Assembly: GCA_022794215.1 (NCBI GenBank)
Contig: JAAWEH010000006.1
Location: 1-64,000, forward strand
Direction of reading: 5' to 3'
DNA length: 64,000 nt
Source: Oscillospiraceae bacterium
GTDB lineage: Bacteria; Bacillota; Clostridia; Oscillospirales; Oscillospiraceae
Part shown: in pieces, positions 1 to 64,000 of the stretch
How the letters are laid out: each line of letters begins with the position of its first letter
Position numbering within the stretch: the first letter of the stretch is position 1
Notes under the pieces: model-generated
Seen by the model: only the letters and a program-made list of their open reading frames with translations
What the model was told of the DNA's origin: nothing
The model's database searches: none
Translations under genes and position numbers: made by a program

Positions 1-210
1 ATTGAAGCTCAATACTTAGCTTCAAAGAAATTTTGTCGGAGCCTCTTTCAACAAGCTTTGCTTGCCAAAAGGACTTCCGTCCTCTTCTGGTGTCTTTCAT
101 TTCTTCTCACGTTGTTTAATTTACAAGGTACACACTCGCTCGCCACTCAAGCTGTCGTTTGTAGCGAACTTTGATAGGTTACCACCATCGGCATGGTTTG
201 TCAAGCGTTT
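1..210 (-). promoter_or_regulatory. rRNA operon leader (5' of a 16S rRNA gene lying off the left edge), minus strand
   Basis: Minus strand reads ...GTGTACCTTGTAAATTAAACAACG..., a boxA/rRNA-leader-like sequence, followed by small hairpins (GGAC-ggaa-GTCC, CAAGC-aaa-GCTTG). Preceded by TTGACA-N17-TAACCT (RC of 199-204 / 176-181). Confidence 0.6.
176..204 (-). promoter_or_regulatory. Sigma-A type promoter, proximal rRNA promoter (P2)
   Basis: TTGACA (RC 199-204), 17-bp spacer, TAACCT (RC 176-181). Confidence 0.65.
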
Positions 211-300
211 TTTTGAAATTTCTGAAAACTTTTTTCTCTTATCCTGTATAACCCTTGCCGTTCTAAGGAAAAATAGGTACCACAACAAAAGTAAATTTCA

Positions 301-657
301 ACCCCCCGGCCTTCCATCGAGACCGGGGGGTCAGTTCTGGTTGGGCTCTATCAATGTTGTTTACCTCTTCTTTCCTAGGGTTTCGCTCTGCTGAAATCAT
401 GGAACTGAGTCTTTTTCCTTCGCTTCACAGTCACTGAAAACTCGTTGAGCCTTTCTCGGGTACCTTTTCTTTCGCGATCCTTCACGTCAGTGGATCCGAT
501 TCGCTCTTGTCTCACATCGTGTGAGTGGTTTTGGAGCTGTCCTTACTACATGGAAACGACTGGTTCTGATTTCGCTCGGCCGGAAGTCCTTTTTACTCCC
601 GTTCAGAAAGCGGTCTTCTGAGATGGCTTTTTTAGCCCATTGGACTCACCTCTTTCT
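301..657 (-). ncRNA. Candidate structured non-coding RNA of unknown class (or unusually long rRNA leader)
   Basis: Starts just downstream of a consensus promoter (664-692), ends at a 9-bp GC hairpin (301-309/323-331), no credible ORF. Several local hairpins and a long-range CAGTTC/GAACTG pairing. Three GAGCGAA motifs on the minus strand (RC of 571-577, 500-506, 382-388). Confidence 0.45.
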
Positions 658-663
658 GGTTGT

Positions 664-692
664 ATTGTACAATAGCTTCTCCGTTTTGTCAA
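664..692 (-). promoter_or_regulatory. Consensus sigma-A promoter (P1)
   Basis: Minus strand TTGACA (RC 687-692), exactly 17 bp, TACAAT (RC 664-669). Confidence 0.75.
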
Positions 693-732
693 TACTTTTT
701 ATAAGATTTTTCTAATTTTTTTCTTTCTGTTC

Positions 733-1179
733 CTAAGCCAGCCCCAACAGCAGCAAAATCAGCCCATAGAGCACACTGGTGCTAATGCCGAACACCAGTA
801 CCGGCCCTGCAATCACAAACATCTTGGCCGCTACGCCCATAATCAGCCCCTCGCTCTTAAACTCCAGCGCCGGGGATACCACAGCGTTGGCAAAGCCGGT
901 GATGGGCACCAGGGTACCTGCTCCGGCGTGCTTGGCAAGCTTATCAAACACCCCCAGCCCGGTAAGCACGGCCGACAAAAGGATCAGCGAAACGGATACC
1001 GCCGCAGCCGCGTCGTCCTGCTCCAGGCCGCAGGAATTCTGATAAAAATTCAGCATCACCTGTCCCAAGGTGCAGATCAGCCCGCCCACGCAAAAAGCCC
1101 ACAAACAGTTTTTCCCGCTGGGGGACGGACTGGATTTTGAGTTGACATACTTGCCGTAATCCTGATTGGTCATATCCAT
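733..1179 (-). CDS. spoVAC: Stage V sporulation protein AC
   Basis: Protein contains the SpoVAC-type 'GKNCLWAFCVGGLICTLGQ' and 'GAGTLVPITGFANAVVSPALEFKSEGLIMGVAAKMFVIAGPV'. SD GGGAGG precedes ATG at 1179. Confidence 0.85.
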   Translation of the reverse strand: MDMTNQDYGKYVNSKSSPSPSGKNCLWAFCVGGLICTLGQVMLNFYQNSCGLEQDDAAAAVSVSLILLSAVLTGLGVFDKLAKHAGAGTLVPITGFANAVVSPALEFKSEGLIMGVAAKMFVIAGPVLVFGISTSVLYGLILLLLGLA

Positions 1180-1294
1180 GGTGTGCGCCTCCCTTTCCGG
1201 CATAGTTTAGCGCAGTTTTCCTTTTTTATTCAGCCAAGGCCAGCTTAAAACCGGTTTTGCGTTTTACTTTATATGTTTATCCCTGTCAACCCAA

Positions 1295-1337
1295 AATAGA
1301 CAGCCGTCTCAAAGTATCTTTGAGACGGCTGTCTATT
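1295..1337. terminator. 20-bp perfect inverted repeat, probable terminator
   Basis: AATAGACAGCCGTCTCAAAG-tat-CTTTGAGACGGCTGTCTATT. Confidence 0.7.
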
Positions 1338-1373
1338 CGTTTCTTTTTTGGTGGTATCTGTCGGCGCTTCCCT

Positions 1374-1733
1374 TCATTCCACCTCCCGCAACAGCTCCTC
1401 TGCCGACACGCCAAACAGCTTACACAAGGCCAGCAAGTTGGAGGTGCTGGGATCAGAAGCCCCGCTCTCCCATTTGCTCACCGCCTGCCGGCTCACTCCC
1501 AAGCGCTCCGCCACCAGCTCCTGGGTCATGCTGCAGCGGCTGCGGTGCGCTTTGATGGCCTCTCCCAGGCTTTTCCGCACTGCCACTGTCTCCGGGCGGT
1601 TGTCCCCGCCCCGAAGATACTTCCGCAGCGCCTTGATGAGCAGGACAATCACATAGATAAACGTGCCCCACAGCGCCACATTGAGCAAGATCAGGGGGCC
1701 CATCACTAATATTGTTCTCCCGGCAAAATCCAT
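1374..1733 (-). CDS. XRE-family HTH regulator with an N-terminal transmembrane segment
   Basis: HTH 'MTQELVAERLGVSRQAVSKWESGASDPSTSNLLALCKLFGVSAEELL'; N-terminal hydrophobic helix. Confidence 0.8.
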   Translation of the reverse strand: MDFAGRTILVMGPLILLNVALWGTFIYVIVLLIKALRKYLRGGDNRPETVAVRKSLGEAIKAHRSRCSMTQELVAERLGVSRQAVSKWESGASDPSTSNLLALCKLFGVSAEELLREVE

Positions 1734-1851
1734 CTTTCGCTTCCATCCTTTCTGTCAATAGGGTGTCTCCATCCTACTATTATCCCCCGATATCTTCCAC
1801 CAACTATAGCGCAAAAATCGGTTGCATTCCGGTTGCTAAGCCTGTTTGGGC

Positions 1852-1882
1852 AAAAAAGGCCGGGACATACTCTGTCCCGGCC
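1852..1882 (-). terminator. Rho-independent terminator of the 1897-2682 gene
   Basis: GGCCGGGACA/TGTCCCGGCC stem followed on the minus strand by TTTTTT. Confidence 0.8.
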
Positions 1883-1896
1883 CTTCACTTCTTTTA

Positions 1897-2682
1897 TCAC
1901 ATCAGCTTCACGGTGTAATAGACCGCCATCACCAGTAGCCAGGTCACTGTCACAGCATAGAGGATCACCGGCGTGATCCCGATGGCGGCCACCACCAGCA
2001 CCAGCAGAGCCACCACCGCGCCGGCATACAGGATGCCGTAGTTGGCGTCCTTGGAGAACACCCGGTATTTTGTTCCCTTCACGTCCACCTTTCCTTCATT
2101 CCCCTGGGCCTTCCGGCAAAGGCCGGCGGCCAGAAGCAGCAGAAGCGTGGAAACCACCACATAAGCGTAGCACACCGGGGCATAGGCGCCGCCGGTCCCT
2201 TTCTCACAGAGCCAGATCCCCATCAAGCTCAATGCGCTCTGGCAGGCAACGAGGAAAAACTCCCGCTGATAGAGGTTATAGATAATGGCCAGGATCACCA
2301 CGGCAGGCACCACATAGCACATCAGCATCAAGCCCTGCCCAGAGAAGCCCCAGGCGGCAAAGCAACTCACCGACACCCCCGTCATAAACAGACACAGCGT
2401 ACCGGGCACATACATTCCCTTGCCGCTCTTCCAAGCATTGTTCCACCAAAACAGCGCGCCCGCGGCGCAGGCCAGAGCCGCCACGGCCAGAATCTTCACC
2501 GCAGTGCCCAGCGCCACCCGGAAGTCGATCTGGGCGGCGGTATAGTGGCTCCAATATCGATTGAGCAGCATCAGCAAAAACTCCAATACCGAACCGCCCA
2601 CCACCCAACACAGGATGCGGTTGATGGTTGCCTCTTCTTCTTTTGCCTTAGCCGCCTTGATCTGCTTTGCATTCTTGTCCAT
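1897..2682 (-). CDS. Multi-pass integral membrane protein, unknown function
   Basis: 261-aa ORF with several hydrophobic segments, no recognised motif. Confidence 0.65.
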   Translation of the reverse strand: MDKNAKQIKAAKAKEEEATINRILCWVVGGSVLEFLLMLLNRYWSHYTAAQIDFRVALGTAVKILAVAALACAAGALFWWNNAWKSGKGMYVPGTLCLFMTGVSVSCFAAWGFSGQGLMLMCYVVPAVVILAIIYNLYQREFFLVACQSALSLMGIWLCEKGTGGAYAPVCYAYVVVSTLLLLLAAGLCRKAQGNEGKVDVKGTKYRVFSKDANYGILYAGAVVALLVLVVAAIGITPVILYAVTVTWLLVMAVYYTVKLM

Positions 2683-2987
2683 TTGAACATCTCCTGAAAA
2701 AACACCCGAAACGGGTTGTTCCTTATGATCTTTATTATACTCCTGCAGGCCAAAAATGCCGCTGGGTATATATGGGGGTCAAATCCCCGCCGAAACACAA
2801 CTGTAAAAACAGCCGCTCTGCGGCTATTATACCAGATTCCTCCGCAATTTGCAACAGAAAAAAGAAACTTCCTCCTTCTCTGTATGTCCGTCACAACATT
2901 TTAAGAATTTGTAAGCAATTTGTAGTTGTTTTTCCTCTATGGGGCAGTATAATGAACATACAGAAATACCAAAGAACAGAAAGAGGA

Positions 2988-4247
2988 ATGAACATGAACC
3001 ACTTTGGAAAACGGGCGGCGGCCCTGGGCCTCGCCCTTTTGTTCTCCCTGTCCCTGGGCGCCTGCGGCGGCAAGACCCCCGCCGAGAGCGAGACTCCCAC
3101 GGTGGAGGCCACCCCCACCCCGGAGCCCACTCCCACCCCTGAACCTACCACCCCGCCCGTCCCCCTGGTGGCATGGGGCCCCGACCAGGTGGTAGAGCAC
3201 CTCTTCTTCCACCCGGTCATCGCCTATCCCCAATGGGCTTTCCACGACTGCCCCTCCTCCGAGAGTCAGAAGAAGGGGCTGGACGACTGGATGGTGACGG
3301 TGGATGAATACAACAAAATCCTCCAGAATGTCTATGACCGGGACTATGTTCTGGTAAGCATGAACGATGTCTGGACCGAGGTCACCGGCGCCGACGGCGT
3401 GGCCCGGATGCAGCGCAACACCCTGATGATTCCCGAGGGCAAAAAGCCCCTCATCATCTCCTTTGACGACACCAACTATTACGACTATATGCTGGAGGAG
3501 GGCTTTACCTCCAAGCTGGTGCTGGGCAGCGACGGAGAGGTCTGGGCCGAATGTACCGATCCCTACACCCAGGAGACCTTCCTGACCCAGGATCTGGACG
3601 CCATCACCATCCTGGATAAATTTGTGCGGGAGCACCCTGATTTCTCCCCCAACGGGGTCAAGGGCTGCCTGTCTCTCACCGGCTACCAGGGCATCCTGGG
3701 TTACCGAACCCAGAACGACATCGACATCGGGGAAAACGACCCCCGCCGCCCTGCCTTTGACGCCAACCGGAAGGCAGAACAAGAGGCCGTAAAGCCCATC
3801 ATCCAGCGCCTCAAGGAAACCGGATGGTACTTCGGCTCCCACACCTGGGGCCATATCAATCTCAACGGTGACCGGGTGGATCTGGCCTGGGTCAAGCGGG
3901 ACACCATCCGCTGGCAGGAGGAGGTAGGCTCTCTGGTGGGCCCCACCCAAATCCTCTTCTACCCCCATGGCGCCCGGCCCGATGGGGATGACTGGCACAA
4001 GACCGGCCCCAAGTTCCAATTCCTTCAGGAGTTCGGCTTCCGTATCTTTGCCAGCGTGGGCATCAACTCCTTCTCCTATGTAAAGCAGGACATCTCCGCC
4101 GTGATCTGCGACCGGCTCCATCCCGACGGCACCACTCTCCGGGGCGGGCCCAGCGGCAAGGCTGTGGGCTGGTACAGCCAATTCTACGACGCCCGGGAGA
4201 TCATCGACCTGGATGTCCGCCCCAACCTGGGCGTCACCTGGCAATAA
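2988..4247 (+). CDS. Lipoprotein with polysaccharide-deacetylase (NodB-like) domain
   Basis: Lipobox LSLGACGG, TP-rich linker, 'IISFDDTNYYDYM' and 'GSHTWGH' NodB-like motifs. SD AAGAGG before ATG. Confidence 0.75.
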   Translation: MNMNHFGKRAAALGLALLFSLSLGACGGKTPAESETPTVEATPTPEPTPTPEPTTPPVPLVAWGPDQVVEHLFFHPVIAYPQWAFHDCPSSESQKKGLDDWMVTVDEYNKILQNVYDRDYVLVSMNDVWTEVTGADGVARMQRNTLMIPEGKKPLIISFDDTNYYDYMLEEGFTSKLVLGSDGEVWAECTDPYTQETFLTQDLDAITILDKFVREHPDFSPNGVKGCLSLTGYQGILGYRTQNDIDIGENDPRRPAFDANRKAEQEAVKPIIQRLKETGWYFGSHTWGHINLNGDRVDLAWVKRDTIRWQEEVGSLVGPTQILFYPHGARPDGDDWHKTGPKFQFLQEFGFRIFASVGINSFSYVKQDISAVICDRLHPDGTTLRGGPSGKAVGWYSQFYDAREIIDLDVRPNLGVTWQ

Positions 4248-4270
4248 ACCGTTATTAAGGAGGTCTATTC

Positions 4271-4666
4271 ATGACTGACCGAGCCCTGGCCGACCTGGCC
4301 TATACCATGCTGGAACGCTCCTATGTGCCCTACTCCAAGTTTCCCGTAGGCGCCGCTCTCCTGTGTGCCGACGGCACGGTGTTCACCGGCTGCAACATTG
4401 AGAACGCGGCCTACGGCTCCACCATCTGCGCCGAGCGCACCGCTCTTGTCAAGGCGGTAAGCGAGGGCCACCGGGATGATTTTGTCCGTCTGGCAGTGGT
4501 GGGCGAGTCTGCCGACTACTGCTGGCCCTGCGGCGCCTGCCGTCAGATGCTCTACGAGTTTGCCCCTGATCTGGAGCTCCTGGTGGGCCGGGGCGACCGG
4601 GAATTTACCAAACTGAAGCTCTGCGATCTCCTCCCCCATGGCTTTGGTCCCAAAAGTCTGAACTGA
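4271..4666 (+). CDS. cdd: Cytidine deaminase
   Basis: 'SKFPVGAALL', 'NIENAAYGSTICAERTAL', 'PCGACRQ' zinc/catalytic motifs. Confidence 0.95.
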   Translation: MTDRALADLAYTMLERSYVPYSKFPVGAALLCADGTVFTGCNIENAAYGSTICAERTALVKAVSEGHRDDFVRLAVVGESADYCWPCGACRQMLYEFAPDLELLVGRGDREFTKLKLCDLLPHGFGPKSLN

Positions 4667-4673
4667 TTCCCAA

Positions 4674-4711
4674 CAGGCCGCGGCAATCCTCGCCGCGGCC
4701 TGTTCTTTTTT
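4674..4711 (+). terminator. Rho-independent terminator after cdd
   Basis: CAGGCCGCGGC/GCCGCGGCCTG stem followed by a T-rich tract. Confidence 0.85.
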
Positions 4712-4744
4712 CTTGACTTCCCCCCAAACTTTTGCTATTATAAA

Positions 4745-4765
4745 ATACATACCGACGGTATGTAT
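4745..4765. promoter_or_regulatory. Predicted TetR operator (perfect palindrome)
   Basis: ATACATACCG-A-CGGTATGTAT immediately upstream of the TetR gene; partial second copy before the MFS gene. Confidence 0.75.
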
Positions 4766-4781
4766 GAAAGAAGGGATCGCC

Positions 4782-5426
4782 ATGGCACGAAATAAATATC
4801 CTGAAGAGACCCAGAGAAAGATCCTGGACGTCTCCTTCCGTCTCTTCACCCAAAAGGGCTACGACCACACCACCATCCAGGATATTGTGGACGCTCTGGG
4901 CATGAGCAAGGGGGCGGTCTACCACCACTTCAAGAGCAAGGAGGACATCCTCGACCATCTCTATGACCGCTATTATGTGGATTCCAAAATGTTTGACCTG
5001 CTGGAGGATCCCTCCCTCTCCGGCCTGGAAAAGCTGCGGGAGCTGCTGCGGCGGCAGCTGGCCGATCCGGGAAAGCTGGACATTGACGGCATCTCTATCT
5101 CCTTTGAAAATAACCCTCAGCTGATCCGCCTGCTCCTCACCACCTCCGTCCGGGATGCGGCTCCCATCATTCAGCGCCTGCTGGAGGAGGGCAATGCCGA
5201 CGGTTCCCTCTCCACCCCCTACCCCAAGGAGGCCGCGGAAAGCTTCTTGGTTCTGCTGAACTTGTGGGCGGGCATCTTCTCCCGCAGTCGGGAGGACTTC
5301 ATGGCAAAATTCCGTTTCCTCCAGGCCATGGCCGACGGCCTGGGTATTCCCGTTTTTGACCAAACCCTCATGGACACCCTGGACGCCTATTACACCCGTG
5401 TTGCCCACAAGCTCTCGGCCCAGTGA
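4782..5426 (+). CDS. TetR/AcrR family transcriptional regulator
   Basis: 'RKILDVSFRLFTQKGYDHTTIQDIVDALGMSKGAVYHHFKSKEDIL' TetR HTH. Confidence 0.9.
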   Translation: MARNKYPEETQRKILDVSFRLFTQKGYDHTTIQDIVDALGMSKGAVYHHFKSKEDILDHLYDRYYVDSKMFDLLEDPSLSGLEKLRELLRRQLADPGKLDIDGISISFENNPQLIRLLLTTSVRDAAPIIQRLLEEGNADGSLSTPYPKEAAESFLVLLNLWAGIFSRSREDFMAKFRFLQAMADGLGIPVFDQTLMDTLDAYYTRVAHKLSAQ

Positions 5427-5507
5427 CCCTGCCCCTCCCTTCCGGGGCCGCGGCTGCCTTGCGTCCCCTTTTCTCCGCCCCACCCCGGGGCGGTTTTTCT
5501 CCCCAAT

Positions 5508-5532
5508 ATACATACCAACCGTCGGTATCTAT
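5508..5532. promoter_or_regulatory. Second predicted TetR operator
   Basis: ATACATACCAACCGTCGGTATCTAT shares ACCGnCGGTATnTAT with the palindrome at 4745-4765. Confidence 0.6.
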
Positions 5533-5556
5533 CAATCCAAATCAGGAGGTTCTCCC

Positions 5557-6765
5557 ATGACTAACACGCTCTTTTCCCGGCCCTTCTGCCTCATGCTCCT
5601 GGGGCAGGTCGTCTCCCTGCTGGGCAACGCCATCCTTCGCTTTTCCCTGTCCCTGTATGTCCTGGATCTCAGCGGTTCGGCCTCCCTCTTCGGCGCTGTG
5701 CTGGCCGCCTCCATGCTCCCCACCATCCTTCTCTCCCCCTTGGGCGGAGTGCTTGCCGACCGCCTGCCCCGGCAGAAGATCATGTACACCCTGGATTTCC
5801 TCACCGCCATCGCCGTCTGGAATTTCGGCCTGTTCGGGCAAACCGGCTCCACCGTCCCCCCTGCCGCGCTCCTTTTTGCCCTCTCCGCCATCCAAGCCTG
5901 TTATCAGCCCTCTGTCCTCTCCGCCGTTCCTCTGCTGGTTCCCCAGGCTGAACTTACCCGGGCCAACGGTCTGGTGACCCAGGTCAGCGCTCTGTCCTCC
6001 CTTCTGGGCCCTGTTGCCGGCGGCCTCCTCTACGGCTTTTTGGGCCTGGATGCCATCTGCTGCGTCAGCGCCGGGTGCCTGCTGGCCTCCGGCGTCATGG
6101 AACTTTTCCTGCGCATCCCCTTTCTCCCGCCGGCCCCCGGCAAAAACCGTCCCTCCCCTCTGTCCGACCTGCGGGAAGCCGCCGTCTTTCTTGCCCGCTC
6201 GGGCCTTCTTCCCCTGCTGATGGTTGTGGCCGGCATGAACCTCTTTCTCTCCTCCCTTTATCTGGTGGGCCTTCCCTATTTCATCAAGGTCACCCTGAAT
6301 CTTTCCAGCCAACTTTACAGCCTGGTGGAGGCCGCCCTGGGCCTGGGTACCATTCTGGGGGCCCTCTTCACCGGTCTCCGGGGACAAAAGCTCTCCTTCT
6401 CCCGTTCCTGGCGGTATCTGCTCCTCTCCGTTCTGTCTCTGGGCGCCATGCTCCCCGCATTGGCCTTCCCCGCCCTTCCTTTGCTTTCCTGGGCCGTCCT
6501 TCTGCTATCTGCCCTGCTGGGCATGACCTTCGCTGGCGTTTTCTCCATTCTGGCCCAAACGCACTTTCAAACCGTCACCCCCACCTCCCTGCTGGGAAAG
6601 GTGGGCTCCTTTGTCACGGCGGCGGCCACCTGCGCAATGCCTTTGGGACAAGGGCTATACGGTCTGCTGCTGGATCGCCTGCCTCCCTGGGGCGTCCTTC
6701 TGCTGAGTCTGCTTGCCTGCCTGCCTCTGGTCGCCCTATCCCGCCGCCTGCAGAAGGCCCCTTGA
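5557..6765 (+). CDS. MFS transporter
   Basis: Multi-pass protein with MFS motif A-like 'GGVLADRLPRQKIM'; SD AGGAGG. Confidence 0.85.
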   Translation: MTNTLFSRPFCLMLLGQVVSLLGNAILRFSLSLYVLDLSGSASLFGAVLAASMLPTILLSPLGGVLADRLPRQKIMYTLDFLTAIAVWNFGLFGQTGSTVPPAALLFALSAIQACYQPSVLSAVPLLVPQAELTRANGLVTQVSALSSLLGPVAGGLLYGFLGLDAICCVSAGCLLASGVMELFLRIPFLPPAPGKNRPSPLSDLREAAVFLARSGLLPLLMVVAGMNLFLSSLYLVGLPYFIKVTLNLSSQLYSLVEAALGLGTILGALFTGLRGQKLSFSRSWRYLLLSVLSLGAMLPALAFPALPLLSWAVLLLSALLGMTFAGVFSILAQTHFQTVTPTSLLGKVGSFVTAAATCAMPLGQGLYGLLLDRLPPWGVLLLSLLACLPLVALSRRLQKAP

Positions 6766-6860
6766 CCCCTCTTTACAAAAAAATCTCTTTTTTCGTATAG
6801 AAATTCCCGTTCTGGGTATCCTTTTTTCGGGAATCTATTTTGAGGAGGTTTCACAAAACC

Positions 6861-7073
6861 ATGATCATGGATAAGATCGCCTTGCTCCTGGCCATCATTG
6901 GCGGCCTAAACTGGGGCAGCATCGGTATCTTCGGCTTTGACGTTGTAGCCTATCTCTTTGGCGGCGCCAACAGCTCCCTGAGCCGTGTCGTCTACACTCT
7001 GGTGGGTCTCAGCGCTATCTGGTGCATTTCCCTTCTCTTTCGGGAGACCGATCCTGTGGAGGAGCGGAGCTAA
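6861..7073 (+). CDS. DUF378-family small membrane protein
   Basis: 'DKIALLLAIIGGLNWGSIGIFGFDVVAYLFG...LSRVVYTLVGLSAIW' is typical of DUF378; SD GAGGAGG. Confidence 0.85.
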   Translation: MIMDKIALLLAIIGGLNWGSIGIFGFDVVAYLFGGANSSLSRVVYTLVGLSAIWCISLLFRETDPVEERS

Positions 7074-7111
7074 AAAATGGCCGCCCGGCCTTTGCCGGGC
7101 GGCCATTTTTT
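7073..7111 (+). terminator. Rho-independent terminator
   Basis: AAAAAATGGCCGCCCGGC..GCCGGGCGGCCATTTTTT. Confidence 0.85.
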
Positions 7112-7201
7112 GTCTGTTTATAAAAGGCATACTTGCCATTGCCTTCCGGCACTGCTATAATATCCACGCAGCCAAACCGACCCAAAAGGAGTGCAAAGCA
7201 T

Positions 7202-7963
7202 ATGGAATTTGAAAAAATGGATCCCATTTACCGGGAGAAGCATTTCCCCCAAAGCTCAGTGTTTGAACGTGCCGCCAAAAAGAACCGCAGCAGCAGCATC
7301 GTCCTTATCGTCTTTCTGCTCCTGCTCTCTGCGGTTTTCATCGCCGGCGGAGTGTATTTCATCTCCCTGATCCGCTATCACATGGAACAAGGAAATAGCG
7401 AATCTGTCACTATAGGCTATGGCTTCCTGGCCGTCGCCGCCCTGCTTCTCCTTCTGTGTATCCTGGGCATCGTCTTTCTGGCCAAGGGTCTGGGCAAGGG
7501 GGTTGACGCCGTCATCCGTGCCAGCGCCAAGGCCTCCGGTCTCAGCGAAGGGGAGCTTCGGGAGTTTGACCGTCAGGCCATGGACTCCGACTGTTACATT
7601 CTGAAACTGCAAAGCGCCGTCTCCGCCGCTGTTTCCGGTCAGAGCGACGGTCTCCTGACCCGGGACTACCTTTGGCTGGGCGATCTTCAGCCTCGGGTCT
7701 TGAAACGGACAGATATCGCCGGGGCTTGCCTTTACGAGTGGAGCTATCGCGTCAACAAAAAGCGGATATACTGTCTCAGCATATCTGTGGTAAACCGGCA
7801 AAACCTTGCCGTCACTGCGGAAGCCTCCTCGGAACGGGGCCGCGCCCTCCTCTCCCTGCTGAAGGATGCCCATCCCCACATCCTGGTTCCGGACGGAATC
7901 CTTCGGGAGGGCAAAGAATACGATACCTGGCGCAAAGAGGCCTGTTCCGCCGCCGCACAATAA
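7202..7963 (+). CDS. Hypothetical membrane protein (two predicted TM segments)
   Basis: ORF with SD AAAGGAG and two hydrophobic segments near the N terminus. Confidence 0.65.
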   Translation: MEFEKMDPIYREKHFPQSSVFERAAKKNRSSSIVLIVFLLLLSAVFIAGGVYFISLIRYHMEQGNSESVTIGYGFLAVAALLLLLCILGIVFLAKGLGKGVDAVIRASAKASGLSEGELREFDRQAMDSDCYILKLQSAVSAAVSGQSDGLLTRDYLWLGDLQPRVLKRTDIAGACLYEWSYRVNKKRIYCLSISVVNRQNLAVTAEASSERGRALLSLLKDAHPHILVPDGILREGKEYDTWRKEACSAAAQ

Positions 7964-7980
7964 GCATTTCATCCCATTTC

Positions 7981-8018
7981 AAAAGGGCCGCCTTTTACAA
8001 GGCGGCCCTTTCTTTTTG
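7981..8018. terminator. Bidirectional terminator between convergent genes
   Basis: AAAGGGCCGCCTT..AAGGCGGCCCTTTCTTTTT. Confidence 0.8.
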
Positions 8019-8026
8019 TCATAGGA

Positions 8027-9436
8027 TCAAATCTTTTTCCAGGTGGTTCCTTCCTTGGTATCCACAAGCTCGATCCCCCGGGCTTTCAGTTCATCCCGGA
8101 TCCGATCCGCCTCGGCCCAGTTTTTGCCGGCCTTGGCCTGGGAGCGCTGGGCGATCAGCGCCTCGATCTCCTCGCTTCCCTCCACCGGAGCGTTCTCCTT
8201 CTCCTGAAGGGCGGCAGCCCGCTCCAGCAGCTCCAGTCCCAGCACCTGGTCAAAGCTGGCGATGAGGGCCCGCTTGGTAGCGTCGCTCAGCTCCGCCTTC
8301 AGCACATCATAGAGGGCGGTCACCGCCAGGGAGGTATTCAGGTCGTTGTCCAAGGCCTCCCGGAACTGTCCCTTGTACTTTTCCGCCCCAGCCTCCTCCA
8401 CCGTTCCCTCCTCTGTCAGGGCCGCCACCCGGGAGATCAGCTTCTCGTAGGTCGCCTTGGCGTTGTCCAGGTTCTCCCAGGAAAAGGTCAGGGCCTTCCG
8501 ATAGTGACTCTGCAGGCAGAACAACCGGTAGCACAGAGGATCATACCCTTTCTCTTCCAACAGGGACACCGTCAAAAACTCTCCCTTGGACTTGGACATT
8601 TTCCCCCCGGTGGTGTTCAGGTGGTGGACGTGGAACCAGTGCCCGCACCAGGGATGCCCCAGATAGCTCTCCGACTGCGCGATCTCGTTGGTGTGGTGGG
8701 GGAAGGCGTTGTCCACCCCGCCGCAGTGGAGATCCAGGTACTCTCCCAAATACTTCATGGAGATGCAGGAGCACTCGATGTGCCAGCCAGGGTAACCCAC
8801 ACCCCAGGGGGAATCCCACTTCAGGGCCTGATCCTCAAACTTGCTCTTGGTAAACCAGAGGACGAAATCGTTCTTGTTCTTCTTGTTCTCGTCCTCCTCC
8901 ACGCCCTCCCGAACGCCGGTGGCCAGATCCTCGGCATCGTGGTCGTTGAACACATAGTATTTCCCCAGCTTTGAGGTATCAAAGTACACATTTCCTCCGG
9001 CAAAATAGGCATAGCCCGTCTCCATCAGCTTGGTGATGACTTCAATATACTCCGGAATCATGCCGGTGGCGGGCTGAACCACGTCGGGATACTTGATGTT
9101 CAGCTTTTCACAGTCGGCGAAAAAGGCGTCGGTATAGAACTTGGCAATATCCATCACCGTCTTGTGCTCCCGCTTGGCTCCCTTAACCATCTTGTCCTCG
9201 CCGGTATCGGCGTCGGAGGAAAGGTGCCCCACATCGGTAATGTTCATCACCCGCTTCACGTCGTAGCCCTCCCAGCGCAGGGCTTTCTCCAGCACGTCCT
9301 CCATAATGTAGGAGCGCAGGTTGCCGATGTGGGCAAAGTGGTAGACCGTAGGCCCGCAGGTGTACATACTCACCTTGCCCGGCTCGTGGGTCTTAAACTC
9401 TTCCTTTTCGTGGGACAGGGAATTATACAGCTTCAT
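8027..9436 (-). CDS. cysS: Cysteinyl-tRNA synthetase
   Basis: '[21 protein letters not shown]', '[40 protein letters not shown]', 'KMSKSKGE'. Confidence 0.97.
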
Positions 9437-10074
9437 GGTTCTTTTTCCTCCTCCAATGTATGTTCCAACTTCTCCAATATTTCGCGGATACTCTGCAGCT
9501 CTCGTTGTATCGGATCGGGGACGCTGATCTGATCCACCTGTCCGGCAAAGTCCATCCGATCCTCTCCGATCCGGACGATATGCGCAGGAACACCCACGGC
9601 GGTAGCGTTCTCCGGCACCTCAGAGAGCACCACCGCGCCGGCGGCGATACGGGAATTATCCCCCACCTTAAAGGGTCCTAACACCTTCGCTCCGCATGCG
9701 ATAAGCACATTGTTCCCAATGGTGGGGTGGCGCTTGCCCTTATCCTTTCCCGTTCCCCCGAGGGTAACCCCGTGATAGAGCAGGCAGTCGTCCCCGATCT
9801 CCGCCGTCTCTCCGATCACAATCCCCATCCCGTGGTCAATGACCAGCCGGCGGCCAATGGTGGCCCCGGGATGGATCTCGATCCCCGTCCAGTGCCGGCC
9901 AAGCTGGGAATTGAGCCGGGCCAGAAACCGAAGGTTGTGCCGCCAAAGCCAGTGGCTGACCCGGTGAAACAAGATGGCATGAACACCGGGATACAAAAGG
10001 AATATCTCCAAGCGACTCCGGGCCGCCGGGTCACGGGCCTGGTACGCCCGCAGGGTCTCGCCTAAACGTGTCAT
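9433..10074 (-). CDS. cysE: Serine O-acetyltransferase
   Basis: Left-handed beta-helix '[46 protein letters not shown]'; 4-bp overlap with cysS. Confidence 0.93.
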
Positions 10075-10109
10075 GAACAGGTCTCCTTACAAAGAAATCT
10101 CCGGCGGCG

Positions 10110-10380
10110 CGCAAAATTTCCGCCGCCCCGAGGCGCAGAGCCAGTCAAAAACGCCCCCCATGCCCACAGGCATGAGAGGCGTATCTACGCGGTTCCACTC
10201 TCGTTTTCACTCGAAGGCCGGTAACGGGGCCGAACCGTGGGGAATTGCCCCCAACGCTCCCGGATGCAATTCACGTCCAGCCGCTTCCGTAAGACCGCTC
10301 TCAGCCGGTGGCGGTCTCTTTCTGTCCGGTGGTTCTGAACGCTACTTTTCCGTTCTTTGCGCTTGGTTTCTTTGCCTTAG
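10110..10380 (-). promoter_or_regulatory. T-box leader, predicted cysteine-specific, controlling cysE-cysS
   Basis: Minus strand has T-box sequence AGAGTGGAACCGCG (RC 10188-10201), terminator hairpin CGCCTCTCATGCC..GGCATGGGGGGCGTTTTT (10147-10181), and candidate Cys specifier TGC (RC 10266-10268) in GAATTGCATCC. Confidence 0.85.
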
Positions 10381-10429
10381 TATATTACCACGCCGGTCAA
10401 AAGGTGTCAAGGGCACAGCGGCCCATGAT

Positions 10430-10741
10430 TCAGGACTGCTTTGTCTCCTCCGGCGCTTTTTCGCCCTGGGCCAGAGATTCCAGATACCGGACTTGGGCCT
10501 TCTGCTTTGCCGTCTTATGGAGCAGAGAACCACCCACGAAACAGGCCACAATAAAGAAGGCAAAAATACCGATCTGTACCGGAGACAGCCCTCCATCCAT
10601 TATGCGCGAAATGCCGCCCAAAATGAATATAAGGCCAAACCCCTGGCAAAGATCCCCCAGAAAATGGAGGAAGCTGAGTCCCCCCATGGTTTTTCCGTTT
10701 GCGTCCTTGAAAACAGTGACGCTTACTTTGTATCTGGCCAT
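10430..10741 (-). CDS. Small membrane protein, unknown function
   Basis: 103-aa ORF with two hydrophobic segments. Confidence 0.6.
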   Translation of the reverse strand: MARYKVSVTVFKDANGKTMGGLSFLHFLGDLCQGFGLIFILGGISRIMDGGLSPVQIGIFAFFIVACFVGGSLLHKTAKQKAQVRYLESLAQGEKAPEETKQS

Positions 10742-10761
10742 ATGAGATTCCTCCCATTTCC

Positions 10762-11295
10762 TTAAATATTTGTCCAGTCAAATACATCCCGGTTCTTGAC
10801 GAAATACTCCGCCCCGGAATAGACAGTCGTAACCACGATGACCCAGACGCAGGCCCAATTCATCCAACCGGGGATGGGCAAAAACATCAAAACAAGACAC
10901 ACCATGGTGGACGCGGTCTTCACCTTGCCCGACCAGCCCGCGGCAATGACCCGTCCTCCCTCCACGGCAATAAGCCGCATTCCGGAAACGGCAAACTCCC
11001 GAAAGATCACAATCGCCACCGCCCAGGCGGGCATCTGTCCATTCTGGACAAACCACAGCATAGCGGTCACCACCAGCACCTTGTCCGCCAGGGGATCCAT
11101 AAATTTTCCGAAGTCCGTCACCAGGTTCCGGCTGCGGGCAATGTGCCCATCCAGCAGATCGGTCAGGCTGGCCGCCACAAAAATGGCCAGGGCCGCATAA
11201 TCACTGCCCGGAAACCCCAGATAAAGCACGGCCAAAAACACGGGTATCATTGCCACCCGCAGAAGGGTCAGCTTGTTTGCCGTATTCATTCTCAT
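10762..11295 (-). CDS. pgsA: CDP-diacylglycerol--glycerol-3-phosphate 3-phosphatidyltransferase
   Basis: CDP-alcohol phosphatidyltransferase motif 'DLLDGHIARSRNLVTDFGKFMDPLADK'. Confidence 0.93.
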   Translation of the reverse strand: MRMNTANKLTLLRVAMIPVFLAVLYLGFPGSDYAALAIFVAASLTDLLDGHIARSRNLVTDFGKFMDPLADKVLVVTAMLWFVQNGQMPAWAVAIVIFREFAVSGMRLIAVEGGRVIAAGWSGKVKTASTMVCLVLMFLPIPGWMNWACVWVIVVTTVYSGAEYFVKNRDVFDWTNI

Positions 11296-12614
11296 CACTC
11301 CTCGATCTCTCCGGTCAGATCCCCGTCCTCTGTGCCTGTAATGCATACCGCGACAAACGCTCCCGCCGGGATCTCCCCCGCGGCGGTAAACCAGACCCGT
11401 CCGTCCACCTCCACCGAATCGGCATAGGTGCGTCCGGCATAGCAGCCCATTTGGGGATCAAAGCCCTCGCAAAGAACCTCCATCACCGTTCCCAGCCGGC
11501 TTTCATTGTAGCGGTCCAACACCGCGGACTGCAGCTCTACCAGCCGCTCCACCCGCTGTTGGGCCACCTCCTCCGGCACCTGATCCGGCATAGCGGCCGC
11601 CCGGGTTCCCTCCTCCCGGGAGTATTGAAAAACGCCGGCCCGCTCAATGCCCGTTTCGGTGACAAAATCGCACAGCGCCTCAAAATCCTCCTCCGTCTCT
11701 CCGGGAAGGCCACAGATCAGGGAGGTACGCAGCACCAGTCCGGGGATCTTCTCCCGCAGCTCCTTCAGCAGTGCGGTAAGGCTCTCCTTGGTCCCCCAGC
11801 GGTTCATGGCCTTGAGCAGCCTGTCGCTGCAGTGTTGAAGGGGAATATCCAGATACTTTACGATCTTGGGCTCAGAGGCGATGACCTCAACGAGCTCCCG
11901 GTCAAAATGGTCGGGGTATAAGTAATGCAGCCGGATCCAATGGAAGGGCAGCTTACACAGCTCCCGAAGCAGCTGGGGCAGCCGCCGCTCGCCGTACAGA
12001 TCCTTTCCGTAGGGACCGATATCCTGGGCAATGAGGATCAGCTCCTTCACCCCGGAATCGGCCAATTCCCCGGCCTCCTTCAGCACCGCCTCCATGCTCC
12101 GGCTGCGGTAGCGACCCCGGAGATAGGGGATGATGCAAAAGGCACAGAAATTATCGCAGCCCTCGGCAATTTTTAAGAAGGCGGTATAGGCCGGCCCGGT
12201 CACCAGCCGCTCCCCCGCCTCCGTGGTGGCGGAGATATCCCCAAACTTCTGGGGAAAACGGCCCTGACAGACCTCCTCCACGGCGGAGACGATATCCTCG
12301 TAGCTGCCTGTCCCCATCAAACCGTCCACCTCGGGCAGGTCGGAGAGGATGTCCTCCCGGTAGCGCTGGGACAGGCACCCACACACCAGCAGCTTGCCCA
12401 GCTTGCCCTCCTGCTTCAGCTCCCCGAGGGCAATGATGTGCTCAATGGCCTCGCTCTTGGCCGCGTCAATAAAACCGCAGGTGTTGAGCACGGCCACATC
12501 AGCCCCCTCCGGCTCCCCGGTAATCTCATGTCCGGCGGCACGGCACAGCGCCATCATCTGTTCTGTATTGATCAAGTTTTTGGAGCAGCCCAGGGAGATA
12601 AAAGCGATTTTCAA
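11295..12614 (-). CDS. rimO: Ribosomal protein S12 methylthiotransferase
   Basis: 'IAFISLGCSKNLINTEQM', radical-SAM 'KIAEGCDNFCAFCIIPYLRGRYRSR'. Likely TTG start after SD AAAGGAGA; the ORF extends to 12656. Confidence 0.93.
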   Translation of the reverse strand: MKIAFISLGCSKNLINTEQMMALCRAAGHEITGEPEGADVAVLNTCGFIDAAKSEAIEHIIALGELKQEGKLGKLLVCGCLSQRYREDILSDLPEVDGLMGTGSYEDIVSAVEEVCQGRFPQKFGDISATTEAGERLVTGPAYTAFLKIAEGCDNFCAFCIIPYLRGRYRSRSMEAVLKEAGELADSGVKELILIAQDIGPYGKDLYGERRLPQLLRELCKLPFHWIRLHYLYPDHFDRELVEVIASEPKIVKYLDIPLQHCSDRLLKAMNRWGTKESLTALLKELREKIPGLVLRTSLICGLPGETEEDFEALCDFVTETGIERAGVFQYSREEGTRAAAMPDQVPEEVAQQRVERLVELQSAVLDRYNESRLGTVMEVLCEGFDPQMGCYAGRTYADSVEVDGRVWFTAAGEIPAGAFVAVCITGTEDGDLTGEIEE

Positions 12615-12660
12615 GGCGGAGATCTCTCCTTTTGCTTTTGAATATACGGCAGTCAAGCTT

Positions 12661-13236
12661 TTATAAAAAGGTCACCCGGCCCTCTTTCCGCCGGGGCATG
12701 GGAGGCGACTGATCCGGATAGCCCAGGGTAATCGCCGCAATGAACTCCCCCTTGCCGGGGGCAAAGGCCTCCTGGATGGCGGGCCCCAGGCCCATACGCT
12801 GGGCCACCGACATCCAGCAGGAGCCCACTGCGTGGGCCCAGGCTGCCAGCAGAAGATTTTCAATGGCGGCGGACACCGACTGGATGGCGCTGTCCCGGTC
12901 AGGGAAATCGGGCTTATCGAAAAAGGCCAGCACACACACAGGGGCGCCGCCCAAAGTGGCCAGGAACCCCTCCGTGGCTTTGACGGTCTTGGGGTGATTG
13001 GGAAAACGCTGGGCCAGCACCGGGTGGAACCGGGCCGGCACCTCAGCGGTCAGAGTCTTGAATTTCTCCATGGCCTCCGGGCTTTCCAGCACCACAAAGT
13101 GCCAGTGCTGAAGGTTGGTGCCCGAAGGCGCGGTCATGGCGGTGTCCAAAATATCCTCCAGCAGCTCCCGGGGAATTGGATCGGGTTTATATCTGCGAAT
13201 GCTGCGGCGGGTTCTCATACATTCAATGGCGTCCAT
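12661..13236 (-). CDS. Nitroreductase family protein
   Basis: 'IECMRTRRSIRRYKPDPIPRELLEDILDTAMTAPSGTNLQHWHFVV'. Confidence 0.9.
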   Translation of the reverse strand: MDAIECMRTRRSIRRYKPDPIPRELLEDILDTAMTAPSGTNLQHWHFVVLESPEAMEKFKTLTAEVPARFHPVLAQRFPNHPKTVKATEGFLATLGGAPVCVLAFFDKPDFPDRDSAIQSVSAAIENLLLAAWAHAVGSCWMSVAQRMGLGPAIQEAFAPGKGEFIAAITLGYPDQSPPMPRRKEGRVTFL

Positions 13237-13258
13237 ATGACCCCTCCCTTTTTCACGC

Positions 13259-13915
13259 TTATTCCTCGTCGATCCCCGCTCCGTAGCGGTTCAGCCCCTC
13301 CCGGATCTCGTTCCAGCGGTAGCCCCTTCTCGCCAGGGCGTCGGAGGCCCGTTTCAGCTCCTTTTGATCCGGAGTCTGCCCTTTAAACCGCTTGCGCAAA
13401 AATTCATCCACCCCGGTCTCAGGGCTTTGGCTCTCCCGGAGGGCCTCCTCCCAATACTGGCGGGGCACCCCCCGGCGGAAAAGCTCATCCCGAACCTTCC
13501 GCTCTCCATAGCCTTTGGCAGAGTAGTGGCGGGCCACCGTTTTGGCATATTCTCCGTCATTTAAGTATCCCAGATCCTCCAGCCAATCGGCTACCTCAGC
13601 CGCCTGCTCAGGGGTGGCCGGGGCTTTCCGCTCCCGACCGTCCTTTCCCTTGGGCGGGCGGGTGGTAAGCTTGTCGATCAGCTCCTTCCGGGACATAGGC
13701 CGGCTGGAGATATGATCCAGCGCCTTGCTTCGGGCTGCACTGCGGCCAGCTGCATCGGAGAGCCGGTCATAGAGCTCGTCAGAAAGCTCCATCCCGGTAT
13801 AGAGGGCAAAGGAAACCACCTCATTTTCCGTAACCCGGAGAAAGGAGCCGTCCTCCAGCCATATGAGCCAACGTTCCTTTACATGCTTAGAAGGCTCTAA
13901 TTTAACGATCTGCAT
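13259..13915 (-). CDS. recX: Regulatory protein RecX
   Basis: RecX-like helical repeats '[49 protein letters not shown]'; 3' of recA with overlap. Confidence 0.85.
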
Positions 13916-15059
13916 CCTCGAAATCCTCGGCAGACACATCTATGGCCCGACTTGCAGTCCGAGGAGCCGGAGCCGGGGCCACCACAGGCGCGGCAGGGGC
14001 GGAGATCGGACGGGGCGCCGGCTTGCCGGGCATCAGCTTTTCCGCATTCTCCCGAATATCCGCCTCCAGCTTCTCGGCAATGTCCGGGTTGTCCTTCAGG
14101 AACTGGCGGGCAGCGTCCCGGCCCTGGCCGATCCGCATTTCACCCATGGAGAACCAGGAACCCGACTTCTGAACAAAGCCCAACTGAACGCCCATGTCCA
14201 CCAGTTCGCCCTCCTTGGCAATTCCCTGTCCAAAAAGGATATCAAACTCAGCCTGACGGAAGGGGGGCGCCACCTTGTTCTTTACAATCTTGGCCCGGAC
14301 ATGGTTGCCCACCACATCGGAGCCGTTTTTCAGGCTCTCCACCCGGCGAATGTCGATACGGACAGAGGAATAAAACTTCAGCGCCCGACCGCCGGTGGTA
14401 ACCTCGGGGTTGCCGTAGATCACGCCCACCTTTTCCCGCAACTGGTTAATAAAGATGACAATGCAGTTGGTTTTGGAGATGACGCCGGCCAGCTTGCGCA
14501 GCGCCTGGCTCATCAGCCGGGCCAGCAGACCCACATGGGCGTCGCCCATGTCGCCCTCGATCTCGGCCCGGGGAGTCAGGGCGGCTACAGAGTCTACCAC
14601 CACCACGTCGATGGCGCCGGAGCGAACCAGGGCTTCGCAGATCTCAAGGCCCTGCTCGCCCGTGTCAGGCTGGGAGATGAGCATGGAGTCGATGTCCACC
14701 CCCAAAGCCTGGGCATAGACCGGATCCAGGGCGTGCTCGGCGTCGATGTAGGCCACCTCGCCCCCCCGCTTCTGGGCCTCGGCTACGATATGGAGGGCCA
14801 GGGTGGTCTTACCGGAGGACTCGGGGCCATAGATCTCCACAATCCGCCCCTTGGGAACGCCCCCAATGCCCAGAGCCAGATCCAACGCCAGGGAACCGGT
14901 GGGGATGGCCTCCACCACCACATGGGTATTTTCGCCCAGGCGCATAACCGCACCCTTGCCAAAATCCTTCTCGATCTGGGCCAAGGCGGTGTCCAGAGCC
15001 TTTTTCTTATCCGAGGCCTGTCCGGGCTGGGTAATCATAGCTTTCTTTTTTTCTGCCAT
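13902..15059 (-). CDS. recA: Recombinase A
   Basis: '[30 protein letters not shown]', '[34 protein letters not shown]'. Confidence 0.98.
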
Positions 15060-15173
15060 ATGGTTTCTCCTCTCGAAAGGCGGGGCCTTTCCATGTATTT
15101 ATGATGCCGGAGGATCTGCGGAACCTGGATCCTATCTGTAGATTAGCAAATTCACAGTCCTATAAACCGGACT

Positions 15174-16037
15174 TTATTCATTGATGGTACCCGATACTAC
15201 CCGCCAAATTCCCTGGGTATCCTGGAAGGAGCGGATATCCTCAAACCCGTTCTGTCCCATCAGAGCCTCCACGTCAGCGGACTGGCCCATCCCCACCTCC
15301 AGGAGAAGGCGGCCCCCCAGCCGAAGGGCTCCCTTCCACTTGGAGCAGATGGCCCGGTAGAAATCCAACCCGTCGGCGCCACCGTCCAAAGCCTCGTGGG
15401 GCTCATAGTTTTTCACCGATTCATCCAAAGTCAGAATGTCAGCCGTGGGAATATAGGGGGGATTGCAGGCAATAACGTCAAAATCCCACAAAGCGGGCAG
15501 AGGCGGCAGCTTGGCGTCGGCAAAGGCGCAGATCACCCGGTTATTAAACCCGCAGCGGCGGATGTTCTGCCTGCAGATCCGCAGGGCTCCCTCCGAAATG
15601 TCCGCCAAAACCACCTTGCAGTCAGGGACGTTGGCGGCCACCGCCAGTCCCACGCAGCCGCTGCCGGTACACAGATCCAGCACCCGGCAGCCCTCTCCGG
15701 CAGAGCGGGCCGCCAGAACCGCCTGCTCCGCCAGCACCTCGGTGTCCATCCGGGGGATCAGCACCTCCCGGGATATATCAAGACTCAACCCATAAAACTC
15801 CCACTCACCGATGATGTAGGCCACCGGTTCCCCGGCCAGGCGGCGGCGGGTCAAGTCCTTCACCTTCTCCTCCACCTGGTCAGACGCATAAAGGGTCATA
15901 TCCCGGTAAAATTCTTCCCTGTTTTTGCCCGCCACGTAGCAGACGATCTCCCTGGCCTCTAACTGAGCAGCAGGGATACCGGCCGCCTTCAGCTGCCGGC
16001 GGGCGTCTAAGTAGAGGTTATTATATGTGGTGGCCAT
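15174..16037 (-). CDS. prmC: Peptide chain release factor N5-glutamine methyltransferase
   Basis: 'VLDLCTGSGCVGLAVA', 'DVIACNPPYIPTADI' (NPPY). Confidence 0.93.
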   Translation of the reverse strand: MATTYNNLYLDARRQLKAAGIPAAQLEAREIVCYVAGKNREEFYRDMTLYASDQVEEKVKDLTRRRLAGEPVAYIIGEWEFYGLSLDISREVLIPRMDTEVLAEQAVLAARSAGEGCRVLDLCTGSGCVGLAVAANVPDCKVVLADISEGALRICRQNIRRCGFNNRVICAFADAKLPPLPALWDFDVIACNPPYIPTADILTLDESVKNYEPHEALDGGADGLDFYRAICSKWKGALRLGGRLLLEVGMGQSADVEALMGQNGFEDIRSFQDTQGIWRVVSGTINE

Positions 16038-16073
16038 AGCTTCCCCTCCAAGGGTGATTTTGTTGAAAGAGGA

Positions 16074-17057
16074 TCACCAGCGGTCGGCGCCCTTCACCTG
16101 GGGCAGAACCTCGGTAAGGGCCCGGATGCCCACCTCGATCATGGAGTCGTCGGGCTCAAAGGTGGTCCAGCGCTGAATCCCCATACCGGGCGCCCGGATC
16201 ATGTGGCAGACAAGGCCGTCATGCCCGCCTACATAATGGTTGATCTCATAGGTAATACCCACCACCACAGGCAGCAAAAGAAGGTGACAGCCCATCCGGG
16301 CGAAGGTATTCTCCACATGGACAAAGGAAAACAGCAGACTGGACAACAGAATAGAGACCACAATGACCACAAACAGAAAACTGGTGCCGCACCGGGGATG
16401 GTGCTTCGGCTGACTGCGGACATTCTCCACCGTCAGGGGAAGGCCCGCCTCATAGCAGAAAATGGTCTTATGCTCAGCGCCATGATACTGAAAGGTTCGG
16501 CGGATATCCTTCATATGGGAGCAAGCAATCAGGTAGACCAGGAAAATCGCCACCCGAAGCGCGCCCTCCAGCAGGTTCCGGCTCCAAAGGGGAGCCGCCG
16601 GAAAGAGGGTAAGCACCGCACCGCCCAAAGCGGTGGGCAGCAGGAAAAAGAGAAACACAGAAAAGGCCATGCCCATGATCATGGCCAGCGTGATCAACAC
16701 GGCGGCAAACTTTTCGCTGCCCAGCTTTTCATCCAGCCACTTTTCCAGCTTAGACGGCTCCTTATCCACATCCTCATCCTCCGGGAAAAACTCCGCGGAA
16801 TACATCAGCGCGGTGACCCCGTTGTACATGGACGAGCAAAAGCCCACCATCCCCCGCAGGAAGGGCAGCCCCACAAAGGGATAGCGCTCCTTCAGTACTC
16901 TGCGGGGCTCGGTCTTGACCTCCAGGTCTCCATCAGGCTTGCGAATCACCACGGATTTTTTGTCCGGCCCCATCATCATGATCCCTTCGATCAGGGCCTG
17001 ACCGCCGATCATGGTCTTAAAGCCGGCAGCGGCGAGAAGCAACAACTGTTTCAGCAT
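16074..17057 (-). CDS. DUF1385 family membrane protein (YqhQ-like)
   Basis: 'GGQALIEGIMMMGPDKKSVVIRKPDGDLEV', 'YHGAEHKTIFCYEAGLPLTVENVRSQPKHHPRCGTSF'. Confidence 0.92.
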   Translation of the reverse strand: MLKQLLLLAAAGFKTMIGGQALIEGIMMMGPDKKSVVIRKPDGDLEVKTEPRRVLKERYPFVGLPFLRGMVGFCSSMYNGVTALMYSAEFFPEDEDVDKEPSKLEKWLDEKLGSEKFAAVLITLAMIMGMAFSVFLFFLLPTALGGAVLTLFPAAPLWSRNLLEGALRVAIFLVYLIACSHMKDIRRTFQYHGAEHKTIFCYEAGLPLTVENVRSQPKHHPRCGTSFLFVVIVVSILLSSLLFSFVHVENTFARMGCHLLLLPVVVGITYEINHYVGGHDGLVCHMIRAPGMGIQRWTTFEPDDSMIEVGIRALTEVLPQVKGADRW

Positions 17058-17228
17058 TGGGGTTCTCCTTTGGGTTATGTGCTATGTAAGGCCAAGGGCA
17101 TATCCCCGCCTCACAGCTAAAATCATGGAATGGATCCTCCCGCCGCCTTTCATGGACATGCGGGAATTCTATTGTATTGTAGCAAACCCGCGCCACTTTT
17201 GCAAGGGGCGCGGGCAACTTTTTCGAAC

Positions 17229-18668
17229 TTATGTTCCACTCCCAGGGATAGGGCCGGCAGGCAGGCGGATGGTCACTTCACATCCGCCCCCCTCAGCGTT
17301 GCCGATGATGAGCTCCCCGCCGTGACGAGTGATGATCTCATCACAGACCGCTAAGCCGATCCCGGAGCCCCGGGCCTTGGACGAGCCCTTGTAAAACTTT
17401 GTCTTCACGTGAGGCAGCTCATCCACAGGAATACCGGGGCCATGATCCCGGATGGTGATGACCGCCCATTCCTCCTCCCGATGGACCGCGGCGTCGATCT
17501 TCCCGCCGCTGCCGCCATGCTTGGCGGCATTGTCCAGAAGGTTGCAAAACACCTGGCGCAGCCGCTCGGGGTCTGCCTCCACGGGGGGGAATTCCTCCTC
17601 GTTGTCCTCGTAATGAAGCTCCAGGCCATCCTTACGGAAAAATTCCCGGTAGGTGTAAACCGCTTCCTCAAACTCCGCCTTCAGATCCACCGGCTCAATG
17701 GACAGGGTAAACCGGCCATCCTGGATCCGGGAAAACTCCAGCAGCTCCTCCACCATGTTGGTGAGCCTTCTGGCCTCAGAGACAATAATGCCCATTCCCT
17801 TTTTCACGTCCTCGGCGTCCCGAACCTCACCGTTTTGGATGGTCTCGGCCCAGCCGTTGATGGCGGTAAGGGGCGTGCGCAGCTCATGGGAGACAGAGGA
17901 AATAAACTCGTTTTTGATCTTCTCCGCCTGGTCAATGCGGGTGGACATATCGTTAATGGCGTCGGTCAGATCGCCAATCTCATCGTCATGCTGCTTTTCG
18001 ATCTGGATCCCGTAGCTGCCGGCGGCGATCCGCTTGGTGATCTCGGTGATGCCGGCCACCGGCTCCACAATGGAGGTGACAAAATAGAGGTTGGAAAAAT
18101 AGACCAAAAGCAGGATAGCAAAGCCAACCAGTGTCACCAGGGAGATGATCAGGATCAGCTGGCGATCCGCCAGACGCAGAGACGTCACATAGCGAACTGC
18201 GGCCACGGCCCGGCCCTCCACCAGCAAAGGCGCGGTAACCGCCATGATATGTTCCCCCGTGGACGGATCCCGGCCTGTCCAGGGGGTGGTCTTCGGATCC
18301 TCCTGGGACAGGGCTCCGGCAATATCCGGGGTGCCGGGAGAGCTGTAGGCCGCCAAGCCGAAGGTGGAAAAACGGATGGCTCCGTTGGGGCCCAAAAACT
18401 GCATCTCCACCTCGTCCTTGCCCTCGGAGTTGTTGTTGACAAAGGTGACCACATTCTGATAATACTCGCTCTCCGTCCGATAATCCCGGAAGAAGGATAC
18501 CACATATTCCGCTTTGGTCTGGAGCTCATTGGTCATGGTGGCGTAATAGTAGCTGCCCAGAGCCACTGAAAAGGCGGTAACGGCAAACAAAATGACAAAG
18601 AGAACTACGCCGATGGAGTTGGTCATCCAGCGGCGGCGAATTCCTTTCATCTTTGGCATTTGGTTCAC
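17229..18668 (-). CDS. Sensor histidine kinase (HAMP-HisKA-HATPase)
   Basis: 'FISSVSHELRTPLTAINGWAETI', 'VFCNLLDNAAKHGG', 'DHGPGIP', 'GSGIGLAVCDEIITRHGGEL'. Confidence 0.95.
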   Translation of the reverse strand: MNQMPKMKGIRRRWMTNSIGVVLFVILFAVTAFSVALGSYYYATMTNELQTKAEYVVSFFRDYRTESEYYQNVVTFVNNNSEGKDEVEMQFLGPNGAIRFSTFGLAAYSSPGTPDIAGALSQEDPKTTPWTGRDPSTGEHIMAVTAPLLVEGRAVAAVRYVTSLRLADRQLILIISLVTLVGFAILLLVYFSNLYFVTSIVEPVAGITEITKRIAAGSYGIQIEKQHDDEIGDLTDAINDMSTRIDQAEKIKNEFISSVSHELRTPLTAINGWAETIQNGEVRDAEDVKKGMGIIVSEARRLTNMVEELLEFSRIQDGRFTLSIEPVDLKAEFEEAVYTYREFFRKDGLELHYEDNEEEFPPVEADPERLRQVFCNLLDNAAKHGGSGGKIDAAVHREEEWAVITIRDHGPGIPVDELPHVKTKFYKGSSKARGSGIGLAVCDEIITRHGGELIIGNAEGGGCEVTIRLPAGPIPGSGT

Positions 18669-18718
18669 CCTCTTTCCCTGCTCATGCTCCTCTTAATAAA
18701 CCGTTTCTCGGTCAAAAG

Positions 18719-18745
18719 CCCCACTTATACCCATATCCCCAAACG
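18719..18745. repeat. 27-bp direct repeat, copy 1: duplicated 3' end of the response regulator gene
   Basis: CCCCACTTATACCCATATCCCCAAACG, identical to 18865-18891; the minus strand also encodes ...VWGYGYKWGF-stop here. Confidence 0.9.
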
Positions 18746-18857
18746 TCGTCGGGCCAAGCTCCACATTCCTTGCCCCGGCGGAACCGCCGGGGCGCGTCCG
18801 TTTCGCTGCCCCTCCTCTCCCCACAAAGCCATACGGCTTTGCGGGGGCCCCTTTTTC

Positions 18858-19547
18858 TCAGAATCCCCACTTATACCCATATCCCCAAACGGTGGTGATA
18901 TATGTGGGGTTGGTGGCGTCGTCCTCGATCTTGATGCGCAGGCGGCGGATATTGACGTCTACGATCTTTACCTCTCCAAAATAGTCCTTGCCCCAAACGG
19001 CCTCCAGGATCTCCTCCCGGGAAAGGGCCTTTCCCGCATTGTCCATAAACAGCTTGACGATGGAATACTCCACCTGAGTCAGCTTTACCCGCTGTCCGTT
19101 CTTTTCCAGCGTCCGGTTGCGGGTATTGAGCAAAAAGGGCGGATAACTGATCTCCCCGGTATCCACGGTGGCCTCCCCGGTGGTTCGGCGGCATAGCGCG
19201 TCAATCCGGGCGGTGAGCTCAGCGGGAGAGAAGGGCTTGGTCACATAGTCATCCGCCCCGGTCATAAGCCCGGTGACCTTGTCCATCTCCTGGGTTCGGG
19301 CGGTGAGCATAATGATACCGATGCGGTTGTTTCCCGCCCGGATCTTCCGGCAGACCTCAAAGCCATCGGTGTCGGGCAGCATCACGTCCAGCAGGGCCAC
19401 ATTTACATCGGGGTTTCGCCGCAACTGATCCAAAGCGGCCTGTCCGGTACCGGCCTCGATGGTCTCATAGCCCGCTCGTTTTAGATTGATAACGATGAAG
19501 GAGCGAATGTTGGCCTCATCCTCCAACACCAACACTTTCTTTGTCAT
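18858..19547 (-). CDS. OmpR/PhoB family response regulator
   Basis: Receiver 'KKVLVLEDEANIRSFIVINLKRAGYE..NVALLDVMLPDTDGFEVC', winged helix ending 'YITTVWGYGYKWGF'. Confidence 0.95.
   Translation of the reverse strand: MTKKVLVLEDEANIRSFIVINLKRAGYETIEAGTGQAALDQLRRNPDVNVALLDVMLPDTDGFEVCRKIRAGNNRIGIIMLTARTQEMDKVTGLMTGADDYVTKPFSPAELTARIDALCRRTTGEATVDTGEISYPPFLLNTRNRTLEKNGQRVKLTQVEYSIVKLFMDNAGKALSREEILEAVWGKDYFGEVKIVDVNIRRLRIKIEDDATNPTYITTVWGYGYKWGF
18865..18891. repeat. 27-bp direct repeat, copy 2: native 3' end of the response regulator gene
   Basis: CCCCACTTATACCCATATCCCCAAACG, identical to 18719-18745. Confidence 0.9.
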
Positions 19548-19582
19548 AGCGTATACTCTCCTTTCCAGTGTTTTGAAGCCTG

Positions 19583-20971
19583 TCAGCCGGCATACCAGTC
19601 GGTACGAATGATGGCAAAGCGCTCCCGCACCTGCTCCTGGGTGAGGCCGCAGTCCCAGCCGCCCCGGAATTCAGCGGCGTAGATAGTGCTCGCCTCCTCC
19701 GGGCGATCCAGGGCATTGAGGGGATAGAGAAGGAACCTCTCCCCCGCCTTGGCCCGGCTGATTCGGTTTGTGCCGGCCAGTTTATAAATCGTAAGGAAGG
19801 GCAGGGGATCCACCCCCTCTTCCCCCGTCCAATAGGAGAACGTGACCGACCTCTCCCCGCCGCCGGGCAGATCACTGCGGGACAGGGTCACATTGTTTTC
19901 CCATGCCTCGGGAAGGATAAAATACCAGCCGTCCCGGTCATTGTGGTAGGTGGTAAAGACCTGCTGGGCCTGCCCCTGAATATCAAACTGCCGCCAATGG
20001 ATCAGCCAAAAGCTTACCGTATCCGCCGAAATGCGGTAATCCAGCAAAGGAACGGGCTGGGGAAGCTCCACAATGCCGTCGCCGTTGATGTCCTGCTGGG
20101 AAACCTGGGTATAGTAGCGAACGGTTTCCCCGCTTTCCCCCGTTTCCGGATCCAGGGTCACGTTGCACAGCTTCCCATCCCGTATGGCAAAGATATCGGT
20201 AATGGTTCCGTTGCCTCCGTAGGAGGAGGTGGCAAAAGCAGCGGGGATCCGATCCGCCAGATAGCCGCTCTGAAGCTCCTGGAGGTAACTGCTCTTAATC
20301 GCTCCATCCGGCCCGGTGTAGGCCCCGGTAGACAGCGGGGCCACCCCCGCCATATCCAGCACCCCGTCAAAATCGTAATATTCCGCTTGGGGCACATCGC
20401 CAATGGGGGTACGGAACACCAGCAGCTCCTGCTGGTTATCCTGATCCAGATCCACGATCTGGTAGCTGTCATAGTCGGTGCGGATCAGCTCCTCCACCTG
20501 CTCCGCGCTCACCGAATAGGCGGCCAGAGAGTGAACCTGGGCGGTCATCTGCCAGGAGACGACCACCTCCTTAAAGGGATCCTCATCCATCTGGACATAA
20601 TCCACGCTGTTGATGGCGGTACCGGCCCCCTCAATGACGGCCAAGGTCTCGTATTCCTCTCCAACCGGGCGGAAAATATAGATCTTCAGGGGCTTTTCCT
20701 CGCTGGGCAGCCGGAAAAAGGCAATGGCCTCCTGATTCCCGTCCCCATCCAGATCCTGAAGTTGAACCGACTGGATCATCTCTCCGGTAAGGGGGGCCGC
20801 ATACTCGCCGCCCTGGGCCACCACCTCGCTGAGGCGGGCCTGAAGCGCTTCGTAGTCCTTGGGAGGTTGGGGGATGGCGTAAAGCTCATGCACCCCTCGG
20901 AAAAAGCAGCCTGACAGCAGCAGACACAGCCCTGCCGTCAACACACCCAGTCTGACCGGCCTCTTTTCCAC
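19583..20971 (-). CDS. Lipoprotein with repeated DxDxDG-type (VCBS/EF-hand-like) motifs
   Basis: Lipobox 'LLLSGCFF'; 'DLDGDGNQEA', 'DLDQDNQQEL', 'DINGDGIVEL'. Confidence 0.7.
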   Translation of the reverse strand: MEKRPVRLGVLTAGLCLLLSGCFFRGVHELYAIPQPPKDYEALQARLSEVVAQGGEYAAPLTGEMIQSVQLQDLDGDGNQEAIAFFRLPSEEKPLKIYIFRPVGEEYETLAVIEGAGTAINSVDYVQMDEDPFKEVVVSWQMTAQVHSLAAYSVSAEQVEELIRTDYDSYQIVDLDQDNQQELLVFRTPIGDVPQAEYYDFDGVLDMAGVAPLSTGAYTGPDGAIKSSYLQELQSGYLADRIPAAFATSSYGGNGTITDIFAIRDGKLCNVTLDPETGESGETVRYYTQVSQQDINGDGIVELPQPVPLLDYRISADTVSFWLIHWRQFDIQGQAQQVFTTYHNDRDGWYFILPEAWENNVTLSRSDLPGGGERSVTFSYWTGEEGVDPLPFLTIYKLAGTNRISRAKAGERFLLYPLNALDRPEEASTIYAAEFRGGWDCGLTQEQVRERFAIIRTDWYAG

Positions 20972-21191
20972 CCGCGCTTCCTCCCTTCATCGACCATAAA
21001 TCTCATAAGTTATAGTTATTTTCATTTTATCATAGTCAGCAGAAAAATGGTATGGTTTCTGTAAACTTTTTTCCGCATCCTCAGAAATAGAATTGGAGCG
21101 ATTCCCTCTGTCCGGGGTAGCGCAGGCAAAAAATTTGTGGTATGATATTTCTTACAATCTTTTATTTTTCTATCGCAAAGGAGCTTTTACC

Positions 21192-21605
21192 ATGCGTATC
21201 CTGGTCATTGACGGACAGGGGGGCGGTCTGGGGGCCCAGCTGGTAACCCGTTTGAAGGCACGGCTGGGGCCGGCCGTCCAAATCTGGGCCGCCGGCACCA
21301 ACGCTCTGGCCACCTCCGCCATGCTGCGGGCAGGAGCGGACAAGGCCGCCACAGGCGAAAACGCCATCTGTTATAATGCATCCCAGGCCGATCTGATTCT
21401 GGGTCCCATCGGTCTTCTCTCCGCCAACGCCCTGATGGGGGAGATCAGTCCCACCATTGCCGGGGCGGTGGCGTCCTCTCCGGCCCGGCGCATTCTGGTG
21501 CCCATGTCCAGCTGCGGCGTGCTCATCGCCGGCGTCGGAACCCAAAAACTGGAAGAACTGCTGGACAGCGCGGTTGAGTTGGCCGCCAAGGAGGTAGCGC
21601 TATGA
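21192..21605 (+). CDS. DUF3842 family protein
   Basis: 'MRILVIDGQGGGLGAQLV', 'GTNALATSAMLRAGADKAATGENAI', 'MPMSSCGV'-like region; overlaps the next ORF by 4 bp. Confidence 0.85.
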   Translation: MRILVIDGQGGGLGAQLVTRLKARLGPAVQIWAAGTNALATSAMLRAGADKAATGENAICYNASQADLILGPIGLLSANALMGEISPTIAGAVASSPARRILVPMSSCGVLIAGVGTQKLEELLDSAVELAAKEVAL

Positions 21606-22690
21606 GCTTGTGGAACAATATCCTGTCTGTACACGCACAGCGCTATCCTCTCATGGAGGCCCGGGACTATGTAAAGCTGCTTTACCAAAGCGAGTTTGGC
21701 TGCGGACACCTGGTGGAAGCCGGAGACGCCTTGGCGTCCCTCCAAAGCGAGTTCGCCCAAGCCCGGGAGGAGAACTACGCCCCCTCCTACGCGGTGGAGG
21801 CCATTGGCGGGGGATTTTGTCGGTGTCATCTGGATCCCCGGCTGCTGGCCGAGAGGGATCTGCCGCTGCTCAGCCGGTGCCTTGCCTTCTCCGCCCGGCC
21901 CAGAGGCACTATGGCCGGCCTCTGGCGCAAGCTGGGACAACTGAGCGCCCTATCCTGGCAGGGCGCGCTCCCTTTGGAGTACCGGGAGCTGGAGAACTTC
22001 TTGTCTCTATACGCCCTGCAGGGATGCCCGCCCCTGCACCACAGTGATCATTACCGGGAGGCGTACCACCCCCATTACCGGGTAATCGACCGGGATCTGG
22101 CCGTCTACGCTCCTGCGCTCCGAGCCATCGACGCCGCCCTGCACGAAACCCAGGGCCCCGTGCTGGTGGCCATCGACGGCCGCTGCGCCGCCGGAAAAAC
22201 CACCTTCGGAGAAAAGGCCTCCCAACTCTTCGACGACTGTAACGTCTTCCACATGGACGACTTTTTCCTCCCCCCGGAAAAACGAACCCCCGAACGGCTG
22301 GCCGCTCCCGGCGGCAACGTGGACTACGAGCGGGCATCCCAGGAGCTCTTCGAGCCCCTGAGCCGGGGCGAAGCGGTGGCCCTGCGCTCCTTTGACTGCT
22401 CCCAGGGGATCATGACCCCGCCCGAGGGGATCCCCTTCCGCCGGCTGAACCTGATCGAGGGCAGCTATGCTCTCCACCCCGCCCTGGCAGGGTATGCCCA
22501 GCTCCACATTTTCTTCACCTGCGGAGCCGAGACCCAGCTTTCCCGGCTGGAGCAGCGGGAAACCCCCGAAAGTCTGGAGCAGTTCCGGCAGCGTTGGATC
22601 CCTATGGAGGAGGCCTACTTCCAGGGCTTGAGCATCGAATCCCAGTGCGATGTGATCATCGACACCAGCCGCCTGCCCACCCAGCGGTAA
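21602..22690 (+). CDS. Two-domain protein: ~170-aa N-terminal domain plus C-terminal uridine kinase-like P-loop kinase
   Basis: C-terminal 'VLVAIDGRCAAGKTTFGEKASQLF..VFHMDDFFLPPEKRTPERLAAPGGNVDYER'. Confidence 0.8.
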   Translation: MSLWNNILSVHAQRYPLMEARDYVKLLYQSEFGCGHLVEAGDALASLQSEFAQAREENYAPSYAVEAIGGGFCRCHLDPRLLAERDLPLLSRCLAFSARPRGTMAGLWRKLGQLSALSWQGALPLEYRELENFLSLYALQGCPPLHHSDHYREAYHPHYRVIDRDLAVYAPALRAIDAALHETQGPVLVAIDGRCAAGKTTFGEKASQLFDDCNVFHMDDFFLPPEKRTPERLAAPGGNVDYERASQELFEPLSRGEAVALRSFDCSQGIMTPPEGIPFRRLNLIEGSYALHPALAGYAQLHIFFTCGAETQLSRLEQRETPESLEQFRQRWIPMEEAYFQGLSIESQCDVIIDTSRLPTQR

Positions 22691-22726
22691 CGCCCACCCT
22701 CGATTCCCAGCTTTCACCCTCTCTTT

Positions 22727-22760
22727 CCCCTGCGGCTGAATGGCCGCAGGGGATTTTTCA
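22727..22760 (+). terminator. Rho-independent terminator
   Basis: CCCCTGCGGctgaatggCCGCAGGGGatttttc. Confidence 0.8.
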
Positions 22761-22821
22761 TTGAGCGGGGACAGGCAAAGAGCAAAAAAATGGCCGGAAT
22801 GATCGGCCGATTTTTGTTGAC

Positions 22822-22859
22822 CTTTTCGCCAAAAACCCTTTGCGGTTTTTGGTGAAAAG
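22822..22859. promoter_or_regulatory. 16-bp inverted repeat upstream of the antiporter gene
   Basis: CTTTTCGCCAAAAACC-ctttgc-GGTTTTTGGTGAAAAG (one G-U pair). Confidence 0.55.
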
Positions 22860-22900
22860 TGCTATTCTTCATGGAAGCAAATAAACGAGGTGTATTTTCC

Positions 22901-24193
22901 ATGGAACAAACTTTGATCTGTCTATCCGTCGCTCTGGTGGGCGGACTTCTCCTGTCCCGGCTGGTCAAAAAACTGGGGCTTCCTGCCGTCACCGCCTACC
23001 TGGTGGCCGGCCTTCTGCTGGGCCCCTTCTGCATCGGTGCCCTGGGGATCCCCGGTCTGGGCTTCAACACGGCGGCCCAGGTGTCCGGGCTCAACATCAT
23101 CTCCCAAGTAGCCCTGGGCTTCATCGCCTTCGCCATCGGAGATGAGTTCCGTCTAGAACAGCTTCGCAGTATGGGCCGGCGAGTCATTGTGGTGGGTATT
23201 TTCCAGGCGGTAGCCACCACCATAGTGGTGGATCTGGCCCTCATCGCCCTCCACTTCATCCGCCCGGATTTTATCTCCCTTCCCTCGGCGGTGACCCTGG
23301 GCGCCATCGCCGCCGCCACCGCTCCCGCCGCCACCCTCATGGTGGTGCGGCAATATAAGGCGGACGGCCCCCTGACCCATCTGCTGCTGATGGTGGTTGC
23401 CATTGACGACGCAGTAGGTCTGGTGCTCTTCGCCGCCTCCTTTGGGGTGGCCTCCGCCATGGAGAGCGGGGCCGTCAACGTCATCAGCGTGCTGGTGGAG
23501 CCTATGGCCGAGATCCTGCTCTCCCTCCTGCTGGGCGCCCTGTCCGGCTTCCTTCTCTACCGGGTAGAGAAGTATTTCCACTCCCGCAGCAAACGTCTGT
23601 CCATCTCTCTGGGCTTTGTCCTGCTCACCGCAGGTCTTTCCATGTTGAAGTTTGAGGTAGGCGGCGTCCACCTGGGCTTCAGCCTGCTGCTCACCTGCAT
23701 GATGGCCGGCACAGTCTTCTGCAACATCAGTGATTTCTCCGAGGAGCTCATGTCCCGAATCGACCGCTGGACCGCCCCTCTCAACGTGCTTTTCTTTGTT
23801 CTCTCCGGTGCTGAGCTGGATCTGGGTGTTCTGTCCCAACCCTTGGTACTGCTGGTAGGCGTGGTCTACATTCTCTTCCGCTCCCTGGGTAAATATTCCG
23901 GCTCCTACCTCAGTTGCACCATGACCGGATGCAGCGACAACATCAAAAAGCACCTGGGCATCACCCTGCTGCCCCAGGCCGGCGTCTCTCTGGGCATGGC
24001 CCTCACCGCCCAAACCCTGTCGGACGGCTCCATGGTGCGCAATGTGGTACTCTTCTCCGTGCTGGTCTATGAGCTGGTAGGCCCCGCCCTTACCAAGCGC
24101 TCCCTTATGGCCGCCGGAGAGATCCACCCCGAGGGCAAGACCTCTGCCCGAACCTCCAACCCGCCGGTCAAGCCGGTGGAGCTTGGGCAGTGA
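22901..24193 (+). CDS. CPA2-family cation:proton antiporter
   Basis: Multi-pass protein 'LVGGLLLSRLVKKLGLPAVTAYLVAGLLLGP', 'GFIAFAIGDEFRLEQLR', 'ATAPAATLMVVRQYKADGPLTHLLLMVVAIDDAVGLVLF'. Alternative ATG at 22871. Confidence 0.88.
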   Translation: MEQTLICLSVALVGGLLLSRLVKKLGLPAVTAYLVAGLLLGPFCIGALGIPGLGFNTAAQVSGLNIISQVALGFIAFAIGDEFRLEQLRSMGRRVIVVGIFQAVATTIVVDLALIALHFIRPDFISLPSAVTLGAIAAATAPAATLMVVRQYKADGPLTHLLLMVVAIDDAVGLVLFAASFGVASAMESGAVNVISVLVEPMAEILLSLLLGALSGFLLYRVEKYFHSRSKRLSISLGFVLLTAGLSMLKFEVGGVHLGFSLLLTCMMAGTVFCNISDFSEELMSRIDRWTAPLNVLFFVLSGAELDLGVLSQPLVLLVGVVYILFRSLGKYSGSYLSCTMTGCSDNIKKHLGITLLPQAGVSLGMALTAQTLSDGSMVRNVVLFSVLVYELVGPALTKRSLMAAGEIHPEGKTSARTSNPPVKPVELGQ

Positions 24194-24204
24194 GCCTCCC
24201 GCTC

Positions 24205-24233
24205 TTGACTTTTCTTCCGGCACACGCTATCAT
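24205..24233 (+). promoter_or_regulatory. Sigma-A promoter for the ECF S-component leader
   Basis: TTGACT-N17-TATCAT. Confidence 0.6.
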
Positions 24234-24239
24234 ATCCAT

Positions 24240-24360
24240 TGTAGAACCGCCGCCATGAAGACGGCTTTAGTAGGATTTCAACCCATTTATATTGTTGTGT
24301 CAAAGCACCGCGAAGGTATGCGCCCTCACGAAGAGGGCTCTGCTTTCGCGGTGTTTTTTG
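24240..24360 (+). promoter_or_regulatory. Candidate riboswitch/attenuator leader with terminator
   Basis: ~65-nt leader, then CACCGCGAA (24306-24314)/TTCGCGGTG (24345-24353) with nested GCCCTC/GAGGGC arm and T6 tract, ~18 nt before the start codon. Confidence 0.5.
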
Positions 24361-24377
24361 ACCGAAAGGAGACTATA

Positions 24378-24923
24378 ATGGATCGTTTTTCCACCCGCCG
24401 CCTGGTCATGGCGGCGCTTTGCACCGCGCTGGGGGTGGTGCTCCCCACCCTGACCCACTCCATCCCCAATGCAGGCAGCGTACTGCTGCCCATGCACATC
24501 CCCGTTTTGCTGTGCGGCCTTGCCTGCGGCTGGCCCTACGGTCTGGCCTGCGGTCTGATGGCCCCTACCCTCTCCAGCCTGATAACCGGTATGCCCGGTC
24601 CGGCTTATCTGCCCGCCATGGTCTGCGAGCTGGCGGCCTACGGCCTCATCTCCGGCCTTTCCGCCCGGTTTATCCACACGGGCCGCCGAACCCGGGACAT
24701 CTATCTCCAGCTGGTGTCTGCCATGCTCATCGGCCGGATGGTCTACGGAGCGGTGAACGCCCTGATTTTCCGGGCCGGGGCCTACTCTATGGAGATCTTC
24801 CTCACCGCCGCCTTTGTCACCGCCCTGCCGGGGATCCTTATCCAGCTGGTGGTGCTTCCCGCTTTGATCCTGGCCCTGGAGAAGGCCCGGATGCTGGAGG
24901 CCCCTTACGCTGCGGCGGCGTAA
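24378..24923 (+). CDS. ECF-type transporter S component, substrate unknown
   Basis: 'TRRLVMAALCTALGVVLPTLTHSIPNAGSVLLPMHIPVLLCGLACGWPYGLACGLMAPTLSSLITGMP' is ECF S-component-like. Confidence 0.85.
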   Translation: MDRFSTRRLVMAALCTALGVVLPTLTHSIPNAGSVLLPMHIPVLLCGLACGWPYGLACGLMAPTLSSLITGMPGPAYLPAMVCELAAYGLISGLSARFIHTGRRTRDIYLQLVSAMLIGRMVYGAVNALIFRAGAYSMEIFLTAAFVTALPGILIQLVVLPALILALEKARMLEAPYAAAA

Positions 24924-24977
24924 CCTTCCCACAGCAAAAAGGGCTCTCACCCAATTTGGGTGAGAGCCCTTTACTTT

Positions 24978-26933
24978 TTACTTCCCGGTTTTCAGCGCTC
25001 TTGTAGCATTGAGAATGGCGATCACACTGACCCCCACGTCGGCGAAGGTGGCCTCCCACATGTTGGCCTTCCCCAGCACACCCATAAGGAGGAAGATCCC
25101 CTTGACCCCTAAGGCAAACACAATGTTCTGGTTCGCGATCCGCAGCGTCCGCCGGGCCATGGCGATGGCCTGGGCCAGCTTGGAGGGTTTGTCGTCCATG
25201 AGCACCACGTCGGCGGCTTCTATGGCCGCGTCGCTGCCCAGAGCGCCCATGGCCACCCCCACATCGGCCCGGGAGAGAACGGGGGCGTCATTGATGCCGT
25301 CTCCCACAAAGGCCAGGGCGGCCTTGGGGGATTTTTCCCGCAGCAGCGCCTCCACCTGAGCCACCTTGTCCGCCGGCAGCAGCTGGGCATGAACCTCATC
25401 CAACCCCAGCTGGGCGCCCACTGCGTCGCCCACCTCCTTGGCGTCCCCGGTGAGCATAACGGTTTTCTTCACCCCAATCTCCTTCAGGGCTGCAATGGCC
25501 TCCTGAGCGTCGGGCTTCACTTGATCGGAGATGACAATGTGACCCAGGTACGTCCCCTTTTCCGCCACATGGACGATGGTTCCCGCTTTGTGACAGGGGC
25601 GCCAGGCCGCCCCTTCCTCCTCCATGAGCTTATCGTTTCCCACATAGAGGGTCAGACCATCCACCTCGGCCTTCACGCCCCGGCCCGCCAGCTCCTCCAC
25701 ATGGGTCACCCGAGCTTCCTCTATTTCCTTGCCATAGGCCTCCCGAAGAGAGCGGGCAATGGGGTGGTTGGAGTAGCTCTCCGCCAAAGCTGCCAGCTCC
25801 AGCAGCCGCTCCTGGGTGCCCTCCTCCGGATGGATGGTGGCCACCAGAAACACCCCCCGGGTCAGGGTGCCGGTCTTGTCAAATACCACCGTCTCTGTCC
25901 GGGCCAGGGCCTCCAGATAGTTGCTGCCCTTCACCAGAATACCGGCCTTGGAGCAGCCTCCGATGCCGCCGAAGAAGGTCAGGGGCACCGAAATCACCAG
26001 CGCGCAGGGGCAGGAGATGACCAGGAAGATAAGGGCCTGCCGGAACCATCGGATCCAATCCCCGTCTATCAAAAGGGGCGGCAGGATGGCCAGCGCCACT
26101 GCGCCAATGACCACCGCCGGAGTATACCATTTGGCAAAGCGGGTGATAAACTGCTCCGTCCGGGCCTTCTTGGTGGAGGAATTTTCCACCAGATCCAGGA
26201 TCTTCGCCACAGTGGACTCCCCAAATTCCTTGGTGGTTCGCACCCGGAGAAGTCCACTCATGTTGATACAGCCCGAAATCACATCGTCCCCGGGGCCGAT
26301 ATCCCGGGGCAGGGATTCCCCGGTGAGGGCAGCGGTATTCAAGGTGGAAGTCCCCTCCAGCACCACCCCGTCGATAGGTACCCGCTCGCCAGGCTTGATG
26401 ACAATGATCTCCCCTACCGCTACTTCTTCAGGATCTACCTCTTCCACCGTACCGTTCCGCTCCACCTTGGCGGAATCGGGCCGAATGTCCATAAGGGCGG
26501 CAATGGATTTTCGGGATTTCCCTACCGCCACCGCCTGGAACAGCTCTCCCACCTGGTAGAACAGCATGACAAAGACGGCCTCGGGATATTCGCCGATGGC
26601 CAGAGCCCCCACAGTGGCGATGGCCATAAGGAAATTTTCATCAAAGACCTGGCCATTTTTGATGTTGCGCAGGGCCTTCCACAGAATATCCCAGCCAATG
26701 GTAAAATAGGGGATAAGATAAAGCCACCACAGCTCCAAAAAATAGCCTATGATCTGATTGCCGGCGGCATCCTGCCCCGGCCGGGCCTGGCTCAGAAACG
26801 GAACAGTCAAAAGGGGGCTGTCCTGCCCCAAATAGAGCTGCCCACCCGTAAATCGCTCCGTTGCCACCGCCGTCACCAGCAGGATGGCAGCAGCAAAGAT
26901 CCTGCAGAGCATCTTTTTCTGCTTCTTATTCAC
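24978..26933 (-). CDS. Heavy-metal (Zn/Cd-type) translocating P1B ATPase
   Basis: 'VISCPCALVISVP' (CPC), 'VFDKTGTLTRG', 'VAFVGDGINDAPVLSRADVGVAMG'. GTG start after SD GGAGG; the ORF extends to 26972. Confidence 0.93.
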   Translation of the reverse strand: MNKKQKKMLCRIFAAAILLVTAVATERFTGGQLYLGQDSPLLTVPFLSQARPGQDAAGNQIIGYFLELWWLYLIPYFTIGWDILWKALRNIKNGQVFDENFLMAIATVGALAIGEYPEAVFVMLFYQVGELFQAVAVGKSRKSIAALMDIRPDSAKVERNGTVEEVDPEEVAVGEIIVIKPGERVPIDGVVLEGTSTLNTAALTGESLPRDIGPGDDVISGCINMSGLLRVRTTKEFGESTVAKILDLVENSSTKKARTEQFITRFAKWYTPAVVIGAVALAILPPLLIDGDWIRWFRQALIFLVISCPCALVISVPLTFFGGIGGCSKAGILVKGSNYLEALARTETVVFDKTGTLTRGVFLVATIHPEEGTQERLLELAALAESYSNHPIARSLREAYGKEIEEARVTHVEELAGRGVKAEVDGLTLYVGNDKLMEEEGAAWRPCHKAGTIVHVAEKGTYLGHIVISDQVKPDAQEAIAALKEIGVKKTVMLTGDAKEVGDAVGAQLGLDEVHAQLLPADKVAQVEALLREKSPKAALAFVGDGINDAPVLSRADVGVAMGALGSDAAIEAADVVLMDDKPSKLAQAIAMARRTLRIANQNIVFALGVKGIFLLMGVLGKANMWEATFADVGVSVIAILNATRALKTGK

Positions 26934-26975
26934 GAAAATATCCCTCCTCAAAATGCCGGATGCCATTGCCAAGAC

Positions 26976-27590
26976 TCAACGGGGCTTTTCAATCACCGCA
27001 ATGCCTTCGGGCACCCGGCCCCGGATGACCTCCAGCTCCACCCTTCCCAAACGCAAGCCCTCCAAAAAGCCCCGGTAGCTCTCGGGGGTGAAGGCGTGCT
27101 CATAATGGAAGCCTACCCCTTGATAAATCTTGATCATCGTTCCATACGCCGCCCCCACCCTCCCCTGCAGGTAAGTGGGCAGAATAAGCCGTCCTCCCGG
27201 GGCAGTGACCCGCCACAGCTCCCTCACCGCTTGCTCCGGCTGGGGCAGCAGGTGAAGGACATTGGCGGCCATGGCCACGTCAAAGGCTCCGTCCCTGTCG
27301 GTCAATGCAGTCACATCCCGGAGGACAAAGGAAATATTGGTCAGCCCTTGCCTCCGGGCCTTTCTCTCTCCTTGGGCCAGCATGGCCGGGGACAGATCGG
27401 CAGAGAGCACCCAGGCCGCCTTTTTCGCCGCCGCCAGGGAAAATTCCCCTGTACCGGCGGCGCAGTCCAGCACCGTGGCCCCACAGGGAACCAACGCCTC
27501 CACCCGGGCCGCGGCCATGGCATTGACCCGGCTGTTGCTCCGCTCCACCAGGTCATAAAACCGGGCCCATCTGTCCCAAAACGTACTCAT
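26976..27590 (-). CDS. Class I SAM-dependent methyltransferase
   Basis: 'ATVLDCAAGTGEFSLAAAKKAAWVLSADLSPAMLAQ', 'VAMAANVLHLLPQPEQAVRELWRVTAPGGRLILP'. Confidence 0.88.
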   Translation of the reverse strand: MSTFWDRWARFYDLVERSNSRVNAMAAARVEALVPCGATVLDCAAGTGEFSLAAAKKAAWVLSADLSPAMLAQGERKARRQGLTNISFVLRDVTALTDRDGAFDVAMAANVLHLLPQPEQAVRELWRVTAPGGRLILPTYLQGRVGAAYGTMIKIYQGVGFHYEHAFTPESYRGFLEGLRLGRVELEVIRGRVPEGIAVIEKPR

Positions 27591-27808
27591 TTCAGCACGA
27601 TCTCACAGTCAGGCTCCACCTTTTTGCAGACCTTCACCACCTGATCCATGATCTCATCGAAGCGTTCGTCCTCGGCTTCAATGGTGAGCCGCTGCTGGAT
27701 AAAGCTGACGGTGGCTGCCTTCACGCCGTCGATGCGGTTGATGGCCTCCTCCATCTTCGCTGCGCAATTGGCACAGTCCAGGTCTGTCAAATTGAATTTC
27801 TTCTTCAT
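27587..27808 (-). CDS. Stand-alone heavy-metal-associated (HMA) domain protein
   Basis: 'KKKFNLTDLDCANCAAKMEEAINRIDGVKAATVSF' CxxC HMA motif. Confidence 0.9.
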   Translation of the reverse strand: MKKKFNLTDLDCANCAAKMEEAINRIDGVKAATVSFIQQRLTIEAEDERFDEIMDQVVKVCKKVEPDCEIVLK

Positions 27809-27851
27809 CGTTTCTTCCTCCTATTTCGTATTGATGATTTGGAATACCGTC

Positions 27852-28220
27852 TCACTCTTCAATGTGCTCCATACCCTGACCCAGGATGGTGACCACATGG
27901 TCATCCGCCAGAGAATAGAATATGGTTTTCCCCTCCCGGCGGTACTTTACCAGCTTGGACTGCTTCAGGGCCCGAAGCTGATGAGAGATGGCGGATTGGG
28001 TCATGCCCAGCAGCTGGGCAATGTCACACACACACATTTCCGACTCAAAGAGCACATACAGGATCTTGATGCGGGTGGAATCGGCAAAGATGCGGAACAG
28101 ATCCGCCAAGTCATACAGGGTCTCATCATCAGGCAAGGCCTTCTCCACCCGTTTTACAATATCCTCGTGGACATGGATAAACTCGCAGTTTTCCACCTCC
28201 GGCAAATGGTTCTCTGACAT
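27852..28220 (-). CDS. ArsR/SmtB family metal-responsive repressor
   Basis: 'DLFRIFADSTRIKILYVLFESEMCVCDIAQLLGMTQSAISHQLRALKQSKLVKYRREGKTIFYSLAD'. Confidence 0.95.
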   Translation of the reverse strand: MSENHLPEVENCEFIHVHEDIVKRVEKALPDDETLYDLADLFRIFADSTRIKILYVLFESEMCVCDIAQLLGMTQSAISHQLRALKQSKLVKYRREGKTIFYSLADDHVVTILGQGMEHIEE

Positions 28221-28242
28221 GGCAACCTTCCTTTCAAATTAC

Positions 28243-28262
28243 ATATGAACAATTATTCATAC
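28243..28262. promoter_or_regulatory. SmtB/ArsR-type operator
   Basis: TATGAA-caatta-TTCATA directly upstream of the arsR-type gene. Confidence 0.75.
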
Positions 28263-28359
28263 ATTGTTTGTAACCTCATTATACATCTTTTTCCCCCGCT
28301 GTCAAGGGGAATTTTTCTCTCCCTTTGCAGGCCCGCACCGTATTTCGAAATAGAGCCAT

Positions 28360-28399
28360 AAAAATCCCCGCCTCCCAAAGAGAGGCGGGGATTTTTATT
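28360..28399 (-). terminator. Rho-independent terminator after the uridine phosphorylase gene
   Basis: AAAAATCCCCGCCTC..GAGGCGGGGATTTTT. Confidence 0.8.
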
Positions 28400-28406
28400 T
28401 CAGTTC

Positions 28407-29186
28407 TTATCCGTTCTTCCTGTCCTCCTGGATCAGCAGTTTCAGCGCCTCCACGCCCACCTGGATGGCGGCCTGAAGGTCATGACTCTCCTTTTGATCC
28501 AGCCCGGCGGCCTCCCGCTCCTGGTTCCAGATCACGTGGAAACAGGAACCGCAGCGGACGTCCAGGGCGGCGGCGCAACAGAAAAGGGCGGCGCTCTCCA
28601 TCTCGGAGGCCAAAACCCCCAGCCGCTTCCAGGCCTCCCATTTGGCCAGCAGCTCATAGCTCACCGGCATCCGGCTGGGACTATGCTGGCCATAGAAGGA
28701 ATCCTTACACTGAACCACCCCCGCGTGCCAAGGCTTACCCAGGTTCTTGGCCGCCTGGACCAGGGCCTGCTGCACATGGTAGTCACTGACTGCCGGGAAC
28801 TCAATGGGCGCATACTCCCGGCTGGTTCCCTCATGCCGAACGGCGCCGGTGGCGATGACCACGTCGTCGGACTGCACCTTCAGAGCAATGCCGCCGCAGG
28901 TGCCCACCCGAATAAAGGTGTCGGCGCCGATGTTGTGGAGCTCCTCCATGGCAATCACCGCCGAAGGGCCGCCGATCCCGGTGGAGCAGACGCTAACCTT
29001 CTCCCCCAGCAATGTGCCGGTATAGATGGTGTACTCCCGATTGGAGTGAACTTTGCGGGCGTCGTCAAAATAGGCGGCGATCTTCTCGCAGCGCCCGGGA
29101 TCGCCGGGCAGAATGCAATACCGGCCCACGTCCCCCTCCTTGCACTGGATATGGAATTGAAGTTCATGTTCCTGCATCAAGGTCAC
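28407..29186 (-). CDS. udp: Uridine phosphorylase-like nucleoside phosphorylase
   Basis: '[20 protein letters not shown]', '[18 protein letters not shown]', 'IRVGTCGGI', '[15 protein letters not shown]'. Confidence 0.9.
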
Positions 29187-29296
29187 CTCATTTTATTTTT
29201 TACTGGCTCTTATTGGAAATATTATACCTCATTTATCTCTATTCTGCAAGATATACTGCAAAATCAGCCCCCTTCCGCCAAAATGAAAACTGACGC

Positions 29297-29325
29297 TTGA
29301 AAAAGCGTGTCAAAATTGGTAAAAT
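29297..29325 (+). promoter_or_regulatory. Sigma-A promoter for the PPase-like gene
   Basis: TTGAAA-N17-TAAAAT. Confidence 0.6.
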
Positions 29326-29390
29326 GAAGGGTAAACTATAAATTAAACTACAAATGGCCTGGGGATTGGGGCGGTGCGGCTGCCGGTTTC

Positions 29391-31529
29391 ATGGGTCAAA
29401 AGGAGTTGGGGCAGTTGCCGTTGCAAATGGAAAACCTGATCTGGTTGGGTGTTGGCGGAGCCGTTCTCTGCCTTGGCTTTGCCCTGCTCCAGCTGCGCAG
29501 GGCTCTGGGACCTAAGGTCGAGGCGAACGACCCCCTTCAGGGCTGGTATAAGGCCATTCGCGAGGGGGAGCGAGCCTTTTTTAAGGTGCAATATCCCCTT
29601 CTTTTTGGCGCTTTCTGCCTCATTTTTGCGCTATTTGTGGCCCTGTTCTCCGGCGGGCTTTTGCCCGATCCTTTTTTCCCCGCCGCCTTCTTTTCGGGCG
29701 GGGTCTGCGGCACGTTGGTGTGTCTAATCGGCACGAAGGTCTCCGACGCCGCCGGGATCGCCGCCGCCAGAGCTGCAGGGGAGAGCTTCAACCGGGCGCT
29801 GGGAACCGTTTTTTCCTCGGGGGCCGTCGCCGGCTTCTTGGCCGCAGGCCTGGGGCTGGCCCATGTGACCGGGTGGATCCTCTTTTTGAAGTATCAGATG
29901 GGGTATACTCCCGACGCCATTGCCGGAACCATGATCCCGTTTGGAGCAGGGGCTTGCCTGATGGCCCTGCTGCTTCGATTGGGCGGAAGCTTTTTCTCCC
30001 AGGCCGCCAATCTGGGCAGCCGCATGGCAGAGGGGACAGAAGAGACTTTGGGGCCGGCGGTTGCCCGCTGCGTGGGCGGTGGAGCCGGATGCATGGGAGG
30101 CTTGGGGGCCGGACTCTATGAATCCTATGTGGCCAGTCTTCTCGCCGCCCTTGCTTTGGGCGCCGCTTCTGCCGAGGACGGGCTTATGTGGAGCGCTCTG
30201 GTTCTGCCTTTGGCGGTAGCCGCCATCGGCGCTTTCTGCTCCATGATCGCGACCCTCCTGATCCGTTCCCGGGAGAAAGCGGGCCAGCGGGAGCTGCTGT
30301 TTATCCTCCGCAAGGGATGCTATACCGCCGCCATTCTTACAGGAGCGGTCTGTATCCCGGTCACCTATCTCCTCTTTGGCTCCTGGGAGCTCTGGTTTCC
30401 CGTCCTAACGGGGCTTGTGGCCGGGTGTATCTTCAGCTACTGGACCGAGTGTTCCACCTCAGCGGCCTACGGGCCCGTCCACCAGTTGAGCCGGGCCGCT
30501 GAAACGGGAACGGAAGGCGCCCTTTTGGAGGGGCTGCGTTTGGGGCTGCGCTCCACGGCAGGCACTGTGTTTATTGCCTCGGCATCTATTCTGATCGCCT
30601 TCCTTTCCGCGGGAGGGACTTTGAGCGGCGATCCCTCCGTTTTCTTCAAAGGCTGTTACGCAGTGGCCCTGGCCGGGGTGGGGATGCTCTCCACCGCAGG
30701 GATCACCCTGGCAGCCGGCTCCATGGGGCCGGGGTGCCGCAATGCAAGCCGTTTGGCTGAGGCTCAGTGGCCGGAGGACGGAGCCGTCACTGAACGCTCC
30801 CGGGCCCTGTCTTTCCTTGGAAGCTCCGCCATGGCCGGAGGCAAAGGCTTTGACGCCGGGGCCTCCTTCCTGACTGCGGCGGCAATGCTTTTGGCCTGTG
30901 TCGTTCTGCTCCGGTCTCAACTGCCGAGCGGCACTTTGCAGCTTACCCATCCGGCGGCGCTGGCAGGGATCCTGCTGGGTGTTATGACCGCCTTCGCCTT
31001 TGCCGCTCTGGTCATCAAAGGGGTGCAGCGCTCTGTCCAGGCCGGGGCGGAAGAGCTTCGCCGCCAGCGGCGGGAAAGCCGGGAGACCTCGGACAGAAAG
31101 CCCGCACAATCAGGACCCACAGCCTTTGTGGGCCGGTGCGCCAAAAGCGCTCTGCGGCAGATGGCCGCTCCTATTCTTCTGGCGGCGCTCTCCCCGGTGG
31201 CAGCGGGACTGATCCTGGGTGTTCCGGGAATGCTGGGGCTGGTATTTGGCGTGATGATCAGCGGCTTTGCCCTGTCGGTCTATATGTCCAATACGGGCAG
31301 TGCCTGGGGAAACGCCATGGAGTACATTGAAAGCGGAAAGCTGGGCGGGAAGGGCTCTGCCTGCCACAAGGCGGCCACTGTGTGCGCCGGGGTGGGCGAT
31401 CCCTTCCGGGAGGTTGCGGGGCCCGCATTGAACCAGCTGATGAAGCTGTGTGCCGCCATGGCGCTGCTTACCACGCCCCTCCTCCTTTCCTTTGACTTTT
31501 ACGCATTCCTTGCCGCTATACTGGGATAA
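29391..31529 (+). CDS. Membrane-bound pyrophosphatase (H+-PPase) homologue with degenerate active site; probable pseudoenzyme
   Basis: Recognisable scaffold: 'RLGGSFFSQAANLGSRMAEGTE', 'GGLGAGLYESYV', 'TECSTSAAYGPVHQLSRAAETGTEGALLEGLRLGLRSTAGTV', 'SAWGNAMEYIESGKLGGKGSACHKAATVCAGVGDPFREVAGPALNQLMKL'. Canonical [18 protein letters not shown] and related acidic motifs are substituted. Start may be 29427 (MENLIWLG). Confidence 0.85.
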   Translation: MGQKELGQLPLQMENLIWLGVGGAVLCLGFALLQLRRALGPKVEANDPLQGWYKAIREGERAFFKVQYPLLFGAFCLIFALFVALFSGGLLPDPFFPAAFFSGGVCGTLVCLIGTKVSDAAGIAAARAAGESFNRALGTVFSSGAVAGFLAAGLGLAHVTGWILFLKYQMGYTPDAIAGTMIPFGAGACLMALLLRLGGSFFSQAANLGSRMAEGTEETLGPAVARCVGGGAGCMGGLGAGLYESYVASLLAALALGAASAEDGLMWSALVLPLAVAAIGAFCSMIATLLIRSREKAGQRELLFILRKGCYTAAILTGAVCIPVTYLLFGSWELWFPVLTGLVAGCIFSYWTECSTSAAYGPVHQLSRAAETGTEGALLEGLRLGLRSTAGTVFIASASILIAFLSAGGTLSGDPSVFFKGCYAVALAGVGMLSTAGITLAAGSMGPGCRNASRLAEAQWPEDGAVTERSRALSFLGSSAMAGGKGFDAGASFLTAAAMLLACVVLLRSQLPSGTLQLTHPAALAGILLGVMTAFAFAALVIKGVQRSVQAGAEELRRQRRESRETSDRKPAQSGPTAFVGRCAKSALRQMAAPILLAALSPVAAGLILGVPGMLGLVFGVMISGFALSVYMSNTGSAWGNAMEYIESGKLGGKGSACHKAATVCAGVGDPFREVAGPALNQLMKLCAAMALLTTPLLLSFDFYAFLAAILG

Positions 31530-31537
31530 GATACGCA

Positions 31538-31570
31538 CAGGGCCGAACCCTTGGGTTCGGCCCTGCTTTT
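31538..31570. terminator. Bidirectional Rho-independent terminator
   Basis: CAGGGCCGAACCC/GGGTTCGGCCCTG followed by CTTTTT. Confidence 0.85.
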
Positions 31571-33051
31571 TACCACTCTATCCACCCGGTGGCAATGTTC
31601 TCTCGGAAGGCCCGGTCATGCTCCACAAAAACCAGGGTAGGGCAGTACTCCAAAATCAGCTCCTCCACCTGCTGCCGGGACCAGAGATCCATATAATTCA
31701 GCGGCTCGTCCCAAAGATAGAGGTGGGCGCTTTGGCACAGGCTCCTGGCAAGCAGGAGCTTCTTTTTCTGTCCGGCGCTCCAACAGGACAGCTCCTTTTC
31801 CAGCTGGCTGCGTTCCAGCCCCAGTTGGCGAAGGATGGCCCGACACAAAACGCCGTCCAGCTGCCACTGCTCCAGCCTGTCCTCCAGCCGGCCCTGCAAG
31901 CCGCCGATGCTCTGGGGCACATAGGAGGTTTGGAGCCGGCCCGGGCGGATCACCTCTCCCGTCCACTCCGGGCCTTCCCCGGCCAGAAGGCGCAGAACAC
32001 TGGTCTTTCCGCAGCCATTGGGCCCCACCAGGGCCAGACGTTCTCCGGGGGCAACGGAGAAGGACAGGGGCCGGCACACCGGTTTCCCATGGTAGACCGG
32101 AGCCGCCTGCCGCAGCTCCGCCAGACGCTTGCCCTGAAAGGTCAGGGGGGACAGCTTGAGAGGAAGGGCCGTCTCCACATTGCCCAGAAGCTTTTCCTTC
32201 TCCTCCACTGCCGACAAACGGCGGTTTTCAATGGCTTTGGAGCGCTTGGCCATCTTTGCGGCCATATGGCCCACATGTCCCTTATCCGGCTTTAGTCCTG
32301 AGGCGGTCACCCCGGCGTTCTTGGTTTTTTCCACTCGCCGTGACCATTCCCCGGTCTGCCGGACAGCTTGGCGCAGCTGGGCGATCTCCTTCTTCAGCTG
32401 GCCGTCCCGCCGCTCCTCCTGCAGGGTTCGGCGGCGGGTCTCTTCCTGCCAGGTGGACCAGTTGCCCGCCTGGAGCCGGGGGCCCATCCGCTCCAGGGCC
32501 AGGATATGATCCACACAGCCGTCCAAAAAGGCCCGGTCATGGGACACCAGCAGAAAGCCCCGCTGACGGCGGAGGTATGAGGCCACCTTTTTTCGACCCG
32601 CCTCATCCAGGTGGTTGGTGGGCTCGTCGATGAGGGGGAAACAGCCCTCCTCCAAAAAGAGGGAGGCCAGCAGCACCTTGGTCTGCTCCCCGCCGGAGAG
32701 AGTGGAAAAGGGCCGCTCCAGGGCCTCCGGCTCCACCCCCAAAAGGCTCAGCTCCCGCTCCTGCTCCCAGGGCTCCGACTGGGGGCAGAGGGCGGAGAGC
32801 ACCTGCTCCGTACGGCTCTCCGGGGCCTCCACCGGGGCGGGAAAACGGCAGCAGCGGACAGGGGCGATGAGAGCTTTTCCCCCCTCCAGCTCCCCACTGA
32901 GCAGCTTTAGCAGGGTGGTCTTTCCCCGTCCGTTGCGGCCGATGAGCCCCAGCCGCCAGCTTGTGTCCAGCCGGAGGGTCAGGTCTTCAAATACATTCTC
33001 CGCTCCGCCTTCATAGGCGAAATGCAGATGTTGGATCTCAATGATGGACAT
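31570..33051 (-). CDS. ABC-F family ATPase (Lsa/ribosomal-protection-like)
   Basis: Two ABC domains: 'GLIGRNGRGKTTLLKLL', 'LSGGEQTKVLLASLFLEEGCFPLIDEPTNHLD', 'ALVGPNGCGKTSVLRLL', 'WSAGQKKKLLLARSLCQSAHLYLWDEPLNYMD'; no TM segments. Confidence 0.9.
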   Translation of the reverse strand: MSIIEIQHLHFAYEGGAENVFEDLTLRLDTSWRLGLIGRNGRGKTTLLKLLSGELEGGKALIAPVRCCRFPAPVEAPESRTEQVLSALCPQSEPWEQERELSLLGVEPEALERPFSTLSGGEQTKVLLASLFLEEGCFPLIDEPTNHLDEAGRKKVASYLRRQRGFLLVSHDRAFLDGCVDHILALERMGPRLQAGNWSTWQEETRRRTLQEERRDGQLKKEIAQLRQAVRQTGEWSRRVEKTKNAGVTASGLKPDKGHVGHMAAKMAKRSKAIENRRLSAVEEKEKLLGNVETALPLKLSPLTFQGKRLAELRQAAPVYHGKPVCRPLSFSVAPGERLALVGPNGCGKTSVLRLLAGEGPEWTGEVIRPGRLQTSYVPQSIGGLQGRLEDRLEQWQLDGVLCRAILRQLGLERSQLEKELSCWSAGQKKKLLLARSLCQSAHLYLWDEPLNYMDLWSRQQVEELILEYCPTLVFVEHDRAFRENIATGWIEW

Positions 33052-33059
33052 GGCGTCCT

Positions 33060-33160
33060 CCCTTCTCACGCACGGCAAAAAAATCAGGCCGCGGGAAAGC
33101 AAGCTCTCCCTTGGCCCATGTGCGTGAAAAAGGCGCCCTTCGCTTCTGCGAAGGCGGGAA
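33060..33160 (-). promoter_or_regulatory. Transcription attenuator leader of the ABC-F gene
   Basis: Minus strand: hairpin CGCCTTCGC-agaa-GCGAAGGGCG then CCTTTTTC, and a second hairpin GGGCCAAGGGA...TTCCCGCGGCCT then GATTTTTTT, both upstream of the ABC-F start. Confidence 0.65.
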
Positions 33161-33528
33161 GAAGGCTCACATTCTCGCATCCGGGCATGAAAAGGTTGGG
33201 GTTACCCCCCTTCCCATCTCTTTTACCCGTTACTCAGCGAGAAATGTGACGCATCTTCCCAGCTCCCCTCTATCTCTTTGAGGGGATTTTAACAGACGGG
33301 GAGGGATTTGTCAAATGGGGAGAGTCTGCAGGGCCATTCTCCTCAAGATTCAGAGCCGTTTGGCTCTTATCCTTTCGGAAAAGAATGGTTCTCCGCCGCC
33401 CACGCGATATCTGGTTTTGACCGCAGCCACCATCCAAAGGGTAAAATTCCCAAATCCATCATTTTACAAACCGAAAAAAATCAGGTATAATAAATATCCA
33501 TCGACATTTCCGGGAGGTGAGGCACTGC

Positions 33529-34443
33529 ATGAAAAACAGGCTTTGGGCTGTTATACCGGCATTTGCGCTGCTGCTGGCGGGGTGCAGCCAGACTCCCGCG
33601 GAGGAGGAAAATCTGCATATCCTGGCCACCACCTACCCAGTATACCTCTTTACCACTGCCCTTACAGAGGGAATAGATGAGGTGGAGGTCTCTCTTCTGG
33701 TCAATTCTCAAACCTCCTGCCTCCACGACTATACCTTAACGGTGAAGGACATGAAGGCCATCGAGAAGGCCGACATTATCGTCATGAACGGAGCGGGGCT
33801 GGAGGAGTTTATGGAGGACGCTCTGGCAACCTCTGACGCAGTGGTCATCGACTGCTCGGAGGGGGTGGAGCTGCTGCCTACTTTGGAGCACCACGGCCAC
33901 GACGGCCACGACCATGAGGAGGAATATGACCCTCATTTCTGGATGGAGCCGGAGAGGGCCTGTCAGATGGTCAACAACATTGCCCAAGGGCTTTTCCCCC
34001 TGCTTCCGCCCCAGAGCGGCAACCCGGCCGTTCAAGATTTCTCGGCCCGGTGGACCGGGACAGACACCGCCATTGACACGATCCTCTATAAGCAGGATAC
34101 CTCCCCCCTGACGGGCCAAAAATTCATCACCTTCCACGACGGCTTCCAATATTTTGCCCAGGCTCTTGGCCTGGATCTTTTGAAGGCCATCGAGGAAGAG
34201 GAGGGGGCCACCGCCTCTGCCGCTGAGATCAAGGAGGTCGTGGCCCTCATCGAGGAATACCACATCCCCGCCATCTTCGTGGAAAAGAACGGCTCCTCGG
34301 CCACGGCGGAGGTCATCGCCCGGGAGACGGGCTGCGGCGTTTATGAGCTGGATATGCTCATGAGCGGGGACGGTTCGGGCATCCAGGCCTATCTTGACGC
34401 CATGAGCCGCAATTTAGAAACCATTTTGGAGGCTCTCCCATGA
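33529..34443 (+). CDS. znuA: Zinc-type ABC transporter substrate-binding lipoprotein
   Basis: Lipobox 'LLLAGCSQ', His-rich 'HHGHDGHDHEEEYDPHFWMEPERACQMVNNIAQGL', 'FHDGFQYFAQALGL'. Confidence 0.88.
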   Translation: MKNRLWAVIPAFALLLAGCSQTPAEEENLHILATTYPVYLFTTALTEGIDEVEVSLLVNSQTSCLHDYTLTVKDMKAIEKADIIVMNGAGLEEFMEDALATSDAVVIDCSEGVELLPTLEHHGHDGHDHEEEYDPHFWMEPERACQMVNNIAQGLFPLLPPQSGNPAVQDFSARWTGTDTAIDTILYKQDTSPLTGQKFITFHDGFQYFAQALGLDLLKAIEEEEGATASAAEIKEVVALIEEYHIPAIFVEKNGSSATAEVIARETGCGVYELDMLMSGDGSGIQAYLDAMSRNLETILEALP

Positions 34444-35210
34444 GCATACACAAGCATGACAACTGCACCGGCCGCGGCTGTGAAGGGCTTTGCTGCCTGG
34501 AGCTGAAGAATGTGGGGGTTACCATGGGCACCGACGAGCTGCTGCGGGAGGTGTCCTTCCACCTCCACTGCGGGGAAATCGCCGCTCTCATCGGGCCCAA
34601 CGGGGCGGGCAAGTCCTCCCTGTTCAAGGCCATTTTGGGGCAGCTGCCCCATTCGGGCTCCATCGGGTTTCAGCGCTCTGACGGGGCCAAGAGCCGACCG
34701 GTCATCGGCTATGTGCCCCAGTCCCCCACCTTTGACCGGGGAGATCCGGTGAGCGTGCTGGACTTTTTTGCCGCCGCCGTCGGCGACTGGCCCGTATTTC
34801 TGCCCATCCCCCGGAAGCTCCGGGAGCGGGTGGGGGCCTGCCTCGCCCGAACCCATGCCGAGGGGCTGATGGACAAGCGGGTGGGCGCCCTGTCGGGCGG
34901 AGAACTGCAGCGGGTGCTGATGGCACTGGCTTTGGAGCCCCTGCCCCACATCCTTATTCTGGACGAGCCTTTGTCCGGTGTAGACGTGGAGGGAGAGCGG
35001 CAGCTTCTGGACATGCTGGACGAGCTGCGGCGAACCTATGACCTCTCCATCCTTTTTTCCACCCATGATTTTGCCACTCTGGAGCAGTACGCCGACAAGG
35101 TGATCCTGCTTCAGAACACGGTGTTGAAGATCGGCTCCCCCGGACAGGTACTGGGGTCGGCGGAGTTTCAAGGCGTGTTTCACCTGCGGATGGGAAAGGG
35201 GGCGGAGTGA
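34440..35210 (+). CDS. znuC: Metal ABC transporter ATP-binding protein, Cys/His-rich N terminus
   Basis: 'ALIGPNGAGKSSLFKAIL', 'LSGGELQRVLMALALEPLPHILILDEPLSGVD'; N-terminal 'MSIHKHDNCTGRGCEGLCC'. Confidence 0.9.
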   Translation: MSIHKHDNCTGRGCEGLCCLELKNVGVTMGTDELLREVSFHLHCGEIAALIGPNGAGKSSLFKAILGQLPHSGSIGFQRSDGAKSRPVIGYVPQSPTFDRGDPVSVLDFFAAAVGDWPVFLPIPRKLRERVGACLARTHAEGLMDKRVGALSGGELQRVLMALALEPLPHILILDEPLSGVDVEGERQLLDMLDELRRTYDLSILFSTHDFATLEQYADKVILLQNTVLKIGSPGQVLGSAEFQGVFHLRMGKGAE

Positions 35211-36059
35211 ATGGAGCTTTGGTACGCTCTTGTGGATCTGCTGCCCTTTGAGTGGGCACAGCCGGGGCACATGTTCTTTATGAAACATGCGCTGCTGGCC
35301 GTTTTGGTCATCTCGCCCCTGTTTGGGCTTTTGTCCACCATGGTGGTGCAGAGCCGGATGTCCTTTTTCTCCGACGCGCTGGGACATTCCGCCTTTACGG
35401 GCATTGCCATCGGGGTGCTGTGCGGGCTTCAGGAGCCCATGTGGGCAGCGGTGGGGTTCGCGCTGGCGTTCTCCCTTCTCTTTACCTGGGTGCGCAGGCG
35501 AACCAGTCTGGCAAGCGACACGGTGATCGGCGTCTTTTCCTCCACGGCCGTGGCCCTGGGGATCTTTGCGGCCACTTTGGGGGGCGGATCCTTTACCAAG
35601 TTCAACGCGCTGCTCATCGGCGATATTTTAAGCGTGGAGCCCCGGAGGATCGGGCTGTTGGCGGGGATCCTGGCGGTGGCGCTGGTACTGTGGGTGTGCG
35701 CTTACAATACCTTGCTGCTCTCCGCTCTCCACCCTCCTTTGGCGGACAGCCGGGGGATCCGGGTCTTTTGGCAGGAGGCGGTGCTCAACGCCGCTATCGC
35801 TGTGGTGGTGACGGTGTCCATGACCTGGGTGGGACTGCTGGTCATCAACTCTCTGCTGGTTCTCCCTGCCGCCGCCGCCCGGGGGATCGCCCGGAATACC
35901 CGACAGTATCATCTGTTTTCCGTTTTGGGGGCTGTGGTGTGCGGCGTGGCTGGGTTGATGACTTCCTATTATATTGAGGCCTCCGCCGGGGCTGCCATCA
36001 CACTGTATCTGGCGCTCTATTTTGCCCTTGCCGCGGTTTTTCAGCGGGAGCGCCCGTAA
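35211..36059 (+). CDS. znuB: Metal ABC transporter permease
   Basis: ABC-3 family: 'MKHALLAVLVISPLFGLLSTMVVQSRMSFFSDALGHSAFTGIAIGVL'. Confidence 0.9.
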   Translation: MELWYALVDLLPFEWAQPGHMFFMKHALLAVLVISPLFGLLSTMVVQSRMSFFSDALGHSAFTGIAIGVLCGLQEPMWAAVGFALAFSLLFTWVRRRTSLASDTVIGVFSSTAVALGIFAATLGGGSFTKFNALLIGDILSVEPRRIGLLAGILAVALVLWVCAYNTLLLSALHPPLADSRGIRVFWQEAVLNAAIAVVVTVSMTWVGLLVINSLLVLPAAAARGIARNTRQYHLFSVLGAVVCGVAGLMTSYYIEASAGAAITLYLALYFALAAVFQRERP

Positions 36060-36075
36060 AAGGATGCTTTCCCAT

Positions 36076-36110
36076 AAAAAAGGCCGCCCGGTCTTGCCGG
36101 GCGGCCTTTT
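36076..36110. terminator. Bidirectional terminator between convergent genes
   Basis: AAAAAAGGCCGCCCGG..CCGGGCGGCCTTTT. Confidence 0.85.
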
Positions 36111-36116
36111 CATCTC

Positions 36117-37631
36117 TTACTTTTGGGGCAGGGTGGCTAAGTAGCTTTCTACTCCCGCGGCCACGCCCTGGGCCAGCTTTTCCTGGTAGTCGGGGCGGAT
36201 GAGCTGCATCAGTTCCTCGTGGCAGGACATGAAGCCGGTCTCCAGCAGGGCGGCGGGCATTGTGGTCTCCCGGAGAACCACATAGTCGTTGGTGAGCAGG
36301 CCCCGGTCAATGGAGCCGGTGCGGGATACCACCGCTTTTTGGATACAGTCGGCCAGCTTTTCTCCCCGGGTGCTGTCCGGGTAGGAATAGGTAAAGGTAC
36401 CTTGGAAAGACAGGTTGGAAGAACTGGCGTTGGCGTGGATGGACACAAAGGCATCCGCCTCCACGCTGTTGGCAATCTCGCAGCGGTCATAGAGATCCAT
36501 GTACACATCGGTGGAACGGGTGAGCACCACGTTATAGCCCTTTTCCCGCAGAAGTTCAGCGGCCCGGAGGGTGATGGGCAGGGTAATGTCCTTCTCCATG
36601 ATCTCCTCATACACCGCGCCGGAGGCGGAACCGCCGTGTCCGGCATCCAGCACTACCGTATAGGCATTGGGATCCCAGTTTTCCGGCAGGGTGGGAACCA
36701 CCGGGCCGGTGGCCGGGGGCTTTACGGTGACCACCACCGCCTGCAGGTTGGCGTCGCCGGTGACGGTGACGTTTTCTTCATAACTGCAGCCCTTGGCCAG
36801 ATCCAGAACCACTCGGGTCACATGGTTCTCCTCTGGGAGAATATCATCCCCGTGCTGGGCGTAGCGCACCCGGTCTACCACCGGGTTTTCCGGACGGATG
36901 GAGCCATCCTGCCCGCTGCCGATGGCAAAGCCCAACAGGTCGATGACCACCCGGTCGCCCAGATCCAGTACCTGGTAGCGGGGGGCCTTGTTTAAGTAGA
37001 GGGTGATGCTCTGAGCATTGTCGTCAGCGGTCACCCGCAGCAGGAAGCCATCGGGCGGGCCGGCGGGGGGCTTAGAGGGGGTGGGCTCCGGTTCGGGCTG
37101 ACTCTGCCGGGCGGTGACCAGAGCGGTGAAGGTATCGTTGTCCCAGTCCACCTGGGCGTGGAGCTGCTCGGAAACAAAGCGGAGGGGCACCAGGGTACGC
37201 TCCACCCCGTCATATTTTGCCACCATTGCCGGAACTTTTCCAGGCAAGTCCACCACGTTTCCGTTGACCACCGCCTGACTTGAGCCCAAGGTGAGAATGA
37301 CCATATCCTCCCCCGCTGAGATCACCACCTGGCGGTTTTCCCCCATCCAGAGAACGGTGGCCCCCAGCGCTTCGGCAATGGGGCGCACGGGAACCAGGGT
37401 GCGGCCGTCCACCCCGTCCACCGTTCGGGTAACGGCGGGAACATCCAGTTCCATGGGCTCTCCGTTAAGCTTTACATTCACTTTTTCGGCCTGAACCGCG
37501 CTCTCATAGCGGCCGGCCGTCTCGTCGTGAAACTGTACACTCACTGTGTCCGGCTGGGCGGCCCAGGCAACGGGCAGTCCAAGGGCCAACAGCAACAGCA
37601 ATGAACAAAAAAAAGGGAATAGTCTTTTCAT
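36117..37631 (-). CDS. N-acetylmuramoyl-L-alanine amidase with copper amine oxidase-like N-terminal and AMIN domains
   Basis: 'RTLVPVRPIAEALGATVLWMGENRQVVI', 'VVLDAGHGGSASGAVYEEIMEKDITLPI', 'VSIHANASS', 'ALLETGFMS'. Confidence 0.92.
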   Translation of the reverse strand: MKRLFPFFCSLLLLLALGLPVAWAAQPDTVSVQFHDETAGRYESAVQAEKVNVKLNGEPMELDVPAVTRTVDGVDGRTLVPVRPIAEALGATVLWMGENRQVVISAGEDMVILTLGSSQAVVNGNVVDLPGKVPAMVAKYDGVERTLVPLRFVSEQLHAQVDWDNDTFTALVTARQSQPEPEPTPSKPPAGPPDGFLLRVTADDNAQSITLYLNKAPRYQVLDLGDRVVIDLLGFAIGSGQDGSIRPENPVVDRVRYAQHGDDILPEENHVTRVVLDLAKGCSYEENVTVTGDANLQAVVVTVKPPATGPVVPTLPENWDPNAYTVVLDAGHGGSASGAVYEEIMEKDITLPITLRAAELLREKGYNVVLTRSTDVYMDLYDRCEIANSVEADAFVSIHANASSSNLSFQGTFTYSYPDSTRGEKLADCIQKAVVSRTGSIDRGLLTNDYVVLRETTMPAALLETGFMSCHEELMQLIRPDYQEKLAQGVAAGVESYLATLPQK

Positions 37632-37746
37632 GGGGGAAAGGCTCCTCCTGGGCAAAATTCGACGAACTTGTTTCCCATTTTAGCCTTTTCTGCCCCAAGT
37701 GTCAATGGAAGTGTCAGGAAAATAGTTTACATAATATCAAAACGGC

Positions 37747-37829
37747 ATGGTCAAAAAATGGTCAAAATTTCCTTGACATCATTGGGCATTTATTATAAAA
37801 TGACCCTAACAATAAGAGTTTCTTATTGT
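37747..37829 (+). promoter_or_regulatory. Promoter with phased direct repeats and start-site inverted repeat
   Basis: ATGGTCAAAA at 37747 and 37758 (11-bp period); TTGACA (37773-37778)-N17-TAAAAT (37796-37801); ACAATAAGA-gtt-TCTTATTGT at 37809-37829. Confidence 0.7.
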
Positions 37830-37857
37830 GGAAAAAAGCGAGAAAGAAGGAATTGAG

Positions 37858-38919
37858 ATGAAAAAACTTGCCTGTCTTGGTCTGTCTTTGACCATGACCC
37901 TCGGCCTGCTGTCCGCCTGCGGCGGCGGCGCTGAGACTACTCCCACCCCCGCGCCTGCTGAGAGTACCGCTCCCGTGGAGAGCTCCGCTCCCGAGAAGAC
38001 CTACTCCGGCAAAGTCATGATGTACTCCTCCATGCAGGAGGATCAGCTCATGGCCATCAAGGAAGGCTTTGAGAAGAAGTATCCCGGCATCACCATGGAG
38101 TACTACTTCGCCGGCACCAGCAAGGTGGTCACCAAGATCTCCACCGAGGCCCAGGCCGGCCACGTGGACGCCGACGTAATTTGGGTGGGCGACGCCGCCA
38201 CCTACGTCTCCTTTAAGGAGAGCGACATCCTCCAGAAATACTCCTCCCCCGAGGCCGCCAATCTGGATCCCGCTTACGTGGACGCCGACGGCTACTACAC
38301 CGCCGCCCGTCTGGTGGGCGTGGGCATCGCCTACAACACCGTGAACGTCACTCCCGAAGAGGCCCCCAAGACCTGGGACGACCTGCTGGATCCCAAGTGG
38401 AACGACCAGATTGTCATGTCCGACCCCGGCACCGCCGGCACCACCAAGTACTGGATGAACGCCATCATGTGCTCTGACAAGTACGGCGTGGACTACATGC
38501 AGAAGCTTCACGACAACGGCTGCTACCTGGAGAGCGGCACCACCGCCACCCACAACCAGCTGGCCGCCAGCGCCTACAAGGTGGGCGTGTGCCTGGACTA
38601 CGTCACCGCCAACCTGGTGGCTGAGGGTTCCCCCATCGCCTTCCTGTATCCCGAGGATACCGTCTCCATCGCCAGCCCCATCGGTCTGGTGAAGGACTGC
38701 AACAACGAGGAGAACGGCAAGCTGCTGTATGATTACATCCTGTCCAAGGAAGGCCAGGAGATCCTGGTGGCCAACAACCTGGTCTCCGTCCGCGAGGACG
38801 TGGAGCAGGCCGTGGATCTGACCGCCATCCCCTCCATGCTGGAGTCCGATTTTGCGAAGCTGGCTTCCGACAGCGACGCCAACCTGGACGCCTTCAACAA
38901 AATCTTCGGTCTGTCCTAA
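37858..38919 (+). CDS. ABC transporter substrate-binding lipoprotein, Fe(III)/2-aminoethylphosphonate type
   Basis: Lipobox 'GLLSACGG', 'VMMYSSMQEDQLMAIKEGFEKKYPGITMEYYFAGTSKVVTKISTEAQAGHVDADVIWVGDAATY'. Confidence 0.88.
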   Translation: MKKLACLGLSLTMTLGLLSACGGGAETTPTPAPAESTAPVESSAPEKTYSGKVMMYSSMQEDQLMAIKEGFEKKYPGITMEYYFAGTSKVVTKISTEAQAGHVDADVIWVGDAATYVSFKESDILQKYSSPEAANLDPAYVDADGYYTAARLVGVGIAYNTVNVTPEEAPKTWDDLLDPKWNDQIVMSDPGTAGTTKYWMNAIMCSDKYGVDYMQKLHDNGCYLESGTTATHNQLAASAYKVGVCLDYVTANLVAEGSPIAFLYPEDTVSIASPIGLVKDCNNEENGKLLYDYILSKEGQEILVANNLVSVREDVEQAVDLTAIPSMLESDFAKLASDSDANLDAFNKIFGLS

Positions 38920-39118
38920 TTCTGTCTCTCCGAATTTAGACGCTTCGTAAACCCCGGCCGGTTTTCGCAGACACGGATACCGGAGCCATGGCAAGGTTTC
39001 CCGCGCCGCAGGCGGAGCGTCCGGCCGGAAACGAAATCGTAACCGACAAGGTGGGGGAAACGATATGTTACCCCCACCTTGTTGTTTCATTGTAAAGAGA
39101 AAGTAAGGAGGGATATTT

Positions 39119-40210
39119 TTGGCAAAGGTTTCATTTAAGAACATCTCCTTCAAGTACGGCGATCACCAGATCCTCAAGGATTTCAGCCTGGATATTGAAA
39201 GCGGCGAGATCATGTGTCTGGTAGGGCCCTCGGGCTGCGGAAAGACCACTCTGGTTCGCTGCCTGCTGGGACTGAACAAGCCGGAAACCGGGGAGATCTA
39301 TGTGGGAGACACCTGCATTTTCAGCGCCAAGAGCCGCACCAACATGGCGGTGGAGCGCCGAAACATCGGTATCGTCTTCCAGGACTATGCCGTATGGCCC
39401 CACCTGACAGTGAGCGAAAATGTGGGCTATCCCCTGAAGAAAAAGAGGGTCAGCAAGGCTGAGATCGCCCAGCGGGTGGCCGATACCCTGGCTCTGGTAA
39501 ACATGACCGAGTATGCCAACCACCTGCCCAGTCAGCTCTCCGGCGGACAGCAGCAGCGGGTGGCCATCGCCCGGGCCCTGGTGAGCAACAGCGACATCAT
39601 TGTTATGGATGAGCCCATCACCAACCTGGACGCCAAGCTCCGGGAGCAGATGCTGGAGGAAATCCGGGAGATCCAGCGCAAGAGCGGCACCACCGTTCTC
39701 TACATCACCCATGACCAGCAGTCCGCCCTGCAGCTGTGTGACCGGATGGCCATTATGGAGCCTGACGGAACTCTGTGCCAGCTGGGAACCGATGAGGACA
39801 TCATCCTTCGGCCTGCCAACCGTTTTACCTTCGAGTTTATCGGCGTTTCTAACTTCATTCCGGTGGAGGCAAACGGCGGCAAGCTGACCCTAAAGCCTGA
39901 GGGGGGCTCCTTCCCCTGGGCCGACGGCGTTCTTCCCGAGGGGACTGACCTGTCCCAGGGGCTGGAGGTAGGCGTACGGCCCAACGACATCGTCTTTGAT
40001 CCCCAGTCTCCCCTGCGGGCCGTTGTCACCCGCTCGGTGTTCCTGGGCAGCGAGTATGACTACTTCATCCAGCTGGGTTCCCAGGAGCTGCGGGTACAGC
40101 AGAACACCCTGGACGCCGCCCGCTACGGCATTGTCAAAGAAGGGGCTGAGACCGGGATCCGGCTGCTCAACTACCGCTTCTATCCCCCGAAAAAGGAGGT
40201 GTCGGCATGA
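39119..40210 (+). CDS. ABC transporter ATP-binding protein (FbpC/PhnT-like), first copy
   Basis: 'CLVGPSGCGKTTLVRCLLGL', 'LSGGQQQRVAIARALVSNSDIIVMDEPITNLDAKLREQM'. TTG start. Confidence 0.92.
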   Translation: MAKVSFKNISFKYGDHQILKDFSLDIESGEIMCLVGPSGCGKTTLVRCLLGLNKPETGEIYVGDTCIFSAKSRTNMAVERRNIGIVFQDYAVWPHLTVSENVGYPLKKKRVSKAEIAQRVADTLALVNMTEYANHLPSQLSGGQQQRVAIARALVSNSDIIVMDEPITNLDAKLREQMLEEIREIQRKSGTTVLYITHDQQSALQLCDRMAIMEPDGTLCQLGTDEDIILRPANRFTFEFIGVSNFIPVEANGGKLTLKPEGGSFPWADGVLPEGTDLSQGLEVGVRPNDIVFDPQSPLRAVVTRSVFLGSEYDYFIQLGSQELRVQQNTLDAARYGIVKEGAETGIRLLNYRFYPPKKEVSA

Positions 40211-41916
40211 GCCACAAAAAGGACTTAGCGGCTGTGGACGGCCGCCGCTTCAACGTGGATGGGATCCTCACCGCCGTCAGCGTGGTGCTGCTGCTCATCG
40301 TGGTAGTCATCCCTGTTTTCTCCATCATCTACAACTCCTTCTTTTATAAGGGGCAGTTCGATCCCCAGCTGTTCATCGGACAACTCACCGACGCCAATAA
40401 CCTGGCGGCCATGTGGAACACCATCAAGATCGCCTTCTGGGTGACCCTGCTGGGCACCATTCTGGGCACCTTCTACGCCTGGCTGCTGGGCCGCAGCGAC
40501 ATCCCCGCCAAGGGCCTGATGCGGGCGCTGTTCAACATCCCCTACATGTTCCCTCCCTTCCTGGGGGCCATGGCCTGGGATCTGCTGCTCAACGGACGCT
40601 CCGGCTACCTGAACAAGGCCCTGATGGAGATCTTCCATCTGTCCAAGGCCCCTGTGAACATCAACACTCTGGCCGGCATCATCTTCGTGGAGATCAGCTA
40701 CTACTTCCCCTTCGTCTTTATGCAGGTGGTCTCCGCTCTGGAGCGGATGGATCCTACCCTGGAGGAATGCGCCCGGATCGCCGGCGCCAAGCAGATGACC
40801 GTCATCCGGAAGATCACCCTTCCTCTGGTGGTGCCCGCCATCTCCGCCGGCGCCCTGCTCATCATGACCACCTCCCTGGCCCACTTCGGTGTGCCTTCTA
40901 TCCTGGGCTTCTCCCAGGGCATCTTCACCCTGCCCACCAAGATCTACGCCGTTATCTCCCGGTCGGAGGGCAGCTTTGAAGGGATCCGCCAGGGCGCCGC
41001 GCTGTCCATCATGCTGGTCATCGTGGTGTCCATCGCCCTGATCATCCAGAAAAAGGTGCTCTCCTCGGGCAGCTATGACATCATTAAGGGCAAGAGTATG
41101 CGTCCCACCCTCATCAAGCTCCGGGGCGCCAAGATCCCTCTGCTGGTGCTGTGTATCGCCACCCTGATCCTCATCGTGGTGGTGCCCCTGGTGATGATCT
41201 TCCTGGTGAGCCTGGTGAAGGCCTACGGCCTGCCCCTGGTGCCCGAAAACTTCACCTTCAACAACTACATGAAGGTCTTCCGCATGGACGGCACCATGAA
41301 CTCCATTTTCAACTCCCTGAAGCTGTCCATCGGCGCGGGCATCATTTGTATGTTCCTGGGCACTCTCATCGCCTACGTGGTGCAGAAGATCAAGCCCAAG
41401 GGAAAAGAAGCGCTGGAGATCCTCTCCGTGCTGCCCTACTCCCTGCCCGGCACCGTGCTGGCCATCGGCGTGATCCTGGCCTGGTCGGGAGCCATCTTCG
41501 GCATCAAGCTGAGCAACACTCTGTGGATCATTCTGATCGCCTACATCGCCCGGTACCTGTCCTTCTCCATGAAGAGCTCCTCGGCGGCCCTGCTGCAGGT
41601 TCACCCCTCTTTGGAGGAGGCGGCCCGGACTTGTGGCGCCAGCCATATGGAGAGTCTGAAGGACGTGACACTGCCCCTGATTCGCCCCGCCATGGTCTCC
41701 GGCTTCTTCCTGATCTTCCTGCCGGCCATGCGGGAGGTTACCACCTCCGTGCTGCTCTACGGCCCCTATACCCGGACCCTGGGCGTGCAGATCTATTCTC
41801 TGCGTGACGCGGGCATGATCCCCCAGGCCGCGGCCTTGGGCTCCATCGCCATCGTACTTATCATCATCTGCAATACCATCGTCACCGAGGTGACGAAAGA
41901 CAGAAAGGGGGTCTGA
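40207..41916 (+). CDS. ABC transporter permease, fused two-domain (FbpB-like)
   Basis: Two EAA-loop regions: 'LEECARIAGAKQMTVIRKITLPLVVPAI' and 'LEEAARTCGASHMESLKDVTLPLIRPAM'. Confidence 0.92.
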   Translation: MSHKKDLAAVDGRRFNVDGILTAVSVVLLLIVVVIPVFSIIYNSFFYKGQFDPQLFIGQLTDANNLAAMWNTIKIAFWVTLLGTILGTFYAWLLGRSDIPAKGLMRALFNIPYMFPPFLGAMAWDLLLNGRSGYLNKALMEIFHLSKAPVNINTLAGIIFVEISYYFPFVFMQVVSALERMDPTLEECARIAGAKQMTVIRKITLPLVVPAISAGALLIMTTSLAHFGVPSILGFSQGIFTLPTKIYAVISRSEGSFEGIRQGAALSIMLVIVVSIALIIQKKVLSSGSYDIIKGKSMRPTLIKLRGAKIPLLVLCIATLILIVVVPLVMIFLVSLVKAYGLPLVPENFTFNNYMKVFRMDGTMNSIFNSLKLSIGAGIICMFLGTLIAYVVQKIKPKGKEALEILSVLPYSLPGTVLAIGVILAWSGAIFGIKLSNTLWIILIAYIARYLSFSMKSSSAALLQVHPSLEEAARTCGASHMESLKDVTLPLIRPAMVSGFFLIFLPAMREVTTSVLLYGPYTRTLGVQIYSLRDAGMIPQAAALGSIAIVLIIICNTIVTEVTKDRKGV

Positions 41917-41919
41917 GGA

Positions 41920-43029
41920 ATGGATCAAGTCGTATTGAGACATGTGACCAAGCGCTTTACCACCAAAACATTGGGCGATATCGTGGCCGTGGACGACTTC
42001 AACCTGGAAGTCCACGATGGCGAGTGCTTCTCCTTCCTGGGGCCTTCCGGCTGTGGTAAGTCCACCACCCTGCGGATGATCGCCGGCTTCGAAGATCTGA
42101 GCGAGGGCGAGATCGAGCTGTGCGGCAAAGAGGTCTCCTCCAAGGAGAAAAACCTGTATATCCCGCCTGAGGAGCGGGGGCTGGGCATGGTGTTCCAGTC
42201 CTTCGCCGTATGGCCCCATATGAACGTGTTTGAGAACGTGGCCTTTCCCCTGCGAATCCAGAAGGTGAACAAGACCGACATCGAAACCCGGGTTCGGGAG
42301 GCCATGAAGCATACCAGCCTCACCGGGCTTGAAAAGGTGTTCCCCTCTGACCTATCCGGCGGTCAGCAGCAGCGCATCGCCCTGGCCCGGGCCATCGTCA
42401 CCCAGCCCAAGGTCATGCTGCTGGATGAGCCCCTTTCCAACCTGGATCCCAAGCTCCGTGAGACCATGCGCTTTGAGATCAAGGAGCTCCAGCGGGAGTT
42501 CGGCTTCACCATCATCTTCGTCACCCACGACCAGTCGGAGGCCATGGCCATTTCCGACCGGATGATGGTGTGCGACATGGGCAAGATCATGCAGATCGAT
42601 ACCCCGGAGAACCTGTACAACAAGCCCAACAGCCGGTTTGTCCACAGCTTCTTGGGCGAGAGCACCTTTATCAATGTGAACATCGTGGACGGCAAGGTCT
42701 ACGCCCAGGGCGACAACGAAAATCCCCTGGCCCTGGATATCCCCAAGGACGCCGACCGGCAGATGGTGGTGGCCACCCGGCCCAACTCCATCGATCTGCT
42801 GGGCGCTGACCAGGAGGGCTACCCCACCCACATTGAAAAGCGGATCTTCCTCACCGACCGCACCGAGTACATCGTACCCGTGGGCGAGCAGAAGCTGAAG
42901 ATCCAGACCCCTCACCGCATTTCCTTCGCTGAAGGGGACGCCTGCCGGGTTCGGCTCATCTCCCCCATGTGGTATCCCATGGAGGACGAGGCTGCCGAAA
43001 AGGAACGTCAGCGCCGGCAGTTGGTGTAA
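41920..43029 (+). CDS. ABC transporter ATP-binding protein, second copy
   Basis: 'SFLGPSGCGKSTTLRMIAGFE', 'LSGGQQQRIALARAIVTQPKVMLLDEPLSNLDPKLRETM'. Confidence 0.92.
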   Translation: MDQVVLRHVTKRFTTKTLGDIVAVDDFNLEVHDGECFSFLGPSGCGKSTTLRMIAGFEDLSEGEIELCGKEVSSKEKNLYIPPEERGLGMVFQSFAVWPHMNVFENVAFPLRIQKVNKTDIETRVREAMKHTSLTGLEKVFPSDLSGGQQQRIALARAIVTQPKVMLLDEPLSNLDPKLRETMRFEIKELQREFGFTIIFVTHDQSEAMAISDRMMVCDMGKIMQIDTPENLYNKPNSRFVHSFLGESTFINVNIVDGKVYAQGDNENPLALDIPKDADRQMVVATRPNSIDLLGADQEGYPTHIEKRIFLTDRTEYIVPVGEQKLKIQTPHRISFAEGDACRVRLISPMWYPMEDEAAEKERQRRQLV

Positions 43030-43048
43030 GAAATCGGCTCTATATCGC

Positions 43049-43090
43049 AAAGGGAGGCATGGCGCAATGGCGCCATGCCTCCCTTTTATT
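43049..43090 (+). terminator. Rho-independent terminator
   Basis: AAAGGGAGGCATGGCGC..GCGCCATGCCTCCCTTTT. Confidence 0.85.
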
Positions 43091-43168
43091 TTGACCCTCT
43101 CTTGCCTTTTGAGGGCGGATTTGATATGATACCATAAAAGCAAATCCACTGCAGAGGAGAGAAAAACC

Positions 43169-45391
43169 ATGTGCATCGCTGTCAAAAGGGAAGGCTTTTA
43201 TTATCGAAAGGGCAGTTTCGTTCCGGCCCAGGCTGAGCCTGCCGGCATTGAGGCCGGGAGAAGGAACACCATGACCTACTCCATCCTGGCTGCCCACAAC
43301 CACAGCGGGGATATGTCCCGGCTTCAGATCAAATTTGACGCCATGGCCTCCCACGATATTACTTACGTGGGCATTATCCAGACCGCCCGGGCCTCCGGCC
43401 TTACCCGGTTTCCCCTGCCCTACGTGCTCACCAACTGCCACAACTCCCTCTGCGCCGTGGGTGGCACCATCAACGAGGATGACCACCTCTTCGGTCTATC
43501 CGCCGCCAAAAAGTATGGCGGGGAGTTTGTCCCCGCGCACCAGGCGGTGATCCATTCCTATATGCGGGAGCGGTATGCCGCACCGGGAACCATGATCCTG
43601 GGCTCCGACTCCCACACCCGGTACGGCGCCTACGGCTGCATGGCCATCGGCGAGGGAGGGCCCGAGCTTGCCCGGCAGCTGCTGGAAAAAACCTACGATA
43701 TCGCCTATCCCCCCGTCATCGCCGTCCACCTCACCGGCGCTCCCAGACCCGGGGTGGGGCCCCAGGACGTGGCCATCGCCCTGGTGGGGGCGACCTTCAA
43801 AAGCGGGGCGGTGAAAAACGCGGTGCTGGAGTTCTTCGGGCCCGGGGTGGCCAATCTCTCTATGGATTACCGCTCCGGTATCGACGTGATGACCACCGAA
43901 ACGGCCTGCCTGTCCTCGGTGTGGTGTACTGACGAGCTGACCCGGGCCCACCTGACCACCCTGGGCCGTGGGGACTCCTATCAGACCCAGGCCCCCGGCG
44001 AGGGCGCCTACTACGACGGCCTGGTGGAAATCGACCTGTCCAGCCTGGAGCCTATGATCGCTCTGCCCTTCCACCCCTCCAACGCATACACCATCCGGGA
44101 GTTCAAAGCCAATATGTCCGACCTGCTCCACCAGGTGGATCTGGACGCCGCGGAGCAGCTGGGGGTGAAAAACGCCCCCTCCCTGCTGGGTAAAATCCAG
44201 GGCGGCGTTTTCCGGGCGGATCAAGGGGTCATCGCCGGCTGCTCCGGCGGCACCTATCAGAACCTAAAGCGGACGGCGGAAATTTTGAAGGGCTGCTCCA
44301 CCGGCAGCGGCGGCTTCTGGCTCAGCTGCTACCCCGGCTCCATGCCCATCAACCTGGAGCTGACCAAAAAGGGCTATATCGCAGATCTTATGGCGGCGGG
44401 CTGCTCCATCCGCTCCTGCTTCTGCGGCCCCTGCTTCGGGGCGGGGGATGTGCCCGCCAACGGCGCTTTCTCCATCCGCCACTCCACCCGGAACTTCCCC
44501 AACCGGGAGGGCAGCAAGCCCGGTGACGGACAGATCTCCTATGTGGCCCTGATGGACGCCCGCTCCATTGCCGCCACCGCTCTGAACGGAGGTGTTCTCA
44601 CCGGAGCCGATGAACTTCCGGAGGCCCCTGCCGACCATCCTGATGAAAACTGGGCCTATGACGACAGCGCTTACAAGGCCCGGGTCTACTACGGTGTGGG
44701 CCGGCCCGAGAGCGAGACGGAGCTGGTCTTTGGCCCCAACATTGCCGACTGGCCGCAGCAGATCCCCCTGCCGGAAAACCTGCTGCTCACCTGCTGCGCC
44801 GCCATCTATGACCCGGTGACCACCACCGATGAGCTTATCCCCTCGGGGGAGACCTCCTCCTACCGCTCCAACCCCATCAAGCTGTCCCAGTTCGCTCTGA
44901 GCCGCAAGTGCCCCAAGTATGTCTCCAACGCCCAGAAGGTGCAGCAGGCCGAGCAGAAACGGCGGGCGGGGCAGGATCCTAACTTCCCCGCCGACACGGG
45001 CATCGGATCCTTCATCATGGCCCTGAAGCCCGGGGACGGCTCTGCCCGGGAGCAGGCGGCCTCCTGCCAGCGGGTGCTGGGGGGCTGCGCCAACCTGGCC
45101 GCTGAATACGCCACCAAGCGCTACCGTTCCAATGTGGTGAACTGGGGGATGCTGCCCTTCATCGCCGAGGACGTGAAGGATTGGGGCATCCGGGAGGGGG
45201 ATTCCCTCTATATCCCCGGCATCAAAGCCCTTTTGGAGGGAGACGGAGAGGAGATCGACGCCTACCTCATCCAGCATCCCCAGGGCCAGGAGCAGACCCA
45301 GATCCCGGTGAAACTAAAACTCCCCGGCCTTACCCGGGAGGAACGGGACATCATCCTGGCCGGGTGCCTTATCAACTACTACGCGAAATAA
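43169..45391 (+). CDS. Aconitase-superfamily hydratase
   Basis: 'SHDITYVGIIQTARASGLTRFPLPYVLTNCHNSLCAVGGTINEDDHLFGL', 'MILGSDSHTRYGAYGCMAIGEGGPELARQLL', 'CFCGPCFGAGDVP'. Confidence 0.88.
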   Translation: MCIAVKREGFYYRKGSFVPAQAEPAGIEAGRRNTMTYSILAAHNHSGDMSRLQIKFDAMASHDITYVGIIQTARASGLTRFPLPYVLTNCHNSLCAVGGTINEDDHLFGLSAAKKYGGEFVPAHQAVIHSYMRERYAAPGTMILGSDSHTRYGAYGCMAIGEGGPELARQLLEKTYDIAYPPVIAVHLTGAPRPGVGPQDVAIALVGATFKSGAVKNAVLEFFGPGVANLSMDYRSGIDVMTTETACLSSVWCTDELTRAHLTTLGRGDSYQTQAPGEGAYYDGLVEIDLSSLEPMIALPFHPSNAYTIREFKANMSDLLHQVDLDAAEQLGVKNAPSLLGKIQGGVFRADQGVIAGCSGGTYQNLKRTAEILKGCSTGSGGFWLSCYPGSMPINLELTKKGYIADLMAAGCSIRSCFCGPCFGAGDVPANGAFSIRHSTRNFPNREGSKPGDGQISYVALMDARSIAATALNGGVLTGADELPEAPADHPDENWAYDDSAYKARVYYGVGRPESETELVFGPNIADWPQQIPLPENLLLTCCAAIYDPVTTTDELIPSGETSSYRSNPIKLSQFALSRKCPKYVSNAQKVQQAEQKRRAGQDPNFPADTGIGSFIMALKPGDGSAREQAASCQRVLGGCANLAAEYATKRYRSNVVNWGMLPFIAEDVKDWGIREGDSLYIPGIKALLEGDGEEIDAYLIQHPQGQEQTQIPVKLKLPGLTREERDIILAGCLINYYAK

Positions 45392-45552
45392 GAGAAGCGG
45401 CTGGGAAAAACCCAGCCGCTTTTTTGAAACCTTTTTCCCTTTTCGGGGTATCTACAAATAGAAACGTTTCTGTGAAGGGGGGCGGACAGGTCTTGGAGGA
45501 GAGTATGCTTATTCGAAAGCTGCAAAAGGGCAACACCGGGGCGGCGGCTTTT

Positions 45553-47298
45553 TTATCCTTTGAATTGAAGATGCTGGTACAGGTGGGTAAAAATCTGCCC
45601 CAGGGCGTAGGCTCCGGCATCCGGATAGCCAATGCTTCGCTCCCCTACCGTGCCGGCTCTGCCCATTCGGGCGGCGATCTTTTCCGTCTCTTTGGCTCCC
45701 TGAACTGCCCCCTCCGCGCCTAGGCGGAAGCCCTCCTCCAGGGTAGCGGCGGTCTTCCAGGCCTGCGCGCAGGGGACCAGGGCGTCGATCAGGGTCTTGT
45801 CCCCCACCACAGCGCCCCGGCCGAAGGAGCGCTCACCGGTGCGCTGGATGCCCTCCACGGCGGACTGGAGCATTTGGGCCAGCTCCTTTACCGAGACTGT
45901 ACTCTTCCCCTTTGTCTCCCGGCCCGCGGCGAGAAAGGCAGAGCCCCAGATGGGCCCCGACGCTCCGCCGCAGTGCTCCATGATCACAAAGGCACAGGCG
46001 GTCAAAAATGCGCCGATATCCAGGCGCTCTGCTTTCAGAATATCATTCCACTCTGCCTTCAAACGGCGGAAGCCTTTGGCCACGCTCATGCCAAAATCTC
46101 CGTCCCCGGCATGGGAATCCAGTTCACAGAAGGGAACCTCCTGCTCGATGATATAGGTTCCCATACGATCCACCAGATAGATCACATTCTCCAGAGAAAG
46201 CGCATCGCCCTCCACTTTGGCGCCGGTCTCCGGCACCCGCATCCTCAGGCCTGCATCCTCTGCCGCCGGGATCCTGGATCGGTCAGAGAAGGCCGTCTGG
46301 GCCGCTTTCCCTGCCACATGGAATGCCGGAGCGTCACAGGGCTCATCCAACAGTTCCTTCAGCTTGGGGGTCATGCTCATAATGGATAGGGAGGCTCCCA
46401 TCATGTCGATGCTGGTCATAAAATTGCCCACAAAGGTGCGATAAACCGGGATGTCTTTCTCCGCCAACACCTTACGCACAGCGTGATTGAAAAGATACAG
46501 CTCCTGAAGCGGGGATGCCCCGAAACCGTTCACCAGAAGGGTTACCTCCTGACCCGCCTTCAGATCCATATCCGCCAAAAGCTCAGCTACCATTTTTTCC
46601 GCCAGGGCGTCTGCCGTCATCAGCGGATAACGCCCTACGCCCGGCTCGCCATGGATCCCCACACCGTACTCCATCTCATCCTCGGCCAGCGCAAAGGTCG
46701 GGGTGCCCTTGGCCGGCACCGTGCAGGAGGTAAGAGCAAAGCCGATGCTCCGAACATGATCAATGGCTTCCTGGGCAGCGGTCTTTACCTCCTCCAGCGA
46801 GCCTCCCTTTTGCGCGGCGGCGCCGGCGATCTTATGCACCAGCACGGTGCCGGCCACCCCCCGGCGGCCCACGGTATAGAGGCTGTCCTTGACGGCAATG
46901 TCGTCGTTGACGATCACATAGTCCAGCTTCAGGTCGCCGCCGGTCAGATCTGCCGCGTTTTTGAAGTTCATCACATCGCCGCTGTAATTTTTGATGATCA
47001 TCAGTGTGCCGCGTTCGCTTGCAGTCTCCTGTAAGGCATGGTAGACCTGGATCTGGGAGGGAGAGGCAAAAACGTCGCCGCACACAGCGGCATCCAGCAT
47101 CCCCTTGCCCACAAAGCCGGCATGGGCAGGCTCATGCCCGCTGCCGCCGCCGCTGATCAGGCTGACTTTCTTGGGATCCGGTTCCTTTTTCCGAATGATC
47201 TTATATTTTGGAATAAATTCCAGCTCAGGATGGGCCAATGCAATGCCGTTGCACATTTCCATGACCACATCTTCCGGTGCGTTTATGATTTTTTTCAT
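45553..47298 (-). CDS. Dihydroxyacetone kinase family protein (DhaK-DhaL fusion)
   Basis: '[38 protein letters not shown]', C-terminal DhaL '[22 protein letters not shown]'. Confidence 0.93.
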
Positions 47299-47318
47299 TG
47301 AGGATCTCCTTCTATCGT

Positions 47319-48782
47319 CTAAGCATGCAGGAACCGCCCATAGGCCGCCTCCCACTGCTCCCGCCCCTGGGGGACATAGGTCTTTGTATCCTCCTGGCGC
47401 CGCAGCAGACTGCGGAAGGGCTGGATCCCCGTCAGTTCCTTTTCAAAGTACAGCTGTACAAATACATTTCCGTAGGCCGTGGCCTCCGGCATTCCCGCCA
47501 CCACCGTCTTTCCAGTGGCGTTGGCGATACACTGGTTGAGGAAGTCCGCCTGGGTGCCGCCGCCCACAATGTACAGGTTTTGATAGCTCCGCCCTGTCTG
47601 GCGCTCCAGCGCGTCGATGGTTCGCCGATAGTTAAAGGCCATGCACTCATAAATGGTTCGGCAGATCGCGCCTACATTTTCCGGCGCTTTTGTGCCTTTT
47701 TCCACACACAGCCGGGCAATCACAGCAGGCATATCACACTTAACCTGAACCTCTGGCGCCTGCGGGTCGAAGCAGGACACAAAGGGCTCCGCTTTCCGGG
47801 CCAGCCCATCCAATTCTGCATAAGCCCATTTTTTGCCCTTTTCCTCCCAGACGCGGACACACTCCTGCACCATCCACAGGCCAATCAGGCTTCTGCAATA
47901 GCGAACCGTTCCGCCAAAACCGCCTTCGTTGGTAAAGTCTGCTTCAAAGCCCTCGTCACAGATCACCGGCTGCGGCAGCTGCGTCCCCAGCACCGACCAG
48001 GTACCGCTGCTGACATAGAGGCACTGTTCCTCTTGCGCAGGGACGGCAATCACCGCTGAGGCGGTATCGTGGGATGCCGCGGTAACCAGTTTCAGGTCTT
48101 TGGGCAGCTTTAACTCCTCCCGAATCTCAGGCAGGAGCGGATAGGCCTGCTCCCCGGGATACACAAGCTTTTGCGGAAGCTGCGCCGGAAGGCCCAGCTT
48201 TTCCAATATCGTCTGGCTCCAGGCCCGCCGAGAGATATCCATCATCTGTGTCGTGGTGGAGATGGTGTACTCCGCTGCCATAACCCCGGTAAGGCAATAG
48301 GTCAGTAAATCAGGCATCATCAGCAGATATCTGGCTTTCTCAAGGGTCTCCCGGTCGGTCAGCGTCATGGCATAGAGCTGGTTGATGGTGTTGCCTTGCA
48401 AGCGCTGTATTCCGGTAATAGAATACAGCGCCCGGGGCGGGATGACCTTCCCCAATTTCTCCGGGATCCCGTCTGTACGCCGGTCCCGGTATGAAACAGG
48501 ATCCTTCAGCAGCTTTCCCTCTTCATCCAAAAGGCCGAAGTCCAAGCCCCAGGTGTCGATGGAAAAACTGCGAATGGGATACTCCGCCGCCGCCGCCTGC
48601 AATACACGCTTTACATTTTTCAAAAGGTACGAAAAGTCCCAGCAGTCCTTTCCATCCCTCGTCACAATCGCATTTTTGAAGCGTTTTACCGCCACCATTT
48701 CCAGTCTTTGCCCGTCATAGGAAAATACGATCCCTCGGCCGTTGGATGCGCCCAGGTCAATGGTAAAATAGTATTTTTTCAT
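47319..48782 (-). CDS. rhaB: Rhamnulokinase (FGGY family)
   Basis: 'FTIDLGASNGRGIVFSYDG', 'FSIDTWGLDFGLLDEEG', 'YRDRRTDGI', 'YIVGGGTQADFLNQCIANATGKTVVAGMPEATAYGN'. Confidence 0.9.
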   Translation of the reverse strand: MKKYYFTIDLGASNGRGIVFSYDGQRLEMVAVKRFKNAIVTRDGKDCWDFSYLLKNVKRVLQAAAAEYPIRSFSIDTWGLDFGLLDEEGKLLKDPVSYRDRRTDGIPEKLGKVIPPRALYSITGIQRLQGNTINQLYAMTLTDRETLEKARYLLMMPDLLTYCLTGVMAAEYTISTTTQMMDISRRAWSQTILEKLGLPAQLPQKLVYPGEQAYPLLPEIREELKLPKDLKLVTAASHDTASAVIAVPAQEEQCLYVSSGTWSVLGTQLPQPVICDEGFEADFTNEGGFGGTVRYCRSLIGLWMVQECVRVWEEKGKKWAYAELDGLARKAEPFVSCFDPQAPEVQVKCDMPAVIARLCVEKGTKAPENVGAICRTIYECMAFNYRRTIDALERQTGRSYQNLYIVGGGTQADFLNQCIANATGKTVVAGMPEATAYGNVFVQLYFEKELTGIQPFRSLLRRQEDTKTYVPQGREQWEAAYGRFLHA

Positions 48783-49486
48783 GACAGCTGAAAGGATTCT
48801 GTGATGGGCATTGTCTCCGTACAAAGTCCCTTGAGCTTTTGCAGGCAAGCAACCTTGTCCATCTCTTCCTCCGTAAGCATTTTGGGCGCACCCATACTGA
48901 TCGCCATATAGATCGAGGTGGCGATGGATTCCATCATATAAAGCTTCTCCACCGCATCTGCGGGAGAGCGGGCGCTCAGGGCCAGCGCTCCGTGATTTTG
49001 CAGCAAAAAGCCGTTGGACTTATGAACCAGCTTCTCGATTTCCCGGGACAGCCGATCACTGGAGGGCTCTACGTAAGGAACTGTCACAATGGGGCCGATC
49101 TCCATCATGGGCTCAGGAAAAAATGGCCGCTCCAGCCACGGAGTTGTGGTAATGGCAAAGGCACTCAAGGCTGTGCAGTGGGCATGCACGGCGGAAACAA
49201 TGTCTTTCCGGCTGCGGATAATCATGGTGTGGAAGGGACTTTCACTGGTAGGGGCAAATCCCTCTTTGGCATCCACCAGGGTTCCGTTATAGTCCACAAT
49301 GCAGATATAATCTGCCTGCATTTTCTCTTTGGGCACATTGGTAGGGGTCACCAGAATATGATCAGGACTTACCCGATAGGACAGGTTCCCCCCCACTGAG
49401 GACGTTAGGCCCTTCTGTCCCAAAAGCCGGCTGGCTGCCGCCAGCTCTTCGATCTTATCTTGATATTGTTTTCTCAAATCCAACAT
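48779..49486 (-). CDS. Class II aldolase (L-rhamnulose/L-fuculose-1-phosphate type)
   Basis: 'GLTSSVGGNLSYRVSPDHILVTPTNV', 'AVHAHCTALSAFAI', 'GFLLQNHGALALS'. Confidence 0.88.
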   Translation of the reverse strand: MLDLRKQYQDKIEELAAASRLLGQKGLTSSVGGNLSYRVSPDHILVTPTNVPKEKMQADYICIVDYNGTLVDAKEGFAPTSESPFHTMIIRSRKDIVSAVHAHCTALSAFAITTTPWLERPFFPEPMMEIGPIVTVPYVEPSSDRLSREIEKLVHKSNGFLLQNHGALALSARSPADAVEKLYMMESIATSIYMAISMGAPKMLTEEEMDKVACLQKLKGLCTETMPITESFQLS

Positions 49487-49554
49487 ATTCCATCCCTAAT
49501 TTCCCGATAAAATGCAGCAGGAGACCGCGACAAAGCGATCTCCTGCTGTGATGA

Positions 49555-50745
49555 TCAAGCTCTGTCCTTCCGCTTCTTACAGTACTCACTGCTGATATAA
49601 CTGGTGTAGGGATCTCCCTCAATGCCCTGGCGGGCACGCCATTCGGTCAGCAGCGGCGTTACGTCTGTGTTGTAAGCATCCATCAGGCATTGGTTCGCAC
49701 CCAGAACATCATTGTCCATCTGCCGTTTTTTCAGCTCTGTCCGATTCACCAACAGGGCCTTGGCATAGGCGATCTGGAGGTTGACCACAGAGAGAATCAT
49801 GGCCTCCACCCTGGGCTCAATGCAGAAGCTGGTGTCGATCCCCTGGCGAACCTTTCGGGTCACTTCTTCGGTCTCTGGATCCAAAAGTCCGGCCACCATC
49901 TCGCTCTCAATGGCAAACAGGCGGAAGGGATTGATGGTGCCGGGGATCAGGTCGTCATCTCCACAGTTGTTATCGTTGAGATGGAACGCCCCCAGCTTGC
50001 CTTCGTCGATGAGCATGGATACGATCTGGGCCACATTGGTTCCAAAGGCGTGATGACCCAGGTCTACGGTGACCTTTGCCTTGTCGCCCAACTTTCTGGC
50101 ATAATACAGGGCCGTACCCCAATCCGCGATCTCGTTGTGATAGAAGGAGGGTTCAAAAAGCTTGTATTCAATATTGTAGCTGATGTCGTCATCCCCGATA
50201 TGGCGGTATCCCTCCGCCAAGGACTCCAGCATCCATTTCCGGCGCTGCCGGAAGTCGTTCTGGCCGGGAATATTGCTGCCGTCAATGGTCCAAACGTTGA
50301 TGGACTTTGCGCCCACCGCTTTGACCACATCCAGGCAGTGGATCAGCTTGGCAATGGTCTTTTCCCGGATGCGCCGCTCCGAGTTGGCCAGGGTGCCCAG
50401 GGCGAAATCATTGTCCTGAAACAGATTGGTGTTGAGGGTTCCAAAGGCCATCTTCTTCCCCTCTACATACTGTCTGGCCGCCTTGAAATCGCACTCATCC
50501 CAAGGAATGTGCATGCAGATATCTCTGCCGTTGCCGGTGTATTTCCACACCTGCTCACAATCGTCTACCCGCTGGAAGAAATCGGTGGCGTCACCCTTTT
50601 GGCCAAAGGAGTAGAAGCGCGTTCCCGAATTGGAAAAGCCCCAGGAGGGAACCTCAATTACCAGCTTGCTCAGCTCCCGCAGGGCCAGCTCCACATCGAC
50701 GCCCCGGTCTTCCATACGTTTTTTGAAGTCCTGAAAAGATTCCAT
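49555..50745 (-). CDS. L-rhamnose isomerase-like TIM-barrel isomerase
   Basis: 'LVIEVPSWGFSNSGTRFYSFGQKGDATDFFQRVDDCEQVWKYTGNGRDICMHIPWD', 'VTVDLGHHAFGTNVAQIVSML'. Confidence 0.88.
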   Translation of the reverse strand: MESFQDFKKRMEDRGVDVELALRELSKLVIEVPSWGFSNSGTRFYSFGQKGDATDFFQRVDDCEQVWKYTGNGRDICMHIPWDECDFKAARQYVEGKKMAFGTLNTNLFQDNDFALGTLANSERRIREKTIAKLIHCLDVVKAVGAKSINVWTIDGSNIPGQNDFRQRRKWMLESLAEGYRHIGDDDISYNIEYKLFEPSFYHNEIADWGTALYYARKLGDKAKVTVDLGHHAFGTNVAQIVSMLIDEGKLGAFHLNDNNCGDDDLIPGTINPFRLFAIESEMVAGLLDPETEEVTRKVRQGIDTSFCIEPRVEAMILSVVNLQIAYAKALLVNRTELKKRQMDNDVLGANQCLMDAYNTDVTPLLTEWRARQGIEGDPYTSYISSEYCKKRKDRA

Positions 50746-50827
50746 TTGATTGGCCTATCCGGGCCGCATGGCCTGCGGCCCGCCCTTTCTTGGAATTCTG
50801 CTCCGACTTCAGCGAGCTGCGCCCGAT

Positions 50828-51610
50828 TCAATCCGTCAGCTTATCCGAGACGATGACCCGAACCCCCGCCTGCTGATAGCTGCGCAGGATCTCAGGGTCA
50901 ATCTCCGAATCGGTGACAATGGCGGTAATCTCCCGAAGTGGAGCAGTACAGATTGCTGTCACAACGGAAAACTTGGTGTGGTCGGCCAGCAGGTAAACCT
51001 CTTTTCCCACCGACATCATGGCCCGCTTGACCCGGCTTTCGGATTCATGGGCATCCATGATTCCAAAGTCCAGGTCTACGCCCTCACTGGTGAGGAAAAC
51101 CTTCCTCACACGATAGTTCAGCACCGTATTTTCCGTGTTGATCCCGGTCATGGACATATTTCTTCCCCGCAGCTCTCCCCCCGCCACAAACACGCGGATA
51201 TTCTCATTTTTGGAAAGCTCCTGGGCAATGTGCAGGGAGTTTGTCAAAACAGAAGCGCTGATCTGCCCAAAATTCATAGCCACGCACAGATTGGTAGAGC
51301 CGGAATCCATACAGATAAAATCCTTCTCCTGCACCATCTTTGCCACCGTCACGGCAATCTCACGCTTTGCTTTCAAATTCTCATAATAGCGATTTTGAAG
51401 CAGACGCTCTCCGGCTTTTTCGTAGAGCACAGCTCCCCCCAAAATCCGCCGAATCTTCTTTTGCCCCTCCATCTCGATCAGGTCTTTTCGGATGGTCTCG
51501 CTGGTCACCGCGCAGATCCTGCGCAGCTCCTCCGCGGTGGCTGCTTCATTGTTTTGACGCATGAACTCCAAGATTTTTTGGTGCCTCTGTGCTTTATTCA
51601 TCTTTATCAC
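50828..51610 (-). CDS. DeoR family transcriptional regulator
   Basis: 'RHQKILEFMRQNNEAATAEELRRICAVTSETIRKDLIEMEGQKKIRRILGGAVL'. Confidence 0.92.
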   Translation of the reverse strand: MIKMNKAQRHQKILEFMRQNNEAATAEELRRICAVTSETIRKDLIEMEGQKKIRRILGGAVLYEKAGERLLQNRYYENLKAKREIAVTVAKMVQEKDFICMDSGSTNLCVAMNFGQISASVLTNSLHIAQELSKNENIRVFVAGGELRGRNMSMTGINTENTVLNYRVRKVFLTSEGVDLDFGIMDAHESESRVKRAMMSVGKEVYLLADHTKFSVVTAICTAPLREITAIVTDSEIDPEILRSYQQAGVRVIVSDKLTD

Positions 51611-51703
51611 AACCTTTTTTGTTGGCTTTTGCTATTATAAGACAAATATTGCACAGAGGCAATTGCTTTTTACAAGTTTTTACCAAAAGGCCTTGCCCTT
51701 TCC

Positions 51704-52651
51704 TTATTTCACCAGGGCGACCTCAACGGCCTCTTCCTTCTCCAGGGGCAGGTCGTTGAGATAGTTATAGGCCAGCTCCACGCCGCGGCTGCCCATCAGC
51801 TGGGGCTGCTGCGCCACGGTGTTGCCCAGCTTGCCGTCCTTCACGGACTGAACCGCATCGTCGTCAGCGTCAAAACCCACGATCACAATGTCCTCACGGC
51901 CGGCGGCAGTAGCAGCTTCCAGGGCGCCCATGGCCATGGTGTCGTTGTGCGCAAAAACGGCCTTGATATCGGGGTGAGCCTGAAGAGCGTTCTCCATAAT
52001 GGCCATGCCCTGGGCCTTATCCCAGTTACCGATCTGGCTGACGACCACTTCCACGTTGGCTGCACCGTCAACGGCACTGTGGAACCCGTCGCCACGATCC
52101 CGGGCCGCAGAGGTGCCGGCAACTCCCTGGATCTCCACCAGCTCACCGCCGGCCTCACCCAGCTGAGCGAGGATGTATTCACCAGCGATCTTGCCGCCAT
52201 AGACGTTATCGGAGGCCACATGAGAGACCACCTCGCCGCCGTTGGCAGTCCGGTCTACGGTGATGACGGGGATGTTGGCGTCGTTTGCCAGGGACAGGGC
52301 CGCCTCGGCTGCGTCAGAGTCCACGGGATTGTAGAGGATCACGCTGGGATTCTTGGTGATCAGATCTTCCATATTGCTGACCTCGGTGGCGGCATCGCCG
52401 TCAGCACTGTACTCGATCAGCTCATAGCCGTACTCGTTACACTTGGTCTGGGCGCCGTCCACCACTTTCTGGATAAACTCATTCTTGTCGTTATAGACCA
52501 GCAAGCCGATGACGACCTTGCCGTCAGTGGTTCCGGCGCTGGGCTGAGGATCAGCAGCCTGAGAGGGAGCGGGGGCTGGCTTGGAGGTACAGCCGGCCGT
52601 TAGACCGAGGACCAGTGCGCCGGACAATAGCAGAGCAGTCAGTTTCTTCAT
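51704..52651 (-). CDS. Sugar ABC transporter substrate-binding lipoprotein (RbsB-like)
   Basis: Lipobox 'LGLTAGCTS', 'NIPVITVDRTANGGEVVSHVASDNVYGGKIAGEYI'. Confidence 0.92.
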   Translation of the reverse strand: MKKLTALLLSGALVLGLTAGCTSKPAPAPSQAADPQPSAGTTDGKVVIGLLVYNDKNEFIQKVVDGAQTKCNEYGYELIEYSADGDAATEVSNMEDLITKNPSVILYNPVDSDAAEAALSLANDANIPVITVDRTANGGEVVSHVASDNVYGGKIAGEYILAQLGEAGGELVEIQGVAGTSAARDRGDGFHSAVDGAANVEVVVSQIGNWDKAQGMAIMENALQAHPDIKAVFAHNDTMAMGALEAATAAGREDIVIVGFDADDDAVQSVKDGKLGNTVAQQPQLMGSRGVELAYNYLNDLPLEKEEAVEVALVK

Positions 52652-52678
52652 GGTTCTTCTCTCCTTTTTTGAATTTCA

Positions 52679-53659
52679 TTATTTGACCAAAGACTTTGAA
52701 GTCCTTGCATCCAAGAGTACTGCGACGAGGATTACCACGCCTTTTACCACGGTCTGGTAGTAGCTTTCCACTCCCACCAGGTTCATGATGTTGTTCAGCA
52801 TACCAATGATAAGCGCACCCATAATGGTATACAGCACCCGGCCTTCTCCGCCCCGAAGGGAGGTTCCGCCGATGACCACCGCTGCAATGGCGTCCATTTC
52901 ATACCCCTCGCCGGCATTGGGCTGGGCCGAGGACACGCGGGCAGAAATGATGATGCCAGCCAGAGCCGCCGTCATGCCGCAAATCACATAGGCCATCATT
53001 TTCGCCCTCGTGGAGTTGATCCCGGACAGGCGGGCAGCCTCCTCGTTGCCGCCCACGGCATATACCTGTCTTCCGTAGGCTGTTTTATTGAGGACATAGT
53101 AGGCCATGGCGTAGAGGACGACCACCAGAACCAGGGAAAAGGGAATCCCGCCAAACAGTGTGCCGCTTCCGATCCATTTGTAGATCTTGCCGCTGGCCAG
53201 AGAGGTCTTCAGGGTGATGGGGGCGCCCTTGGTATAAATATTGGTCAAGCCCCGGCAGATGGACATGGTGGCCAGGGTGACGATCATGGGCTGAAGGCGG
53301 AAGTAAGCGATAAATATGCCGTTGAACAAGCCGATCAGAGCGCCCATGGCAATGCTGAGCATAAGTACCATAACAATGTTCATGCCGCCGGCAATGAGAT
53401 TCACGGACACCGCGCCCACCAAAGCCAGCGCGGAGCCCACCGAAATATCAATGCCGCCGGTGAGGATCACAAAACTCATTCCGGCTGCCAGGATCGCATT
53501 GGTGGCAATCTGCTTAAAGATGTTTGAAAAATTGCTCAGTCGCAGAAAGGACGGCTCGATCATTCCCAGCACTATGATCACCAGAACCATAATGATAAAA
53601 ATTCTGAACTCGGACAGAATTTTCAAGGTCTTATTCTTTTTCCCTGTCATTTTCAGCAC
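52679..53659 (-). CDS. Sugar ABC transporter permease (RbsC-like)
   Basis: 'AAGMSFVILTGGIDISVGSALALVGAV', 'VYAVGGNEEAARLSGI', 'ALIIGMLNNIMNLVGVESYYQTVVKGVVILVAV'. Confidence 0.94.
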   Translation of the reverse strand: MLKMTGKKNKTLKILSEFRIFIIMVLVIIVLGMIEPSFLRLSNFSNIFKQIATNAILAAGMSFVILTGGIDISVGSALALVGAVSVNLIAGGMNIVMVLMLSIAMGALIGLFNGIFIAYFRLQPMIVTLATMSICRGLTNIYTKGAPITLKTSLASGKIYKWIGSGTLFGGIPFSLVLVVVLYAMAYYVLNKTAYGRQVYAVGGNEEAARLSGINSTRAKMMAYVICGMTAALAGIIISARVSSAQPNAGEGYEMDAIAAVVIGGTSLRGGEGRVLYTIMGALIIGMLNNIMNLVGVESYYQTVVKGVVILVAVLLDARTSKSLVK

Positions 53660-53665
53660 CTCTTC

Positions 53666-55147
53666 TCAATAAAGGATGGTTCGCATAATGGCTTCCTGGG
53701 TCGCCTCGTCCCGGCTCAGCTCACCTTTGATCCGTCCATCGTTCATAACCAGGATCCGATCGCTCATTCCCAAGATCTCCGGCATTTCCGAGGAGATGAT
53801 GATAATGGCCTTCCCTTCCGATTTCAAGCCATTGATCAGGTTATAGATCTCCTTTTTCGCTCCTACGTCGATGCCTCGTGTCGGCTCATCCAGAATCAGA
53901 ACTTCAGGCGCTGTCAGCAGCGCCTTTGCCAAAATGACTTTTTGCTGGTTCCCTCCGGAGAGATTGCGAACCAATTGGTAGATGCTGGGTGTTTTTACAT
54001 TGGTTTTCTCCCGGTACTCTTCTGCCAGACGCTTTTCCATCCGAGTGCGGATCCTTCCGAGGTGACTTACCTTTCCCAAGGAGGAGAGCGTCATGTTTTC
54101 CCGCACATCCTGCAGCATGACCAGGCCATTTTGTTTCCGATCCTCCGTCATGTAATATATCCCGTTCTGGATGGCCTTTTTGATGGAGCCGCCGGGAACC
54201 TCCCGGCCTTTCACCATTATCTTGCCTCCCGTGTGCCCGAAGTGACCGTACAGGGTTTTTGCCAGCTCCGTTCGGCCCGCGCCTACCAGTCCGACGATTC
54301 CCAGGATCTCTCCTGCGTACACCTCAAAGCTGACGTCGTGGATCAGATCACTCTCCAGGTGGGAAACCTCCAGGATTTTTTCTCCCCGCGGAAGCTCCAC
54401 ATGGGGAAATTGATCTGTCAGTGCCCGGCCTACCATCATCTCCACCAGCATATCATTCGTCAGTTCGGAAACCTTTCTCTCCCCGATAAACAAGCCGTCC
54501 CGCATGACAGTGACCTTATCGCAAAGCTCAAAGATTTCCTCCAGACGGTGAGAAATGTAGATGATGGTCTTTCCCTTCTTTTTCAAGTCCCGCAGAACAG
54601 CGAAAAGGCTGTCGACCTCCTCGTCGGGAAGGGCGTCCGTCGGCTCATCCAGCACGATGACTCTGGCGTCGTACAGCAGAACCTTGGCGATCTCCACCAT
54701 CTGCTGCTGGGCGATGGACAGGGAGCTTACCACACTGTTGGGATCCATATCCATATGGAGCATTTCCAAAAGCTCTTTGCTCTTTTTGCGCATATAGCGT
54801 TTGTCGATGACCCCAAGCTTATTTTTAGGCTCCCGCCCCAGGAAAATGTTCTCATACACTGTCATCTGCGGGATCAGCGTCAGCTCCTGGTGAATAATGG
54901 CAATTCCATCATGAAGGGCCTGCCTTGTGTTGGCATAGACCACCGGTTTCCCGTCATAGAGAACCTCTCCGCCGTCCCGGTGATATACACCGGTCAATAT
55001 TTTCATCAATGTACTTTTGCCGGACCCATTCTCTCCAATCAGAGCCATGATCTCGCCCTGCCCCACCGTCAACTGCGCGTTGTCCAACGCAAGTACGCCC
55101 GGGAACTCCTTTCTAATGTTCCTCATTTCCAATACGGGCGCTTCCAT
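53666..55147 (-). CDS. Sugar ABC transporter ATP-binding protein (RbsA-like, two ABC domains)
   Basis: 'ALIGENGSGKSTLMKILTGVY', 'LSIAQQQMVEIAKVLLYDARVIVLDEPTDAL', 'NLSGGNQQKVILAKALLTAPEVLILDEPTRGIDVGAK'. Confidence 0.94.
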   Translation of the reverse strand: MEAPVLEMRNIRKEFPGVLALDNAQLTVGQGEIMALIGENGSGKSTLMKILTGVYHRDGGEVLYDGKPVVYANTRQALHDGIAIIHQELTLIPQMTVYENIFLGREPKNKLGVIDKRYMRKKSKELLEMLHMDMDPNSVVSSLSIAQQQMVEIAKVLLYDARVIVLDEPTDALPDEEVDSLFAVLRDLKKKGKTIIYISHRLEEIFELCDKVTVMRDGLFIGERKVSELTNDMLVEMMVGRALTDQFPHVELPRGEKILEVSHLESDLIHDVSFEVYAGEILGIVGLVGAGRTELAKTLYGHFGHTGGKIMVKGREVPGGSIKKAIQNGIYYMTEDRKQNGLVMLQDVRENMTLSSLGKVSHLGRIRTRMEKRLAEEYREKTNVKTPSIYQLVRNLSGGNQQKVILAKALLTAPEVLILDEPTRGIDVGAKKEIYNLINGLKSEGKAIIIISSEMPEILGMSDRILVMNDGRIKGELSRDEATQEAIMRTILY

Positions 55148-55225
55148 CTGCTCACACTCCTTCCTCTTATCCGGCTCTTTGTGCTTTGCTACGCATATCA
55201 CTATAGTCCGTATGTTATCATTGTT

Positions 55226-55271
55226 TTTTACAACTGTCAATATGTTTTTACCATTTTTGATATTTTACAAC
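55226..55271. promoter_or_regulatory. Candidate regulator sites in the divergent rhamnose-locus intergenic region
   Basis: TTTTACAAC repeated at 55226-55234 and 55263-55271, between divergently transcribed genes. Confidence 0.45.
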
Positions 55272-55326
55272 GCAATATTTTTGTTGTATTCGTCTAAATA
55301 TCGCCCCCTCTTCCCCTCTCTCCTTA

Positions 55327-55355
55327 TTGACACAGTACATATTATGTTGTATATT
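55327..55355 (+). promoter_or_regulatory. Sigma-A promoter for the 55386-57825 operon (approximate coordinates)
   Basis: TTGACA-cagtacatattatgttg(17)-TATATT. Confidence 0.65.
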
Positions 55356-55385
55356 ACAATTATATTAATTGGTTTTACCAATGGA

Positions 55386-56486
55386 ATGGAGGCGTTCAAA
55401 ATGGCAGCTACACTGGCCCAGCTGAAGCACCTTTTGGATACGCAGGGGGAAAACAGCCAAATCTTCTCCCTGGGCAACGGAGCGTCACTTTTGATTTGGG
55501 AGGATCGGGGGCGGATATACGGCCCCTTCTTCGGCGAGGACTCCGAAGGCATGCTTTGGGTTCCCCAGGCTCTCTCCTCCGCAAAAGCCTTCCAGGACTT
55601 CCGGCAGAGCGGACAGTGGAATGCCGGCGGCGATCGTCTTTGGATCGCTCCCGAGTTCCCTTTTTTTACAAAAGAGCGCGCCCATTTTAATGAGTCCTAC
55701 ACCGTTCAGGACTCTTTGGATCCCGGCCACTATCATTTCCTCCCCAGCTCGGATGGCCGGCTGGTCTTTTCCGCCCAGCTAAGCGCCCAGCTCTATGAGC
55801 ACCAATTTACCCAAAAGAGCTTCACCATGACCCGCTCCCTGGAAGTCTGCGAGAATCCTCTGCGCTTTTGTAAAGATCTTGCCTCCCTTATGATGCGGAT
55901 CGACTATTGCGGTTATACCCACGCCATTGATTTGACAGACACCTCTCCCGAATTTCCCATGGAGCTGGAGATCTGGAATCTCTGCCAAGTACGGGCCGGC
56001 GGCACCTTTCTCATCCCCTATTTAGGCGACCAATTTGAATATGTGGATTACTACGCCCCCTCTATGGGCAAGGTTTTGTCCGTCCATCCGGGCGTTGCTT
56101 CCATCCATGTCGCCTCTGCCGCCGAGCATAAGGTGGGTGCAAAGGCCTTCCAGACCTTTGGGCGGGTCGGTTATTTGCTGCCCTGCGGCGACGGAGTCTG
56201 GCAGCTATTGATCCGCAATTATTACAACAACCCCTCCGATCCCTACATCAAAGATCCCTCCGACCGTCCGGGGGAGAACGGCTGCTCCCTGTTTGTCTAC
56301 ATGAATGACACACGGGGCGACGGTTTTGCCGAGCTGGAGTCCACGGGCGAAACCTTCTGCGCGCCGGAAAAGTGCAGCTCCCACCTGGACCTGAACCATT
56401 GGTTCTTCCGAGGGAGCCTTGCCGACCTTCAGCCCATTGCCAAACGGCTTTTGAACGTCGATATCATGCAGGAGGGCTTATTATGA
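55386..56486 (+). CDS. Mutarotase-fold-like protein (DUF6786-like), possible sugar epimerase
   Basis: 'QWNAGGDRLWIAPEFPFF', beta-rich composition; position in a sugar locus. Confidence 0.5.
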   Translation: MEAFKMAATLAQLKHLLDTQGENSQIFSLGNGASLLIWEDRGRIYGPFFGEDSEGMLWVPQALSSAKAFQDFRQSGQWNAGGDRLWIAPEFPFFTKERAHFNESYTVQDSLDPGHYHFLPSSDGRLVFSAQLSAQLYEHQFTQKSFTMTRSLEVCENPLRFCKDLASLMMRIDYCGYTHAIDLTDTSPEFPMELEIWNLCQVRAGGTFLIPYLGDQFEYVDYYAPSMGKVLSVHPGVASIHVASAAEHKVGAKAFQTFGRVGYLLPCGDGVWQLLIRNYYNNPSDPYIKDPSDRPGENGCSLFVYMNDTRGDGFAELESTGETFCAPEKCSSHLDLNHWFFRGSLADLQPIAKRLLNVDIMQEGLL

Positions 56487-56980
56487 ATGCTTTGGAGGAT
56501 CAACTGGAACGACTGAAGCGGCAAGAGGCTCTTTTACAGTTTCCCTTCTTTTCCAACGACGACGCCTGGCGTTTGGGCACCATGCTGGTAGAGGCTGCCA
56601 AGGAGCGAAAGGTGACGCCGGCCTTTGAGATCACAATAAACGGCTATGTGGTCTTTCGCTACGGCTTCTCCGGCACCAACCTCCACAACGAGCGTTGGCT
56701 GCGGCGCAAACGCAACACTGTCCAAACCACCCACATGAGCTCCTTGCGCGCCGGAGTGGAATTGCAGCTGAAGGGAGAGGACATTGAACGGGATTGGTAT
56801 TTACCGGCAGCGGAGTTTGCCTGTCTCGGGGGAGGTTTTCCCCTGATCCTCAAAGGAACCGGCGTTGTTGGATGTGTCTGCTGCTCCGGCCTGCCCCATG
56901 AGACCGATCATCAGATCGTAGCCGATACCATTGCCCGGTTCCTCAATGTCAGCATTCCAGACGGGAGGTGCGCTTTATGA
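56483..56980 (+). CDS. UPF0303 / heme-degrading-domain-like (HbpS/GlcG fold) protein
   Basis: 'DAWRLGTMLVEAAKERKVTPAFEITINGYVVFRYGFSGTNLHNERWLRRKRNTV'. Confidence 0.8.
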   Translation: MNALEDQLERLKRQEALLQFPFFSNDDAWRLGTMLVEAAKERKVTPAFEITINGYVVFRYGFSGTNLHNERWLRRKRNTVQTTHMSSLRAGVELQLKGEDIERDWYLPAAEFACLGGGFPLILKGTGVVGCVCCSGLPHETDHQIVADTIARFLNVSIPDGRCAL

Positions 56981-57825
56981 GTCAAAAATCCTACCGCAGC
57001 GCGCTGGTGGGCTTATTGGGGTGTCCGGTGGACGAAAACCCTACGGTAGTCACCATCGAAGCCGCTTTTCGCGCCTTGGATATAGACGGAAGATACATCA
57101 CCATGAAGGTTCTTCCCGAGGATCTGGGGGACGCCATCCGGGGACTAAAGGCCACTTCTTTTCTCGGCACTCACATCACCATCCCCCACAAAGTAGCCGT
57201 GCTTTCCTATTTGGACGAGATCTCTCCCAACGCCGCCCTTATGGGAGCTGTCAATACCGTTTATTTTCGGGATGGCAAGATATGCGGGGAAAACACAGAC
57301 GGAAAGGGATTTATCATGTCCCTTACCCAGGGCGGAGTTGAATTGAACGCGGCCCATGCCGTCCTTCTGGGTGCAGGCGGCGCCGCCCGAGCCATCGCTG
57401 TGGAGCTTGCCAATCATGGTGCGGCCCAGCTTACCATCGTGAACCGAAGCCCGGAGCGGGGGCAGGCTTTGGCCCGGCTTATCAATGAAAAGACCGCCGC
57501 CTCCGCCCGCTATGTCCCCCTCACCCCCAATTTCTCCATCCCCTCCGATTGCGATATTTTGGTGCAAACCACCAGCATCGGTCTCTATCCCGATCCCTCC
57601 TGCCCCCACATTGATTTTTCCTCTCTGCGGCCAGAGATCGTGGTCTGTGATATCATTCCCAATCCCATCCAGACACTCTTTATCCAAAAGGCTGCGGAAA
57701 AGGGATGCCGCACATTCAGCGGCTTTGATATGCTGGTCAATCAGGGCGCTTTCAGCTTCCGGCTTTGGACCGGCAAGGAAGCCCCCATCCAGGCAATGAA
57801 AGATGCTTTGGCCGCAGAGTACTGA
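56977..57825 (+). CDS. aroE: Shikimate/quinate dehydrogenase family protein
   Basis: 'ALVGLLGCPVDENPTVVTIEAAFRALDIDGRY', 'GTHITIPHKVAVLSYLDE', 'GAVNTVYFRDGKICGENTDGKGF', 'VLLGAGGAARAIAVEL'. Confidence 0.88.
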   Translation: MSQKSYRSALVGLLGCPVDENPTVVTIEAAFRALDIDGRYITMKVLPEDLGDAIRGLKATSFLGTHITIPHKVAVLSYLDEISPNAALMGAVNTVYFRDGKICGENTDGKGFIMSLTQGGVELNAAHAVLLGAGGAARAIAVELANHGAAQLTIVNRSPERGQALARLINEKTAASARYVPLTPNFSIPSDCDILVQTTSIGLYPDPSCPHIDFSSLRPEIVVCDIIPNPIQTLFIQKAAEKGCRTFSGFDMLVNQGAFSFRLWTGKEAPIQAMKDALAAEY

Positions 57826-57840
57826 CCCCTATTTTAGTGA

Positions 57841-57879
57841 AAAGCCGCCCGGTTCAGAAAACCGGGCGGCTTTTCTTTT
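57841..57879. terminator. Bidirectional terminator
   Basis: AAAGCCGCCCGGTT..AACCGGGCGGCTTTTC. Confidence 0.8.
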
Positions 57880-57892
57880 TATGTATTTCCAT

Positions 57893-58270
57893 TCATTTCA
57901 AAAGCTTCTCCAACTGCGCTAAGCTCAAGCCCCTGGTCAGCACGCTGTCCTGCCGCTGATCCCAAAGGTAGGCCGTCAGCTTTTCCATTGCGGCAGCATA
58001 GTCGATGATGCCGACGACTCCCTTCTTTGTGATGCTCACCAGCACCAGCTTCCAATCGGTAAGAGGCCGGCCGTCTAAGGCATATTGCTTCCAAGGCTCT
58101 TTGGGCAGTATGGTTGGGGTATCCTCGGTAAGGACAAGGGCCCCAAAGGGCTCCTCCCCTTCCTTCCCGTAGCAGTTCACGTTTGCTTTAAAGGCGTTGT
58201 CCCAATCAGCCGGAGCAGCCTTGGGCACACCCTTGCTCTTCCATTTGTCCAGCAATCCCACGGCAAACAC
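57893..58270 (-). CDS. Hypothetical protein in operon with fhs
   Basis: 125-aa ORF immediately downstream of fhs, same strand. Confidence 0.6.
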   Translation of the reverse strand: MFAVGLLDKWKSKGVPKAAPADWDNAFKANVNCYGKEGEEPFGALVLTEDTPTILPKEPWKQYALDGRPLTDWKLVLVSITKKGVVGIIDYAAAMEKLTAYLWDQRQDSVLTRGLSLAQLEKLLK

Positions 58271-58276
58271 CCCTTT

Positions 58277-59944
58277 TTAGAACAAACCCGTGATCTTTCC
58301 GTTTTCGTCCACGTCGATATTTTCAGCGGCGGGAACCTTGGGAAGGCCGGGCATGGTCATGATATCGCCGGTATAGGCCACCACAAAGCCCGCTCCGGCA
58401 CTGACCTTCACCTTCCGAACCGTAACGGTAAAGCCCTTGGGCGCTCCCAGGAGGGCCGGGTCATCGGAGAGGGAATACTGGGTCTTGGCCATACAGACAG
58501 GAAAGCTTCCAAATCCCAGGTCGGTGAGTTTTTGCAGTTCCTTTGCCGCGGCAGGGGCAAAGCTGACGCCCTCTGCCCCATAGACCTTCCGGGCCACCGT
58601 CTCGATCTTCTCCTTCAGCGGCAGGTTGCTTTCATAGGCAAAACGGAAGGCATTCTTGCCCTCCTCAATGACCCGAAGGACTTCACGGCCCAGCTCCTCG
58701 CCCCCTTCGCCGCCCTTGGCCCACACCTGACTCAGGGCCACCTTAACCCCGTAAGTATCGCAGGCCTTCCGGATCAAAGCGATCTCGGCCTCGGTGTCGC
58801 AATCAAACTGGTTGATGGCCACCACAGCGGGCAGACCATAGACCTGGGTGATATTCTCCACATGCTTAAGGAGATTGGGAAGACCCTTCTCCAGCGCCGC
58901 CAGGTCCTCCTTGCCCAGTTCTGCCTTGGGGCAGCCTCCGTTGTGCTTCAGGGCCCGAACCGTGGCCACGATCACTACCGCGTCAGGGTGAACCCCCATG
59001 GCCCGGCATTTGATGTCCAGGAACTTTTCCGCGCCCAAATCAGCGCCGAAGCCTGCCTCGGTGACCACGTAGTCAGCCAGTTTCAAGGCCGCATCAGTGG
59101 CGGAAACGGAGTTGCAGCCGTGGGCAATATTGGCAAAGGGGCCGCCGTGGATCAGAGCGGGAGTTCCCTCCAGAGTCTGAACCAGGTTGGGCTTGATGGC
59201 GTCCTTCAAAAGGGCGGTCATGGCGCCCTCCGCCTTCAAATCATGGGCGGTCACAGGCTCCCCGGACCGGTTGTAGGCCACCACCATCCGGCCCAGACGC
59301 TCCTTCAGGTCGCTGAGGTCAGAGGCCAGACAGAACACCGCCATGACCTCGCTGGCCACGGTAATGTCAAAGCCATCCTCACGGGGAACCCCCTGCATCC
59401 GGCCGCCAATGCCGTCGATCACGTTGCGCAGCTGCCGGTCGTTCATATCCACACAGCGCTTCCAGGGGATGTTCTTCACGTCGATATCCAGGGCGTTGCC
59501 CTGCTGAATGTGATTGTCCAGCATGGCAGCCAATAGGTTGTTGGCCGCACCGATGGCGTGGAAATCTCCGGTAAAATGGAGGTTGATGTCCTCCATGGGG
59601 ATCACCTGGGCCCAGCCTCCGCCGGCGGCACCGCCCTTCACTCCGAAAACAGGGCCAAGAGAGGGCTCCCGCAGCGCCAGACAAGTCTTCTTTCCCAAGC
59701 GCTGGAGCGCGTCAGCCAAGCCTACGCTGGTGGTGGTTTTTCCCTCCCCCGCCGGAGTGGGGTTGATCGCGGTGACCAGCACCAGCTTGGCCTTTCTGGG
59801 CTTGTCCCGATAGGCAGTACTCTCCACCTTGGCCTTGTCATGACCGTAGGGAATCAGATCCTGCTGGCCAAGGCCCAGCTTGGCGGCGATCTCAGGGATG
59901 GGGCGGGCTTGGACGCTCTGGGCGATCTGGATGTCGGTGAGCAT
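58277..59944 (-). CDS. fhs: Formate--tetrahydrofolate ligase
   Basis: '[28 protein letters not shown]', '[41 protein letters not shown]'. Confidence 0.98.
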
Positions 59945-60008
59945 ATGCAGTCCCTCTCTTTCTTCTTTGATGAATGATATCTACCCTAAACAAAGCAAAT
60001 GCCAATGG

Positions 60009-60773
60009 TCACCGGCGCAGCCGATCCCAAAGGGCCATGGGCACACCTGCGGGCAAGAGCTTGGAGCCCATGCGCATGACCAGCGGAATCGGCCCGCAGG
60101 TCACCACTGCCGCCCCCAGGCGGTTCATGGTGAGACTCCAGGCCGCCACTGCCTCGGGGCGCATGGCAAAAGGAGTCCGGCGCACTGCATTGGGGTTCCC
60201 TGTCTGGCGGGCCACCTCTATAAACTCAGTCTTGAGCCAATAGGGACATACCGCCGTCACCTCTATTTCCCGGTTTGAAAGCTCCTGCCGAAGAGCCCGG
60301 GTATAATGGAGCAAAAATGCTTTCGTCGCAGCATAGAGGTTCATACCGGGCAAGGGCTGAAACGCAGCGCAGGAGGCTACCTCAAGGATCCGGCTGCCCC
60401 GTTTCAGATAGGGGATGCACAGTCGGGTCACCTCTGCAGCGGCCCGACAATTGAGAGCGATCATGTCCTCTGTCTCCTCCGCCGTCAGATCCTCTGCCCG
60501 CCCAAACTTTCCAAACCCGGCGGCGCAGACCAGGATCGACACTTCAGGCCGCTCCTCCGCCAAGGTTTTTTCCAGGATCTCCATGCTCGCTTTCTGTGTC
60601 AGATCCAAGGCCATGAGCCGGCAATCCTGGGGCAGCGAAGCGGCCAGTCCCACCAGCCGCTCCTCCCGCCGGGCAATCAGCCACAGTTCGTCTACGTCCA
60701 TGCTTTTGCTGATTTGCTGGGCGTAAGCCCGCCCCAAACCGGAGGACGCCCCGGTAACAATCGCAACTTTCAC
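60009..60773 (-). CDS. SDR family NAD(P)-dependent oxidoreductase
   Basis: 'VAIVTGASSGLGRAYAQQI', 'LNLYAATKAFLLHYTRALRQEL'-type YxxxK. Confidence 0.9.
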   Translation of the reverse strand: MKVAIVTGASSGLGRAYAQQISKSMDVDELWLIARREERLVGLAASLPQDCRLMALDLTQKASMEILEKTLAEERPEVSILVCAAGFGKFGRAEDLTAEETEDMIALNCRAAAEVTRLCIPYLKRGSRILEVASCAAFQPLPGMNLYAATKAFLLHYTRALRQELSNREIEVTAVCPYWLKTEFIEVARQTGNPNAVRRTPFAMRPEAVAAWSLTMNRLGAAVVTCGPIPLVMRMGSKLLPAGVPMALWDRLRR

Positions 60774-60896
60774 ATTCTCTACCTCCTTTGGAAGTAGTAT
60801 AGGTAGTTTTCCTCTATTCTACCATCCCAGGAAGAAAGGCACAAGGGGAAATATGAAAGCGCCGCGGGTTTTCCCGCGGCGCTTATGCCTGTGCTT

Positions 60897-61118
60897 TTAC
60901 TCCATGTGAGAAACCAGCTTGTTGAACCGCTTGGGATCCACATCATCTTCGGCCACCACACGAACCCGCTGACCGACAAGAGCGTATAGACCCAGTAAAG
61001 AGCGGGCGTCCAGCATAACGGTGCTGGTGCTCAGCCACACTTCATAAGGCTGCTCAGAGGCCAGGCGGTTGATTCGCTCCACCTGGGCGCCGTCTTTAAT
61101 GTCCAATTCCTTCACCAT
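60897..61118 (-). CDS. HPr-like protein lacking the catalytic His (Crh-like)
   Basis: 'IKDGAQVERINRLASEQPYEVWLSTSTVMLDARSLLGLYALVGQRVRVVAEDDVD'; GAQ aligns with GLH of HPr, ARSLLG with LKSIMG. Confidence 0.7.
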   Translation of the reverse strand: MVKELDIKDGAQVERINRLASEQPYEVWLSTSTVMLDARSLLGLYALVGQRVRVVAEDDVDPKRFNKLVSHME

Positions 61119-61445
61119 AATGATGATACCTCCTTACGTTATCATATTGGTTTGACCCGGCATCCGCTTTCCGGATGACGCCTGCATTTTACCAGCATTC
61201 CCGTTCCCTGTCAACGGACGTCTTATCAATTTTTACTAAATTTTTAGCTCTATTTTTGTACATATTGTCCCACCTCTTCCGCTGTCTATCACGCTCCATC
61301 CTTATCATATGGATGATTGCGCCCCCGCGCTCTGCTTGCAAATCCATGTACCCTGTTCGTTGACGAAAGGGCCCATTCGTGACATAATACTATCAAGACA
61401 GTTTTCCGCTGTCCCAAACTCAAAACTTTCAAGGAGGTCGATCCC

Positions 61446-61706
61446 ATGGTGGAAAATCTGAAGGACAAGAAGGTCGCCGAGGAGATCGTGGAAAAGCTGA
61501 AGGAACTGGTGCGCAAGGGAAATGTCACCAAGATCCTGGTCTCCAAAAATGGGGAGACCATTGTCAATTTCCCGCTGAATGTGGGCATTGTGGCCGGAGT
61601 TGCCGCCGCCCCCTGGGCGTTGATCCTGGCGGCCCTCACCACCCTGGGCATGGATTGCCACATCGATGTGGTGAAGGATGACGGAGATGTGATCCATATC
61701 ATCTGA
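61446..61706 (+). CDS. DUF4342 domain protein
   Basis: 'EEIVEKLKELVRKGNVTKILVSKNGETIVNFPLNVGIVAGVAAAPWALILAAL'; SD AAGGAGG. Confidence 0.88.
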   Translation: MVENLKDKKVAEEIVEKLKELVRKGNVTKILVSKNGETIVNFPLNVGIVAGVAAAPWALILAALTTLGMDCHIDVVKDDGDVIHII

Positions 61707-61725
61707 GCCTGCCTCATTTAAGCAA

Positions 61726-61757
61726 AAAGCAGCCGCCCTCCGTTGGAGGGCGGCTGC
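61726..61757. terminator. Terminator between convergent DUF4342 and ftsZ
   Basis: GCAGCCGCCCTCC-gtt-GGAGGGCGGCTGC. Confidence 0.75.
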
Positions 61758-61772
61758 CGTCGTTTCTCTTGG

Positions 61773-62894
61773 TCAATCCCGGTTAAAAATATTGAAGATG
61801 GACTGCCACTGGTCGTCCTCTTCGCTGGTGGTGGGCTCTTCGTTGGCCTCCTGCACATCCGCAGCCACTTTCACCCGTTCCTGCTCCACCTTTTCGGCGG
61901 TCTTGGTAAAGATGTTGCTCTCGGCGGCCTTCATCGCCTCCTCGTCATAGCCGGTGGCAATGACGGTGACCAGCATTTCATCTTCCAGCTCGGGGTCAAA
62001 GGCAGCGCCAAAGATGATAAGGGCCTCGGGATGAGCGGCCTGACGCACCATCTCGGCGGCCTGCTCCACCTCTTCCAGCCCGATGTCCTCGGATCCGGTG
62101 ATGTTCACCAGCACGCCGCGAGCGCCGTTGATGGAGGTCTCCAGCAAGGGGCTGGAGATGGCCATTTTCGCCGCCTCCTCTGCCTTGCTCTTTCCGGCAG
62201 CCCGGCCTACGCCCATATGGGCCATGCCCGCTTCCTTCATGACGGCGGTCACATCGGCAAAGTCCAGGTTGATGAAGCCGGTGTTCTTAATGAGGTCGGA
62301 GATGGACTGAACTGCCTGACGAAGGACATCGTCCGCAATCTCAAAGGCGTTGGCAAAGGTGATCTTCTGATCGGTAGCAAATTTCAGCCGCTCATTGGGG
62401 ATGATGACCAGGGAATCCACCTTCCCCTTCAGCTCCTCAATGCCCATCTCGGCCTGCTGCATACGGCGGCGGCCCTCAAAGTTGAAGGGCTTGGTCACCA
62501 CACCCACAGTCAGCACACCCGCTTCCCGGGCCAGCTCCGCCACGATGGGGGCGGCTCCCGTGCCGGTACCGCCGCCCATGCCGGCGGTGATAAACACCAT
62601 GTCGGTGCCCTCCAGGGCCTTGGTGATCTGAGTCTTGTTCTCCTCAGCGGCCCTCCGCCCCACCTCAGGGTCGGCGCCTGCACCCTTTCCGCTGGTAAGC
62701 TTGTCGCCAATCTGGATCTTCTGATTGGCGTTGGAAACATTCAGGGCCTGCTTGTCTGTATTGACGGCGATAAACTCCACGCCTTTGACCCCACTGCGTA
62801 CCATGCGGTTGACCACATTGTTGCCGCCGCCGCCGACGCCAATCACTTTAATGTTGACGACAGACTCGGGGCCGGTATCCAATCCAAACGGCAT
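61773..62894 (-). CDS. ftsZ: Cell division protein FtsZ
   Basis: '[18 protein letters not shown]', '[26 protein letters not shown]', '[13 protein letters not shown]'. Confidence 0.98.
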
Positions 62895-63071
62895 ATTTGC
62901 TCCTCCTATGTATGGTTCGTCTGTATCTTGGCTGACGGCCGGACCATTTTGTGGCCCCGCCATCAATGGTTTCTATATCTTGTTACATTTTATCCTTCTT
63001 TTGCTTTCAGGTCAATAGTTCTATGCGGATTTCTTCAAAGTTTTCACATTCCTTTTGGGAAAGCCGCGTTT

Positions 63072-63866
63072 TCATGACGCAGGCAGCCACCGCTCGGTAA
63101 GCAGACGGGCTTGGTCATCTCCATAGGTAAGATCCAGCGTGCCGGAAATGTCCTCCCCCCTCTGGGAGAAGCTTTCCAACACCCGCTGAAGGGAAAAGAC
63201 CCGCAGTTCAAAATTTCCCGACATGGGCACCACCACCGTCAAATCTCCGCCACAGCCAAAATAGATGGCATTGGCCGCCGTCAGATCCACAAATTCCGTG
63301 ATCTGGCCCAGCATCTCCCGCTGCGCCAGCGCGGTCAACAGCTGTTGGAGGCCCTCCAGCTTGATCTGCTCCTCCAGCTCTACCGTCAGCCGTCCGCCCA
63401 GAATGGGATCCACCGGGTGAAGTCCCTGTACCACAGGCAGATCTCCCACCAGACTTTCGCCCCCCTGCTCCAGGAGCTTTCCGGAAGCGTTGATCAGCCA
63501 CCAGCTATCCTCGATCTGAATGGCAGCAGCAGCGAAAGTCTCGGTAATATGCAGCTCAACCGTATCCGGCGGGCGATGAACCGGCGCCACCTTCTCCACA
63601 TAGGGAAGTTCCCGGGTGATATTCAGCGCCGTCTGGGGCCGGTTCACCAGAAACAGGTTGTCCCCCAGCTCTACCCCAGAGGCGTCAATGATCTGCTGTG
63701 CGCTATACCGGCTGTTACCCATGACCTCCACTTGATTGACCCGGAAAAAGGCCACACAACCCACCAAAATGGCGGCGAAGATGATAAGAAAGGACAACAG
63801 CTTATAGAGGAAGCCAAAGCGTCCCCTTCTCCGCCGATGTCGATTCCGATTCTTCCTCGCCGCCAT
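63072..63866 (-). CDS. ftsQ: Cell division protein FtsQ/DivIB
   Basis: Basic N terminus, one TM segment, POTRA 'FFRVNQVEVMGNSRYSAQQIIDASGVELGDNLFLVN'. Confidence 0.9.
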   Translation of the reverse strand: MAARKNRNRHRRRRGRFGFLYKLLSFLIIFAAILVGCVAFFRVNQVEVMGNSRYSAQQIIDASGVELGDNLFLVNRPQTALNITRELPYVEKVAPVHRPPDTVELHITETFAAAAIQIEDSWWLINASGKLLEQGGESLVGDLPVVQGLHPVDPILGGRLTVELEEQIKLEGLQQLLTALAQREMLGQITEFVDLTAANAIYFGCGGDLTVVVPMSGNFELRVFSLQRVLESFSQRGEDISGTLDLTYGDDQARLLTERWLPAS

Positions 63867-64000
63867 GCTCCGGCCTCCTGCCGTTTCTCTTTGGTATCTT
63901 TCCTGCTTTTTGCTATTGTATCACCCATTGGTGAAAAAGTCGTTAAGATTCGTTTACAATTTCTTCAGTTTGCTCAATTTTTGCCCCAAGGGCCCGCAGA

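Follow-up and report, generated by a model that had tools for sequence, protein, structure and literature searches.

Membrane pyrophosphatases (mPPases) have been treated as uniformly catalytic. They are homodimers whose catalysis requires an Asp/Lys pocket, and their nucleophilic water is activated by two aspartates, D6.43 and D16.39 (PMC5150537). The 64,000-nt stretch of Oscillospiraceae DNA that we analysed, here termed the window, contains a gene (29391–31529, + strand) that is an uninterrupted frame throughout and codes for a full-length mPPase homologue in which most catalytic residues are replaced. A sequence-only reading took it for a neofunctionalised paralogue of a true mPPase. The locus raises the question of whether the gene is a second copy, a decaying remnant or a former pump under selection for another role, and of where in the protein such selection would act. 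A selected non-catalytic clade, if true, would show a non-hydrolytic use of the fold and provides a natural set of roughly 700-residue variants that separates fold requirements from catalytic requirements.

Fold and catalytic residues of the window protein

The window protein is homologous to mPPases over its whole length. The Pfam H_PPase profile (PF03030) matches it at 401 bits across profile positions 3–644 of 645, and the solved proteins nearest to it are mPPases. In an AlphaFold2 model (pLDDT 91.5, pTM 0.92) the helices fit 16 transmembrane segments, as in the mPPase fold, and all 36 PDB matches of the model at E ≤ 0.001 are mPPases (TM 0.78–0.89), with canonical relatives standing in the predictor's input alignment, so that the model expresses compatibility with the fold and no independent proof of it. 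A clade B protein, from among the altered relatives described below, gave a similar result (pLDDT 88.3). The profile alignment and the comparison with solved structures, both proposed in the sequence-only reading, bear out its claim of an intact mPPase scaffold. The window protein falls under the equivalog cut-offs of all 13 NCBIfam models that it matches (best score 402.8 bits, lowest cut-off 546); a canonical relative clears several of these cut-offs.

The hydrolytic centre has fared differently from the scaffold. In mung bean (Vigna radiata) numbering, transferred by an alignment with the numbering checked, the window protein retains R242, K541, D727 and K742, has Arg at K730 and Glu at D731, and lacks K250, D253, D257, E268, D279, D283, D287 (Cys here), D294, D507, N534, D691, K694, K695 and D723. 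Motif matches and the alignment place these changes on the + strand. The TM5 motif QAANLGSRMAEGTE (30000–30041) has lost K250, D253 and D257, and the TM6 motif GPAVARCVGGGAGCMGGLGAGLYESYV (30051–30131) E268, D279, D283, D287 and D294; loop 5–6 is shortened (within 30042–30131, by alignment), the PEDDPRNP stretch being absent. D507 is gone from the TM11 motif MGPGCRNASRLAEA (30723–30764), and D691, K694 and K695 from the TM15 motif AWGNAMEYIE (31302–31331). The TM16 motif HKAATVCAGVGDPFRE (31365–31412) has lost D723 and kept D727, and carries the K730-to-Arg and D731-to-Glu replacements. All five altered motifs occur in the sequence exactly as first quoted.

To quantify the loss, we took as invariant the 117 alignment columns with an identity of 97% or more across 34 canonical relatives, of which 18 are catalytic and 99 are not. 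The window protein keeps 2 of the 18 catalytic invariants (K541 and D727) as against 58 of the 99 others (Fisher p = 2e-4), and 32 of the 40 glycines among the invariant columns; its catalytic loss exceeds chance. The six altered relatives keep 1–4 catalytic and 35–59 other invariants (Fisher p ≤ 0.02 each). None of the seven proteins thus has the Asp/Glu/Lys/Asn hydrolytic centre of the family, and, as expected of a pseudoenzyme, catalytic residues have gone while other conserved positions stay, which upholds the earlier view of a scaffold without its hydrolytic centre. At the ion gate, where the position of the gate Glu differs between mPPase subtypes (PMC9408878), the window protein still has R242 and K742 and has lost D294. 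Because the Asp/Lys pocket and the activating aspartates are gone, hydrolysis of the known type and the pumping coupled to it should be absent from the window protein.

The gene is equipped with expression signals, as the sequence-only reading had claimed for its open frame. A promoter-like TTGAAA-N17-TAAAAT (29297–29325, +), found by promoter scan, lies in columns conserved in canonical and altered loci of the genus, and a sequence scan identified a terminator-like intrinsic hairpin followed by CTTTTT (31538–31565, +); own terminators are present behind the altered genes of clade B as well as that of the window. The proposed frame and stop codon (31527–31529, +) stand, and only the start has to move. 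Because a conserved ribosome-binding site AAAAGGAG (29398–29405, +), present in all ten aligned loci (in one with G replacing A), falls within the frame as originally drawn, the true start is probably TTG 29415 or TTG 29421 and not ATG 29391, and we re-assigned the coding sequence to 29415–31529 (+).

Distribution and genomic position of the altered genes

An H_PPase homologue occurs in all 16 genomes examined of the Pseudoflavonifractor-like genus to which the window belongs. In seven species (G000, which is that of the window, G001, G006, G008, G009, G012 and G014) the protein is degenerate, and in each the altered gene is a single open frame; about 70 other tabulated sequences from the genus, family and order are canonical, with the whole hydrolytic centre kept. 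In the rpoB phylogeny the seven carriers group as a single clade (support 99/98). Their altered proteins likewise group together in an mPPase tree containing all seven (SH-aLRT 99), the sampling of which included wrong antisense ORFs, and the six that remain when the very long L077 is left out form one clade at 100/99. Branches of 0.3–3.4 substitutions per site, against 0.03–0.2 in canonical members of the genus, show strong acceleration of the altered lineages and leave the branching order within the pseudo clade uncertain. Collecting orthologues, as had been proposed, recovered the same loss across these species of the genus; the expectation that the substitutions themselves would be conserved failed, as the exact replacement residues vary between the altered lineages. 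Given this variation, the simplest reading would be a single early inactivation, after which the pocket drifted, with separate completions of the loss also possible.

The most degenerate member is L077 of G012 (3787–5778), which keeps 35 of the 99 structural invariants and lacks the stretch bearing the loop 15–16 region but has kept a single open frame; it may represent an advanced stage, or a lineage in which function is being lost.

The altered gene has the neighbours of canonical hppA in the genus. A divergently oriented PNP_UDP phosphorylase gene (28407–29186, −; Pfam and synteny) identifies the hppA locus throughout the genus, the other flank of which holds ZnuA, ABC ATPase, ABC-3 permease and amidase genes (Pfam). 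The −35 and −10 promoter elements and the ribosome-binding site are common to canonical and altered genes, and are intact in six altered copies. With its position at the hppA locus and its hppA promoter and ribosome-binding site, the altered gene is hppA itself, changed in situ, and no paralogue. A paralogue would be expected in addition to a canonical hppA elsewhere in the genome, whereas this gene sits at the same syntenic locus. The proposed search for a canonical hppA in the same genomes had a divided outcome: no second H_PPase gene was found in six of the seven carriers, all drafts of 67–94% completeness, and G012 alone has a second, canonical one (L071).

These observations bear directly on the sequence-only reading, in which a neofunctionalised paralogue serves as an assembly partner or regulator of a true mPPase. 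Homodimeric assembly (PMC5150537) would let a dead subunit modulate a live one, and L071 would supply the partner in G012; that draft, however, has 7% contamination, in the drafts of the other six carriers no H_PPase to be partnered was found, and the gene is at the hppA locus itself. We consider a paralogue or partner highly improbable, and reject it on synteny and on the lack of a second gene in those six carriers.

Metal-transport genes flank the pseudo-mPPase in the window (24978–36059; all Pfam assignments): an E1-E2 ATPase (24978–26972, −) and an ArsR-family regulator (27852–28220, −) on one side, and a ZnuA-type binding protein (33517–34443, +) and an ABC ATPase with ABC-3 permease (34440–36059, +) on the other. 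A zinc link is not implied by these flanks, because canonical hppA loci have the same gene order.

Selection and constraint in the altered genes

Substitution rates could be measured in four of the seven species, namely clade B, which make up two pairs; the window copy, 44–45% identical to its nearest relatives, is too divergent. In these pairs dN/dS is 0.31 (0.25–0.38) and 0.26 (0.21–0.33), while neighbouring genes in the same pairs give 0.20–0.22 (znuA) and 0.26 (amidase) at similar dS, and canonical genus members 0.04–0.27 among themselves. In each pair, catalysis had already been lost in the common ancestor of the two species. As the ratios are well below 1 and near those of znuA and the amidase, the altered gene is under purifying selection after the loss of catalysis in clade B; the proposed dN/dS test on orthologues thereby supports the claim that selection retained the gene. 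Reading frames point the same way. No in-frame stop occurs in any of the seven copies, where substitutions placed at random up to the same divergence would produce 6–13, and every indel that separates the members of a close pair has a length divisible by three. The marks of a decaying pseudogene, namely stops, frameshifts, a dN/dS near 1 and a lost promoter, are absent, and with seven open frames in one clade, the low dN/dS and the stop simulation, a lone pseudogene confined to one lineage and missing from its relatives, which the earlier reading had named as a check on itself, is ruled out.

The evidence of selection is weaker for the window copy, for which it consists of the open frame (no stops, against 13 on average and at least four in simulation), the codon-position pattern (0.43, 0.32 and 0.54 against G007) and the intact promoter. 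Its codon bias is weak (Nc 48, versus 34 for its rpoB), which points to either a low level of expression or relaxed selection. In the genus, canonical hppA genes (L003–L010) have a codon bias as strong as that of rpoB, and expression seems to have fallen after conversion in the window lineage.

We then located the constraint within the protein, comparing an inner ring of helices, which from the general mPPase fold we take to be TM5, 6, 11, 12, 15 and 16, with the outer ring, with helix boundaries from the predicted model. The inner-to-outer conservation ratio is 0.87 in clade B, compared with a mean of 2.03 (minimum 1.48) over 1553 canonical quartets of similar overall identity, although these quartets span deeper taxa and the shallowness of clade B would by itself account for part of a flat profile. 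Stronger evidence comes from dN/dS, which is reversed: inner values of 0.48 and 0.31 and outer values of 0.23 and 0.24 in the two clade B pairs contrast with 0.14–0.20 and 0.28–0.43, respectively, in canonical genes. The focus of constraint has shifted outward, away from the catalytic inner ring and onto the outer helices; helix by helix, the differences fall short of significance (p = 0.06). The best-kept stretches of clade B lie after TM15, after TM9, near TM3–4 and in TM1–2, and TM10 and TM13, which contribute to the mPPase dimer interface, are among its less conserved outer helices. Acidic residues of the inner ring drop from 16–17 in canonical to 5–9 in altered proteins, with Lys and Arg going from 10–11 to 7–14. 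The old pocket shows no sign of having become a conserved site for a new ligand, a reading that is ruled out for clade B, where pocket columns (0.30) are no better conserved than the background (0.39).

Possible roles and wider context

Pyrophosphate hydrolysis could be covered in most carriers by other enzymes. A soluble pyrophosphatase is present in six of the seven genomes, belonging to family I in G000, G001, G008 and G014 and to the DHHA2-type family II in G006 and G012. Because many canonical species also have the family I enzyme, this back-up predates the loss. The sister carriers G006 and G012 hold their family II genes as long open frames and have no family I, unlike the other scored carriers; the type of soluble pyrophosphatase has changed within the genus.

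On balance we think it somewhat more probable than not that hppA lost hydrolysis in the clade ancestor and now encodes a non-pumping membrane scaffold or adaptor. In this model, an ordinary hppA would have lost PPi hydrolysis in place in an ancestor among Pseudoflavonifractor-like gut bacteria, hydrolysis being dispensable since a soluble pyrophosphatase was available. With PPi and Mg binding no longer selected, buried acids of the inner ring would have been lost, with selection continuing to act on the 16-helix scaffold, on the outer helices and on several motifs of the cytosolic loops; the protein may now act through its outer ring and cytosolic loops, the former pocket and ion gate playing no part. 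We infer the scaffold or adaptor role, and prefer it, because the pore and pocket are less constrained and the outer helices more. The broader proposition, that a primary ion pump became, at its own locus, a membrane protein of new function (scaffold or adaptor, ligand-sensing or channel), with selection now on the outer helices, and that this is the first mPPase pseudoenzyme family, we hold to be an even call. The shift of constraint predicts, in a testable manner, that the new function resides in the outer ring.

Next in probability, though unlikely, is a PPi-independent channel or transporter for ions or anions through the old funnel and exit channel. The predicted 16-helix fold is kept, the inner ring is now net positive, and R242 and K742 near the ion gate persist in the window protein; against this, the pore-forming inner ring is under the weakest constraint in clade B, and gate residues vary across the seven lineages. 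The same long branches and near-uniform replacement could also be those of a slowly decaying hppA remnant under relaxed selection and, in the window species at any rate, now without function, a reading with which the weak codon bias of the window copy and the state of L077, without its C-terminal loop region, agree. It ranks after the channel: confidence limits on dN/dS lie far from 1 and the values resemble those of neighbouring working genes, stops are missing even where simulation never gave fewer than four, and promoter and ribosome-binding site are intact in six copies. Improbable, and behind decay, is that the protein is still an enzyme, whether a pyrophosphatase or phosphohydrolase with rearranged residues or one acting on another phosphate substrate. 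D727 and K541, the conservative D731E and K730R replacements in the window protein and the constantly basic Arg-Arg at the K694 and K695 positions of clade B would be in keeping with residual catalysis, but the Mg- and PPi-ligating residues are gone in all seven proteins, clade B has not conserved its pocket, and D287, one of the two water-activating residues (PMC5150537), is Cys in the window protein.

In homology and predicted fold the window protein is like canonical HppA, the K+-dependent Na+/H+ mPPase (PF03030; Thermotoga maritima 4AV3, Vigna radiata 4A01), from which it differs by the loss of 16 of 18 catalytic residues, by the shorter loop 5–6 and, in the altered group, by constraint on the outer ring. 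Its nearest relatives outside the pseudo clade, at 44–45% identity and in the same neighbourhood, are the hppA products of sister species (L003 of G007; L105 of Pseudoflavonifractor sp. Marseille-P3106), whose genes, unlike that of the window, have the full catalytic set and rpoB-strength codon bias.

Among membrane pseudoenzymes, iRhoms are catalytically dead rhomboid proteases. They share with the pseudo-mPPase a membrane enzyme fold under selection after catalysis was lost, but their fold is unrelated and active paralogues coexist with them, whereas here the sole hppA has been converted.

No further pseudo-mPPase was found outside the genus in about 800 genomes (401 of the family and 392 of the class) scanned with PF03030. 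Low scores outside the genus come from contig-edge or split pieces and one divergent subtype; most of the low scorers that we opened have canonical motifs, a few short pieces stop before the active site, and two further matches (L174 and L180) are marginal at 20–23 bits. A wider pseudo-mPPase family is rejected on these grounds. In a scan of named genomes the window protein had no match and the clade B alignment matched named relatives; matches from termite and cockroach guts (L107, L108 and L110) carry GDNVGD and are canonical. The literature searched, which was open-access and largely outside subscription journals, contains no report of an inactive or pseudoenzyme mPPase. The pseudo-mPPase apparently is undescribed, as the sequence-only reading had supposed. 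Pfam-based annotation would label the window protein a pyrophosphatase, and an H_PPase gene in a gut genome is no proof of PPi-driven ion pumping.

Two other unusual loci emerged from the survey. The canonical mPPase L075 of G023 is split into two open frames (364 and 473 amino acids) that lie in different reading frames, through a frameshift or an assembly error. L160 of G021 is a divergent, long mPPase with an open frame of 837 amino acids, the motif DCTGDNAGD with its acids kept and an N-terminal extension that resembles a signal or extra membrane segment, and may be an unusual mPPase subtype.
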